64,000 nt of DNA, from positions 13,994,354 through 14,058,353 of the forward strand of contig JAUPFP010000001.1 of NCBI GenBank assembly GCA_036925085.1. The letters run 5' to 3'. Each line of letters begins with the position of its first letter. Position 1 is the first letter of the stretch. The stretch comes from Brachycybe producta. Its lineage: Eukaryota; Arthropoda; Diplopoda; Playtdesmida; Andrognathidae. Below are positions 1 through 64,000 of the stretch, piece by piece. Under the pieces are notes generated by a model. It had not been told where the DNA came from, searched no databases, and saw only the letters and a list, made by a program, of their open reading frames with translations. The position numbers and the translations under genes were made by a program.

Positions 1-184
1 TGGGTAGCCTTCTTCTCCGCTCGCCGGTCCCTCTTCGGGTTGTCCGACCGCCAGCCAGAGTGGCCAGCTACTGCCTCGGGCGGACCCGATCCAGCAGCCG
101 GCTTCTCTGGCCAAGCAGCCCCTGAACAACCGTCAGGGCGGGCGAGAGTCTCTACTCGAAGCCCCACAGCAGGCGTAAACTTCT

Positions 185-2359
185 TCAACGCCTCCTCCTT
201 AGCTTTGAGCAGTGCCTCTCTCTCTGCGAGAGCCTTGGCTCTGGCAGTGATCCGTGCAGCTCCGGACTTTTCTTGTGCTTCTTTGCGCCGTCCTTCCTCA
301 CCTGCACGGTTGGAAACTCCCCGACGAAGCATCGACGGTCCCCGACCAGGAAGCCACCTTCCTGGACCATGTCCCGTCTAGCTTCGTCCAACCGATCCAA
401 GCGGCCTTCTTCTTCGGCCAAGGACACAGCCACGGCCTCCAAAGACATTGGATCGGCGGGAAGAACTCCGGGGGATCCCGTCCCAGACGGTTTGCCCTCG
501 GAGGCCGAACTACCCCCGTCAGACTCCGAAGAGCCCTCTGAAGAGGTGTTACGGCTCCGCCACTGCCTTGAGGCGTCAACCACCGAATCAACGGTGGTTT
601 CGACCTCCATCTCCGTGTCAATGACCAAGGACGCTCCCAAGGAGACGTCCTCACTGTCCTCGACCACCCTAGACCAATCTAGGAGGTCTCGAACAGACAG
701 AGACCCGGGTTCCGGGGTACTAGCGGTTACCACACCGGTAGCCGCTTTCCCACCATCAACACCCGCTTCAGCAGCCTCTCCAACCGGAGAAACTACCGCC
801 GCCACCGACTGAACGGTGGTAGCTGCCGTATCTCTGGAGGGAGACTGCAGGTATCTGCCCCAGAAGGCTCCGACACCGGTCGGAGTCGACTGGGCAGACT
901 TCGGACCCTCCACGGCCTCTGCCGCCGGGGAATCAACCGATTCCACGGTAGCGTCAGCCGTTTCCGGTCCGCTTGATGATGGGGAGCCCTCCGATCCCGA
1001 CTCCAACAGCCTTGCATCCGCAGGATGCAGCGGGCTGAGGGAGGGGGACCGTTGGCCACTCCCGTCGCCTTCCTCCTTCTCCTTCTCCGTGGTGAACCTG
1101 TTAAAAAATGAAGAAACCGTCAGAAACAAGTTTTCACCGTGGAAAAGTGAATTCCACGGGCTTTCACCGTGAGAATTCTCGTTTTCACCGTTCAAAGTCG
1201 GTAATCCACAGTCAAAACCGCGTTTTCCCGCCTTCATACGGTGAAAACCACTTTTCCCCCTTTCGGAACCGGTAGAAAGGGTATTCCACGGGATTTCACC
1301 GTGCGAACCGCGGTTTCCACCGTCCAAAGTCGGTAAACCACGGTAAAAACCATGGCTAGCCACCTTCGGACGGTGAAAACACCGTTTCACCGCATGCCAA
1401 CGGTTGGAAAGGGCATTGCACGGACTTCTACCGTGCCAAATGCCGTTATCACCGTCCAAAGTCGGCAATTCACGGTCGAAACCGTGTTTTAAAGCCTTCG
1501 GACGGCGAAAACCACTCCCTGGCGGCCTTCTACCGTCCAAACACCGTCGAACTTGGGCCTTCCCAAGCGAAACGGTGCTCGGACGGGCTGAACCCGCCGG
1601 AAAAGTGCTTTCCGTAGTGGTTGAACCACCATGACAACAGTCATGGCGGCGAAACCACACCCACCACGTGTGTATACGGTCAATGACCGTAAAACACACC
1701 GTTAGCAAACAAAAAAGAACTGCCAAAAGGCAGGAGAAGGAAATTCCCTTAGAGGGACTTACGTTTTTAAATTTTTCTTCTTTTTCCAGTCTTGGCAAGT
1801 TGCACTGACGGTGAAAACGTGTAATTTTTGACACACGTGGTGCCGGCGTCCTGTGTTTGAAAGTTCTACAAACAATATGGCGCCTAGCCGCCAAATTCAC
1901 CGTCTTAGCGGCTAATGGCCGTGCAGTAGCGGCTAAAACATCATCAGCCGCCTCATGCATGGTCACCATGGAGATTTCACCATTGTCTGCCTTTTTAGGG
2001 ACAGACACACGGTGAATTCTCCTACCCCAAGACTGGAACTGCTGGGTAGAGACATTTACCGTCAATTCTCTTATATTGACGGTAATTGGAGACTTCATGG
2101 AGGTTTTCACGGACGGATTTCTCCGTCCAAGGACCGATTTTGTCGGATCTTGGACTGGACACCTGGGGATGGGCCGCCCCGGGCTTCTACCGAAGCCGTA
2201 GCGGGCCCCAAACACCGCAATGTTTGGCCGCCTCCTCTCCCAGCCGTCTGCCCATAGCAGCGGACTGCCGGCTCTACCCCACCACGGTAGGGGCACCCAC
2301 AGGGTACCCCACAATGTGATGCTCCCAATCCGAGGGTCGAACCCACTCACCTCGAACAC
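185..2359 (-). CDS. ORF3 of E0 (post-integrase protein, unknown function)
   Basis: Open frame of 724 codons downstream of integrase. Seen in order: a conserved start-like block (KKADNGEISMVTMHEAADD), a hydrophobic stretch of about 21 residues (GISFSCLLAVLFCLLTVCF), three degenerate 44-residue repeats with the core LPTLDG, then a Ser/Glu/Asp-rich part containing EKEKEEGDGSG and VIDTEMEVET. The frame closes near a GA dinucleotide run (about 215-225), and coding-like sequence continues in another frame to position 1 with KRDRRAEKK. A GTAAGT donor (1,762-1,757) and an acceptor (1,098) resemble the intron of family B, but here the interval has no stop and splicing would not keep frame. Function unknown; no enzymatic motif seen. 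Confidence 0.6.
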   Translation of the reverse strand: MFEVSGFDPRIGSITLWGTLWVPLPWWGRAGSPLLWADGWERRRPNIAVFGARYGFGRSPGRPIPRCPVQDPTKSVLGRRNPSVKTSMKSPITVNIRELTVNVSTQQFQSWGRRIHRVSVPKKADNGEISMVTMHEAADDVLAATARPLAAKTVNLAARRHIVCRTFKHRTPAPRVSKITRFHRQCNLPRLEKEEKFKNVSPSKGISFSCLLAVLFCLLTVCFTVIDRIHTWWVWFRRHDCCHGGSTTTESTFPAGSARPSTVSLGKAQVRRCLDGRRPPGSGFRRPKALKHGFDRELPTLDGDNGIWHGRSPCNALSNRWHAVKRCFHRPKVASHGFYRGLPTLDGGNRGSHGEIPWNTLSTGSERGKSGFHRMKAGKRGFDCGLPTLNGENENSHGESPWNSLFHGENLFLTVSSFFNRFTTEKEKEEGDGSGQRSPSLSPLHPADARLLESGSEGSPSSSGPETADATVESVDSPAAEAVEGPKSAQSTPTGVGAFWGRYLQSPSRDTAATTVQSVAAVVSPVGEAAEAGVDGGKAATGVVTASTPEPGSLSVRDLLDWSRVVEDSEDVSLGASLVIDTEMEVETTVDSVVDASRQWRSRNTSSEGSSESDGGSSASEGKPSGTGSPGVLPADPMSLEAVAVSLAEEEGRLDRLDEARRDMVQEGGFLVGDRRCFVGEFPTVQVRKDGAKKHKKSPELHGSLPEPRLSQRERHCSKLRRRR

Positions 2360-2425
2360 CCTCGGTCACCGCGGACGGAGATTATACCGAGGAGGAGGGG
2401 GGTCATCTCCCTCGGAATCGGTAGA

Positions 2426-2872
2426 CTACTGCGAAGAAACGGACGGTGGCTTTAGCGCCGGAGTCACTCCACTCCACGCCGAAGCCTCCGTGGCATCGCT
2501 GTCTGTACCGGAGGAGGTGTCAGAGACTCCTAGTCCATCTTCCTCCCTCACAGTACAGGTGGGTATCTCGTAGACTAGGTCAGAATACCGCACGACCACC
2601 GTACCCCTCTCAGCTTTATAAGCCAAGCTCCATTTCTTCGCCTGACCGAGCTTCCCAGCCTGATCCCTTATCCACACCTGATCTCCAGGCTGGTAAAGAG
2701 GAGGCTCCACACGGCCAGCGTCATACCACTCCTTTTGCCTTTTTTGAGCAGCCGTCAAACGCTGACGAGCCTGCTCCTCCACGGCTTGCTGGTCGGGCAA
2801 GTCGCGGACTGGACCGCTCGGAAGGAGATTATCAATCTCCATCCGGGGCTCACGGCCAAACAACTGATACGG
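2426..2872 (-). pseudogene. Integrase C-terminal fragment of E0
   Basis: Begins inside the integrase at the segment PYQLFGREPR and continues through the region after the catalytic core, including YDAGRVEPPLYQPGDQVW and GKLGQAKKW, which correspond to the SH3-like/GPY-type C-terminal part of gypsy integrases. It aligns with E1 (about 7,900-8,560) and E4 (38,180-38,870). The catalytic core and the zinc-binding domain are missing because E1 begins at 2,873. This copy lacks a short segment after LVYEI that E1 and E4 carry, so it is also internally shortened. Confidence 0.8.
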
Positions 2873-3685
2873 TGTAACGACCCGACTTGGTCGCTACAAT
2901 ACCCACGGTAAATTTCGCAAACTTACCGTCGCTTGAATTCCTTGGGACGGGTCGAAGCGCTGGCCAGCCCTCCTCTTGTACCCGTCCGTATCCACGGGTA
3001 GCGCCGGATAGAAGTCGTCTCCCTCGCCGCACGTCGACGGACGAAAGACCGCCGAACAAGACGAAGAGGCCACGGTAGATTCCCGATGAATCCTACCGTG
3101 GCACCGCGCGCGAAGCACCGGCCGACATGCCGGAAAACATGACGAACCAGGACGGTGATGGTGACGGCGTTCCCCACACCGGAACCCCCACCCTCCCCGC
3201 GGTAACTTCCCCAGTAATATTATGCAATAATAATAAAGACACGGACACAGTGGTAGAGAGTGAAAATATAAGAGATTTATTCACAAAGAGAATAAATGAT
3301 CAAAACACTCACTGTATAAAGGCAATATCTGCTGGTAAATAAACCAGCAGAGAGCCAACAAAAGAGATGCAGTAATTGATGCAATAGATGAAGATTCTCC
3401 TGGCTAATTCAGCCAGGAGAGAGAAAAGATGAAATGGTGGCCATTTTGGCCACCTGTTGATTTGATGAGAGCACACACACAACCACAGTCATCAAGGGTT
3501 CTCATTCCACTGTCCAGATATAATGGCCGCCGCCATATATATCACCCCCAGGCTGCTCCACCTGGGGGAGGACAGGGACCCTTGCTGGCCATTTTGTCGT
3601 CTGCCTGGCACTCAATTTGCAAGTGCCTAGCAGACGACATGGGATTTAGTTCTGCACCAAAAATGAGCAGAACTGGGTCGTCACA
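2873..3685 (-). repeat. 3' LTR of E1 (type I, TGTGACGACCC...TCGTTACA)
   Basis: On the minus strand it starts TGTGACGACCC and ends GGGTCGTTACA, so it has TG..CA ends. It matches the 5' LTR at 15,090-15,932 and the solo LTR at 32,264-33,060 over the full length. A donor-like GTAAGT lies 48 nt from its 3' end (2,926-2,921). A TATA-like tract (ATATATATGG on the minus strand, near 3,535) and an AATAAA-type signal in the AT-rich middle mark probable promoter and polyadenylation regions. The polypurine tract is at 3,686-3,702. Confidence 0.92.
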
Positions 3686-3765
3686 ACCCTCTCAACTTCC
3701 CTGATCCGCCCCGGGATCAGGTCGGCTGAGCCAGCAAGGATTGCGCCCATGACCCCCACTCAGTT

Positions 3766-4405
3766 TCAGACTGATTTCTTCGGTGGTGGATTCATCGGAG
3801 CCACCATCCACTCCGACATCCACCGACGTATCCACCACGAACACATCCGGGTGTTTCTCCACCCGAGACCGACATCGAAATCAGTCCCCCTGAGTCTTAA
3901 CACCTCTTGCTGTCGAAACGCTTCGACGGCAAGTGTGTCAAGTTGCGGACTCTGCCGAAGAGTCCGACTTGTCAGAAGGTCTACGAGGGCGGCCGCGGGA
4001 TCGGACACGCTACCTCGTAGAGGGTGGGTGACAAATTCCCCCACCATTCCTTCCAAGTCGCAGCCAAGGAGACGCTGGACGTATGGGGCCGCGAGCTGGG
4101 CTATACGTACGAGCCCAGCTCCTGTCCCCACCACGTCTAGAACAGCAAAGCATCTCCTTACCGGGTTGACGACCAACAACACCGGATAGTCTATACTGCC
4201 AAACGCCAGCACATCACGCATGGCAAATGACGGCAACGACGGCGTCCACGGAACTGGGAGTGGCTCCCCCAGACGATAGTATCCGTGGTATTGGTACCCC
4301 TCCATTCCCGGCTGGTCCTGCCACAGACCAAGCCGGTTATTCAGAAAGACCTCTCCTTCTGAATACGGAGGCTCTGCACCAAAGCGTCGACCCTCGCCCT
4401 CGGGC
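3766..4405 (-). pseudogene. ORF3 C-terminal conserved domain, E1
   Basis: About 180 residues beginning around GLWQDQPGMEG and ending near EWM, in a different frame from the upstream part of ORF3 (shift near 4,430). The same domain occurs in E2 (26,690-27,300) and, decayed, in E4 (54,150-54,625). Conserved points include YQYHGYYRL, VVNPV, FAVLDVVG, LLGCDL, ALVDLLT and GWRNTRMCSWW. The mix of hydrophobic strands and a Trp-rich end suggests a folded globular domain. I do not recognise the family. Conservation while upstream ORF3 diverges suggests this is the functional core. Confidence 0.6.
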
Positions 4406-6667
4406 TCAGGAGACTTGGCTCTTTCTTCCGGGACCCGGAGAGAAGGGTGTCCTTCCTACGGAAGGCACGGGACCACGTTTGGCGGGAACATCATGTTTCC
4501 CCGCCAGGCTGCCCCCACCGCTAGGTAACGGTGAGCTGACCCGGTGGAGAGTTCCCACCGACCGAACTAACAAGTTCGGTACCGCCACCACCTTCGGGGA
4601 GGATGAAGGTATACCGAGAACAACGTCTCGCATGGACCTATCATCCATCCGCGCCGTCTTGCTATGACGGGTATGGTGCGGTTGGCTCCCGGCCGACACG
4701 GCCGCACCGTGTCGGGACTCCTCCTCCTCCTCGGTCCCGATACTTCCACCACCACCAGTCCCCTGGGACCCACGGGTGGAAGCTTTCGGACCTCCCTTCT
4801 TCTCATGATGGGCCTTCTTGCCCTTCTTTTTCTTTTTCTTCTCATGAGAAGAAGGTTGACCGGGCTGGGAGCTGGACGCACCGAAGCTCACAGACTTACC
4901 GGGCCGGTCAGTCTTAGGAGGGTGGTTAGCCCCCTTCGATTGACCGGACTTACTATTCGCAGACGTTCTAGCCGAAGCTGTACTAGCCTTTGAACTAGCT
5001 CCCGTAGCCGAACCGACGGTTGAGGATGCTCGTGTCGCCACGAAGCGTCCCTTTCCGTCCCGGGGAAGATTTCTCTTCTCCGGGGCAAGGGTCGGCTGAC
5101 CCTTGCCACCAACAGGTTTAACTGCCGCACCTTGGTGAGGTGCCTTGGCAGCTTGTATCGCCCCCCTCTGGGCGATATGCTGTTGGCCAGCGGCCGTGGT
5201 GGCACTCGCAATAGGAGTGGCACCAACTCCGACGGGAGGTTCCCCTGTACTGAGCGGAGTCCTGGCATCAGCGTCCCGCAGGGGCGGAAACTGAGAGGCC
5301 TGGAGCTCAAACTCCCGACGGCGTGCAGCCTTCTTGTCCCGCAGGACAAGGGCAGCACATCTGGCCGCTTGTGCCTGGTGGTACCGCAAGCGGTCCTCCT
5401 GGCTCCACTTACCTTTGGGAAAGCCGGCCGGACCTCCACGAGAGGTCTTAGCCTTCTTTCCCACCGGATTACTGGCCAAAGGTGGGGTGAAGGGGCGGGG
5501 ACGTTTCTGTCCCTGACCACCACCACCACTGGCGTGAGCGCTCTTCCTCGGAGCCGGAGGAGAAGGCTGATTGGCCTTCTTTTCCGCTCTTCGGTCCCTC
5601 TTGGGAGTTGCAGACTGCCAGCTTGAACAACCAGCCTCTGCTTCGGTTGGTCCCGAAACCGGAGGCTGACCAACAGGCCAGGCAGCACCAGCAGCTCCCT
5701 CAGGATGAGCTGGCGACACAGGGGGAAGACCCACTGCCGGCGTAAACTTCGCCAAGGCAGCCTTCGTCCTCTCCAACTGTGCCTCCCTCTTCGCCAGGGC
5801 TTTCATCCTGGCGGTGTACCGAGCAGCTCCGGACTTCTTTTTGGATTTAGAACCGTCCTTACGGAACTGCTGGGTAGGGTACTCCCCAACGAAGTAGCGT
5901 TTCCCATCCGACGCCAGGAAACCACCTGACGCCGTTTGGTACTGCGCGGCTTCATCCTGCCTTTCCAGACAGGCCGCTTCCGCCTCCCCAACAGGGTCGA
6001 CCGGAATTGGACTGCCCTTCCGGGCTGGAGTACCCTCCTGGGATCCGGTCACAGACCGTTTACCCAGGGAGCCTGATCCGCTCCCTTCAGACTCCGAAGA
6101 GTCCTCTGAAGAGAGGATCCGTTGGCCTCGCCACCGCCTGGAGACGGGCACCACATCATCTTCCATGGTGTCCATCTCCGCCTCCGTGTCAATGACCAGG
6201 GTTCCTCCCAAGGAGGCATCCCTGCTTCCCTCAGCCAGGCTAGCCAATTCTAGCCGGCCTTGGTCCGCCGGAGGATCACATTTCGCCAAAGAGGTAGCCG
6301 CCAAACCGGTGGCCACCTCTTCGACGGGCGTGCTGGCCCGCACCGGCTCACCAACCGCCGGGATCTCCATGGCTCCCAACCTAATGGTCGCCCTCGGAGA
6401 ACCCACGGTGGGAGGCGGTGTCAACCGTCCCCAAACAGACCCATAGTATAGAGGGGTCCGAGGGGACGGCTGGGTCACCACAGCATCATCAGCCAATAGC
6501 AGACCCAAAGGTCCGCCGTCGGCCAAGTCAGCTATGGCCCGACCCAAAGAGTCCGGGGAGCAAGCGGCATCCGACTCCAACAGCTCTGCATCACCCGGAT
6601 GCAAAGAGCTGAGGGAGGAGGAACCGCTGCCACCCCCGCCAGTTTCTTTCTTCTCCGCCGTGGCTAC
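4406..6667 (-). CDS. ORF3 exon 2 of E1 (lysine/serine-rich protein)
   Basis: Long frame of about 750 codons downstream of integrase. It starts after an acceptor (TTTTTCAG, 6,668) with VATAEKKETGGGG. In order: a Ser/Gly-rich and acidic region (LSSLHPGDAELLESD, VIDTEAEMDT), a block similar in all copies (FVGEYPTQQFRKDGSKSKKK), a charged probably helical stretch (RYTARMKALAKREAQLERTK), then a long disordered basic region with a poly-lysine run near 4,830. The C-terminal domain lies in another frame beyond 4,405. Its position after integrase is where some gypsy-like elements carry env, but I see no signal peptide, furin site or fusion peptide. Nucleic-acid binding is only an inference from composition. 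Confidence 0.6.
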   Translation of the reverse strand, partial: VATAEKKETGGGGSGSSSLSSLHPGDAELLESDAACSPDSLGRAIADLADGGPLGLLLADDAVVTQPSPRTPLYYGSVWGRLTPPPTVGSPRATIRLGAMEIPAVGEPVRASTPVEEVATGLAATSLAKCDPPADQGRLELASLAEGSRDASLGGTLVIDTEAEMDTMEDDVVPVSRRWRGQRILSSEDSSESEGSGSGSLGKRSVTGSQEGTPARKGSPIPVDPVGEAEAACLERQDEAAQYQTASGGFLASDGKRYFVGEYPTQQFRKDGSKSKKKSGAARYTARMKALAKREAQLERTKAALAKFTPAVGLPPVSPAHPEGAAGAAWPVGQPPVSGPTEAEAGCSSWQSATPKRDRRAEKKANQPSPPAPRKSAHASGGGGQGQKRPRPFTPPLASNPVGKKAKTSRGGPAGFPKGKWSQEDRLRYHQAQAARCAALVLRDKKAARRREFELQASQFPPLRDADARTPLSTGEPPVGVGATPIASATTAAGQQHIAQRGAIQAAKAPHQGAAVKPVGGKGQPTLAPEKRNLPRDGKGRFVATRASSTVGSATGASSKASTASARTSANSKSGQSKGANHPPKTDRPGKSVSFGASSSQPGQPSSHEKKKKKKGKKAHHEKKGGPKASTRGSQGTGGGGSIGTEEEEESRHGAAVSAGSQPHHTRHSKTARMDDRSMRDVVLGIPSSSPKVVAVPNLLVRSVGTLHRVSSPLPSGGGSLAGKHDVPAKRGPVPSVGRTPFSPGPGRKSQVS

Positions 6668-7393
6668 CTGAAAAAGATCAAAAAACACAGTAAGTATTTG
6701 ACCTACTACGGTAGGAAACATTTTTCACAGACCAAAACCGCGAAAAAATGTTTTCCGGCCGGGCAGGCACCGTGGTACACGGCCAAAGCCATCCCCAACG
6801 GTACTTGCACGGTCGGAACCGGCCAAAAACATTTTTGGTCGGTCCAAAACCCGTAATTCCACGTTCGGTATTCTGTGCGGTGATTTCCACGGTACACCAC
6901 CGTAAGAAATCCCGTTTCCACCGTGCATATCCCGTGACCCATGGTAAAAACCGTCCTTCACGGGAATCGCACGGTCGGAATCGGCCAAACAAGTGTTTGG
7001 ACCGTCCAAACCTGGCACCGACACTTCAGGTTCGTTGGGGAGTGATTTGCACGGACAATTACCGTGCAACATCACTTTCCGTCCGTTAGAACACCGTGGA
7101 TCACGGTCAAAACCGTTTTCCACGGTGGTTTCACGGACAGAACCGTGCAAAAACACCCTTTCACCGTCCAAACTCCGTAGAACTTGGTCATCACCAAGTT
7201 CCACGGCGTTCGGGCGGCAAAACACCGTGTTATGCACGGCCCCATCGGCGGTAGCATCACCGTCAAAATTGTTACGGTGATGCCTCCACCAAAACCACGT
7301 GTTCAAGCGGTCAATGACCGCTTGACACACCCAAAAGCAATAAAAGAATACTGCCAAAGGGCAGGAGAAGGAAATTCCCCTTTGGGGACTTAC
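6668..7393 (-). other. Probable intron in ORF3 of E1
   Basis: On the minus strand GTAAGTCCCC at 7,393 matches a strong 5' splice site and TTTTTTGATCTTTTTCAG ending at 6,668 matches a 3' splice site with polypyrimidine tract. The interval contains an in-frame stop (6,725), yet exon 1 ends on a codon boundary and exon 2 starts on one, so splicing restores the frame. E4 has the same donor and acceptor around only 101 nt (39,120-39,220). The interval is filled with CCGTG/CACGG motifs forming short hairpins and loose tandem repeats. Confidence 0.65.
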
Positions 7394-7660
7394 TGTTTTT
7401 CTTGTAGCATCCAATTGGCGTGAGTCTTTGCCGTTCTTTCGGTGAAAACTTCGTTTTTTTCTAAAAATAGCGGCAAACGTCCGTCTTTTTTTCAATTTAC
7501 AGACAAGATGGCGTTTAGCCGCTAATTTCACCGGAGAGACGGCTAACAGTGGCGGCTTGGCGGCTACAACATCATTAGCCGCCTCCATTGCTGTTACCAT
7601 AAAGATTCTACCGTCGTCTGCCACAACAGGAGCAGATACACGGCATGAATCTTTATGGAA
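7394..7660 (-). CDS. ORF3 exon 1 of E1 (start region)
   Basis: Frame starting with MADDGRIFMVTAMEAANDV at 7,624 and running into the GTAAGT donor at 7,393. The same N-terminal block (ADDGEI..MVT.HEAADDVLAA) occurs in E0 and E2, which argues that it is translated. It is followed by basic residues (AAKRHLVCKLKKRR). The start codon is the first ATG of the conserved block; the family A copies have the alternative upstream start MSAPKK. It may be reached by splicing from the GTAAGT in the LTR U5. Confidence 0.5.
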
Positions 7661-8404
7661 AGACTAAGGAGAGACCTTTAGGGGAAATCACTGCTGCAGA
7701 CTCCTCTTCGAGTTTGCAGCTGGGAATTGTGGATTTCTCCACCCAGCTCCCCCTGAACAACCGCCATCTGTCCGTGACAGACAGGCGGCGCCCAGTCCAG
7801 GGGTCGCTGCGCTCCCAATCTTTATTTCCCCCATTCAGGTCCTCATCCCACAACAGAGAATGACCTGCTCTCTCCCACCAGGACAGGGACTTCCAAAGTC
7901 CCTGCACCACCCTGGTGCCAATTGGAGCTCCAGAGGAAGCTTGCATAACCTCAAAGGCCCTGGGTTTCCTCGGACGGAGGTAATACCGGGGCCGAGGTGC
8001 TTCCTCTGCCTCAGAGTCAGTTGACTCCACCACCAAGCTAGGCTGGCCAGAAGGTCCTGGAGAGACATTATCCCTCCTCTCACCTCCAGCTGACCCAGAC
8101 TCAGCATCACCGGACCCTTCAGAGTTCGATGAGGTTTCAGAGCCACCTAGGCCATCTTCCTCACGAACCCCACATGTGGGAATGTACGGCTTCAAGTTAT
8201 CCACGTGAAACCGGTCCCGCACCTTCCGACCATACCCATCTATCTCGTAGACCAGGTCGGAAACCTGCCGGACCACCGTACCCAGTTCAGCCTTGTAAGC
8301 GAAATTCCACTTCTTGGCTTGACCGAGCTTCCCAGCCATGTCCCTTATCCAGACCTTATTACCAGGCTGGTATCGGGGTGGCTCCACCCGGCCGGCGTCA
8401 TACC
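7661..8404 (-). pseudogene. Integrase C-terminal region and tail, E1
   Basis: Continues the integrase after a frame break near 8,400. Seen in order: YDAGRVEPPRYQPGNKVWIR, GKLGQAKKWNFAYKAELGTV, VYEIDGYGRKVRDRFHVDNL (the end of the integrase C-terminal domain), then an acidic Ser-rich linker and YYLRPRKPRAF. The tail continues through WWERAGHSLLW and DPWTGRRLSVTDRWRL. The equivalent tail in E4 (38,873-39,040) is similar, while family A elements have a different sequence here, which separates the two families. Confidence 0.75.
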
Positions 8405-10038
8405 GACTTTTGTCTGGCTTGAGCGGCCGCCAAATTTTGACGAGCACGCTCCTCCACGGCTTGCTGGTCGGGCAAGTCGCGGACCGGACCTTTAGGAAGG
8501 AGATTGGCAATCCCCAACCTAGGCTCACGACCAAACAACAATTGGTATGGAGACACTTCCGTGCTCTCCTGCACCGCAGTGTTGTAGGCCCACACGGCGG
8601 GCCGCAATTTCTCCCACCAATCACGTTGCTCCTTGAGGGGATCAAGGTAACGCTTGATGGTTTCCATCACGGTCTTGTTCGTACGCTCCGTAAGCCCATT
8701 AGCTTGCGGATGGTACGCCGTCGTGAAGTGCTGCGCTATATTATAGCGCTCCCGGAACTTTCGCAAAATCTTGCTACAGAACTGGGATCCACGATCCGAG
8801 ATGAGAGTAGTCGGAGTGCCATACACCGACAAGATCTCATCTTTCAGAAACTTGACAACACAAGCGGCCGTAGCCCTTCGTACTGCCTTTGCCACGCCAT
8901 ACCGGGTGAAGTAATCCACCATGATGAATACATAGGTGACTCCACCCACGGATGCGGGAAAAGGCCCAACAAAGTCCATTCCCCAGGCATGAACCGGGTA
9001 CTCAGGAACTATGGGTTGCAAGAATCCTTGAGCTCTTGCGAACTGTCGTACTCTCTGACACACTAAGCATGACTTAACATACTCCACCGTGTCACGTTTC
9101 ATACCTAACCAGTAGAAACGAGTACGCATACGTTGGTAGGTCTTGTACACCCCGAAGTGACCAGCTTCGGAGCTATCGTACAACTTCCGCAAGCAGAAGG
9201 CTTGACACGACCTCGGCACAACCAACACAGTTCTAGTGCGATCCTGAATGGATTTGATGGCATACAACAATTTGTCTGCCACCACAAACTTGAACCTTAA
9301 GTCCGAGTCGGGGTCGGTGGAGAGCTCACGCTTCACCTTGGAGCACCAACTGTCGTTGGCCTGCTCCATTACCCAATCCACCTCAGACCGGATCCGGTAA
9401 ATGACCTCACCCACGTCAGCTTCGACGTGTTCAGGCAAAGAAGGATCAACAACTTCATTTACTGGATACCGACTCAAACAGTCAGCATCCTCGTGAAGTT
9501 TCCCCTTCTTGAACTGAATCTTATACCGGTACTCCTGCAACTGCATTTGCCAACGCCCCAACCTGCCTTGCAGGTTTTTGGCAGTCTGCAAATGACAGAG
9601 CGCATGGTGATCTGTTACGATCACGAAGTCTCGGTTAAAGATGTAAGGTCGGAATTTACCCACGGCAAACATGATCGCCAAGCATTCCTGCTCGGTGACA
9701 CTATACCGTGTTTCCGGTCCCTTCATGAGACGGCTAGCGTAGGCCAGAACCCGAGGAGCCTTGTCCTCAGGTAACTTCTGGTATACTACGACACCTAGAC
9801 CGTACCCACTAGCATCGGTGTGAATTAACACCTCACCACGTGGATCGTACATGGTGAGCACCGGTGCTTCGGTTAAAAATGCCTTTAACCGTTCGAAAGC
9901 TAGACCACACTGTTCCGACCAGTCAAAGGACGCATCCTTCCTGGTCAGATCATGCAGTGGTCTTGCGATCTTGGCAAAGTCCTTGATGAACCTACGGTAG
10001 TAGCCGGCCAGTCCAAGAAAACTTCGGACAGCGGTCAC
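8398..10038 (-). pseudogene. RNase H and integrase of E1 pol
   Basis: 546 codons without a stop. Visible in order: RT thumb/connection (FLGLAGYYRRFIKDFAKIA), RNase H with HTDASGYGLGVV and TDHHAL, the integrase zinc domain (HFGVYKTYQRMRTRFYW, CLVCQRVR), and the DDE core (WGMDFVGPFP, LISDRGSQFCS, YHPQANGLTERTNKT). These cut the RNA template and insert the cDNA. All catalytic acidic positions I can place are present. It is separated from RT by a frame change near 10,190 and from the integrase tail by one near 8,400, so the polyprotein is broken here although each domain looks well preserved. Confidence 0.9.
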
Positions 10039-10135
10039 CGTTGTAGGGACATCGAACTCCTCGACTGCTCTTACGAGTCCCGGGTCCGGAGCAACTCCCT
10101 CGGCACTAACAATGTGACCGAGATATTTGACTTTG

Positions 10136-11050
10136 TCAAAACCGAAGAAACATTTCTTCGGCTGGAGTTTCAGCTCCGCCCCTCGTAAGTCTCAGGACGG
10201 TACTCAAGCGTTCGAGAAACTGCTCAAAGGTGCTCCCAAAAACGATAATATCGTCTAGGTACACCAAGCAGCTCTCCCACTTGTGTCCCGCCAACAAGAG
10301 GTCTAACGCTCTTTGCATAGTGGCAGGAGCATTGCAGAGTCCGAAAGGCATTTTTCGGAACTCAAATAGACTTTGAGAGCAAATGAATGCTGTCTTCTCC
10401 ATGTCTTGCTCTGCCATCCTGACCTGCCAGTAACCACTAGCAAGGTCTAGGGTTGCGAAATACTTCACCCCAGCAAGTGAATCGAGGGCATCATCGATGC
10501 GAGGTAACGGGTACTGATCCGCCTTAGTTTGGGCATTCAGTCGCCGATAGTCCACACAAAAACGAAAGCCACCATCCTTCTTGCGAACAAGCAAGATAGG
10601 GCTCGCGTAGGGACTATGCAAAGGTTGGATTACCCCTGCATCCCACATCTTCGCTACCTCTTCTCTCTCGATTGCACGAGCCGCCGGAGCGGTTCTTCGC
10701 AAACCTTCACGCACAGGAGGTAGCCCACCGGTATCAATAGTGTGCTCGACGAGCGGGGTTTCCCCCAGCTCTGTATAATCGAACGCAAAATGATCACGGC
10801 GTTCTAGCAGGAACTCCCGAAGCTGTGCCGCCTCATCAGGCTTCAGACTAGGTCCGATTTTAAGGCACTCTTCGAGAGTGGGCTTGACTTCCGCATTGAG
10901 GATCCGGCGACCTTTCTTGGTTGCCCCTCTCAACTTAGGCGGAAGCCCCCCTGGTCGACCATCTCCATGAGTGGGGTCTCCCCCTCTCAACTTAGATGGA
11001 ACGTCCAGTCCCACCACTAGGGCTGCCTCCACAGCTTGAGCTGTCGCCAC
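10136..11050 (-). pseudogene. Reverse transcriptase of E1
   Basis: Frame of 304 codons in the same frame as the protease and separated from it by one stop (TAG near 11,066), where E2 has a leucine codon. RT motifs: a LVRKKDGGFRFCVDYRRLN block, PLPRIDDALD, ATLDLASGYWQV (first catalytic Asp), FRKMPFGLCNAPATMQR and the catalytic YLDDIIVFG near 10,250. The frame closes after STVLRLTRGG, and pol resumes in another frame. Synthesises cDNA from the element's RNA in the particle. Confidence 0.9.
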
Positions 11051-11065
11051 ACCCTCCCCTGTCTC

Positions 11066-12331
11066 CTAGGCAATGGGTACATCGGCGACGTTCTCAAGCC
11101 AAATGTCGTAAGAGCCTTCCTCTGTGGCTTCGGCAATTCCTGCCACTGCCAACAGACCACGACCACCTAAGGCTTTATGATGGGGCTCAACGAGAAGCAG
11201 CTGTCCAGGGCCAGCATGCTCTATCAAGCTCACGGAAACTACCTTCCGCTCATGAGCTGATAACCATACGTTCTGCAACAGTCGCAGGGAACAAACTTCC
11301 CCGCTCCTAATTGGAGAACTGGTCTCGGCAAGCGTAGGTGACACAATGTCAACCCACCCATCCACCTTTTCAGGCTCTGCAGGCATACCTTCCGGGAACC
11401 CGAAAGGAGGAAGTAGCACCGGCTCCACAGAATCGTGAAGCCTCGCCAACGCCTCCAATACGGAGCTCGGAAGTTGTACCGAAGTACCCTGCGCAGCCTG
11501 GACGGCCAGTGCGGCATGAAGAGCATCTGGATGTGCATTCCAGATGTCTTCCCGGAAATATACTTTCCGGCTCACGACGTTCAACATTAACCCAAACCGG
11601 GAAGCCAGGTCAACACCTATCACGGCTTCCCCTTCACCCTCAATGAGGAGAAGATGGGTATGTATGGAACGCCCGTGGATTGACATGTCCACGTACATGA
11701 CTCCTTCTATCTGGATGGAGTACCCGCTCATGCCCGTCAGGAATGAGGGGAGGCTAACCTCCTGCACCGGTAACTCCATCTCCCGTGCCACCGACATGCT
11801 CATTACCGATACTTCGGCACCGGTGTCGACGATCGACTCAACCAGCCGACCATCCATCGACACCAGAACACGCGGTGCCACATGCAAGTAAGCACGGCTC
11901 TGTAACTCAGGAATGGGCAACCGTCGTTGCCCGACATTACTTCTCTGAGCCTCATCCGTCCTTCCGTCCCCAGGGGACAGTCGTACCGGATGCTCAGGGG
12001 CCTGGCTTCCAGTCTCCACACCAGGAGACCCACCAGGCCTGGGCGACAGCATGGGCGCACCAACGCTCGAAGCCCTCGTAATGCCCGTACCGTTCGGACC
12101 TTCCTCCCCCTCATCAGGGAAGAAAGGTGCCACCCAGCTCTCCAGCCGGGCAAGCGCAGCTTCCAGTGTGGGGCTTGGCTCCTGAAATACCCACTGGGTA
12201 ATTTCTGGGTCCGCAGACCTAGCCAGAGGCACCCCTGCGTCATGCAGGATACCCACATATCTGGAGACTGCCCGAAGGTACGCTCCTTCTTTACTTCGCC
12301 GGCTTTGCCGGGCACCTGAGTTTTGTAGCAT
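11066..12331 (-). CDS. Aspartic protease region of E1
   Basis: 421 codons. The catalytic motif IVDTGAEVSVMS is near 11,830-11,800, preceded by LVSMDGRLVES, the usual flap-to-active-site layout of retropepsins. GVDLASRFGLMLN lies in the C-terminal half of the protease fold. An extended region follows (LPPFGFPEG, VCSLRLLQNVWLSAHERKVVSVSLIEH, LLVEPH), conserved in E2, so protease and RT are joined by a long linker. It lies in a different frame from gag, so it probably depends on ribosomal frameshifting near 12,340. The TAG at its end looks like a mutation. Confidence 0.85.
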   Translation of the reverse strand: MLQNSGARQSRRSKEGAYLRAVSRYVGILHDAGVPLARSADPEITQWVFQEPSPTLEAALARLESWVAPFFPDEGEEGPNGTGITRASSVGAPMLSPRPGGSPGVETGSQAPEHPVRLSPGDGRTDEAQRSNVGQRRLPIPELQSRAYLHVAPRVLVSMDGRLVESIVDTGAEVSVMSMSVAREMELPVQEVSLPSFLTGMSGYSIQIEGVMYVDMSIHGRSIHTHLLLIEGEGEAVIGVDLASRFGLMLNVVSRKVYFREDIWNAHPDALHAALAVQAAQGTSVQLPSSVLEALARLHDSVEPVLLPPFGFPEGMPAEPEKVDGWVDIVSPTLAETSSPIRSGEVCSLRLLQNVWLSAHERKVVSVSLIEHAGPGQLLLVEPHHKALGGRGLLAVAGIAEATEEGSYDIWLENVADVPIA

Positions 12332-12348
12332 TACCGGTCGACTGCGGC

Positions 12349-14229
12349 TCAGTTCTGCAGGGACCGGCGCCGGTTTAACGAGGGCGGGCCCTCGTTTCTG
12401 GCAACAGGTAGATAGAACATCTGTCCATCAATGACGGTGGACAGATACTCCCGGCCCTGCAGTACCACGGGTGCTAGACCCGGCAGGTACTGCACCACTG
12501 GGCTTTCGCCCGGTGGTACTCGAGCAACCTGTCCGTGGGCAACAGCCCTCGGACAGTCCTTCCTAAGGTGACCCATTTGGTTACACCGAAAGCATGGACC
12601 TGGTTGCCTACGAGTAGGACCTCCACCTCCAGCCGTTTGGCTGGAACTTGACGGGGCTGCTGTGGACTTATTTCCACCCTGGCTCTGCCGCTTCGTCTTT
12701 CTTCCCTTCTGCCCGCCGGTCTTGGCAGTAGCTCCGTCCGATTTGGACGGTGCCGCTGCCTTCACACCCGAAGAGGTAGAAGTAGACGTAGCAGAGCTCT
12801 TGGGCTTTGCCACAGCACCAGAGACCTTGGCCGCAGCCTGGGTCCCTGGTACCGTCAAGGTACGGGCAGGTAACGCTCCCGCCGTAAGCATGTCGGCCTC
12901 GACCAACATTGCCTCGGTGGTAAAGTCCCTGACCGTCTCAGCTTTCGATCCCCAGAGAGGTCTCAGAATCTCCGGCTGCAGTTTCTTCTTATACCGGAGG
13001 AGTCGACAAGACTCGTCCTCACCAGGAGAAACTCGTTCTGCTAGCTCAACAAAGCGCCAGTAGAACGCCTGGAGTGATTCCGCAGGCCCTTGCTTCATGG
13101 CCTCGAAACGGTCGAAACAGGCCTGAGCCTGATTCTTCGTCCCAAAGCGGTGAAGCATAGCCTGCCTCAACTCCGGCCAGGTCAGGTTCGGCTTGAACTC
13201 CACCAAACAGGCGTAATGTTCCTCAGCCGGACCATCGAGCAGGTACGTAAAGAAACTGCACCTGGCCTCATCCGTCCAGCGCTGAGCCCGAGCTTTGGCT
13301 TCGAACTGCCGGAGGAAAGGCGTAATGTCCTCTCGTCCATCATACCGGATGAATGAGTGAACCGGGTTAAAAAACCCAAACGCCTGAATCTCCGACGGGA
13401 CAGCCGGTGCAGGCGTCCACGGCGCGGTACTTACCCGCCGTGGTGCCCTGCTCCGGTTCCCCGAAGTCTCAGCATCGGGTTCAGCATCCTCGGGTTCCAC
13501 CAAGTGGACCCGTGGTCGCTGAACGGACGGAGGAACTCCCCGACCGCCTCCCATAGGAGCGGTCCGAGTTCCTCCACCTGGAGGCACCCGCCTGGCCGGA
13601 GCCAGCGGCACCTCCCTACCTGCACCTTCCCGGTGCACGGGCGACGGTGTGAAATGGGGTTGCTCCCTAGGGAGCCTCCGTCCCTCTGGGGAAAGATGAC
13701 CCTGCAGTCGCAGTGCATCAATCCCCCTGGCAACCGACCGGAGCTGCTCCTCGGTCATCGACGCCAACCATGACGCCGTATCCACCGAGGATGGCTCCGG
13801 GGTCCCTCCCACCTCGCCCGATAAGGGACTACCTCCCCGTCCAACCGGACGGGAGGCGGTGGAGGTTAACAGGCCGGCCATAGGCCGTACGCCTGTCCCA
13901 GTTGGGGTGGGTAACCCTCCATCACCACCGTCTCCCGGTGCTCCACCGGAGGCAGTGTCACGACGGTGCGTCCGCACCGTCACAAAGCCTCCAGCCGGAG
14001 GCTGGTCCGTAGGTTCAACCTCTACGACACCTTCCTCCGTGGAGTCACCGGGTACGTTCCCGCCAACAGCACCACCAACAGGGTGCTGCCCCTCCGGCCG
14101 CCTTCCACGGCCGACGGTGCGGGAACGCAACTCCAATCCTTCCAACAAACTGCTTCCCCGACCAGACATCCGGAAAACAGGGTCTTGGCCGATTTCGTCC
14201 GTGCGAACACGGGCAAAACTGGCCACCAC
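12349..14229 (-). CDS. Gag of E1
   Basis: 626 codons. The N-terminal third is Gly/Pro/Arg-rich and probably disordered. The capsid-like retrotransposon gag domain is around residues 283-450 (FGFFNPVHSF, YDGREDITPFLRQFE, CSFFTYLLDGPAEEHY, FYWRFVELAERVSPGEDE). A basic linker follows, then one CCHC zinc knuckle (CFRCNQMGHLRKDC, near residue 545) that binds the RNA. The first ATG is used here; a second in-frame ATG 20 codons later (MSGRGSS) aligns better with the E2 start, so the true start is uncertain. Forms the virus-like particle in the cytoplasm. Intact frame. Confidence 0.9.
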   Translation of the reverse strand: MVASFARVRTDEIGQDPVFRMSGRGSSLLEGLELRSRTVGRGRRPEGQHPVGGAVGGNVPGDSTEEGVVEVEPTDQPPAGGFVTVRTHRRDTASGGAPGDGGDGGLPTPTGTGVRPMAGLLTSTASRPVGRGGSPLSGEVGGTPEPSSVDTASWLASMTEEQLRSVARGIDALRLQGHLSPEGRRLPREQPHFTPSPVHREGAGREVPLAPARRVPPGGGTRTAPMGGGRGVPPSVQRPRVHLVEPEDAEPDAETSGNRSRAPRRVSTAPWTPAPAVPSEIQAFGFFNPVHSFIRYDGREDITPFLRQFEAKARAQRWTDEARCSFFTYLLDGPAEEHYACLVEFKPNLTWPELRQAMLHRFGTKNQAQACFDRFEAMKQGPAESLQAFYWRFVELAERVSPGEDESCRLLRYKKKLQPEILRPLWGSKAETVRDFTTEAMLVEADMLTAGALPARTLTVPGTQAAAKVSGAVAKPKSSATSTSTSSGVKAAAPSKSDGATAKTGGQKGRKTKRQSQGGNKSTAAPSSSSQTAGGGGPTRRQPGPCFRCNQMGHLRKDCPRAVAHGQVARVPPGESPVVQYLPGLAPVVLQGREYLSTVIDGQMFYLPVARNEGPPSLNRRRSLQN

Positions 14230-14239
14230 TTGTTGAAAG

Positions 14240-15073
14240 GAACTCTACCGTAAAATACGGTGAATTTACGGACAAAAGTCCGCCAAACACCGACAATTAA
14301 CGGGAGAACCGTAACCTACCGTAGTGTCACGGACAAAAGTCTGTGTCCCACGGTGGGATTTACGGTGGAGCTCCTTATTACCGTTTTCGACCGGTGATAT
14401 ACGGACAACCGTCCGTTATTCACCGTCTAGTCGCGGTAAAAAGCTCTTTCACCGTCCTAGAACGGAGATACACGGACAACGGTCCGTAATCTCCCGTCCA
14501 CCAACGGTGAAACTGACTTCTTACCGTGTTCGAACGGTGATTCACGGACAAAAGTCCGCAATCCACCGTCTACTTACGGTAAACCTTGACCGTAACCCGG
14601 TTTTACCACGGTATCACGGACAAATGTCCGTGTCCCACGGTATCACCGGTAAACCTGGTCGTAGACGGGTTTCCGCCGCAGTTCCACGGACAAAAGTCCG
14701 TGCCCTACGGTGTACTACCTGTCTACCGGACAAGCTACGGTAAAGTTACCTTTTCACCGGGTTCTACCGGTCCTGCACGGTAAATCACCGTGCTACCGGT
14801 ATACTGACGGTGAAAATGACCGTTATCCCGCGTTCGGACGGTCCTGCACGGTCAACCACCGTGCCCACCGTCCTACTTACGGATAACCTAGGGCTTTCCC
14901 CGGTGACCACCGCGGTATCACGGACGACCGTCCGTGTCCCACGGTCCTTCACCGGACTACTACGCCCTAAGCCGCGATCGGCCGTAGTTCCGTGGACAAA
15001 TGTCCACGCTCTACCGGCACCTCACGACTCCGGTCTTACCGACCGCACAAGAGAGGCTGGTGGTAGCGCTACC
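14240..15073 (-). repeat. Leader hairpin array of E1
   Basis: The 0.83-kb untranslated leader between PBS and gag is packed with short palindromes of the form CACGGAC-N4-GTCCGTG, for example at 14,329, 14,399, 14,472, 14,542, 14,615, 14,684, 14,917 and 14,987. They sit mostly 68-74 bp apart, and smaller ACCGT/ACGGT pairs lie between them. Each would fold as a GC-rich hairpin in the RNA. The equivalent leader of E2 shows the same layout, so it is a shared trait rather than chance. Possible roles are packaging, dimerisation or internal translation initiation. Confidence 0.75.
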
Positions 15074-15087
15074 CGGCGCCTCCACCA
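15074..15087 (-). promoter_or_regulatory. Primer binding site of E1
   Basis: TGGTGGAGGCGCCG on the minus strand, 2 bp (AT) after the LTR end TTACA. It begins with TGG, complementary to the CCA tail of a tRNA. E2 has the same core at 18,487. The tRNA implied would have a 3' end GGCGCCTCCACCA; I cannot assign its amino acid with confidence. Confidence 0.75.
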
Positions 15088-15089
15088 AT

Positions 15090-15932
15090 TGTAACGACCC
15101 GACTTGGTTGCTACAATGACCTACGGCAAATTTCTTTAACTTACCGCCGTTGACCCTCCTTGGGACGGGTCGAAGCGCTGGCCAGCCCTCCTCTTGCACC
15201 CGTCCGTGCCACGGGTAGCGCCGATCGGAGGATCCTCCCCGCCACAAGTCGACGGACGATTGACCGCCGAACAAGACGAGGAATCCACAGTAAATCCCCG
15301 ATGGATCTTACCGTGGAACCGCGCGCGAAGCACCGGCCGACATGCCGAAACACATGACGGAATAGGACGGTGATGATGACGGCGTTTCCCCACCGAAACC
15401 CCCCACCCTCCTCGCGGTAACTTCCCCACAATGTATTATTAAAGAATATAATAATAATGGACACGGACACAGTGGTTGGAGAGAGTGAAAATAACAAGAT
15501 ATAATTTATTCACAAGGAATATATAAAAACACTCACTGTAATCAGGCAATATCTGCTGGTAAATTCTACCAGCAGAGAGCCAAAACAACTGATGCAATTG
15601 ATGAATAAAAGGTGAAACTCCTGGCTAATCCCAGCCAGGAGGAGAGGTTGTTGCCCTCCTTACAAGCAGCAAACAAAGAGATGAATGGTGGCCATCTTGG
15701 CCACCTGTTGAATGATGAGCATACACACATCCACCAACAAGGGTTCACTTTCCACTGTCCAGTATACAATGGCCACCGCCATTATATACACCCCCAGGCT
15801 GCTCCACCTGGGGGAGGACAGGGACCCTTGCTGGCCATTCTGTCGTCTGCCTGGCAATGAATTTAGCAAGTGCCTAGCAGACGACATGGGATTTAGTTCT
15901 GCACCAAAAATGAGCAGAAATGGGTCGTCACA
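15090..15932 (-). repeat. 5' LTR of E1 (type I)
   Basis: 843 bp, TGTGACGACCC...TCGTTACA on the minus strand, matching 2,873-3,685 with small indels. It contains the donor-like GTAAGT at 15,144-15,139, 49 nt from the LTR 3' end. The direct repeat pair bounds the E1 coding region and defines its size. Confidence 0.92.
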
Positions 15933-15933
15933 C

Positions 15934-16221
15934 AGGAAATAGTAGAAAGGCTAGACAATTGGAAATAGTAGGAAGGCTAGACAATTGGAAATAGTAGGAA
16001 GGCTAGACAATTGGAAATAGTAGAAAGGCTAGACAATTGGACATAGTAGGAAGGCTAGACAATTGGACATAGTAGGAAGGCTAGACAATTGGAAATAGTA
16101 GGAAGGCTAGACAATTGGAAATAGTAGGAAGGCTAGACAATTGGAAATAGTAGGAAGGCTAGACAATTGGCAATAGTAGGAGGCTAGACAATTGGAAATA
16201 GTAGGAAGGCTAGACAATTGG
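15934..16221 (+). repeat. 26-bp minisatellite, about 11 copies
   Basis: Head-to-tail units containing AGGAAGGCTAGACAATTG, period 26 bp, with a few substitutions (GAAAT/GACAT/GCAAT at the unit start). The core CTAGACAATT recurs at 15,951, 15,977, 16,003 and onward to 16,210. The period is not a multiple of three and units carry TAG triplets, so it is not coding. It lies exactly between the E1 5' LTR and the gag region of E3. Confidence 0.9.
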
Positions 16222-16245
16222 TGAAAGGAGTTTCAGATAGTATTA

Positions 16246-17180
16246 TTTAAGTCTAAATGTAGAGGTCCGGCAGCAGAATTCTTCCGAGATCATCCTGCAG
16301 TAAGGCAGATAACAGATATTAAAGAGTTGAAAGAGTTAATAATTCAAAGGTTTGAACCCATAGAACCAAAGCTGGTATCCATGCAAAAGTTCTTGGAAGA
16401 GAAACAAAGTACTTCAGAGACAGCAATTGAGTACATTTCACGAGTAAAGACTACAGGTATAGCATTTACAGGAGAAAATCCCACAGAAGATGAAGTAACA
16501 ATGAGGGACGAGATCATACAGAATCAGATTATCAAAGGGTTGCGCATCCTAAAATCAAGTGATTTGTTTTATCAAGAAATCCATTTGATTTAGAAGAAAC
16601 AATTAAGATAATATTAGCCGAAGGAGAAAAAGAGAAGTTAGTAAATGCTAAGTATGGATTAAATGCAAAACAGGAAGAAGAAGTAACAGTGATAAAGAAA
16701 ATGGAGGAAAGAATAGCTAAGGTTGAATCAGAGAATACAAGAGAAATAGCAGCCTTAGAAAACAAGTATAAACAAGAGATGAAGAAATTATCAGAGGATA
16801 AGAGAAAGAGGTTTACAAAAGGAAGATAGAGAAGGTGTATGTTTTATATGTCATAAGGGAGGACACTTTGCAAAAAAACTGTTGGAGTCAGAGTAGAAAC
16901 CTTCCACAACAACAAAATGGTAAAATAATGCAAAGAAATAGCTGGATGAGAAATCCAGGACACATATCTACACAAGAATTACAAACACCTAGGGTAGAGA
17001 TGGGTCAAAGAAATAATGTGACAGGAGCTAATTATAATATGAATAAATGTTATAGATGTGGTAAGCCAGGCCATTTCGCAAGAGGATGTCAGGAGATAAT
17101 AGATACACGTGCAAATAGAAATATCTCTTATATCACATGTTATAGATGTAACAGAACACAACATTATGCAAGAGTGTAAA
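16246..17180 (+). pseudogene. Gag with three zinc knuckles, E3
   Basis: Gag-like helices (ELKELIIQRFEP, KFLEEKQSTSETAIEYISRV) end near 16,590, followed after a frame shift by a charged coiled-coil-like segment (EERIAKVESENTREI). Three CCHC knuckles follow: CFICHKGGHFAKNC (16,845), CYRCGKPGHFARGC (17,050) and CYRCNRTQHYAR (17,140, last Cys in another frame). Several knuckles are usual in AT-rich animal gypsy Gag proteins. Frame shifts near 16,575 and 16,825 break it. Confidence 0.8.
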
Positions 17181-17189
17181 CAGGAATAT

Positions 17190-17685
17190 GTACAACCAAA
17201 CCAGAAAATAGGGGTTAGGAGACAGGTTCAGGAAAAAGAATTTCGAAGAATTATACTCGTCATCGTCTTCTTAGCACAGTCGGGAAATAACTTTCTGAAA
17301 ATGTTATACGACACAGGAGCTGGTACATCTGTGATTTGCAGAAATACTTTTGAGAAAATAAAAGAACAGAATCCCAGATGTGTAAAGTATGTACAAACAG
17401 GTAGACAGGTCGAAATTACCGCAGCTAATGGTCAACCATTTCCAACAATAGGATTATACGAAACACCTATCAGGATAACTGCCAATAAAGCTAAAAAATA
17501 CAGGTACATGTAAGCCAAAAAAACCTACCTGAAAAGTATCAAATCAAATGCGGGATAACTTAATAAAAGGGTTAGAACTCGAATACGATCCCAGCAAAGA
17601 TGTGATAGTGTATGGAAATAAAAAGATTAAGACAATTAGAGGAGAGAGAAATTGAAACGATCCCATTAAGAGCAATTCTGGCTCG
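17190..17685 (+). pseudogene. Aspartic protease of E3, truncated by E2
   Basis: LYDTGAGTSVICRNTF at about 17,305-17,350 is the retropepsin active site, followed by the expected strands (ITAANGQPFPTIGLY). The frame shifts near 17,510, then DPSKDVIVYGNKKI precedes the insertion of E2 at 17,686. Its catalytic Asp-Thr-Gly is intact. Confidence 0.8.
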
Positions 17686-18484
17686 TGTGGCAACCTGGTC
17701 TGCTCCAATTTTAATTTTGATGGAGCAGACGAATTTCCCTATGGTAATCTGCCTGACAGCTACAGTAGGCTGTTGGGACGGACGCCATTTTGGTGCCAGC
17801 AGACCTCTCACCATGAAGTCTATGGGTGAGAGGTCAGAAGTGACCTCTGTCCCCTCCAGGTGGAGTTGCCTGGAGGTTTCCTGTGGCCTAGTCAGCCACA
17901 GGATCTGGGCAGTTGGTTGTAGGCTGAGCTAAGGACTAGACCTGTGGGTGGAGGTCAGGGAGACCTCCACTGTCCAGCATCTGGACCTTCTTCTTTTGTG
18001 CCTTTGGCCTGTGGGCCTTTTGTTGTATATATTTATGGGGGCTTGGCTGGTAGAAGTTTACCAGCCAAGTTGTGTGAATATTATCACTGAAATCTTTTTC
18101 ATGAATCGTCGTAAGTGTCATTAAACACTTTTATTTAATCATCACTAGCGTGTGTCGTGTCATTTCTTGGGGAGTACCGCGAGGGGGGTGGGTTTCTGGT
18201 ATTGGGGAAACTCCACCGTCTTTTTCCGTCCTCTTTCGGCCGGAACTCGTGTCGGCTCGCGGTAGAACCGGTGTTCTACCGCGATATTCTCGGCGTGGCG
18301 GCGTGGTCTTTCGTCGTGTCCGTCGGGAGTGGCTCCGTGGAGCCGGCACAACACAGGAGCACCGTGTGGGAGACGGCTACGGGTACGGTCCCGTCCCCGT
18401 AAGGAGCCGGTTGTGCGGTAAGTTTAACGCCGTTTTTGGGGTTTTGCTTACTGGGGTATTGTGACGGTCCGGCGGGACGTTACA
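17686..18484 (+). repeat. 5' LTR of E2 (type II, TGTGGCAACC...GACGTTACA)
   Basis: Starts TGTGGCAACCTGG and ends GGGACGTTACA. A TATA-like TATATATTTAT is at 18,024 and ATTAAA at 18,120, consistent with promoter and polyadenylation sites. A donor-like GTAAGT is at 18,418-18,423. The block GGGGAGTACCGCGAGGGGGG near 18,170 resembles GGGGAAGTTACCGCGGGGAG of type I LTRs, so the 3' halves of both LTR types are related. Confidence 0.93.
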
Positions 18485-18486
18485 AT

Positions 18487-18500
18487 TGGTGGAGGCGCCA
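18487..18500 (+). promoter_or_regulatory. Primer binding site of E2
   Basis: TGGTGGAGGCGCCA, two bases after the LTR end. It has the same core as the PBS of E1, so both families use the same primer tRNA. Confidence 0.75.
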
Positions 18501-18519
18501 GGTACCTGTACCCCGCCTC

Positions 18520-19110
18520 TCGCACGGTGATTTACCGTGAATTCGACCGTTAAGTCGGTCGAATCACCGTGCGGTGCGAGTACGCCACTGGGCGCGGACT
18601 TTGGTCCGTGGGACAGCGGCGGAAACCACCGTTTCACCGTTAATTTACCGTTGTTTACCGTGGGGAGCGGACTCTGGTCCGTTGTACCGTGGTTAACGGT
18701 AAATTTACCGTCGGTTACCGTATTGGTACCGTCGAATTACCGTGGGGCACGGACTACGGTCCGTGGTACCGTGGTTTTCGGTGGTTTACGGTATTTTACC
18801 GCAAGTACACCGTGGTGTACGGACTGTTGTCCGTTGGTCCACGGTAGAAAGTGGTAAAAGGTCTTTTACCGTGAAGTACACCGTGAGAGACGGACTTTTG
18901 TCCGTTATACCGCGGTCGAAACCGGTGGAGTCAAACTCTGACCGTTCTTCACCGTGGGACACGGACTTTTGTCCGTGATACCGCGGTTTTGCACGGTCCC
19001 ATCCGTTCGTAACGGTATTTTACGAACTTCTGTCCGTGAGTTTACCGTTTTCGACGGTGGAAACCCGAGATCTGGTGGCTTTGTCCAGATTTTACCGTTC
19101 ATTTACGGTG
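18520..19110 (+). repeat. Leader hairpin array of E2
   Basis: Hairpins CGGAC-N4-GTCCG at about 18,596, 18,669, 18,749, 18,819, 18,891 and 18,961, mostly 70-80 bp apart, with a decayed one near 19,023. Loops differ (TTTG, TCTG, TACG, TGTT, TTTT) while the stems are kept, which fits selection on RNA folding. Many ACCGT/ACGGT pairs lie between. Ends just before the gag start. Confidence 0.75.
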
Positions 19111-19114
19111 AAAA

Positions 19115-20888
19115 ATGGAGCCAGCCCCAAAAATACCGTCGGGAGGTCGGGAACTTGGAGTAGATGCGGGTTTAGAGTTACGCGGCCGCGTAGTCGACCG
19201 TCCCCTTGGGGGGGCGGAAGGCGGTGTGCCTCTGGAGACAGAGGAGCATAGCGGAAGCGTGGACAGGGATTTCCCGGAGGACTGGGTCACGGTGCGGAAA
19301 CGCCGCCGTGACGTCCGTCCGGGAGAATACCTGGTAGAAGACAGTGAGTCCGAAGGTGATCTCACCGGGGAGGACGATCGGCCACGGCCGGTTGTCCAAG
19401 TTTCCACCGTCGCCCGTCCGGTTGGACGTGGCGATCTTCCCCGTAGGGATATGGTGGAAATCCCGGAGGAGACTGCACGTGAGGGCCGGGCCTTTTTGGC
19501 CGGGCTATCCGAGCAGCAACTCGTTGAGATTGCGTACGGGATAGATGTCCTTCGGTTGGAAGGACGACTGTCCCAGTCATCGGTTGAACCGAGGGTGGCA
19601 CCTCGGTTCTCACTGTCGCCCGTGTGTGAAGGCGCACGGGGAGAGAAACCACCGGTACTTCCCCGGTTGGTACCTCCGCGGGTAGCACCCAGGCCGTCTC
19701 CTCGGGGACTTGGCTGGGGAGCTCCTGCTGTACCCGGACAGCAGCCGAGGGTTCAGATGATGATTCCCTCGGAAGCTGAGTCCGTGTCTGACGTTTCGGG
19801 GAACCGGAGCAGGCCGCCTCGCAGGGTTAGCGCCGCTGTTTGGACGCCCGCTCCAGCGGTTCCAGCGGAGGTTCAGGCGTTCGGGTTCTTTAACCCGGTC
19901 CACTCTTTTGCTCGTTACGACGGCAGAGAGGACTTGACGCCTTTTCTCCGCAAGTTCGAAGCGAAAGCCCGAGCTCAGCGCTGGACGGACGAGTCCCGAT
20001 GCAGTTTCTTTACGTTTCTGCTGGACGGTCCGGCGGAAGAGTATTACGCCACGTTGGTGGAAACTCTTCCGGACCTGACCTGGACGGAGCTGAAGGATGC
20101 TATGCGTAGCCGCTTCAGCACCAGCAATCAGACTCGCCTCTGTTTCGGCGAATTCGAGTCAATGAAACGGGGCTACCGAGTCTGTACAGGCATTCTACTG
20201 GCGGTTCTTGGAACTGTCCGACCGAGTGTCTCCGGGCGAAGACGAGAGCTGTCGGCTCATTCGCTTCAAACGGAAACTCCAGACGGCCATCACCGATCAG
20301 TTGATCGGTTGCAAGGCCGGTACGGTGGAGGCATATGCCCGAAAGGCACGGCTGGTCGAAGCCGATTTGCTTCTAGTAGGTAAATTACCTACCCGTACAA
20401 GAGGGGTTCCTCAGGACAGGGCTAACGCTCCGTCCTCCGGAACCACGGCTAGCTCTGGGAGCTCTGCCAAGGCTTCATCTTCGAGCCAAACGGGTGCGAA
20501 GGCTGCTGCACCGTCCAAGTCGGACAAAGCAGGAGCCAAGACCGGAGGCAAGAAGAAGAAGCAGGCAGGCTCTGGCGGAGATCAGCCGGCGGCAACGCCT
20601 CGAAGTGCAGACCGTACAGGAGATTCACTCCGGCGACTAGGTCCTTGTTTCGGGTGTAACCAGATGGGTCACCTGAGGAAGGATTGTCCGAAGGCTGCGG
20701 CCAAAGGGCAAGTTGCCAGAGTGGTGCCTGACGAAAGTCAGAGCCTCCAGCCAACCGCTGGCGTTGCGCCAGTTTGGCTGGAGGGTCGGAAGTACCTGGC
20801 CACCGTTCACGATGGCCAGTTCTACTATCGACTCGTGGAGGACAAGGAGAAATCCTCGTTAAACCGCCGCCGGTCGCCACCGAACTGA
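19115..20888 (+). pseudogene. Gag of E2, one frameshift
   Basis: Starts MEPAPKIPSGG at 19,115. The capsid-like domain (FGFFNPVHSFARYDGRED, CSFFTFLLDGPAEEYY) matches E1. Near 20,170 one base appears missing in a G run (MKRG region), and the rest continues in another frame (LSDRVSPGEDESCRL) to a zinc knuckle CFGCNQMGHLRKDC and the stop at 20,888. The conserved second half shows the shift is recent or a sequencing error. Confidence 0.88.
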
Positions 20889-22270
20889 GTGGTGTGCGAC
20901 CGGTAAAGCTTCAAAGCTCAGGTGCCTGTCAGGGCCTGAGCTCTGAACGAGGGACGTACCTCCGGGCGGTCTCCAAATATGTGGATGTCCTGCGGAAAGC
21001 AGGGGTGCCTCTGGCGAGGTCTGCGGACCCGGAAATTACCCAGTGGGTATTTCCATCGCCATGCTCCACATTGGAGGCCGTGTGCAGCCAGCTGGATCGC
21101 TGGTTTGCCCCCTCACCCTACATACCTAGTGGTGAGGTGCTGGATCGTGCGATCATCGAGCAGGCGGGAGGAGTTGGTGTGCCCATACCTCCCGTGGTGC
21201 CTGGGGAGTCTCTGGTTTGTGAGACTGTGCCCCAGTCTTCTGCACGTCTGGGATTACCGTCCGGTGTGGACGGTAAGGTGGACGGGAGGCAGAAGATCGA
21301 TGGTGGGAGCCCGCGGGTTCCCATCCCTGAACTTCAGAGCCGGGCCTACGACGTAGGTTCACCGAGGGTGTGGGTGTCGATAGGCGATCGTCTGCTGGAG
21401 ATGATCGTGGACACCGGGGCCGACGTGTCGGTCCTAAGCATTACGGCGGCACGAGTGATGGAGTTGCCTATAGAGGAACTGGCGGTTCCTTCATTCCTTC
21501 TTGGAATGGGTGGGCACTCCATCGAGGTAGTAGGGGTCACAAATGTGGAATTGACCATCCACAAGAAAACCATCAAGGTGCCTCTCCTTTTGGTGAAAGG
21601 AGAGGGCGAAGCGTTGTTGGGCGTTGATCACGCCTCACGTTTCGGCTTGATGGTTGATATCGTGCACCGGAAGGTTTACTTCCGGGAGGATGTCCGGACT
21701 GCACATCCAGACGCCCTCCAAGCTGCATTCACCGATCGAGCGCTTGCAGAACCTATGGAGGTGGAAGCAATTCCATCGCCGATACCAGGGGCTTTGCCTC
21801 AGGGACGGCAGCTCCCAGTGGATCCGCCTGCACTCGAGCAGGTTGACGGGTGGGTGAACATTGTTTCACCAGAGCTGCCCGACACCAGAACCTCTATTGG
21901 GCGCGGAGAAGTTTGTTCTCTGCAACTGAGGGAAAATGTCTGGCTACCAGCCCACGTACGACGTGTCGTATCCGTGACGTTGGTAGAGCATGTCGGCCCT
22001 GGCCAGCTGCTTCTCGTGGAGCCGCACCGGAAAGCCTTAGGTGGACGTGGTGTGTTAGCCGTGGCAGGTATCGCCGCAGCTAACCGGCTTGGCACGTACA
22101 ATATCTGGCTTGAGAACGTGGGAGAGGCACCTATTGCCCTGGAAACAGGAGAGGGTGTAGCCACGGCTCAAGCAGTGGAGGCTGCCAATGTGGTAGGGCT
22201 GGAAGAGCCGTCTAAGTTGAGGGGGAGGCCCCACTCAGAAGACAGTTCGACCAGGGAAGTCCTCGTCTAA
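20774..22270 (+). CDS. Aspartic protease region of E2
   Basis: Overlaps the end of gag by about 115 bases in another frame, as expected for frameshifted gag-pro. The first ATG is probably not a real start; conserved sequence begins near GTYLRAVSKYVDVL. The active site IVDTGADVSVLS is near 21,400. The following GVDHASRFGLMVD and the long conserved linker (VCSLQLRENVWLPAH, LLVEPHRKALGGRG) match E1. It ends in a stop at 22,270 just before RT in another frame, whereas in E1 both share one frame, so a small indel near 22,230-22,265 is likely. Confidence 0.85.
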   Translation: MAGGSEVPGHRSRWPVLLSTRGGQGEILVKPPPVATELSGVRPVKLQSSGACQGLSSERGTYLRAVSKYVDVLRKAGVPLARSADPEITQWVFPSPCSTLEAVCSQLDRWFAPSPYIPSGEVLDRAIIEQAGGVGVPIPPVVPGESLVCETVPQSSARLGLPSGVDGKVDGRQKIDGGSPRVPIPELQSRAYDVGSPRVWVSIGDRLLEMIVDTGADVSVLSITAARVMELPIEELAVPSFLLGMGGHSIEVVGVTNVELTIHKKTIKVPLLLVKGEGEALLGVDHASRFGLMVDIVHRKVYFREDVRTAHPDALQAAFTDRALAEPMEVEAIPSPIPGALPQGRQLPVDPPALEQVDGWVNIVSPELPDTRTSIGRGEVCSLQLRENVWLPAHVRRVVSVTLVEHVGPGQLLLVEPHRKALGGRGVLAVAGIAAANRLGTYNIWLENVGEAPIALETGEGVATAQAVEAANVVGLEEPSKLRGRPHSEDSSTREVLV

Positions 22271-22271
22271 G

Positions 22272-23257
22272 TTGAGAGGGGCGTCCGGAAACGGACGCCA
22301 AGGGCTCAACGTGGCGACGGCTCCCACTCTCGAAGAGTGTCTTAAGATTGGTCCCAATCTGAAGCCTGAAGAGGCGAGACGGCTTCGAGAGTTCCTGCTG
22401 GCACGCCGGGATCATTTCGCGTTCGACTTCACAGAGTTGGGTGAAACCTCTCTGGTCGAACATACGATTGACACCGGTGGGCAACCTCCGGTGCGTGAAG
22501 GATTGCGTCGAACCGCTCCAGCGGCCAGAGCAGTCGAGAAAGAAGAGGTGGCGAAGATGTTGGATGTAGGGGTTATCCAACCTTCGCATAGTCCCTACAC
22601 GAGCCCTATCTTGCTTGTCCGCAAGAAGGATGGTGGCTTTCGTTTTTGCGTGGACTACCGGAAACTGAATGCCCAGACAAAGCTGGATCAGTATCCGTTG
22701 CCTCGCATCGATGATGCGCTCGACTCATTGGCCGGTGCGAAGTTCTTCGCTACCTTGGACCTGGCTAGTGGTTACTGGCAGGTTCGGATGGCTGAGCCAG
22801 ACGTTGAGAAAACGGCATTTATTTGCTCTCAATGTCTCTTTGAGTTCCGGAAAATGCCTTTCGGACTCTGTAATGCTCCAGCCACCATGCAAAGGGCGCT
22901 AGACCTCTTATTGGCAGGACATAAGTGGGAGACTTGTCTGGTGTACCTGGACGATATTATCGTCTTTGGGAACACTTTCGAGCAGTTTCTCGAGAGACTC
23001 TCCACTGTCCTTGGACTGTTACGAGGGGCGGAGCTGAAACTCCAGCCGAAGAAATGTTTCTTTGGCTTTAACAAAGTACGTTATCTCGGTCACGTAGTAA
23101 GTGCCGAGGGAGTTGCTCCGGACCCGGATCTCGTGCGGGCAGTCCAGGAGTTTGATGTCCCGACGACGGTGACAGGCGTCCGCAGTTTTCTCGGACTGGC
23201 CGGTTACTATCGAAGGTTCATCAAGGACTTCGCCAAGGTGGCAAGGCCTTTGCACGA
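22272..23257 (+). CDS. Reverse transcriptase of E2
   Basis: All RT motifs are present and in one frame: LVRKKDGGFRFCVDYRKLN, ATLDLASGYWQV, FRKMPFGLCNAPATMQR and YLDDIIVFGNTF (near 22,940). The thumb continues through KKCFFGFNKVRYLGHVV to FLGLAGYYRRFIKDFAKVA and stops matching other gypsy elements at RPLHD (23,257). The polymerase core looks intact, but RNase H and integrase do not follow. The open frame runs on to 23,426 into ORF3-side sequence. Confidence 0.9.
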
Positions 23258-24372
23258 TCCGCTACTGTGGGCGGACGGCTGGGAGAGGAGGCGGCCGGAC
23301 ATTGCGGTGTTTGGGGCCAGCTACGGTTTCGGTAGAAACCCAGGGCGGCCCATCCCGAGGTGTCTGGTCCAAGGTCCGACCAAATCGGTCCGTGGACGGC
23401 GAAATCCGTCAATACCGTCAATATAAGAGAATTGACGGTAAATGTCTCTACTCCTCAGATCCAGTCTTGGTGTAGGAGAATTCGCCGTATGTCTGCCCCT
23501 AAAAAGGCAGACGACGGTGAAATCTCCATGGTGACCATGCATGAGGCGGCTGATGATGTATTAGCCGCTGCTGCACGGCCATTAGCCGCTAAGACGGTGA
23601 ATTTGGTTGCTAGGCGCCATCTTGTTTGTAATTCTCTCAAACAAAGGATGCCGGCACCACGTGGACCGAAAAAACCACGTATTCACCGTCTAAAAAGCGT
23701 GCCAAGACTGGAAAAAGAGGGCAACATAGAAAAAGTAAGTCCCTCTAAGGGAATTTCCTTCTCCTGCCTGTTGGCAGTTCTCTTTTACTTGTTAACGGTG
23801 TGTTTTACGGTCAATGACCGTATACACACGTGGTGGGAGTGGTTTCGCCGCCACTGTGGAAAGCACTTTTCCGGCGGGTTCAGCCCGTCCGAGCGCCGTT
23901 TCGCTTGGGGAGGCCCAAGTTCAACGGTGTCTGGACGGTCGTAGCCCGCCAGGGAGTGTTTTCACCGATCGAAGGCGGTGAAACACGGTTTTGACCGTGA
24001 ATTGCCGACTTTGGACGGTGAAAACGGCATTTTGCACGGTAGAAGTCCGTGCAATGCCCTTTCCAACCGTCGGAACTCGGTGAAAGGGTGTTTTCACCGT
24101 CCGAAGGTGGTTAGCCATAGTTTTTGCCGTGGTTTACCGACTTTGGACAGTGGAAACCGCGATTCGCACGGTGAAAACCCGTGGAATACTCTTTCTACCG
24201 GTTCCGAAAGGGGGAAAAGATGTTTTCACCGTACGAAGGCGGTAAGACACGGTTTTGACCGTGAATTACCGACTTTGGACGGTGAAATCGAGAATTCTCA
24301 CGGTAAAAGTCCGTGGAATTCACTTTTCCATGGTAAAACCTGGTTTTTAATGGTTCTCTCCCTGTTTACTAG
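23258..24372 (+). CDS. ORF3 5' part of E2, with 44-residue repeats
   Basis: Begins with sequence that follows integrase in E0 (PLLWADGWERRRPDI). A likely start is MSAPKKADDGEISMVTMHEA at 23,489. Then come a basic region, a hydrophobic stretch (GISFSCLLAVLFYLLTVCF) and three repeats of exactly 44 codons (132 bp) with cores LPTLDGENGI, LPTLDSGNRD and LPTLDGEIEN. One stop at 23,942-23,944 interrupts it; E0 has none. A GTAAGT (23,735) and an AG (24,372) match the family B intron sites, but removing the interval would not keep frame here. Confidence 0.5.
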
Positions 24373-27319
24373 GCCCATCACGGAGAAGGAGAAGGAGGAA
24401 GGCGACGGGAGTGGCGAACGGTCCCCCTCCCTCAGTCCGCTGCATCCTGGGGATGCAAGGCTGTTGGAGTCGGGATCGGAGGGCTCCCCATCATCTGGCG
24501 GACCGGAAACGGCTGACGCCACCGTGGAATCTGTTGATTCCCCGGCGGCAGAGGCTGTGGAAGATCCGAAGTCTGCCCAGTCGACTCCGACCGGTGTCGG
24601 AGCCTTCTGGGGCAGATACCTGCAGTCTCCTACCAGAGATACGGCTGCTACCACCGTTCAGTCGGTGGCGGCGGTAGTTTCTCCGGTTGGAGAGGCTGCA
24701 GAAGCGGGTGTTGATGGTGGGAAAGCGGCTACCGGTGTGGTAACCGCTAGTACCCCGGAACCCGGGTCTCCGTCTGTTCGAGACCTCCTAGATTGGTCTA
24801 GGGTGGTCGAGGACAGTGAGGACGTCTCCTTGGGGGCGTCCTTAGTCATTGACACGGAGATGGAGGTCGAAACCACCGTTGATTCGGTGGTTGACGCCTC
24901 AAGGCAGTGGCGGAGCCGCAACGCCTCTTCAGAGGGCTCTTCGGAGTCTGACGGGAGTAGTTCGGCCTCTGAGGGTAAACCGTCTGGGACGGGATCCCCC
25001 GGAGTTCTTCCCGCCGATCCAATGTCTTTGGAGGCCGTGACTGTGTCCTTGGCCGAAGAAGAAGACCGCTTGGATCGGTTGGACGAAGCTAGACGGGACA
25101 TGGTCCAGGAATGTGGCTTCCTGGTCGGGGACCGTCGATGCTTCGTCGGGGAGTTTCCTACCGTGCAGGTGAGGAAGGACGGCGCAAGAAAGCGCAAGAA
25201 AAAGTCTGGAGCCGCACGGATCACTGCCAGAGCCAAGGCTCTCGCAGAGAGAGAGAGGCTCTGCTCAAAGCTAAGGAGGAGGCGTTGAAGAAGTTCACGC
25301 CTGCTGTGGGGCTTCGAGCGGAAACTCTCGCCCACCCTGAAGGTTGTTCAGGGGCTGCTTGGCCAGAGAAGCCGGCTGCTGGATCGGGTCCGCCCGAGGC
25401 AGTGGCTGGCCACTCCGGCTGGCGGTCGGACAACCCGAAAAGGGACCGGCGAGCGGAGAAGAAGGCTACCCAGCCTCCAGTACCCGCTCCCGGTAAAACG
25501 GGGAAATCTGTGAGTGGTGGTGGTGGTAAGGGACAAAAAAGGTCCCGCCCTCACACCCCACCAGTGGCTGAAAGCTCGAGAGGTAAGAAGGCCAGGTCCT
25601 CAGGTCGAGGAAAGGCCTCCGAACCTCGGAAGCCCGAGAGCTTAGAGGATAAGCTCAGACGGCTTCAAGCTCAAGCAGCGAGCCTGCACCGACAGATCGC
25701 TCGTGCGGTCGGTGCAGGAGAGCGGCAGGAGTTTGAGCGCCGGGCGGCGGAGTTCCCTCCCCTGCAGGGAATGCCCGCCCGGAGTCCGCTCAAAACAGGG
25801 GAACCTCCTGTCGGTCGTGGTGTCCCGCCGATTGCGAGTGCCACGACCATCGCTGGCCAGAAGCGAATCGCCGAGAGGGAGGCGATGCAGGCTTCCAGTG
25901 CACCAGCCCATGGTGCGGAAGCCAAAGAGACTGGTAGCAAGAGTCAGCTGACTCTTGCACCGAAGGAGAAGTCTCTCCTTCGGGATGGTCGAGGAAGATT
26001 TGTCTCCGGACAGTCATCCTCGGCTGTCACTTCGGCTAAGGGCACGAAAGAGAAGTGTACGGAAGAAGAGTACGGCTCCGGCCGGAAAACCTGCGAAGAA
26101 GGAGTCCGTGAAGGCGAAGGGGGCTAACCACCCGCCTAAGCCTGATCGGCCCAGTAAGTCGTCGGGGTCAGTTAAGTCCGACCCGACGCATGGTCAACCT
26201 TCCTCTCACGGGAAGAAAAAGAAAAAGGACCGTAAAAAGTCCAAGCGTGAGAGGAAGGGGAGTCCGACACCCTCCAGTAGTAGGCGCCAGGGAGCCGAAA
26301 CTAGAGGCGTCGTGGCGGAAAAGGAGGAGTCCCGGCGTGCTCAGGCAAGCACGCCGGCCGGGAGTCAACTGGTCCATATCCGTCCCGTTGAGGCGGCGCG
26401 GATGGATGGTAGGTCGATGCGTGACGTTTTGGTCGGCACGCCTCCATCCTCCCCGAAGGTGGATGCGGTCTCGAGACTGCGGGTTCGAGCAGTGGGAACC
26501 CTGCACCGTGTGACTTTGCCCTCACCTAAGGGCGAAGGAACCTCGGTTGCAGGAGTTAGTGTTCCCACTAAACGTAGCCCCGTGACCCCCAGTGGGGGTA
26601 CATCCTTCTCTCCGGTCCATGGCAGCGGGGTATTCGATACCCTAGGACCTGAAACGTCAACCTCCCCTAGGCCTGAGGCTGAGGGACGACGTATTGGCGC
26701 ATTGCCCCCGTATTCAGATGCAGAGGTGTATCTGAATAACCAGCTTGGTCTCTGGCAGGACCAACCGGGAATGGAGGGTTGCCAATACCACGGCTACTAC
26801 CGTCTGGATGAGCCACTTCCAGAGCCGTGGGTAGCAAGGCTACCGCCGTACAACATGCGCCATGTGGTGGCGTTTGGTTGTGGAGGTTTTCCGGTGATCA
26901 TGGTCGTGAACCCGGTCCAGCAAACGTTTGCTATTTTGGATGTGGTGGGGCTAGATGCCGGGATAGTTCGTCTAGCCCGGCGTGCAGCCCCATTCATCCA
27001 ACGTTTGCTGGGATGCGACTTAGGAGGTATGGCTGGTCAGTTTATTACTGAGCCTCTACCAGGGTGCGAGACCGAGCCCGCAGTTGCCCTGGTAGACCTC
27101 CTAACAATTCGGACGCTTCGCACGCGTCCGCAACTCCAGGATATTCCTTTTGAGGAATTCCGAGCCCTGGAGGAAAGCCGTCTTAGGGGGACGGTCTTCG
27201 ATACTGGTTTTGGGTGGCGTAACACCCAGATGTGCTTATGGTGGGCACGTCGGTGGGCTGCGGAGTGGATGGGCTCCACCACTTTTGCGACACCGCCAGA
27301 GAAGCCGTCCGGCACCTAA
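24373..27319 (+). pseudogene. ORF3 main part of E2
   Basis: Three overlapping frames together match ORF3 of E1: 24,373-25,288 (ITEKEKEEGDGSG, VIDTEMEVETT, FVGEFPTVQVRKDGARKRKKK), about 25,255-26,070 (REREALLKAKEEALKKFTPA, KRDRRAEKK, LEDKLRRLQAQAASLHRQ) and about 26,060-27,319 (basic KKKKKDRKKSKRERK, then the conserved C-terminal domain from YLNNQLGLWQDQPG to GWRNTQMCLWWARR). The first shift falls in a GA run (GCAGAGAGAGAGAGG), so dinucleotide slippage is likely. The C-terminal domain is the best preserved copy in the window. Confidence 0.65.
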
Positions 27320-27396
27320 GAAGGTCAGGTTCGGGGAGCAAGCCTGGCTGGCTTGACTGACCTGTTCCCGAGACGGAACAGGGAAGTTGAGAGGAT

Positions 27397-28193
27397 TGTG
27401 GCAACCTGGTCTGCTCCAATTTTAATTTTGATGGAGCAGACGAATTTCCCTATGGTGGTCTGCCTGACAGCTACAGTAGGCTGTTGGGACGGACGCCATT
27501 TTGGTGCCAGCAGACCTCTCACCATGAAGTCTATGGGTGAGAGGTCAGAAGTGACCTCTGTCCCCTCCAGGTGGAGTTGCCTGGAGGTTTCCTGTGGCCT
27601 AGTCAGCCACAGGATCTGGGCAGTTGGTTGTAGGCTGAGCTAAGGACTAGACCTGTGGGTGGAGGTCAGGGAGACCTCCACTGTCCAGCATCTGGACCTT
27701 CTTCTTTTGTGCCTTTGGCCTGTGGGCCTTTTGTTGTATATATTTATGGGGGCTTGGCTGGTAGAAGTTTACCAGCCAAGTTGTGTGAATATTATCACTG
27801 CAATCTTTTTCATGAATCGTCGTAAGTGTCATTAAACACTTATTTAATCATCACTTGCATGTGTCGTGTCATTTCTTGGGGAGTACCGCGAGGGGGGTGG
27901 GTTTCTGGTATTGGGGAAACTCCACCGTCTTTTTCCGTCCTCTTTCGGCCGGAACTCGTGTCGGCTCGCGGTAGAACCGGTGTTCTACCGCGATATTCTC
28001 GGCGTGGCGGCGTGGTCTTTCGTCGTGTCCGTCGGGAGTGGCTCCGTGGAGCCGGCACAACCCAGGAGCACCGTGTGGGAGACGGCTACGGGTACGGTCC
28101 CGTCCCCGTAAGGAGCCGGTTGTGCGGTAAGTTTAACGCCGTTTTTGGGGTTTTGCTTACTGGGGTATTGTGACGGTCCGGCGGGACGTTACA
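27397..28193 (+). repeat. 3' LTR of E2 (type II)
   Basis: 797 bp, nearly identical to 17,686-18,484. Followed by CTCG, the same four bases that precede the 5' LTR. GTAAGT is at 28,127-28,132. A purine-rich tract precedes it at about 27,381-27,396. Confidence 0.93.
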
Positions 28194-28197
28194 CTCG

Positions 28198-28507
28198 TTT
28201 GATTTTTTTGGAATGGCATGGAACTTTGTCATCCCTCTGTACCGTCGTACAGAGGGTTGACCCAGTTCCATATGGCTGACGACACCAATATCCTGTTTGG
28301 CCCCTTTTCCTCCCAGTCCCACCCCTTAATACAAAGAGATCGACTTGATAAGCCTCAGCATTAAGTCAATGGGGTTGTACTTTTCTTGGAAAATTGTCTT
28401 TTTAATAGGATGAATCATCTTTCTATATTTTGTTGACCAATGGTCAATCTATTTGATTGGCCTGTTTGGTTTTTGATTTCGATTTTACCCAATCAGAGAA
28501 TACTGAG
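28198..28507 (+). other. Unassigned 310-bp spacer
   Basis: Directly continues the DNA into which E2 inserted. No coding sequence is recognised. It contains a short inverted pair CCTCTGTAC-CGTC-GTACAGAGG (28,232-28,253) and a CAAT-like TTGACCAATGGTCAAT palindrome near 28,435. It could be part of an LTR belonging to E3, together with the TATAAAAGG at 29,343. Confidence 0.4.
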
Positions 28508-29313
28508 TGTGGCAACCTGGTCTGCTCAATTTTTAAATTTTGATTGAGCAGACTAATTTCCCTATGGTGGTCTGCCTGACAGCTACAGTAGGCTGTTGAG
28601 ACGGACGCCATTTTGGTGCCAGCAGACCTCTCACCATGAAGTCTCTGGGTGAGAGGTCAGATGTGACCTCTGTCCCCTCCAGGTGGAGTTGCCTGGAGGT
28701 TTCCTGTGGCCTAGTCAACCACAGGATCTGGGCAGTGGGTTGTAGGCTTCATGAGAGACTAGACATGTGGGTGGAGGTCAAGGAGACCTCCACTGGCCAG
28801 TGCATCTTTTCATCTTTGTTTTGCCTTTGGCTTGTGGCCTTTATTTGTATATATTTATGGGGGCTTGGCTGGATAAGGTATCCAGCCAAGTTGTGTAAAT
28901 ATCACTGCCTTCATCATCTTTATTTTTCGCCGTAAGTGTACATTAAACACTTTTAATCATCACTTGCTGTGTCCGTGTCTTTTTCTTGGGGAGTTACCGC
29001 GAGGGGGTGGGTTTTTCTGGTCTGGGGAAACTCCGCCGTCTTTTACCGACCTGTTTCGGCCGGTACTCGTGTCGGCTCGCGGTAGAAGCATTGTTCTACC
29101 GCGATATTCTCGGCGTGGCGGCGTGGTCTTTCGTCGTGTCCACCGTGGGTGGCTCCTGGAGCCGACACATCCCAAGAGGAACACCGTGTGAGAGACGGCT
29201 ACGGGTACAGTCCCGTCCCCGTGAGGAGCCGGTAAGCGGTAAGTTTTACGTCTGGGTGTTTCGTGGGCGTTCAAATTTATCGAGTTATTGTAACGGTCCG
29301 GCGGGACGTTACA
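28508..29313 (+). repeat. Solo LTR, type II, TSD TGAG
   Basis: 806 bp, TGTGGCAACCTGG...GGGACGTTACA, flanked by TGAG at 28,504-28,507 and 29,314-29,317. It is more diverged from the E2 LTRs than those are from each other, so it is older. The internal part of the element was lost by LTR-LTR recombination. Confidence 0.92.
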
Positions 29314-29317
29314 TGAG

Positions 29318-29775
29318 AAAATGTTCTCAGTATCCTCTTTTTGGGTATAAAAGGCCATGTATTTTGATGTAAATCAAGCATTCTTGAAACAGAGATTCTA
29401 TGCCCGACTTGGGATAGATTTCTATGGAAATAAACTGTTATTATGCTTAAAAATTGCTAAAGTCTTATTTTTATATCTACAAAATAGAATGAAAGTTCTA
29501 ACATCTTATCATCTAGAACTGACAACCCAGGTGCAAGCCTGGATCTCCAATCCTAGCTGAGACTGAAGAAGACAACATGATCAACCAGCTTTTAGTCGGG
29601 CGAAAGCCCGAAGAGTAGCAGACAGCTAAAAGATCCTTTTATTGTAAAGGTTCTTAAAGAGAGGAACTTGTGAAGAAACGAAAGGGACTAATTTGTTCCC
29701 TTCCTCCCGAACCAGAATAGAATTAGTGGCCTAGCCAACCACTTTCTGACCGCTCGAAAGAGCGAAAACAAAGCA
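29318..29775 (+). other. Unassigned spacer with TATA-like site and two GAAA-loop hairpins
   Basis: TATAAAAGG at 29,343 lies after the solo LTR. Two perfect 5-bp stems with GAAA loops occur at 29,599-29,612 (CGGGC-GAAA-GCCCG) and 29,751-29,764 (CGCTC-GAAA-GAGCG). No protein is recognised. It may be leader or LTR DNA of E3 or of another lost element. Confidence 0.4.
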
Positions 29776-30635
29776 TTGAGAGAATTCTATTCACCCCCTG
29801 AACGTGGTTCGTTACAAATTGAGTTAATAAATATGTTAAGAGCAGACAATGATGAAGGGTGGTTAATAGATAAGGTTCAAGTAGATAAGGTACATCAGGT
29901 AAAAATATCAGAACTGTTGAGAAAAAATGCTGATATTGTTGCTAAGTCTTCAAGAGAATTAAAAGCAACTCCAGTGGTGGAGCAAGATATTCCAATGATA
30001 GACAAAGTTCCAGTATTCGTAAGGCCATACAAGCTACCAGAAAGGCAGGAAAAATAGATGAGTTGTTAGACGCAAACGTAATTAGACAATCAATGAGCCC
30101 ATAATCAGCACCATGTATGCTAGTAGAAAAACACGATGGCAGTCAAAGGTTAGTAATTGATTACAGAACATTAAACCAAAAGGTTATAACTACTTATAAG
30201 TGATAAAAAAACTTTGCCAGAGCTATTGAGTGTCAGCAACCAGTTAGGGAAGGCAAAGTATTTTTCCACATTAGATTTAGCTAGTGGATTTCATCAGATT
30301 CCAGTGAAAGAACAAGACAAAGCTAAAACTGCTTTTAGTACTCCATTTGGACATTACGAGTTCAGTAGGTGTCCACTGGGAGTAAAAACATCAGCTAGCG
30401 TATATCAGAAGTGAATGGATAATGGATAGTGAAACAATAGAAGACCACTATAACAGGATACAACAAGTTTTCAATAGGTTAAGAGAGGCTAGACTTATGG
30501 CAAAACCTACAAAGTGTATATTTCTTCAGACAGAGGAAATTCAAAGTTTCATTAGATTGGTCAATTTTTATAGAAAATTTATTCCAAATTGTGCAGAGAT
30601 TGCAATACCTTTTATTTAACTGTTAGTAAAAGATG
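29776..30635 (+). pseudogene. Reverse transcriptase remnant of E3
   Basis: Pre-RT region (SPPERGSLQIELINML), then LVEKHDGSQRLVIDYRTLN, FSTLDLASGFHQIPV and FGHYEFSRCPLGVKTSASVYQK. The catalytic YxDD segment expected next is missing: the sequence jumps to HYNRIQQVFNRLREA. A second gap follows CIFLQTEEIQ, which is joined straight to SFIRLVNFYRKFIPN. Stops occur near 30,100, 30,200 and 30,413. It cannot be an active RT. Confidence 0.88.
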
Positions 30636-31100
30636 TACAGTTTAAATGGACAAAAGAATGTGAAGAAACTTTTGAGCAATTAAAAACAAGTTAACGACTC
30701 AACCAGTCTTGATTATGCCTGATTTTGAAAAGGAATTCTATTTGACAACAGATGCAAGTAATAAGGCAATAGGTGCAATCTTAGAACAAAAGGCGGATGG
30801 ACAGTTACATCCAATTTCGTATGCAAGTAGAAAATTAAATAAGTCTGAGAAGAATTATTCAACAACATGGAAAGGAGCTTTAGCATGTGTATATGGAGTT
30901 AACTATTTTAGATACTATCTAATGGGCAGGAAATTCACATTAATAACAGATCATCAGCCATTAACTTATCTAATGACAATGAAGAAAGATAGTGATGTTG
31001 ACAAGATGGGCTTTACAATTGCAACAATACGACTTTACAGTTCGTTATCGAGCAGGAAAGGAAAACACAAACGCAGACGCATTAAGTAAAATCCAACAGA
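30636..31100 (+). pseudogene. RNase H remnant of E3
   Basis: FYLTTDASNKAIGAILEQ, ISYASRKLNKSEKNYSTTW and FTLITDHQPLTYL are the standard gypsy RNase H landmarks, including the catalytic Asp of TDAS and the TDH motif. A shift near 31,015 precedes the usual end (FTVRYRAGKENTNADALS in another frame). Confidence 0.88.
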
Positions 31101-32263
31101 AAGTTTAGAAGTTAATGTCTTAGAAGACAGTGAAGTGCCAAAAGAACAGGAACAGTGTCCAGAGTTGAAACTTTACATTGAATATTTACATGGTTGTCCA
31201 GTTAATCGAAAGATAAAAAAGGTTGAGAGGTTACAGTTACAGTTGAATGGAAAAGGGTGGTTAGTTAAGAATTCAGAACTAAACCATAAAGGCCATACGT
31301 AATGAAAATGTGTCATGACAACATTTAGGAGTTGAGAAAACAACTAGTAAGGTGGATAGTAGTAAAGTGGAAAGTAGATTTTATTGGGAGACATTGCATA
31401 AAGATGTGAAAATGTATTGTGAAGCATGCATCTCCTGCAATCAAAAAAAAACACCACAAGGGAAGAGTCCATTGAACCAATTTCTGCCACCATCAAAGCC
31501 ATTCGAGAGAATTGGCATGGATGTATTAGGACCATTACCAACCACAGCAAACAGGAATAAATACATTGTAGTGATATGTGATTATCTGACCAGGTACCCA
31601 GAAGCATTTGCCGTACCAGACCAGAAAGCAGAAACGATAGCTAGTCTATTGACAAAAGAAATATTTTCAAGATATGGAAGTCCAAAGGAATTGATCACGG
31701 ATCGAGGTGCAAACTTCACCAGTGATTTAATGAGGAATTTATGCAAAACATTTAAGATAAAGAAAATCTTCACGTCAGCATATCATCCGCAAACAGATGG
31801 GTTAGTGGAGAGATTTAACAACATTGACCACAATGCTGTCACATGATGTAGATAATTCTCAGAGAAATTGAGATGAAGAATTACCTTTAGTTTTGATGGC
31901 ATATAGAAGTACGGTACATTCCAGTACAAAAGAAACACCATATTACCTGTTATTTGGTCAGGATATGAGTTTGCCATTTGAATTGTTAAGTGAAAGTCCA
32001 AAACCGGTATAAAATACTGATGACTATGCAAAGGTGTTGACGAACAAAATGCAAACGGTTCACGAGATAGCAAAACATAGTCTAGAGGAGTCTGCTGATA
32101 AACAGATTAAGTATCAGAGTTCAAAGAGAAAAAATAAAGGTATTGAAGTAGGAGATAAAGTTTATTTGTATGTACCACAAGTAGCCCAGGGAAAAACCAG
32201 GAAACTTGCCAAATTGAACAAAGGCCCATACAGAGTAACAAGGCAAACATCCCCAGTTAATTT
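31101..32263 (+). pseudogene. Integrase of E3
   Basis: Zinc domain remnant (FYWETLHKDVKMYCEACISC) and the DDE core (GMDVLGPLP, LITDRGANFTSDLM, YHPQTDGLVERFNN) in one frame at 31,352-31,846. Then, after shifts, PYYLLFGQDMSLPFEL and a C-terminal domain (VGDKVYLYVPQVA, KLAKLNKGPYRV) ending at the solo LTR insertion. The catalytic D, D and E are present. Confidence 0.88.
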
Positions 32264-33060
32264 TGTGACGACCCAGTTCTGCTCCTTTTGGAGTAGAACT
32301 AAAATCCCATGTCGTCTGCTAGGCACTTGTAAATTAAGTGCCAGGCAGACGACAAAATGGCCAGCAAGGGTCCCTGTCCTCCCCCAGGTGGAGCAGCCTG
32401 GGGGTGTATATAATGGCGGCGGCCATTGTATACTGGACAGTGGAAGTGAAACCCTTATGCTGAGTGCACGGTCTTTGTTGTGTGTGCTGCTCTCTTCAAA
32501 TCAGCAGGTGGCCAAGATGGCCACCACTCATCTTTTCCTTTGTGAGCTAGAGGTTAATGACCTCTCTTTCTCCTGGCTGAATTAGCCAGGAGATTCATCA
32601 ACTAATTGCGTCAATTGTCTTCACTTCTAGTGAGTGTTTTTATTCATTTATTCTGTTGTGAATAAATTATATATTTATTATTTTCACTCCTACCACTGTG
32701 TCCGTGTCTCTAATAATATACTGGGGAAGTTACCGCGGGGAGGGTGGGGGTTGCCGTCTGGGGTTGCCGCCCACCACCGTCCTGTTTTCGGCATGTGCAT
32801 CATCGTGTCGGCCGGTGCTTTGCGCGCGGTTTATCCACAGTAGGATTCATCGGGAATCTACCGTGGATTCCTCGTCTTGTTCGGTGGTCTTCGTCCGTCG
32901 ACTTGCGGCGTGAAGGATCCTCCGATCGGCGCTACCCGTGGCACGGACGGGTGCAAGAGGAGGGCTGGCCAGCGCTTCGACCTGTCCCAAGGAGGGTCAA
33001 CGGCAGTAAGTTAGGGAAATTTGCCGTAGGTCATTGTAGCGACCAAGTCGGGTCGTTACA
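32264..33060 (+). repeat. Solo LTR, type I, TSD ATTT, inside E3 integrase
   Basis: 797 bp, TGTGACGACCCAG...GGGTCGTTACA, flanked by ATTT at 32,260-32,263 and 33,061-33,064. TATATAATGG at 32,406, GAATAAATT at 32,658 and a donor-like GTAAGT at 33,006-33,011 give a promoter-polyA-U5 layout. It interrupts the integrase C-terminal codons, which continue in the same frame on the other side. Confidence 0.93.
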
Positions 33061-33064
33061 ATTT

Positions 33065-33567
33065 TGAAATCAAACATATGTATAAAATCAAGGATATACA
33101 AATAGTTCATGAGGAAAGATCCTTGGAATAAGGGAGATGTTAAAAAAACTAAGGAGAAAAGCAAGAATAGAGAGCAAGCAAAGAGGAAATATAGTTCAAG
33201 TAGTAATGAGAACTCGAGTACGGATAACGACGATGAGGATGGTAATGAAGACAATGGCCTTATTCAAGATATTCCATTGGTATTGACGCAAAGTCAAAAG
33301 GGAAGCATTCGGAACCAAGAGTCCGTACCCAGTACAAGCCAATATTTATTAAGAAGTCGTGGCCCAGTTCAGAATCGCACACAGTTACCAGAACGTACCA
33401 AAAGAGTTGTAAAAAGGTTGGAAACAGTGCTAAACTTACCAAACCCACCATGTGAAGAGCCAGGAGAGACAGAGAATGAAACGGATCAAAATTTGGCTCA
33501 GTTGAGAAAAAGATTACTGGAAGATTGCCGAAACTTTAAAAGGATTAAAGGAAGCAAGAAAATTTGA
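33065..33567 (+). pseudogene. End of E3 pol and charged tail
   Basis: After the LTR the integrase end continues (MYKIKDIQIVHEERS), with a stop near 33,130. An overlapping frame from 33,109 to 33,567 encodes a highly charged tail (acidic STDNDDEDGNEDN, later LLRSRGPVQNRTQLPERTKR). It may be the extreme C-terminus of the polyprotein after one shift. Confidence 0.6.
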
Positions 33568-36264
33568 AACCAAAAGCACCAAGTAATAAAGTAAGAAAAA
33601 CGTTCCATATTATAATTGGCCAAGATCATTTTAGGGTGATAAAAAGGGGACTGAGTTGTTAACAATATGGGTATACAAAATTGCATTGATATGTATGTAT
33701 TGAGTATATTGCTTATCACCCCCATTCCAAAAGTATTCGATGTATCTAACAAAGCCAAGGTATATTCCTAAACAGCCATGTAACATTTAATGAATGTTAA
33801 TGTATTGTATAATGAATTTTTCGGTTATAACTACGTACAAGAGTTTGACAAAAAATTGTATTTGATCCCTATGAAGAGGTGAATCGGGTGTTTATTCTGA
33901 GGTTACCATATCAAATCTGCCTTGCTACGACCTGCAAAAGCCTTCATTGGCTTTCGAACCTGAAAAAAATCTAAAAAACCTTTTGTATCTTGGGTGGATG
34001 TTAACCCTTCTGAAAACAAAACATAACCACGCAACGATGTGAGATAGAACAAAGTGGCGCAGCTTACTGGATAAATGAATTTGGCATTTTATTTCTGGAT
34101 GGAACTACCTAGGCGAAGAACAGAAGAAATAAATGCTCAATGTCCTTTTCTTAGATATTGTTTTCAAATTTGTATTTGTAGAAATTAATGGCAGTGTCTT
34201 ACACATTCATTTCAGTTTAATATATAAAATTTTCCTGGGGTGTACATGAGAATTATCGGGACTACAGATAAAGAAATGGTTGAAGATTTAGTTGAATTAC
34301 ATGAATATTTAACATCCCAGAAGCATCCAGTCAGAAAAAAACGAGTTTGAAGCCCTTTTTAACAGAAGAGATCGTGTTTCCAGGTAGAAAAATTAGATGA
34401 GTCAAAGTAGTAAATCTATATTTTTTGTATGCCGGTTGACTAAAAATACCCTGAGAAATTCCCTGGGAGATTATGTCAAGAAGGCCAATTAAGTTGCATG
34501 ATAGAATAAGTGCATGAGAAATTAAGTTTTATAATTTTATTGTTGTTTTGGGTTGGGAAAGTGTTAATGTGAGAAGAGACTGAAAAGAGACTAACAATTG
34601 ATAAACAATTGGTAATAAACTGTCACAAAGTACAGTGCATATGCTTTTTGACAAATTGCTTGTTTTAATGTTAAGGAATCTAAACAATCAGTGGAATAAT
34701 AACATAATTGGTAAAAAAAAGAAAGACAAATGAATTGTGTTAACACTGATTTTCTCTTTTTGCAATAATGGAAACAAAAAGCAACAATGCCGTATCAACC
34801 CAATGCATGCAAGCTATACAAAGTTTCAAATGTGCACAAGTGGTATTTCACCAGAACGACGTATGCCAAACAGCCCAACACCACCATAAATAAAAAAGTT
34901 TGACGTGCATTTCACCTAAGGGCGGTAATCTATAAACGATGAATTCAATTCGAACGACTTAGGAATATGACTGGAGAATACGTTAACTGCATGGAAGTAG
35001 ATTGGGATGCGGAAATAAACGTCAAAAGATGACTCCATATGGGAAAACACACTGATGAATAGGTGGCTAAATCGCACAACGAGAATCACCCTTACGAGGA
35101 AGTGGCAGATCCGAAGGGGATATAATATAATCAACCACAACCGGGAGCATCCCAGGCCACTGAACCAATAAAAGAAGTGAAGTGTTCAGAGTGGGACTGG
35201 ATTTTAAAAATAAGGTTGGGGAAAATGTCCTCGGGAGAATTGACAAAGATGTTATGGGTGCATATAAGCCACCTAAACATTTTTTTGTTTTGTATTGTTT
35301 TTTTTTTACTTTTCCCCTCCGTTTCTAATGACCTATAAAATGTTCAAGTATCAACTAACAAAAAATAAAATTCTTTGTATTTGTAAGTATAAGAATTATA
35401 ATGGTGATGGTTTTTTCTTCTGTTCTCCTGAGGGGATACAACTTTTTGTAGGACCTGTCTCCTCACTTAGGATTAGAAATACAAAATCACTAAACCATTT
35501 TTTACATTATATATTTTTTTCTCATTTCTAACTTTTTCATATAAGTTTTTGTCCCAATTTTTTTGTTATTTTTTCATACCTTTATAGTCTTTATCAACCC
35601 AGACAGTTAATTTTATTGCTTCTAACCTCATGGCTAATATATTATAAGGCTTATAGGCCTAAGCGCCTTATATTTTAAAAAACACAGTTTGGGGGATAAA
35701 TTTTGTATTTTTCATATATATCCATTCATACTTTATAGTTTGGGGATAAAATTTTGTATTTATTGTACTTTATATAATTAATATTATTAGAAAACTAACC
35801 AATCATGGCTGTGCCACATTGAAATCCGGCCCCTCGAAAATTAAATAAAAAGAGCTCAATTTCGAGCTAAAATTGCAGTGAACATCGAGCCATCTCTTGG
35901 ATATCCACCTTGCAAAGCCATCTCTCTTGGAAAAGGTGTATTCCAAAATTCTGCCGGTCACTACACTATTTGCTGCCTGCTTCCAGTGGTTCCCTGCTTG
36001 GGTTCACCACAGGAAGTTGCTGCTGGCTTTTTTGTAGCTGTATCAAAAGAGTTGTTTGGGAACCTCAACCAGAGTATTCACCATGTTGCTGTTTTTGTAA
36101 GTGAATATGTTTAAGTATTTGGTAATGGTTAAAATGATCAAAAAATGTATCTAATTGAATTATTGAAAATTAAACCAATTAATTTGAACTTTTCCCTTCC
36201 GCTTTAAATTAGCATATAGTCTTCATTGGCTAAAAGGAACTAGGGTAGTTATTTCAAAGCTCTT
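33568..36264 (+). other. AT-rich DNA without recognised gene
   Basis: A purine tract (AAAAAGGGGACTGAG, 33,638) could be the polypurine tract of E3, but no LTR pair was found. Two near-identical 30-bp stretches (TTTGGGGGATAAATTTTGTA, 35,689 and 35,741) form a small direct repeat. A short frame at 35,878-36,114 (78 codons) lies in slightly more GC-rich DNA, but I recognise nothing in it. The rest is low-complexity. Confidence 0.5.
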
Positions 36265-38133
36265 CTTTGAAAATCAAAGAAAATAATAGCTTACAAAGAA
36301 CCCACCCAATAAGCTTGGTTGCTGGAGCCAAAAGTAATTACAGTAGTATAGGAAAATACATTTCTGGGCCATTTTTTCCCATAGACTACTATTGGAGGCA
36401 CATTTTCAGTACCACATTCCAATGTCTGTTTTTTTCCAATGTCGCCTCTCAAGCGTAGCCAGCTATTGTTATATTGTTTACAACACTTCTTCCTCATTTT
36501 TTTCAGTACCTCATAGAATTACTTCAAGCATAGCAGCCAAGGCCAATTCATTGTATAGTAGCAGTGTTAAATTGCTGGAGAGAATAAAATATTGTTTTGA
36601 CCTACTTTTTTAATTCTCATTGTTTCTAGTTTTATAATGTGAAAGAAATAAAAATTAGCTGAATTATACTATTGTTATATTGTTTACGCCACTTCTTCAT
36701 TTTTTATTTTATTTATTGTAATAAAACTTGAAATGATTATCATAGAATTACCTGCTTATGATAGTTATAATACACGTAGGCATACAAACAATGTAGTTTA
36801 GTTTCCTTTTAGAATTAATTATCCATAAAATATAAGTATATAAGCAATACAATAATAATTCATTTTAAAATTAACATCTCATTTCAACTACATCTCATCT
36901 ACAACTCAGTTCATCATTGACGATTCACCGTGTTCCTATAATTTGTGAATCTGTGTGCTACAAGCCTACGTCGAAGCCGGCTCTTCTGAACTTTCACTTG
37001 GTGGGACTTCATTAAACAAAAGAGATGAGTAACCTGGTTTTGCATACTATTATTTAGTGGTTTCGGTCATATGGTCATTTCTTTCATGTACCAAATCAGA
37101 GTTTATTAATCACAACGTTCAATAAATAGTACTATTATCATAGGAGCATAAATTAGAATGTCTGTTCTTACTACATGTTTTTATATGAAACCCTGAATCC
37201 CTATACCAACATAGAGGGTATAGTTGTCAACCCATAATGGGAGACACAGGGAGGTGACAAATTGGTGGCATCGGTGGGGATAACGATAAAAATGGATGCT
37301 TAGTTGATATACATTTTTAAAAAAGTTTGAACAACAGGAATTTCATCAAGAACTTTTTTTTTGTCAATCTGCCCTCGTAACACTATTGAGTAGCACTATA
37401 TATGTGATTTTGGTACTCTCAATAATACTAATTCAAATTCATTTCACTACTACACTTATAATTTTATAGCCAATAACTATTCTATGTTATCCTATCAAAA
37501 GTTGAATTTTGACACTGACAGAGTGAAAATTAGTTAAATTAGTTAATTAGAGTTAAAAATTAAAAGCTTAAAAAAGTTACTTTTTAACTTTTTATTATTT
37601 TATTAGCTCTTATTTCCCAGCATTGTTCAATACGAAATTGGTAAAATAATTAGAAATTGAGTTTTGCCATTTTAAATTAACTGGTTGAAAACACTTGTTT
37701 CACACTTGCCCTATTTTGTGTGCTGAATTTTAATTCGATTTTTTATTGCTACCTGTTTTCTGTTTTTCTTCAAAACTGGCTGCAATGTTGCTAATGGCTT
37801 TGTTTTAATCATTTTAATATGTAATTTCATATGTAATTCAGTGATGAGACATTACATGAAGTCAAAATGTTTTTACAAAGTTTGACGAAAAATACAGATT
37901 ATTTACGGCCATCTTGGCCATGCAATGAGCCATGGACGTGCTTAGACTAAAAAAATGTTGGATTTGTGGTGTGCCAAACAAGGAAAAATATATAAGTATG
38001 ATTTGTTAAATCATGAAGTTTTAAAATCTACATACTTCAACTTAATTCATGAACGTGATTATACTTACCATGGTGAAAAGGATGTGAAATTCCCAGATGA
38101 TTTATGCAATAAGGTGTAACAAGCTAATTTACT
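36265..38133 (+). repeat. Copy 1 of the Polinton-like segment (left part)
   Basis: Matches 55,430-57,300 over most of its length, for example AGTATAGGAAAATACATTTC (36,346 and 55,434), the AATAATTCATTTTAAAA stretch, and ACATGAAGTCAAAATGTTTT (37,852; copy 2 near 56,985). It holds a heavily decayed copy of the protein at 56,973-57,552 with many stops. It ends at 38,133 where the gypsy fragment E4 starts, and its continuation is at 54,928-55,430. Confidence 0.8.
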
Positions 38134-38872
38134 TGGTGGGAGAAATTGCGGCCCGCCGTGTGGGCCTACAACACTGCGGTGCAGGAGAGCACGGAAGTGT
38201 CTCCGTACCAATTGCTGTTTGGGCGTGAGCCTAGGTTGGGGATTGACAATCTCCTTCCTAACGGTCCGGTCCACGACTTGCCCGACCAGCAAGCCGTGGA
38301 GGAGCGTGCTCGCCAAAATTTGGCGGCCACTCAGGCAAAACAGAAAAGCCGGTATGACGCCGGCCGGGTGGAGCCACCCCTATACCAGCCTGGTAATAAG
38401 GTCTGGATGAGGAATATGGCTGGGAAGCTCGGTCAAGCCAAGAAGTGGAATTTCGCTTATAAGGCTGAACTGGGTACGGTGGTCCGGCAAGTTTCCGACC
38501 TGGTCTACGAGGTTGATTTCGTAGATGGGTTTGGTCGGAAGGTGCGGGACCGGTTTCACGTTGATAACTTGAAGTCGTACGTTTCCACATGTGGAGTTCG
38601 TGAGGAAGGTGGCCTGGGTGGCTCTGAAACCTCATCGAACTCCGAAGGAACCAGGCGAAGCCGAGTCCGAGGCTGATGGAGGTGCCAGGAGGGACGATGT
38701 CACTCCAGGACCCTCCGGTCAGCCTGGCTTGGCAGTAGAGTCTACCGACTCTGAGGCAGAGGAAGCACCTCAGCCTAGGTATAACCTCCGTCCGAGGAAA
38801 CCGAAGGCTTTCGAGGTGGTTCAACCTTCCTCTGTTGCACCAGTAAACACCAGGATTCGTCAAGGACTATGA
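38134..38872 (+). pseudogene. Integrase C-terminal fragment of E4
   Basis: In-frame from WEKLRPAVWAY through SPYQLLFGREPRLGI, YDAGRVEPPLYQPGNKVW and GKLGQAKKWNFAYKAEL to RKVRDRFHVDNLKSYV. After a shift near 38,640 comes the acidic tail with YNLRPRKPKAFEV. Very similar to E1. The catalytic core lies upstream and is missing. Confidence 0.88.
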
Positions 38873-39866
38873 GCCCTTGCCCTGGTGGGAGAGATCAGGC
38901 CGATCCCTGGAGTGGGATGATGGCCAGATCCGTAGAAATAAAATCTGGGAACCCAGAGACCCCTGGACGGGTCACCGCCTGCCTGTCACGGACAGATGGC
39001 GGTTGTCCAGGGTGAACTGGGTGGAGAAATCCACAAATCCCAGGTGCAGTCTTAAATTAACGTCTGCAGAAGAAATTTCTAATGAAGAATCAGGATTTCC
39101 GGATGCTACAAAGAAAAAAGTAAGTCCCCAAAAGGGAATTTCCTTTTCCTGCCCTTTGGCAGTATTGTTTTATTGCTTTTGGGTGTGTCAAGCGGCCATT
39201 GACCTTTTGATCTTTTTCAGGTAGCCACGGCGGAGAAGGAAGATACTGGTGGGGGCGGCGGTTCCTCCTCCCTTAGCTCTTTGCATCCAGGTGATGCGGA
39301 GCTGTTGGAGTCAGATGCCGCTTGCTCCCCAGACTCGTTGAGTCGGGCCATTGCGGACTTGACCGACAGCGGACCTTTGGGTCTGCTATTGGTCGAGGAC
39401 GCTGTGTTGGCAAGGCCATCCCCTCGGACCCCTCTATATTATGGGTCTGAGTTGGGACAGTTGACACCGCCTCCCACCGTGGAGTCTCCTAGGGCGACCA
39501 TTAAGTTGGGAGCCAGGGAGATTCCGGTGTTTGGTGAGCCAGTGCCGGCTAGCATGCCCGTCGGAGAGGTGGCCACCAATTTGGCGGCTACCTCCCTGAC
39601 GAAGTGTGAGACTCCGGCGACCAAAGCCAGCTAGAATTGGCTAGCCTGGCTGAGGGAAGCAGGGATGCCTCCCTGGTAGGAACCCCCGGTCATAGACACG
39701 GAGGCGGAGATGGACACCACCGAAGATAATTTGGTGCCCTTCTCCAGGCGGTGGCGAGGCCAACGTATCCTCTCTTCAGAGGACTCTTCGGAGTCTGAAG
39801 GGAGAGGATCAGGCTCCCTGGGTAAACGGTCGTTGACCATACCCCAGGAAGGTACTCCAGCTATTA
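38873..39866 (+). pseudogene. ORF3 of E4, 5' part with a short intron
   Basis: Exon 1 ends with ATKK before GTAAGTCCCC at 39,120; exon 2 starts with VATAEKEDTGGGG after TTTTTCAG ending at 39,220. The 101-nt interval contains a stop and is not a multiple of three, and its removal joins the two frames exactly. Exon 2 (SLSSLHPGDAELLESD, PRTPLYYGSE) stops at 39,634, and matching sequence goes on (RWRGQRILSSEDSSESEG) to the insertion point at 39,866. Confidence 0.75.
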
Positions 39867-39984
39867 CCTCCAAGGTTACATAAAAAAATTGTTTTAAATG
39901 CCATAAATCAGTAAAATATGTTAAATTACATTGATTATGAACTTCATAGCTAATTGTTTCTATTGTTTTAACGTTTTTTACAAA

Positions 39985-41465
39985 AATTCCAAATGGGTGC
40001 CACTAGTGGCATCATTCCAAATCGAAATATTGGTCTAATAAACATACTATAAGCGTAAACAATGGACAATTATCTTCCTGATTATGAATTTCATATCATA
40101 TTTCCATTTGGCTAATGATATTTGTGTGTACCGCATATTTGGCTGTGGTCATTCCATTTGGCTGTGTTTGGCTCATTTGGCTAAAAAAAAAATTGTTTTA
40201 AAAAGGTTACATTGCATACAAATATTGGTTTTTGTTTGTTTGTTAATTATTTGAAACAATTGTGTCATTATCTCAATTACTTTTTGAGATATTAAATATT
40301 TGGCTAGATTTGGCCAGCCAATTAAGGCCAAATTAAATAAAAAACTTACTTTTTGTTATGTTTATCTATATAGATATTGGATGAATAAAAAGTTACAAAA
40401 AAATCATGTTTCAGTTTTTTGAATATATAATTAGTTCTTGACCTATAAAGCATTTGGCCGCCATTTGGCTGGGCAAGTGCCACATGTGGCACTCTTTCCA
40501 ATGAAATGAAAATTAAAACTCAATTTATTTAAAAGTTAACTACATAGAGCTTGGATAAATGAAAAGATATAAAATAACCTTATTTTAGTTTTTTGAATGC
40601 CTAATTAGTTTTTGAGCTACAAACAATTTGGCCGCCATTTGGCTGCCATTTGGCTTTTTCAGTGCCACTGGTGGCAACTTTTCCAGCCAAATGATGGAAT
40701 TTGGCTTATTGAGTGCCACATGTGGCACTTTTTCAGCCAAATGCTGGAATTTGGCACATTGACTGCCTATAGAATATTTACCAGCCAAATTCTGGAGTTT
40801 GGTTGATTAAGTGCCACATGTGGTGCCTTTTCCATGCCATTTGGCCGACATTTGGCTTTTTCAGTGCCACTGGTGGCAAACTTTCCAGCCAAATGCTGGA
40901 ATTTTGGCTTATTGAGTGCCACATGTGGCACTTTTTCAGCCAAATGCTGGAATTTGGCCTATTGAGTGCCACATGTGGCACTTTTTCAGCCAAATGCTGG
41001 AATTTGGCCTATTGACTGCCTATAAAACATTTACCAGCCAAATGCTGGAGTTTGGTTGATTAAGTGCCACATGTGGCGCCTTTTCCACGCCATTTGGCCG
41101 ACATTTGGCTTTTTCAGTGCCACTGGTGGCAAACTTTCCAGCCAAATGCTGGAATTTGGCATATTGAGTGCCACATGTGGCACTTTTTCAGCCAAATGCT
41201 GGAATTTGGCTTATTGAGTGCCACATGTGGCGCCTTTTCCACGCCATTTGGCCGACATTTGGCTTTTTCAGTGCCACTGGTGGCATAAATTCCAGCCAAA
41301 TGCTGGAATTTGGCTTATTGAGTGCCACATGTGGCACTTTTTCAGCCAAATGCTAGAATTTTTCTTATTGAGTGCCACATGTGGCCCCATTTCTAGCCAA
41401 ATGCTAGCATTTGGTTGATAAAATGCCACATGTGGCATTTTTTTCAGCCAAATGCTAAGCAATGC
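39985..41465. repeat. Array of two alternating palindromes
   Basis: Palindrome P1 is GTGCCAC-AT-GTGGCAC (about 15 copies; some have TG at the centre). P2 is an inverted repeat with 7-bp arms GCCAAAT/ATTTGGC around a 6-bp spacer GCTGGA (about 13 copies). They alternate with a period near 50-54 bp from 40,640 to 41,465, with sparser copies at 39,988 and 40,478. A higher-order unit containing GGCCGACATTTGGCTTTTTC recurs at about 40,848, 41,096 and 41,249. Not coding in any consistent frame. Confidence 0.9.
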
Positions 41466-42102
41466 GCCATTTTATTAAAATCGCGTCAACAAAAATTGCC
41501 AAACGTGGCAATTTTTGACTATTTTTCTAAATAAACAAAAATATCCTTATATTCTTAACTAAAGATCTTTCTATATCAATTTGTAATTTGTGGCCTGTCA
41601 GTATGCACAACAATCAGAAGTGCTACCCCTTTAATGGCACATTAAATATCATGTTTTTTGTTTTCTTGTTCACCGGTTACGTATCGTTAACGTAATTTGG
41701 TTAACGTCCAACTATTTTGTCAACATTTTTTACCATACGTTCTATTGAATTTTTCAAATTTTTATATTTGCAAATTTTCTGTTAAGAATATTTTCTCAAT
41801 GGCACCTAAAGAAGGTAAATGTCAAAATCATATTTATGATAACATTATTTTCTCTGCCATCTGTATGTCCTTCCTGGTCACTCATTTCTTATGATACTCT
41901 TGGAGCTTCCATAAAACAAACATATTTCCCTGGTCACTTGGTTACTTTATCAACACTCTTGGATAAACATTGTTTTTAGTTTCTTCTTGGTCACTCATTT
42001 CTGATGATACTCTTGAAGTCTACATCATAGTGATAATTCTTATTTTGTTGTGTTATGTAATTCAAGTTTAAATTTTAAATGATTTAAAAATTAACTGCTG
42101 CG

Positions 42103-45100
42103 ATGGATCTGCTCAAGGATCCGATGATTGTGCGGGCTTCTGCCAGTTCTTCGGCATCTACTTTTGAAGTTTCTTCGAAACGTGTGGTAAGAATTACTTT
42201 TCCTTTTTTAACTTATTCATTTTGTTCTACATATATATATTATATCTTATCTTTTCTTGGTTTATTGTTCAGAAGAACAAGAAGCACAAGGAACGAAAAG
42301 TGACGGACTTTTTCTGCAAAGAGGCTGAACTGACTAGATCAGCCAGACGCAGGAAAAGATCAGAAAAGAGACGATCAGCTGAAAAAAGAAAAACTCACCA
42401 AAGGTTAAGCGTGTATTTATGGAAAAATCTTTGAGTTTATCTATTTCACAACAAAGAACCAACCAATGACAAACCAAAAACAGACACTCACAATGACAAC
42501 TTACCACATGACACTGATTATCAACACCCAAATGACACTGAGACATACAACGCCAACACCAACTACAACACTAACACTGACAACGAAACTGATGAGGATG
42601 ATGTTGATGATTATGACGATGACTTCATTGACAAGGACTACTTACCAGAAAATGAACAAGACAACAACAACAATGATGATGATGACAATGACGAAGAACT
42701 TGACAATGACAATGGACTTCACAATGAATTTGACAATAAACTTGACAATGACAACGATGATGATGACAATGACGACGAATTTGACACGAACAACATACCA
42801 GCTGAACTAGACATTAACCATGACCCACCGAAAACCACTGAAAAAAACCAACCAGACATACCAAAAAAAAAAAAAACGCTTAAACATTTTCTGTAACATT
42901 TGCATACCCCCAAAAGCAACACATGGATGACTTTCTCAACACCTACACAAACTGACAGACAAAAAGGAACGTATGCAAAAAAACAACGCAATCAGGGACG
43001 CCTTTTTAGAAAGTTTGAAAGCTACTAATACTACTACTACTAGTACCTCGAACCCTAGCACATCTAAAAAGATTCTAGAAACCACTACAATAAAGAAATT
43101 CCTCGGTGACCTCTACGTCAAAGAAACATACAGAAGAAGAGGTACTTATTTTTTTACCTTTGACATGTATTTAGTCATCACTAAACTTTTTCATCTATTC
43201 CCTTAAGTTGAAAACCTACTGGACCATCTAGGATTCTAGATCATTGGACAAAAACAACAAGTTGAAAGAAACGAGGATGTTCCTGTAGACAGCGACAGCG
43301 AAAATGACCGAATCTACAATAAAGACTCAGCTAAAGGGAGACTGCAACAACAGGGGCTTTACGTCAAGTTCGATGACGACTTTTTTGTACAGTTTGATGA
43401 GTATTTGAGATCTGACAAAGGCATCCAGGACCACCGTAAGTTTCTAATCTTCAAAACTTAAGTATGTAGTACATTGACATTAACCATTTATTCTTGTTAT
43501 TTTTTGATAGGACACCAGACAACCAAGGTCCATCATGTATCCCGATTATTGAAATATATAAACAACCAGAAAGATATTCCACTAAAGACACCTTCAACAA
43601 GCCTCCTCACAGACATCGAGAGAATTCGTTCCTATGCGAAGGCCATGGGAGAATTTGTTACACCAGATGCAATGCAGACCTTTTTTACTTCCATCATTAC
43701 GTACTGTGACTTCCTTTCTGTGGGAACCAACTTGAGGACTGAAGGTAACACAGTGAAAATATTCATTTTATAATTTATAATTCATTTAAATGTTTTTATT
43801 TAGATCGTCAACTGTTTGACGACATTCAACACGTCAAGACGGCCATCAAAACAATGAGGAAACGGGCCCAAAAAGATGGGAACAAACAGTGCAGGAAAAG
43901 AAAGTTCCAGGTTGCTGTTTTGGAGGAGAATGTCCCAAACCCAGTGACTGCCACAAAACTACTGACAGACGAAAAGAGACAACAGGAGTTTAGGGAGGCT
44001 ATGGAATACTTTAAGGCGGGACAAAAAATGCATGTAAATAAATACATGCTAATCACCAGGTTTGATGAATTTAAATTAATAAAACTTACTTTAAAATGAT
44101 TAATTGTATTAATAATGGTTACTTTCTAGGATGCTCATTGCAAGGATTTGTTTGATGGCACAAAGGCCAGGTGTAACAGACAATTTGAAGGTTGTCGAGT
44201 TTGCGTGCAGCAAACGAGACAACACAACTCAGACGTGGGGTGTTCAAGTGGAGGAGCATAAGACGTCGGGGACATGCTCTGCAGGATTTTCCTTAAATGA
44301 TGAAGAATTTAAAGACATGCAAGATTACCTTTCTTATGTTAGGTCAAAGGTAGATCTAGATGGAAAAAATGAGTATTTTTTTATCAATACGAGAGGGAAT
44401 AAGTCTCCTGGATCCCAACAAGTTCATCGGTAAGTTTTACAACTTATACATTTTTATCAACATATATGGAATGTTTCTGTGCTTTTGTAGGATCACTTCA
44501 CAATTCAAATGCCCTGCAAATGCAACCCTAGCCCGCCATGCTCTACAAACAAAGGCTCAGGACTTGCCCCTGACTTTGCGGGAAGAAGTCAGTAAGGGCA
44601 TATCTCACCAAGAGTCCATGGCGGTCAGAAGGTACCGCACATTAACAACGAGCACTGTATGCAGGCGTGGGAAATTGATATCTTCTTTAATGGGTAAGTC
44701 TTAAAATTATAAAAAAATTGAATCGTAGTTTAATTTGTAATTTTATATCATAACAGGAGTAGATGAAAAAACCCACCTGCATGCAGTGAAAAACAGGATG
44801 ATGATGACGATACCGACTTCGAGCCTGACCCAAAAAAAAGAAAATGTGTAGGTAGTAATAAAAAAATTTCATTTGCAGAACCGACGAAACCAGTGGAGTT
44901 GTTACCTCTGGAGGAGGTTTTAAAACCTCACCGGTTTTTAGAGGTAACTTCACAATAAATTGTGCAAGTAATAATTGCTTCATAAAGATTTATTTTACAG
45001 GTCTTACCTTGTGAGCCTGATGGCTCATTTCCATATGATGCAGCCCAATTAATGGAAGTGAAGTTTGGCCATCAAATGGACACTGCACTTATTCGGTGTG

Positions 45101-45866
45101 TTCGAAATAAGTGGTATTACCAGCAGGATATTCAACGGGCCATGCTGCTGAACTCTACCATGTAATTTAATAGTATTTTTTGTACTTTTTTTGAAATAGC
45201 GTTTCTAACTATATTTGATTCTCAGTTTTCGAAGACGTACTATTAATCCAACCATGGAAGAAATAAAAAAAGAAATTTCGAAGAGAGCATGGCCGAGTGG
45301 TGACAACATTGTCAAGCGTTGCTTATGCTTGTGGGCCCCTTCAGATGACGAAAGATCCAGTGATGATGTTGAAGCAAAGGTACAAAGAAACACATGGCCT
45401 GGTTTAGTCATTGGAAATTCACATGGCCGTGGAGTTTTTTCTACATAGTTGTTCAAAAAAGGTACACTCTGTTCATAATATAATAATAATATTTGTTCAT
45501 TTTTATTTGTTTTTGCTTAGGAGACATAGTCACAACATATAATGGTGAAATAAAAGAAAGAAATGATGGAGAGAGCGTCAACTCAACAAAGGAAATGAGA
45601 TGTGCTACGTCCACTTTTTCAGACATGGAGAAAAGCATTTAGCCATAGACGCCACCATTGATGACGGCTCATTTGGAAGAGTCATCAACCACTCCAAGTG
45701 GAACTTCAATTTAATTGGAAAGGTAATGACGTTTGGTGGTAGGCCAAAAATTGTGTTTTTTGCTTACAAAGATATACAACCTGGAACCGAACTCACTTAT
45801 GATTACTTGTCCGGTTCCAAACCAACTGATCAAGAGTTAATCGACTTTCCCTGGCTTAATTCATGA
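42103..45866 (+). pseudogene. Tyrosine-recombinase-like and KMT5A-like SET fusion gene, broken
   Basis: About 12 exons with GT-AG introns (e.g. 42,103-42,186; 42,273-42,403; 43,208-43,435; 43,511-43,744; 43,804-44,059; 44,130-44,429; 44,491-44,693; 44,757-44,943; 45,001-45,161; 45,226-45,460; 45,521-45,866). N-terminus: basic region with VTDFF, like the PCNA-binding degron of KMT5A, then an Asp/Asn-rich stretch. Middle: recombinase-like helices with AQRPGV (possible catalytic Arg), EHKT, a RHAL region and RRYR (possible Tyr). C-terminus: SET domain with GRGVF, GDIVTTYNGEI, GRVINHSK and ELTYDYLS, ending PWL as KMT5A does. KMT5A monomethylates histone H4 K20. Breaks: stops near 43,233 and 45,447, frameshift near 45,570. 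Confidence 0.75.
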
Positions 45867-46084
45867 TTTTTATGTATTTCTTTTTAGATACTGTTTATTT
45901 AATAATTATTTTCAGGTATCATCTAATGATTTAAATTTATTTATAAGTATTTTGTTAATATTTATTATTTATTTATAGGTATTTTGTTAATATTTATTAT
46001 TTATTTATTATTTAATTAGTTTTTTTTTACAGATTATATTTTATACATATAGTAGTCTATATAGTAATTTCAATTACTACTCAA

Positions 46085-46186
46085 GCCAGGCTGACCGGTG
46101 GGGGAGAAGGCCTTGTTTTAAAGGTCTTCTGGGGACTATCCTCTTAATGGATAGTGCTGGGGTGGTCCAGGCCGGTCACCCACATT
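46085..46186 (+). other. Possible structured RNA or multi-branch fold
   Basis: TGACCGG (46,092-46,098) pairs with CCGGTCA (46,172-46,178), enclosing two hairpins: AGAAGGCC/GGTCTTCT (46,105-46,130) and ACTATCC/GGATAGT (46,135-46,155). It is GC-rich in AT-rich surroundings, downstream of the SET gene and just before the CACTA. It could be a 3' element of the host mobile element or a SINE fragment; no known RNA family is recognised. Confidence 0.35.
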
Positions 46187-46196
46187 ATTACTTCTT

Positions 46197-46440
46197 CCTA
46201 GCTAGAAATTTTCTGCAGTATTTTAACAGGATTCTGCAAAAATTCTACAGCTTATTCAGAAATCTGTAAATTTTCTGTAGGAAATTCATAGATAAAAACT
46301 GAAGTTTTTAATAACTGCAAAAAAACTACAAAACATTGCTTAATTTTTACAAACATTTTTTTGTATCAAAGTTATTTCACATTAGAAAAACTGCAGAATT
46401 TTAAAAGTTAAAAACTGCAGTTATGGAATTGCATAAAATC
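46197..46440. repeat. Left inverted end and subterminal repeats of the CACTA
   Basis: After CCTAGCTAGAAAT come TTTTCTGCAG, ATTCTGCAAAAATTC, TTTTCTGTAG and AACTGCAG. The right counterpart (about 52,330-52,572) has TTTTTCTGTAG three times, AAAACTGC and CCTGCAGAAAAAC. Such motifs are probably transposase binding sites. Confidence 0.75.
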
Positions 46441-46605
46441 CTCAGATTTACTACAGTTATTTAACATACAATTTAATTAATTAACCATTAGTTTATCGAT
46501 ATCTAAATTAATCACGCTCATATGTATTGGAAAGAGGACAAAAATAAACTTGATCATTGACAGCAATTTTGATGTACTTTTTTTCAATGCTACATGGAAA
46601 AAATG

Positions 46606-49333
46606 CTATAATAATATTTCATCATCTTGATTTTTAATTTTTTTTGTTTTGAATTGATGACCAAGAATAATAACATCCTCATTAATAATCACTATTTTGC
46701 TTACTTCATAACATTTCTTGGAAATGCAAACATAACAGTCGTGTTTTTTAAATGAAACACAGTAGTCAATGCATGTCACAAGGGTATGATTATAGACCAT
46801 GCGACTGAAAAATGTAGCCTGTGCAGGTATTACAAGATCTGGGCATAATTTAGAGATAGCACTTTTTTTTAAATTTGTCAAAGATTTTGATTTTCCAACT
46901 GCAAATACTGCAGCTCCATTTGGTAAAGTGATTATGTGTTTCGTAGGTGTGAAACTACAACACAACTTTTGAAGAAAACAATCAACAGACTCATTTTCAA
47001 TGATGGATTTGACATTGAAGGTTTTTTGTAATGCAAAGCTCATGTATGCTGTAACAATTTGCTCATGAACACCTTTAGTTCCATGGTGCAGTTGTTTCAA
47101 TCTTCCAAGACTTCCTTCAAACATAAAGCATGAATGTGCCCACAAAGGTCCCCAATTAGAAACTGAGAGGAAGGTGCAATAGTAAATGGCAATTGTATGT
47201 CTGTTCTTCTATTCCATAATTAATTTTTATCATATAAACAAATTTTCCAAAACACTTTTTTGCTACATCTATGTTTTTTTGAGTAACCACATTTTGTAAC
47301 AAAATAGTTATGCCATGTACAAACAAAAGCCAGTGTTGATAATAAGGAACTGGCAATAAATTCATAAGTATTAGAGGAGAAATAAGCAAAAATGTATGCC
47401 ATTCAGTTGCCTTCCAGTAGGCTCTTTCATCAATACACCTTGGGGTTCTAACTACTTCATTGGTTACTCTTACAGCTTTCAGCCTTTGATTAATCTCATT
47501 TTTTTTAAGACCAAGATAATAACCCATTTTAGGTTTATCAAACCAAAGATTAGTCAAACGCCTACAAACACCCAATAAAGCACAGTGCATGTAATCAGGA
47601 ATAAAACTGTTGACAATGTTAAAGGATGGCAACTTCATTAATGTGGATGGGCCTTTAACACCTTGCACTGGTTTTTGTAACTGAATGGCATCAATTGCAT
47701 TTTCTAATGTTGTTTGAGAATCTCTTTGAGGAGGTAAAGGTAAAGTGGTAGGATAGACTCTTGAAAAACCTTTCCCACATGGTATTCTTTCACCTTTATG
47801 CAGGCACATAGAACACCCAAATTCACCATTGAATTGAGTAAAATTTTGAATTATGGCACGGGCAGGAGCATCTGCAGTAAAAATTAAATTTATCACTTTT
47901 AAGAACACTTTGATCCCTGACATATTAATGAAAAAGCCTTCATGCTCCAATTTTTTGCATTCGTCAACAAAAGGTACCAGAAAACATTCATTCATTACAG
48001 GATTTTCAGGACCAAACCACAAGCCTGTTACCATAATATTATGAGACCTTTCATAAAGTGGAAGTTCAACAATTCCACATTGTATTGGCCAGATTTTGTA
48101 ACCAGAACTTTTGTACATGGGGAGTCCATCGGAATTCCACAATAAAGAAATACGAACAGTTAAAGAATTATCATTTTTTTTAAATCTCTGTAGTTGTCTC
48201 CATCAATAATATCTTTATACCCACTTGTGTGACCTTTATTATGACTGTACTGTTGCAGTTGTTCTAACAGATCTCCACTTTCCAGTTTTTGCAGAAGTTG
48301 TTGCTTAAGTGGCATATACATAAAAAATGAACCTTTGTTCATTAATTCGTTTTTGGCAAAAACTTTTTTACATGAAACACATTGCTCTATTTGTGTTATT
48401 CCGATATACTTTTTGCATAAAACACAGTAGTAATGTTGCTGAGAAATAATATTCTTTTTCATTGACTTAATCAAATTTACTGAAGAAGTAATATGTTTTT
48501 GGCAAATCACATGGTGAGGGCAATAACAAATGCAGCAACTGTAAAAATGCTTCTTTGCACTGTTTTGATAAATTGAATTTCAGAAAAAAAGAAAGAATGC
48601 AATACAGAGCAATGCTTTTTGAAATGCTTGAATTTTCATAAATCGGGCGATCAGGAGGTTCAAATGCACCAGTTCCATCACTAGCATCATCATCATGAAC
48701 ATGTTCGCTGGATGTCTAAATTATTTCAATGTAAACAATGTTAGAAATATGTCAATTTACATATGCAATAATGCATATTTACATCAAAATCCGAGGTGTC
48801 TAGGTCATACTGATTATGAACCTCAGTGTCAGCCGGTGTGTCTGATAATAAGCCAAATACAAACTCCTGAGGAGGCAATTGATCTTCGTGATAACATTCA
48901 AAATCCTGCATTGCCATTGACTCCTCAACAGTACTAGTTAAAGTATCTCTAAATTCTCCCTCTTTTTCTTGATACAACTCAGTTATATCAAAATAAACTT
49001 CATTTTTAGGTGATGATCCTAATTCTTCATTATCGAAATGTTCATGGAGAAGGATTGGATTTGATGGCTGATCATAAGCTATGGAATGTATTAAAATATA
49101 ATTACAGTAAAAAAATAATTGTTAAAATTGTTCAACTAATATGCACGGCTCATGCAGTTGTGTATAGTACAAGTACATAAGTATATACAAGTACAGTAAT
49201 ATATACCAATTTGTGTTTCCTGATCAAATCAATGTCGTATTTTACTTCTTTTAGGTACAGGTTGTGAATCTGGTGCAACAAGATACTTTTTATATGGACC
49301 ACGTTGATTCCGAAGTGAAACTTTGTTATCCAT
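46606..49333 (-). pseudogene. CACTA-type transposase, animal EnSpm family
   Basis: Exons run right to left: 49,333-49,207 (start MDNKVSLRNQRGPYKKY), 49,080-48,782 (acidic), then about 48,715-46,606. Landmarks of the family: an N-terminal Cys-rich region (YCVLCKKYIG, CVSCKK), LLWNSDGLPMYKSS, PIQCGIVELP, TADAPARAI, FGCSMCLHKGERI, IPDYMHCALLGVCRRL and WAHSCFMFEG. These resemble the DDE-type transposase with the DUF4218-like C-terminus found in plant and animal CACTA elements. Shifts near 48,170 (A run) and 47,160 and a stop in the first exon break it. It cuts and inserts the element via its ends. Confidence 0.85.
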
Positions 49334-49510
49334 AATTATATTTTTAATCCCAAATTTGTTACAAATACCATACCTAATTTAAATTGTAAATACCAGAGTT
49401 ATTTGGTTTATTTTGCAAATTAAATTACATGTTAAAATGTGTAATTTAATTACATGTTAAAACATTTAATTTAATTTGCTAAATAAACCAATAACTCTGA
49501 TAATAAATAT

Positions 49511-49977
49511 ATGGTTATAAAAATCTAAGTTACATGATTTATTTTAGAATTATAATTTAAATTATATGATTTAATAAAGCATAAAAAATTAAATTCACGA
49601 CGAGGTGAAAAATGACTTCTATTGAATTTAATTGTAAAAAATTTCAAGATTTTTGGCATTAAACTTTTATAATTTATTATTTATAAAAACAATCAACAAA
49701 AGTAAGCATAAAAACTTATAAATATTTTACAATATTTTCATATTATATTAGCATAAAAGTTTAAGTTACATAATTTATTTTAAAATTATAATTTAAATTA
49801 TATGATTTAATAAAGCATAAAAATTTAAATTCATGAAGAGGTGAAAAATCACTTCTATTGAATTTAATTGTAAAAATTGCCAAGATTTTTAGCATTAAAC
49901 TTTTATAATTTATAAAAACAATCAACAAAAGTAAACATAAAAACTTCTAAATATTTTACAATATTTTCATATTACAT
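49511..49977. repeat. Tandem duplication of about 237 bp in the CACTA
   Basis: Two consecutive copies (about 49,511-49,747 and 49,748-49,977) of very AT-rich DNA, recognisable by GGTGAAAAATGACTTCTATT versus GGTGAAAAATCACTTCTATT and AACAATCAACAAAAGTAAGC versus AACAATCAACAAAAGTAAAC. It lies between the two divergent genes, so it may contain their shared promoter. Confidence 0.7.
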
Positions 49978-50379
49978 GTGTAAGTACTTACAAGTCTCTA
50001 TGCAGTTTATTATATATTTGATCTCATTTCAGTTTAATTAAATTGTAAATTAATTCAAATAGTCATGTGGCTAAATATTATAGCTTCTACACAGCCAGTG
50101 ACTTTCTCACATTTTGAAAGGAAGTGGGTGGGGGTGAAGAAAAGCTTAAGACCGTGAGAAAGTTACATTATTTTGCTTTATTATTGTGAATATTGCTTGA
50201 TCATGTCAGTCAGTTGTGATGGCTGCACATCCAATAGAAAACACTAGAAGAAGTAACCAAACTCAACTAAGAGATCTATAACTGTTGTGTTTCTTTTGGA
50301 ATAGTTTTACTGTAACTGTACATTTTGAGTTGAAAAGTTATAAATACAAATTCTAGTAGGGTTTATTGAATGCTTAAAA

Positions 50380-51735
50380 ATGTCTTTGGTAACGGAAAGT
50401 TTAAAAACATATTTTGCAATCGTTTATTTTAAATGAAGAAAATAAGTACAGTGTAGTTGGTTTGAAAGATCTTGATGATGAGTCAATTTTAAAAATCAAT
50501 GAAATTTGTGACTGTCTTCGTGAATGGAAAAAAACTGATGTTGTTGCAGTCAAATGGGATGCAGAGTTTTATCCTGCAATAATAATCCATTTCGGAGGTA
50601 ATTTTCTAATCATGTTTATTAATTATAGCATTATTATCTATTCTATAAATTAATAAATTTCTAGTTAATATTTAAAAAAAATATACTCAATTCAATTAAT
50701 GTTTTTTATATTATATTTGGTAACTTCAACTAATTTGTTCATGAGTTAATTGTATAGTATATTTTATATTCATTTTTTTATTTTGAAATCACATCATAAT
50801 TCAGATGGAGAATAACAATACATTAATTGTTAATCTAATTAAAATTATAGAAAACCAGAAAAAAATGGAAAAAATTATTGAGAGCTTGACTAAAGGAAAA
50901 GTTTTGCAAGAAGATTTGCCAATTGTGCTGCAAAAAACCAAAAATCAAAAAAACAATCAAAACAAGTAAGTAAATTACAACAGAAATAAAATAAAATAAT
51001 TACCATTAATAAATTTTTATTACTTAAAACTGCCTATGTGTTATTATAGGGAAAACATGCAACACAAAAGTGAAAGTTCTACAAGGCTGTCACATGAAAA
51101 AAAAAGCTGCCCAAAAACGAACCCAAAATCAAGATATGACTGCTCTACTTGCAAATATCACAGGGTCAAGCACAAATAAGAACTGCATGAGTTGTTTTGA
51201 TTTTCAATGTACCATAAAACGTCAAAAGGTTGAAATTAACGAAATGCATGAAAAAATTAAATTTTTTGAAAATGAGACAGAAGACCTAAGAAATAAGGTG
51301 GAAAAACAAAAAGCCAAAAAAGAAGCTCTCAAAAAAAAACTTAATACATACAAGGATGGAATGATGAAATCGAGTAATAATAACAGCCAAGTTAATGAGG
51401 CAGAGCAACAAGTAACTATTGGCAGAAATCTTAAAATGCCACAAAGAAAACTTACACTGTGCCATATAACTGACTACAGCAAATATGTGAATGACATGTT
51501 AGTTGTTGTTTTTGGAAGAGAAAAATTAGCAAAAAGTGTGCTTAAAGGGATCAAGTCTTCAAGAAATAAAGAAATTTTGGATCGTAACATAATTGAGGAT
51601 ATTGAATCCCATGTTGTCTTAAAATTTAATGTACCACGACAACTGGTCAGATCTTCGATCAGAAATAAACTGAACAGTGAAAGCAAATTATTGGCACGTG
51701 CACAAATTAATGAATCAGAACAAAGTGTTGACTGA
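50380..51735 (+). CDS. BEN-domain protein encoded in the CACTA
   Basis: Probable exons: 50,380-about 50,600 (MSLVTESLKTYFAIV, shift near 50,432, then YSVVGLKDLDDESIL and AVKWDAEFYPAII), 50,805-50,965 and 51,050-51,735. The last exon has a coiled-coil (KIKFFENETEDLRNKVEKQK) followed by a BEN-like domain of about 90 residues (YVNDMLVVVFGREKLAKSV, KFNVPRQLVRSSIRNKL). BEN domains bind DNA and act in chromatin and transcription; animal BEN proteins often have a short N-terminal module with a KFY/EFYPA-like segment, as here. A role in regulating the element or binding its ends is an inference. Confidence 0.7.
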
Positions 51736-52589
51736 TAAGTGAATACAAATAAAATTGTATAATTGCATTCATATATTAAAATCTCAATTGTAACATTAAA
51801 TGTTTTGCCGATCAGTATATAAACATTTTGAATTTATATAATAAAAGCGCTTAAATTCTTATGCACTCAAAAATAATTTTTTTTTGTTTTCATACTTTTG
51901 TTATAAGCTTGTATCTATGCTATGTAACTTGTTTGTATTAAATAGAAAATAAACTATCAGTTTCATGAAAATGTTTCATTTTTTATACAAATTAAGGGGG
52001 AACTAACTTGTGAAATCTTAGGCTGAAAATCAAAGCAGAAAATGCATTTGTGCCAAAAGGTAAACAAAATTGTATTTTTAATACAACATCGATCCATTCA
52101 TTTTAGGGGAAAAAGGATAAATGTGCCCATCTGTTTTCTGTTATGATTTTCTTCACAGAATTCAATATGCGAATTCCCTCTTATAATCTGTTAATAAAAT
52201 AAATTATAAATTCAAAATTTACCATCTGAAATGTGATATTTGAGTTTGTTTTTCGGAATATTTACAAAATGACCATTGCAGCTTGTGATCAGCTTGTGAT
52301 CACCCAGCTGGTGATCATATTCAGTAGAAAAGCTGCACCCATAACAGTATTTTTTTACAAAAAACTGCAAAATTATTTTCACAGATATTCTATAGAATCT
52401 TTGCAGCTGACTGAACAGTCTGAACTGCAATATATTTGCAGTTTTTCTGTAGAACAGAGGTGACAAAAAACTAGAGAAAAACTACAGGCAACTTCAGTTT
52501 TAATTTGCAGTTTTTCTGTAGAAAAACTGCGTTTAATTCCTGCAGAAAAACCGTAGGACATTTCTAGCTGGGTTGCAATTGAATTTTTT

Positions 52590-52945
52590 AATAAAATGAA
52601 TTTTCCATCATTTCATCAAAATGTGTCGTTTTTTGTTACTTTTTGTTAGTGTTTCGTTTGTTTTTTGGCTCTTTGAATCAAATAGATTTTTGTATGCTGA
52701 ACACACTGGTGTTTTCAGATTGAAAATCCAATCAGTAGTTTTTGAGTTATTGAATTTTTTGCAAAAACGGCGTTTTTTATATTTGTTGTTTCATTATTGA
52801 CGCAATGTGCCGTTTTTTGTTAATTTGAGTTAGCTTTTTTAAGTTAATTGTCTTCACCCTAATAAATCTGATAGATTTTGTATGCTGAACACACTGGTGT
52901 TTTCAGTTTCTAATTTGGATAATTAGTTTTTGAGTTATTGTCAAA
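52590..52945. repeat. Two direct near-repeats of about 170 bp right of the CACTA
   Basis: The block TGTATGCTGAACACACTGGT, followed by GTTTTCAG and TTTTTGAGTTATTG, occurs at about 52,692 and 52,878, each preceded by a CCGTTTTTTGTTA/TCGTTTTTTGTTA motif. The phrase TAGTTTTTGAG also occurs on the left side (40,608), supporting that both flanks of the CACTA belong to one element. Confidence 0.65.
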
Positions 52946-53254
52946 AAACAAAATAGGCCTTTTTTTGTGTTTTTTATTATTAAATCAACAACCAACACCT
53001 TGCATCCCTTATGCCCGCCAAACTCCAGATTTGCGGTCAGTAGAACTTAGAAAAATTTCATTATAATTTTTGAAAATATTTTCAAAGTCCAACAGCCGAT
53101 GTTTTGCGTCACCTATGGCCGTCAAAATATCAGATTTTCCATCACTTTCATTTTTTTGAAAATAACTAATTTTTACTATTAAAAACTGTTTATTATTATT
53201 GAAAATAATCAAAAATAACATCAAAGTAATGTTTAAACATTATTGGAACATGTG

Positions 53255-53440
53255 CCACATTATAATACAATGTGCCACTAGTGGCATTTTTCTTGTGCCA
53301 CCAGTGGCACCTATTTCATGGAATAGTACATTGAAGTGCCACTGGTGGCACCGATTTTCACCCATAGTGCCACAGGTGGCACCGATGACCAAAATTCCAT
53401 CCAGCCGTTGACCTGAAAAGTGCCACTGGTGGCACTTGGA
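53255..53440. repeat. Right-end palindromes of the candidate element
   Basis: Five palindromes GTGCCAC-NN-GTGGCAC with different centres (TA, CA, TG, AG, TG) at about 53,273, 53,296, 53,336, 53,367 and 53,421. They match P1 of the left array. The last one ends about 20 bp before gypsy ORF3 sequence resumes. Confidence 0.85.
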
Positions 53441-53456
53441 ATCAGGGCGGCTTGGT

Positions 53457-54626
53457 AGGGCATTCCAATTCCGGTCGACCCTGTTGGGGAGACAGAAGCG
53501 GCCTGTCTGGAAAGGCAGGACAAATCCGGGCAGTATCAAACGGCATCAGGTGGTTTCCAGATGCCGGATGGGAAATGCTACTTCGTTGGGGAGTACTCTA
53601 CCCAGCAGTTCAAGAAGAAGGGTTCAAAAACCAAAAAGTTCGGAGCTGCTAGGTACACCGCCAGGATGAAAGCTCTGGCGGAGAGGGAGGATCAGTTGGA
53701 GAGGATGAAGGCTGTGATGGCGAAGTTTACACCGGCTGTGGGTCTTCTCCCTGAGTCTCAAGCTCATCCTGAGAGAGCCGCAGGGGCTGCCTGGCCCGTC
53801 GGCCAACCACTTGTCACGGGTCCGCCTGCGACAGTGGCTGGTCCTTCGGGTTGGCAGTCTGCGACTCCCAAGAGAGACCGACGAGCGGAAAAGAAGGCCA
53901 ATCAGCCTTCTCCTCCCGCTCTGAGGAAGAGCACTCCCGCTAGTGGTGGTGGTGGTCAGGGACAGAAACGTCCCCGCCCTTTCACCCCACCAGTGGCAAG
54001 TAATCTGGTGGGGAAGAAGGCCAAGACTTCTCGTGGAGGTCCGGCCGGCTTCCGAAAAAAAAAATTGGAGCCAGGAGGACCGCTTGTGGTACCACCAGGC
54101 ACAGGCGGCAAGATGTGCTGTCAAAGACTAGTACAGCTTCGGCTGGAAAGTCCGTGGACACCGTCGTTGCCATCATTTGCCATGCAATGTGCTCGCATTT
54201 GGCAATAGACTATCCGGTGTTGCTGGTCGTCAACCCGGTAAGGGGATGCTACGCTGTTCTAGATGTTGTGGGGACAGGAGCTGGACTAGTTCGTATAGCC
54301 CACCTCGCAGCCCCCTACGTCCAGCATCTCCCCACCCACTACGAGAGAGCGTGTCCGACCCCGCAGCCGCCCTCGTAGACCTTCTGACAAGTCGGACTCT
54401 ACATCAGAGTCCGCAACTTGACACACTTGCCATCGAAGAGTTTCAGCAGCAAGAGGTGTCAAGACTCAGGGGACGGATTTCGATCTCAGAATCGGGTGGC
54501 GAAACACCCGGATGTGCTCGTGGTGGGTATGTCGGTGGCTGTCGGAGTGGATCGTGGTGGGTATGTCGGTGGATGTCGGAGTGGATGGTAGCTCCGATGG
54601 ATCCACCACCGAGGAAATCAGTATAA
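53457..54626 (+). pseudogene. ORF3 of E4, 3' part
   Basis: Resumes with IPIPVDPVGE and continues through YFVGEYSTQQFKKKGSK, ARYTARMKALAEREDQLER and KRDRRAEKK. An internal deletion near 54,110-54,180 removes most of the basic region. The C-terminal domain (VLLVVNPVRGCYAVLDVVG) follows with shifts and a 48-bp near-duplication of CGTGGTGGGTATGTCGGTGG (54,520 and 54,553). Not functional. Confidence 0.8.
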
Positions 54627-54706
54627 AACTGAGTGGGGGTCGCAGGCGCAATCCTTGCTGGCTCGACTGACCTGATCCCGGGGCGGATCAGGGAAGTTGA
54701 GAGGAT

Positions 54707-54927
54707 TGTGACAACCCAGTTTTGCAGTTGGCATCTACCGTGGATTCTCCGTCTTGTTCGGCGGCCTTTCAGCGTGGGAGTTGACCTCCAACCGGCACTA
54801 CCCGTGGGCACGGACGAGTGCAAGAGGAGGGCTGGTCAGCGTTTCGACCTGTCTCAAAAAGGTCAAGCGATGGTAAGTTAAGAGAAATTTACCGTGGGTT
54901 ATTGTAGCGCCCAGTCGGGTCGTTACA
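54707..54927 (+). repeat. Shortened 3' LTR of E4
   Basis: Starts TGTGACAACCCAG and ends GGGTCGTTACA but is only 221 bp: about 580 bp between the first 25 bp and the ACCGTGGATTC region of type I LTRs is gone. The GTAAGT near the 3' end (54,873-54,878) is kept. A purine tract (GGGAAGTTGAGAGGAT) precedes it. Confidence 0.85.
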
Positions 54928-55430
54928 AAGGCAATTTAAATCTTGTACAAAACATGTGTAAGATATTGTATTTTCCGCTTTTTTTACATTTTATTTTTTA
55001 TAAATTTTTATTATTTTATATAGTATTTTTTATTGGTTTTTGCTAATTTTTTACATTTTATTTTTTTTTGTTGTATTAATCTATTATATTTATTATATAG
55101 TACTTATTAATAAAGTGTATTCAATTTTGCTTATTATTGTTCTTATTTTTTGGGTATTTTATATTTTATTGATTGAAAATGTATACTTGTTTTTATAAGC
55201 TATTAATAGTTTGTTCAGTTTTTTTTAAATCAAACATTTTATTTCAAAACATTAGTATATTTTAATTGCAGCCACAAAATTTAACATATTTATTATCTTT
55301 CATAGCCTTATAGTATTTTTCCATGATTATTTTTCACAACCTCATTTTTTTTTATTTACTACAATGACGTCTTTCTTGGCCTTGACCTACTTTGATACTA
55401 TTGGGTATTTCGTTTTATCAAATTCGTTAC
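54928..55430 (+). repeat. Copy 1 of the Polinton-like segment (right part)
   Basis: AAGGCAATTTAAATCTTGTAC at its start matches 57,542 in copy 2, and the rest follows copy 2 to about 58,020 (TTTCATAGCCTTATAGTATT, TACTACAATGACGTCTTTC). Copy 2 then begins at 55,431, so the two copies are head to tail. Confidence 0.8.
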
Positions 55431-58020
55431 AGTAGTATAGGAAAATACATTTCTACATCACTTTTTCTCATAGACTAATATTGGAGGCTCAATTTCAACA
55501 CCACATTCCAATGTCTTTTTTCCAATGTGGTCTCTCAAGCGTAGCAGCTATTGTTATATTGTTTACACCACTTCCTCATTTTTTCATACCTCATAGAATT
55601 ACTTCAAGCGTAGCAGCCAATTCATTGCACAGTGTTAAATTGCTAAAAAAATTATTGTTGTTTTTTTAATCCACATTATTTATAGTTTTATGTGAAATAA
55701 AAAATTAGTTGAATTAGAATACTATTGTTATTTTGTTTACACCACTTCCTCATTTTTAAATTGTTCTAGCCTATTTTTTTAATTCTCATTGTATCTAGTT
55801 TTATAATGTGAACAAAATAAAAAAACTAGCTGAATTATATACTATTGTGATTTTGTTTACACCACTTCTTCCTCATTTTTTATTTTATTTATTGAAATAC
55901 ACATAGACATACAAACAATGTAGTTTAGTTTCCGTTTAGTTTAGTTTCCTTTTCCTCATAAAAATATAAGTATATAAGCAATACAATAATAATTCATTTT
56001 AAAAGTAACATCTCATTTCAACTACAACTCATCTACAAGTCAGTTCATGTTTGTTGACCTGTGTGACTATAATTTGTGAATATGTGAGTGTTACAAGCCT
56101 ACATCGAAGGGAGAAACTTGGAGGGACTTCAAACAAAAGAGATAAGTGGCTGATTTGTTTTTATCTTTTTTTTTTAAATCAAATAAATTAATTTTTTTTT
56201 ATTTATTATAAATTATTATAAATTTTTTATATGATGATGTTTGCCAAATGAGTAAATAACAACATTGTTAATTGTTAAGTTGTTAGTAAAATAATTACAA
56301 AATAAGAAAAAAATGTTAAGAAACATTCAAATTAAGAAACATTCAAATTTGAAAATAATAAGTTTCAAGCACTTTTAATTTCACATTCTGAACATAAACA
56401 CGAGCGTTGCAGCCTTTTCAGTTCCCAGAGCAAATCAGTGTCTCAGAGGTAAACTGTGTTAAGTCACTTTTTTGAAACAAAACGCGATTTTTTACTTATT
56501 CATATGATAGTGTTTTTAAACAGATTGTCAAGTTTTATCAGTGGTGAACAGTGTTAAGTCCACAGTTTTACACATCAGCTGCTAGATGGTTTTATACCAT
56601 AAGTCCTATTCCTTCAATGAAAAGGAAAACTTTCAAATGACTCTTTATGTAAAATATAGATTTGGTGACTTAACAGTTTACCTCTGAGGCTCTTAAATAA
56701 ATTAATATTGCTATTTATATCAATGTGTCCCTATAATGATTTTCACCAGTGATTTGGGGATACTTCCTCAAGCATATCTTCCCAAAAATAATGCATTAAC
56801 AAAAGGTCTACCACCAGACTTTATTTTTATAAACAAAGAAAAATGCTGGGAACTGTTTTCTTTTTATTGTATAATTTAAATGTTTAAATAAATATGAATA
56901 TTTTTTTTAAAAAAATCATGTTTTATTTAAAAAATCATTTAATTTAATTTAATATAATTTCCTATGTAATACAGTGAGGAGACGTTGCATGAAGTCAAAA
57001 TGTTTTTACAAAGTTCGACGAGAAATACAGATTATTTACGACCATCTTGGCCATGCAATAAGCCATGGACGCGCTCAGACTCAAAATTTATGTTTGATTT
57101 GTGGTGTGCCAAACCAGGAAAAATATACAAGTATGATTTGATAAATCATGAAGTGTTAAAATCTACATACTTCAACTTAATCCATGAACGTGCTTATACT
57201 TACCATTGTGAAAAGGATGTGAATTTCCCAGATGAACCATTCATCCGCCTGGGTACATCAAACATTTATGCAATAAGGTGTACCAAGCCAGTTTACTTGG
57301 CTAAAGGTATCAACAATATACCATTGGACATTATGCTAACTGAGGAGGAAAGCCTAATTGGTGAATCATGCACAGCGGAGTTTGAGCTTACTCAAAAAAC
57401 ATCACAAAACATTCCAGTCATTGTCAATAGTTCAACCTTACTTCCCGAATACTACTGGACCTCTGACAGTGACTGTCATCAATGGATTTAAAAATCCAAT
57501 TATAATTCCAGCGTATGTGCGCTGGATTCAACTGGAGGTAAAGGCAATTTAAACCTTGTACAAGTATTTTTTATTGATTTTTGCTAATTTTTTATATTTT
57601 ATTTTTTTGTTGTATTAATCTATTATTTATATTTTATTTTTTTATTGTATTAATCTATTGTATATATATATATATATCGATTATTATATAGTATTAATAA
57701 AGTGTATTCAATTTTGCTTATTATTGTTCTTATTTTTTGGGTCTTTTATATTTTATTGTTTGAAAATTTATACTTGTTTTTATAAGCTATTAATAAAGAG
57801 AATTCAATTTTATTTTTTATTGTTCAGTTTTTTATTTTTTTAAATCAAACATTTTATTTCAAAACATAGTATATTTTAATTGCAGTCACAAAATTTAACA
57901 TTTTTTATTGTCTTTCATAGCCTTATAGTATTTTTCCATGGTTATTTTTCACAACCTCATTACTTTTTTATTTACTACAATGACGTCTTTCGTGGCCGTG
58001 ACCTACTTGGATACTATTGG
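55431..58020 (+). repeat. Copy 2 of the Polinton-like segment
   Basis: A 2.6-kb head-to-tail duplicate of 36,265-38,133 plus 54,928-55,430, without the gypsy interruption. It contains the better preserved protein at 56,973-57,552 and long AT-rich non-coding DNA, including a TA microsatellite at 57,661-57,678. Confidence 0.75.
56973..57552 (+). CDS. Unknown protein of the Polinton-like element, possible dUTPase-like fold
   Basis: An acceptor-like TACAG ends at 56,972; then about 190 codons from ETLHEVKMFLQSS. One shift near 57,460 joins the frame ending GFKNPIIIPAYVRWIQLEV. The segment PVYLAKGINNIPLDIML and the final strand pattern (VTVINGF..PIIIPA.VRWIQLEV) resemble the beta-strand layout of trimeric dUTPases, but the catalytic motifs are absent. 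It may be a structural or capsid-associated protein. A decayed copy is at 37,847-38,133. Confidence 0.4.
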
Positions 58021-58190
58021 TATTTCGTTTTATTATCCGAGACTTCATTGGTTACTATTTTAGCCTACTGCATTGTCGTCTTTCGTGACCTCGATCTACT
58101 TCGATATATTGGTATTTCGTTTTATTATCTGAGTTTTCATTGGTTACTATTTTGGCCTACTGCATTGACGTCATTCCTAACCTTGGCCTA
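57975..58190 (+). repeat. Tandem repeats upstream of the PolB region
   Basis: Units of roughly 90-110 bp containing TGGTATTTCGTTTTATTATC and TTCATTGGTTACTATTTT occur at about 58,018 and 58,108, with partial units either side (ATGACGTC at 57,980 and 58,165). They are open in one frame, but hydrophobic and repetitive, so probably not a protein. Confidence 0.6.
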
Positions 58191-58258
58191 CTTACTATTG
58201 CTGCTTTGTTTTAACGAGTCTTCATTGTATGCTATTCAACAAGGGGGGCAATTTTGAG

Positions 58259-58268
58259 TATAAAAAGG
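58259..58268 (+). promoter_or_regulatory. TATA box upstream of the PolB gene cluster
   Basis: TATAAAAAGG in AT-rich DNA, about 230 bp before a GTGAGT splice-donor match (58,491) and 480-820 bp before two frames with coding character. Position and sequence fit a core promoter for this element. Confidence 0.45.
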
Positions 58269-58725
58269 GTAACTTTTCATCCTAAAAATCACACATCAAC
58301 ATTAATTTTGAATTTCCTCAGCGAAGACTATCGGCAATGAATCATCCTACTTTCAACGAGAATCAACACTTTGAAAATACTGTGGCCTCTATTATTTTTG
58401 TCAATTGTGAGTCACTTTGTAAAACACTTTGTTCTTGAAAAGCTAAACATCAACAGCAATCAACATAATGCAGGACAATAAGGACATCACTGGTGAGTAT
58501 TTTTTTATACTCCAAAAGAACTTTAGAAACAAGCATCTCCATTTTATTTGTTGAAGAATTTTCATTAGTGTTATTTGTGAGCCTATACACATTTTCAAAT
58601 TTCACAAAGTAGCCAATATCCTTTTTTAGAAAAATTCTGAAACATATTGATAGACTTGTCGGTAGAAACCGGAGTAACTGGCCCAAAAACAAAAAGGAAA
58701 GCAGCACCGAGATCTCAAGCTGCAA

Positions 58726-59088
58726 AACAAAGCGAATGCAGCCAGTGATGCAGGACCCTCTACGGCCAGTGATGCAGGGCCCTCTACCACTGTAAAGGAG
58801 GACGTGATTAAATATTGGTTTGATCGTCAGCTCAGTAAATCGGAGGCAAAGAATATGTTGCCAGACTTTAAAGTTCACGAAACCACACCCATCGAGGACA
58901 ATTGGAAGATACGCATTCTCGAAAGTAATGAGAGTTGGTTTATCGATATTCGCAAATATAGTATAGAAAATAAATTTACGAAAGGGGCTTGTATTGTGAT
59001 TAATTGGGGTAAATACCCCCAATTAATCACAAAACTTAATCAAGTTCGTACTGTTTTGGGTAAATTGGGATTTGATATTCAAAAATGA
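58726..59088 (+). CDS. Small protein before PolB, unknown
   Basis: A frame with a short SDAGPSTASDAGPST repeat, first ATG at 58,804, then EDVIKYWFDRQLSKSEAKNML and a folded-looking end (GACIVINWGKYPQLITKLNQ). It ends TGA at 59,086-59,088, and its stop overlaps the ATG of the next frame (ATGA), a tight arrangement typical of viral or transposon gene clusters. No family recognised. Confidence 0.5.
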   Translation, partial: NKANAASDAGPSTASDAGPSTTVKEDVIKYWFDRQLSKSEAKNMLPDFKVHETTPIEDNWKIRILESNESWFIDIRKYSIENKFTKGACIVINWGKYPQLITKLNQVRTVLGKLGFDIQK

Positions 59089-62000
59089 ATTGTTTCATAT
59101 GTGGACAGTCGGATAACTCAAGGGAACATTTTCTCAATGTGCATGTTATCGGTTCTACCAAAAAAAAAATGTAATCTTTGTTATTCACAATTTAATACTA
59201 AAACAGAATGGTTAACCCATTTATCAGATATTATTAGCTACCTTAAAACATATGAACGGGGCTAATATTCAGGATCCTAGAGCATATTTGTTGGAGAGAT
59301 GGTCAAATAAAATGAGATTTAAATTTCAATTATGTTTGCACATTCATTTTATCAAGCCAAAAATCATTTACGAAAACAATGAAGCAATAATGACTTATGA
59401 AACCAATGATTCTTATTTTTGTAGTAATATGAAGCTTATTATGCATCACTCAGAAATAAAACAAGAATGAGAAATTCAAATATTAGGTGCAATAGAACCT
59501 TTCATTAATAGAGATTCGGGTTGGGTGATCGATTCCATCGAAGATGTAGAAATCAAAATTGGTAACTACAGACCATATAAAGGCAGATGTTCGGGGAAAC
59601 TTCCCGTTTCATTAAAAAATAAGACATTAAGACATCTATTTTAAATATCACATTGAAAGACACCAAATGTTTTTTTATGGTGTGTACTAGCTCATTTGAA
59701 TCCTGTCACGTGGGGTAACCATCCAAATAGATTAAGTCCCTATAAGAAATTAGAGGGCTCACTTGATACTTCCATGCTTGACAAACCAGTTGCCTTAAAC
59801 CAAATTTCAAAGTTTGAAATTGCGAATAATCTCAAAATTAACGTTTTCGGTTACGATAAGTACATTGTTCCCCATCAGTTAAGTAGTTATAACTCAAATG
59901 GAGAAATAAATCTTCTTCTTCATGACAGACATTACTTTCTTATTCGAAATATTGTGCGATTAACGGGTCATGATGGATTTAAAAGGAAATTTTTTTGTTA
60001 TGAATGCTGTCAAGGGTTTACCGTTGAAAGCGCCTTAGAAAAGCATCGTCCCAAGTGTGAAGAGCATAAAACGGCAAAAATCCTTTTACCGAGCAAAGAG
60101 GATTGTTTTAAAATTTGAAAACAATGAAGCGATAATGACCTACGAAACCAATGATTCTTATTTTTGTAGTAATATGAAGCTTATTATGCATTGCTCTGAA
60201 ATAAAACAGTACTTGCGAGAATGTGAAATGCAGATTTTAAGTCCGATAGAAGCTTTCATTAATAAAGGTTCGGGTTGGGTGATCGATTCCATCGAAGATG
60301 TAGAAATCAAAATTGGCAAATACAGACCGTATAAAGGGGGATATTCGGGGAAACTTCCCGTTTCAAAATATCGCTCGATTAATGGGCCATGATGGATTTA
60401 AAAGGAAATTTTTTTGTTACCGATGTTGTCAAGGGTTTACTGTTGAAAGCGCTTTAGAAAGGCATCGCCCCATGTACGAAGAGCATAAATCGGCGAACAT
60501 TCTTTTACCGAGCAAAAAGGATTGCATTTTAAAGTTTAACGATTTTCATAAGGCTTTGCGCTGCCCTTACGTAGTTTATTTTGATTTTGAAAGCCTCATC
60601 CAAAAAGTGAGTGGCCCGACTCAAAATCCGAGTACCTCCTATACCAAAACTATCCAAAAACACGAAGCTTGCTCGTATTCTTACGCTATCGTTGATTATC
60701 ACGGTAAGGTTGTAGCTCACGAACGTAAAAGGTGCCAAGATCCTGCTTATGAACTCGTCAATGCCTTAAAAGACAAAGCCAGTGAATTGTTGAAATCAGC
60801 CGCAATAGAGCCTATGATCATGACAAACGAAGACGAGGAAAACTTTAAGAAAGCCACCAATTGCTAAGCTTGTCAGACGGAGTTCAATGAGTTTATTACG
60901 GAAAAAGTAAGAGATCACGATCACCATCTTCCAGGAAACAATTACAGGGGTGCAGCATGCTTCAGTTGCAATGCCGCTTTACGTGATCGTTCTTACTTGC
61001 CGTGTTTTGCTCATTGTTTACGTTCATACGATGAGCATTTTATCGTTAAAGCCCAGGTAGGATAAAAACGAAAAAGCCCATTAGCATTATTCCTTTGAAT
61101 ATTGAACGTTATACGAGCTTCAATAGTTTTAAATTCTTATCCGCTCCACTCGCAACCCTCGCCCAAAATCTTCCTAAGGAAAAATTTAATTGTGTTTCGT
61201 GGTTTTTCAAAGACCCTGCAAAAATCGACCTCATGACACAAAAAGGATATTTTCCTTACGAACATTTGGACAGTCATTCAAAATTTGATGCAGTAGGTAT
61301 ACCGGATAAAGTCTGTTTCAACAATACACTGAATGAAGAAGGGATCTCTGACAAAGATTGCGAGCACGTAAGAAAGGTATAGGAGTTCTCCGGATGCCAA
61401 ACTTTAGGTGATTATCATGATATTTACTTAAGAAGCGATTGTCTCATTTTGGCGGATGTTTTCGAAAATTTCGAACTATTTCTTTTAAAAGTTTTGGCCT
61501 AGATCCCACACATTATTTCACTTTGCCCATGTACACTTGGTCCGCCATTTTGAAATACACTAGAGTTGAGTTGAAGCTATTTACGGATTATGATATGCAC
61601 TTATTTATCGAAAAAGGTATTCGCGGAGGTGTTTCTGTCGCCAGTCACAGATAAACAAAAGCAAACAATACATATCTAAATGATTACGATCCATCTAAAC
61701 CTAAATCTTATTATAGCCTATTGGGATTACAATTCCTTGTATGCCACGGTAATGTGCAAACCCATGCCCATAAAAGATTTTCATTGGCTAGATGAGAATG
61801 AGATTGAAACTTTCGACGTTCATTCCATTAACTCGGATGGCAAAGAGGGATACATATTAGAAGTGGATCTAGATTATCCAGCGGAGTTACATTTTGATCA
61901 TAGGGACTACCCTCTTTGTCCAGAAAAACTAGATATTCATCTCGATATGCTATCCACTTATGGTTAAGACCTTCTAAAAAGTAAAAGGAAAAGAACCAAA

Positions 62001-62928
62001 AAATTACAAAGCAAAGAAACTCGCCCTTAATCTTTAACATAAACAAAATTACGTTATTCACGCTAGAAAATTAAAAAAATTCATCGTGTTCTTTCTTTTA
62101 CCCAAGGCAAGTGGTTAAAGCCCTATATATAATTTAACATCGCCATGCGTAAGTTGGCAAAAGATGATTTCGAAAAAGACTTTTTCAAATTAATGAACAA
62201 TGCAGTTTTCGGGTAAACGATGGAAGATCAAAGAAAAAAAATTAATGCCAAACTCATTAAAGAAAAAGAGCGGTGTCTAAAATTATTCAGCAACGTAAAT
62301 TTAGATTCATTTCACATTATCGACAAGAACCTCAGAGTTTTTAAAATAAAAAAATGGTCCATTTATTTTAACAAACCATTGTATACGGGTTTTATGGTAC
62401 TAGAAATATCGAAGTTGTTCATGTATGAATTTTATTATGTTCTAAAATCAAATTATCCCGGAAATAGATTGAAATTATTGTATACTGATTCGGATAGTTT
62501 CATCATGCACATTCAAACTAAAGATCTGTACCGGGACATGCAGCGTTACCAGTATTGTTTGGATATGAGTGACTATCCAAAAAGTCACTTTCTGCATTCT
62601 CTTAAAAAAAAGTTAAAGATGAAATGAATGGTGAACCTATTTCGGAATTTGTGGCCTGAAAATCTAAAATGTATTCCATACTGTTAAATGGCCGTAAGCA
62701 TAAATGTAAAGCGAAAAGTATTAAGAAACAGATCGTTAAATCTCACTTTAATCATGATATATATATTGAATCTTAGCATCAGTCTATTCTGAATAGGGTC
62801 ATTCAAAGACAAATCATGCATAAAATGCACCACATTTACACTCTAGAAGTGAACAAAATCAGTCTTACAGCATTCGATGATAAACGTTATATTGAGAATG
62901 ACATAATTATTACTCTTGCTTATGGCTA
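59085..62928 (+). pseudogene. Protein-primed DNA polymerase B of a Maverick/Polinton-like element
   Basis: N-terminus with C2H2-like motifs (CFICGQSDNSREHF). Then FKFQLCLHIHFIKP, GSGWVIDSIEDVEIKI, FCYECCQGFTVESALEKH (zinc), exonuclease motif YVVYFDFESL (60,570), an HNH/endonuclease VII-like RDHDHHLPGNNYRGA (60,915), LGDYHDIYLRSDCLILADVF, polymerase motif A (YWDYNSLYATVM, 61,720), motif B (KLMNNAVFG, with a stop, 62,195) and motif C (LLYTDSDSF, 62,478). Replicates linear element DNA from a terminal protein. Many stops and shifts. Part of the N-terminus is duplicated (59,375-59,640 and 60,116-60,370). Confidence 0.9.
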
Positions 62929-63684
62929 TGTGGCAACCTGGTCGGCTCAATTTCAGATTTTTGATTGAGCAGACAAATTCCCTATGGTGGTCTGCCTGAC
63001 AGCTACTGTAGGCTGTTGAGACGGACGCCATTTTGGTGCCAGCAGACCTCTCACCATTAAGTCAATGGGTGAGAGGTCAGAAGTGACCTCTGTCCCCTCT
63101 AGGTGGAGTTACCTGGAGGTTTCCTGTGGCTTGGTCAGCTATAGGATCTGGGCAGTGTGTTTGGACAAGTGACCGGACAACTTGAATGGGGAGACCAGGC
63201 CGGTCTCCTGTGACTTCTTGGTTGCACCCTGTTTGCCTTTGGTCATTAGGCCTTTGTGTTGTATTTATGGGGGCTTGGCTGTATGAATTATCCAGCCAAG
63301 TTGTGTAAATAAGCATTGCCATCGTTTTGACATCGTAAGTGTAATTAAACACACTTTATTCATCTTACTTTGTGTCGTGTCTATTTTATTTGGGGTTTTA
63401 CCGCGGGAGGGTGGGTTTCCGGTTGTGAGAAACCGTCACCATCCATCACCATTTATCGGCCGGTAAATCGTGTCGGCTCGCGGTAGAACCAGTGATATTC
63501 TTGGCGTGGCGGCGTGGTCTTTCGTCCGTGTCCGTCGAGGAAGCTCCGCATCGACAGCACCCAAAAGGTTCACCGTGCGGAGACGGTTACGGGTGCGGTC
63601 CCGTTCCCGCGTCTTAGCTTGGTGCTTGGTAAGTTTTGCGTTTTTACCTGGTGGTTATTGTGACGGTCCAGTCGGGACGTTACA
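62929..63684 (+). repeat. Solo LTR, type II, TSD GCTA
   Basis: 756 bp, TGTGGCAACCTGG...GGGACGTTACA, flanked by GCTA at 62,925-62,928 and 63,685-63,688. It is diverged and slightly shorter than the E2 LTRs. GTAAGT is at 63,629-63,634. It splits the Polinton-like element downstream of PolB. Confidence 0.92.
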
Positions 63685-63750
63685 GCTATTTTTCAATTTA
63701 AACAAAATTTAGATGAAATCATTTGTTGTTCCTTATAAAAACTACCGTAA

Positions 63751-64000
63751 TGATTAAGAGATTAAGCAATACGAGTGTTATCCCCAAGAAAATGAACAAG
63801 GGTGATGCCGGGTACGATTTGTTTTCTACGGTCTTTGTTTACCTGGAGCTATAGCACTCTGTTCAACAGACAACCCTCGCTTTGCAGTACGATTGCTATG
63901 GAAGAATTGCACCGAGATCAGGTCCCGTGCTTCATTTTGGACTATGTTTTGGCCGGAGTCGTTGATTCTGGCTACAGGGAGCCTATTAAAGGTATGTTAA
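63751..64000 (+). pseudogene. dUTPase, incomplete at the window edge
   Basis: Frames contain GDAGYDLFS (motif 1), YGRIAPRSGP (motif 2) and AGVVDSGYREP (motif 3 with the substrate-binding Asp and Tyr), in order but in different frames, with stops between. The trimeric dUTPase hydrolyses dUTP and is often encoded by large DNA viruses and retroelements. The C-terminal motifs would lie beyond the window. Confidence 0.75.

Follow-up and report, generated by a model that had tools for sequence, protein, structure and literature searches.

A mobile element of the millipede Brachycybe producta with a gene that probably joins a divergent tyrosine recombinase to a KMT5A-type SET domain

Can one gene of a mobile element encode both the enzyme that moves the element and an enzyme that marks chromatin? 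That question is raised by a locus of the millipede Brachycybe producta, in a stretch of 64,000 nucleotides on contig C1 (C1:13,994,354-14,058,353; hereafter the window, to which all coordinates given without a contig refer). A preliminary description, made by reading motifs, had proposed that one multi-exon gene runs from a region resembling tyrosine recombinases (YRs) into a SET methyltransferase domain like that of KMT5A, and that this gene lies in DNA inserted into a gypsy ORF. We followed up these proposals with searches of the 295-Mb assembly (442 contigs). A COX1 on contig C442, translated with genetic code 5, is most similar to those of millipedes (Abacion, 90%; Antrokoreana, 89%; Narceus, 88%), which points to a millipede host, probably of a genus other than these three.

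Twelve exons, all on the plus strand, were placed from splice signals and from comparison with copies elsewhere in the genome. The limits of the first four are the least certain, these being the predicted exons 1 (42,103-42,186, with a putative start at MDLLKDP), 2 (42,273-42,403, a basic region whose 3' end is uncertain), 3 (42,927-43,141, limits approximate) and 4 (43,208-43,435, start approximate). Predicted exon 5 (43,511-43,744) is helical-looking and reads like a YR core-binding domain, and it is followed by predicted exon 6 (43,804-44,059). Profile alignment assigns the putative catalytic part of the recombinase to exon 7 (44,130-44,429), with the box I Arg in QRPGV and the hairpin Lys in EHKTSG, and to exon 8 (44,491-44,693), with the box II Arg, His and nucleophile Tyr (RRYR) and the motifs NATLARHALQT and SHQESMAVRRYR. 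Comparison of copies defined two linker exons, exon 9 (44,757-44,943), which is acidic and lysine-rich, and exon 10 (45,001-45,161), which is conserved across subfamilies. The linker continues into exon 11 (45,226-45,461), where Pfam and the copies place the start of the SET domain, and the SET core occupies exon 12 (45,521-45,866; Pfam and PDB match), with GRVINHSK, ELTYDYLS and a PWL end. Every motif named in the preliminary description was found at the place given for it. As for its claim of a single multi-exon gene, the twelve exons stand and their order recurs, but the window copy cannot be read through, being broken by one in-frame stop (exon 11) and two frameshifts (exons 9 and 12), all of which are absent from the copies elsewhere. 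A structured block 3' of the stop codon (46,089-46,181, plus strand) is kept in subfamilies A and B; an Rfam scan of it gave matches only far below the gathering scores of the families concerned.

The combination of the two domains recurs in the genome. We read 18 YR loci, the window included, over 3.2-5.4 kb each (YR-exon matches at C3:8,756,761 and C1:8,030,928 were left out of this count), and found exon 12 in 14 of them, in some cases partially, while two more have only part of exon 11 and two have neither exon in the stretch read. The genome has 18 SET matches, of which 17 are inside YR loci and one is a host KMT5A-like exon (C140:15,277-15,486), a locus matched in none of the searches with YR exons. 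The fusion had been made to depend at the outset on there being other copies that join both domains, and such copies evidently exist. They were grouped by similarity, rather than by a tree, into subfamilies A, B and C; in the YR region, B copies are 62-69% identical to the window, and in the SET domain an A copy and a B copy are 54% identical. One copy, c57, lies at the end of its contig and hardly differs from copy c8432 (C1:8.43 Mb), so that the two may be one locus assembled twice. In both of these, a splice scan found in-frame donor and acceptor sites that link exons 9, 10, 11 and 12. The scan also found the junction of exons 8 and 9 in c57 and not in c8432, where the two exons are continuous by reading, and it gave no convincing junction of exons 8 and 10 in the two B copies tried. 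Values of dN/dS, calculated for pieces picked by similarity, are 0.08-0.11 for the YR part and 0.15-0.19 for the SET part between the window and copies c8432, c57 and c18602; when close copies are compared, the ratio is low in both halves. Higher values occur in some B pairs (SET, 0.41-0.68) and in one C pair (YR, 0.44), and dS is saturated between subfamilies; the YR value of 2.69 for the pair c8432/c57 rests on a dS of 0.004 and is uninformative. The recurring exon order and the dN/dS values rule out chance or read-through, and the comparison of copies confirms that the exons between 42,103 and 45,866 form one gene, with a predicted YR-like middle and KMT5A-type SET end.

The DNA around this gene has the structure of an insertion. 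A dispersed repeat on the plus strand is broken off at 39,861 (left half, 38,128-39,861) and resumes at 53,448-54,100, with clear homology from about 53,454. A genome search demonstrated that the two ORFs flanking the insertion belong to a dispersed repeat, and the insertion point is uninterrupted in all 11 of the other repeat copies examined, which were taken from 39 others among the matches listed. The break is therefore real, since the other copies run straight across it. What had been called a gypsy ORF is indeed an interrupted dispersed repeat, but its gypsy identity comes from reading, neither of the two ORFs having a match in Pfam. Similarly, the interrupting DNA (39,862-53,447; 13.6 kb), taken previously as one insertion, was inserted there but comprises two elements, one nested in the other. 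The sister copy at C1:8.43 Mb matches the window from 42,205 to 46,196 and then passes straight to 52,572, from which it follows that 46,197-52,571 is a later, unrelated transposon (minus strand, on which it has a DUF1258-type protein, with a weak BEN-domain match on the plus strand). The sister copy also rules out that the whole 13.6 kb is one composite element driven by the DUF1258 transposon. Without the nested transposon, the YR-SET element is about 7.2 kb long.

The ends of this element recur in other sequence contexts. Its left end (39,862-40,110, plus strand) was found again at C1:7,623,530, in a copy that is divergent and belongs to subfamily B (68% identity, starting at base 4 of the query), and its right end (52,572-53,447, plus strand; terminus ...TTGGAATCAGGG) is also present in the C1:8.43-Mb copy, there with another flank. 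Subfamily B has a distinct right end of its own, common to three copies with different flanks. A second copy has an empty site in 75%-identical sequence at C10. Neither of the two insertions for which an empty site is available shows a long target duplication, and a fixed one was not established; each has a few extra bases at one end. A tandem pair at C1:8.01 Mb was considered as a nested insertion, which its left flank does not fit. The interrupted repeat, the empty sites and the ends recurring with different flanks demonstrate that the element is mobile, and together with the genome copies they bear out the residence in a mobile element that had been proposed for the gene.

The two ends are also marked by palindromes. 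The perfect palindrome TGCCACNNGTGGCA occurs 17 times in the window, where 0 are expected, and all 17 are inside the YR-SET element, with none in the nested transposon or the rest of the window. By sequence count, 12 of the 17 are at 39,998-41,437 (plus strand), mostly in a tandem repeat array, and the remaining five are at 53,273-53,434, near the right end. Three subfamily-B copies have a different, equally symmetric palindrome, GCGTCACNNGTGACGC, beside their right ends. The two arms differ in concert between these palindromes, as would be expected if a dimeric DNA-binding protein constrained them, and the YR protein is the candidate for that role.

Whether the middle domain is in fact a recombinase is less readily answered. 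Exons 5-8 gave nothing significant against Pfam, PHROGs and PDB sequences (best E 0.022, 0.011 and 0.12, respectively); none of these best hits is a YR, and there was no match to a YR family model or to the sequence of a solved YR. A search of the genome with PF00589 (Phage_integrase) yielded no candidate. We therefore turned to profile-profile comparison with real YRs, namely XerD, FimB, FimE, IntS, IntD, lambda Int and Cre, all seven taken from annotated records. Protein-database searches, limited by length and shared words, had none of 5,816 candidates at E 0.001 with a joined query of 639 residues and none of 16 at E 1 with a catalytic query of 168 residues, negatives that say little about distant relatives. 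No relative was found in viral and prokaryote contigs, and AlphaFold applied to one exon alone gave a pLDDT of 43, too low to be of use.

The profiles drew on a relative of the YR region that has no SET domain. A protein at C2:2.07 Mb has its YR region in common with the element, and a search with it gave 150 scored matches, several per locus, of which the best 37 (our own count) have at least 83% identity over at least 159 of 166 residues and are on many contigs; five of these 37 have an identical 671-residue open frame and equal scores. The same search reaches exon 7 of the window directly (E 4.4e-4, 32%), and phage records searched with the SET-free relative gave no match. A comparison of coordinates found no SET match within 10 kb of the sites of this abundant and dispersed relative, apart from two YR-SET copies at the bottom of the list, which suggests that the SET domain was gained by, or retained in, one branch.

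Our first profile, of ten element sequences and one relative, scored 32.0 against the seven YRs in hhalign (E 3.3e-4), above the scores of all 100 column shuffles (at most 20.2) and of 13 unrelated proteins (at most 19.0), and it brought HKT, LAR, SHQ and RRY of the element into line with the catalytic Lys, the box II Arg, the His and the Tyr, respectively. The second profile, with one relative more, scored 32.3 (E 3.1e-4; 200 column shuffles, at most 18.9) and placed QRPG on the box I Arg as well. Omission of any one reference YR left scores of 24.2-30.0. A genuine YR compared with the other six scores 48-200, and the hhalign probability for the element is only 38-39%. Taken singly, six of the seven real YRs gave 12.5-18.7, no better than unrelated proteins, and FimB gave 28.6. 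The element profile without relatives scored 24.1, while the C2 relative alone (16.1) and both SET-free relatives together (18.5) fell inside the shuffle range. The catalytic set of YRs (R, K, (H/K)xxR, H/W and Y) is present in order with one substitution, the first His of box II (HxxR) being Thr in 16 of 18 rows. By row, the box I Arg is retained in 9 of 17 (six of the eight exceptions are changes to His or Cys), the Lys in 14 of 17, the box II Arg in 13 of 18, and the His and the Tyr in 15 of 18 each, where the counts for exon 8 take in the SET-free C2 relative.

The middle domain could instead be another kind of DNA-binding protein in an element that is mobile and has the fused gene, with the mover supplied elsewhere and the SET domain a passenger or regulator. 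Such a reading would suit the failure of every family library to recognise a YR, the low hhalign probability, the poor conservation of the box II His and a short, imperfect similarity of the element ends, seen by eye only, of a kind that could suit a DDE enzyme. It is at odds with the in-register alignment of R, K, R, H and Y, which scores above all shuffles, and with the retention of four of these residues (K, box II R, H and Y) in most rows. Nor is another mover apparent: a Pfam scan of ten additional ORFs, a set without the short ones of the repeat array, gave no match over the cut-off and none to a reverse transcriptase, and the last 0.9 kb of the element has no ORF longer than 101 residues. 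The alternative also sits poorly with the two empty-site insertions, in which the target duplication never exceeds a few bases. We consider this alternative unlikely. On the motif register and the profile comparison, the middle domain is in all likelihood a very divergent tyrosine recombinase; the recombinase-like reading of the preliminary description is supported by both, but it lacks a library match and its hhalign probability is low.

The SET domain was identified more directly. Exons 11 and 12 match the Pfam SET family at E 9.4e-16 (with X placed at the breaks). When the SET domain of copy c8432 was compared with PDB sequences, KMT5A/SETD8 ranked first (E 1.1e-19, versus 3.4e-10 for MLL), as the preliminary description of this end had led us to expect, and a profile comparison in which the host KMT5A-like row was included again gave KMT5A as the best-matching SET family. 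The SET domain is thus closest to KMT5A. Residues were counted in 14 element copies plus the host exon, giving 15 rows, at positions that we take to be the NH, Tyr334 and Tyr336 of KMT5A (KMT5A numbering). The active-site Asn is retained in 11 of the 15 rows, the His in 12 and the C-terminal Trp in 10; all 14 rows with a letter at the Tyr336-like position have Tyr there, the second of the active-site Tyr residues. The Tyr334-like position has Tyr in four rows, one of them the host, Phe in nine and His in one, with Phe being the residue of subfamilies B and C. Those Phe residues, and dN/dS values that are higher for SET than for YR and reach the upper range noted above in some B pairs, might be taken to mean that the SET half has ceased to act as an enzyme and instead binds histones or dimerises, and in this way directs the recombinase to particular chromatin. 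Phe at this switch position, however, alters product specificity and does not abolish activity, and the other active-site residues are largely retained, and so we find a non-enzymatic SET half rather improbable. For subfamilies B and C, the Phe instead amounts to a sharp prediction of product specificity.

The copies are unevenly distributed. Contig C1 holds 15 of the 18 loci and 7.5% of the assembly (binomial p 9e-15), and seven of the 18 are within C1 7.62-8.44 Mb, some in tandem. Other repeats are also frequent on C1, although less so than the YR-SET loci; the flanking repeat has 11 of 40 copies there among the matches listed (p 9e-5) and the SET-free relative eight of its best 37 matches (own count). 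Any one of three processes could account for the concentration, namely local duplication, slow loss from a region rich in repeats, or a bias in insertion. A host multigene family, or the chance read-through of a KMT5A pseudogene beside unrelated DNA, with no mobile element at all, might also leave copies on one contig, partly in tandem, and a broken copy in the window, but the uninterrupted repeat copies, the C10 empty-site relative of the second copy, the ends common to copies with different flanks, the presence of the fusion in diverged copies and the low dN/dS among close ones make it extremely improbable, and a host gene family is ruled out by the empty sites and common ends.

We consider it probable overall that the locus is a mobile element whose only recognised gene encodes a fusion of a tyrosine recombinase with a KMT5A-type SET domain, and which works as follows. 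The recombinase half would bind the palindromic sites near the element ends and would cut and rejoin the element through a tyrosine-linked intermediate, so that the element is inserted without a long target duplication. The SET half would methylate histones of the element or its target, probably at H4K20, the site that KMT5A uses, and this methylation would help expression, access or timing. We infer, with fair support, a single spliced transcript that encodes a single fusion protein, with the YR part moving the element via its palindromic ends; methylation of H4K20 or another lysine by the SET part, on the element or on its target, is a weaker suggestion. One study reports that H4K20me1 opens chromatin (PMC8379281), which makes an anti-silencing or access role the most natural guess for the SET part. 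A tentative and rather doubtful extension is that a recombinase-SET protein bound at the palindromes places an H4K20-type mark on the element or its target and thereby couples chromatin state to excision and insertion; the bias to one contig could then reflect insertion guided by the mark into the neighbourhood of older copies. Because the SET domain is part of the recombinase-like protein itself, both halves have low dN/dS among close copies, and the SET-free relative family in the same genome provides a natural control, it can be tested whether histone methylation controls the element's own movement, and whether a jumping gene can mark chromatin at its site of departure or arrival.

Crypton and DIRS/Ngaro are tyrosine-recombinase elements, and DIRS has a reverse transcriptase. 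The YR-SET element resembles Cryptons in its YR-type enzyme, in that no other enzyme was recognised in the ORFs scanned, and in that no long target duplication was seen. It differs from Crypton, DIRS and Ngaro elements in that known YR models fail to match it, its ends have palindromic arrays and a SET domain stands at the C-terminus of its protein, and from DIRS in that no reverse transcriptase was recognised. The RT-RNaseH that accompanies the YR of DIRS/Ngaro elements was not apparent, as the ten scanned ORFs have no reverse transcriptase, and exons 5-8 have no Pfam match to a Crypton YR or DNA-binding domain, and so we do not file the element as a Crypton. Its YR-like part looks like an unrecorded branch of eukaryotic tyrosine recombinases. 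Its SET domain has KMT5A (SETD8, PR-Set7) as its best family match, with largely matching catalytic positions and the PWL end, but is fused behind a recombinase-like part and, in subfamilies B and C, has Phe for Tyr at the product-specificity position.

To our knowledge, transposons with chromatin enzymes are known but few, and in the open-access literature we recognised no report of a YR-SET fusion. HarbingerS and MuDR are DDE-transposase groups. In Phytophthora, HarbingerS and MuDR DNA transposons are reported to encode a SET methyltransferase (PMC12730594). They are thus mobile elements with an acquired gene for a SET histone methyltransferase, as is the YR-SET element, whereas in the latter the SET domain is of KMT5A type, is fused to a YR-like protein and is found in an arthropod host. 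In SETMAR, the SET domain comes first and the transposase after it. This primate gene is described as the fusion of a single intact Hsmar1 transposase copy with a lysine methyltransferase (PMC9062482). SETMAR and the YR-SET protein both combine a recombination enzyme and a SET domain in one protein, but the YR-SET fusion has the opposite order, with SET last, and is carried by the multi-copy element itself.

The recombinase-like part of the YR-SET gene, which joins a probable tyrosine recombinase (YR) to a KMT5A-type SET domain, also occurs in a family comprising C2:2069289-2069786, L099 and further genome matches, which was recovered by searching with the relative on contig C2. Among the matches listed, this family is large, some of its members are near-identical, its YR-like domain is the same as that of the YR-SET gene, an open frame of 671 aa is common to at least five loci, and no SET domain was seen. 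A C2H2-like motif was spotted by eye in the family, for which Pfam gave no better than E 0.35.

A block at window 46089-46181, 3' of the YR-SET stop codon, has a predicted folding that exceeds that of shuffled sequences (z -2.4 on one strand and -2.7 on the opposite strand). Within it GATAGTGCTGGGGTGGTCCAGG is almost invariant across YR-SET copies of subfamilies A and B, and one base pair of the outer stem is altered on both sides between them. An Rfam search with the block gave no match reaching the gathering score.

Contig C1 (22 Mb) holds 15 of the 18 YR-SET loci read, and seven of the 18 fall within C1 7.62-8.44 Mb. At C1:8009903-8017745 and onward lies a head-to-tail pair, in which a subfamily-B right end adjoins the next element within its 5' region. 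Elsewhere, COX1-like segments at C1:12697416-12698753 and C17:4027703-4029047, both on large contigs, are perhaps nuclear copies of mitochondrial DNA, and tandem repeats with a period of 26 bp occupy window 15883-16233.

The minus strand of the transposon nested in the YR-SET element (window 46197-52571) encodes a protein of DUF1258 type, based on a Pfam match (E 1e-7) that falls slightly below the cut-off. On the plus strand, an ORF spanning 51028-51735 weakly matches a BEN domain. The transposon's termini look like CCTAGCTAGAAAT and the inverse of CCTAGCTAGAAAT, and it would be named Plavaka-like.
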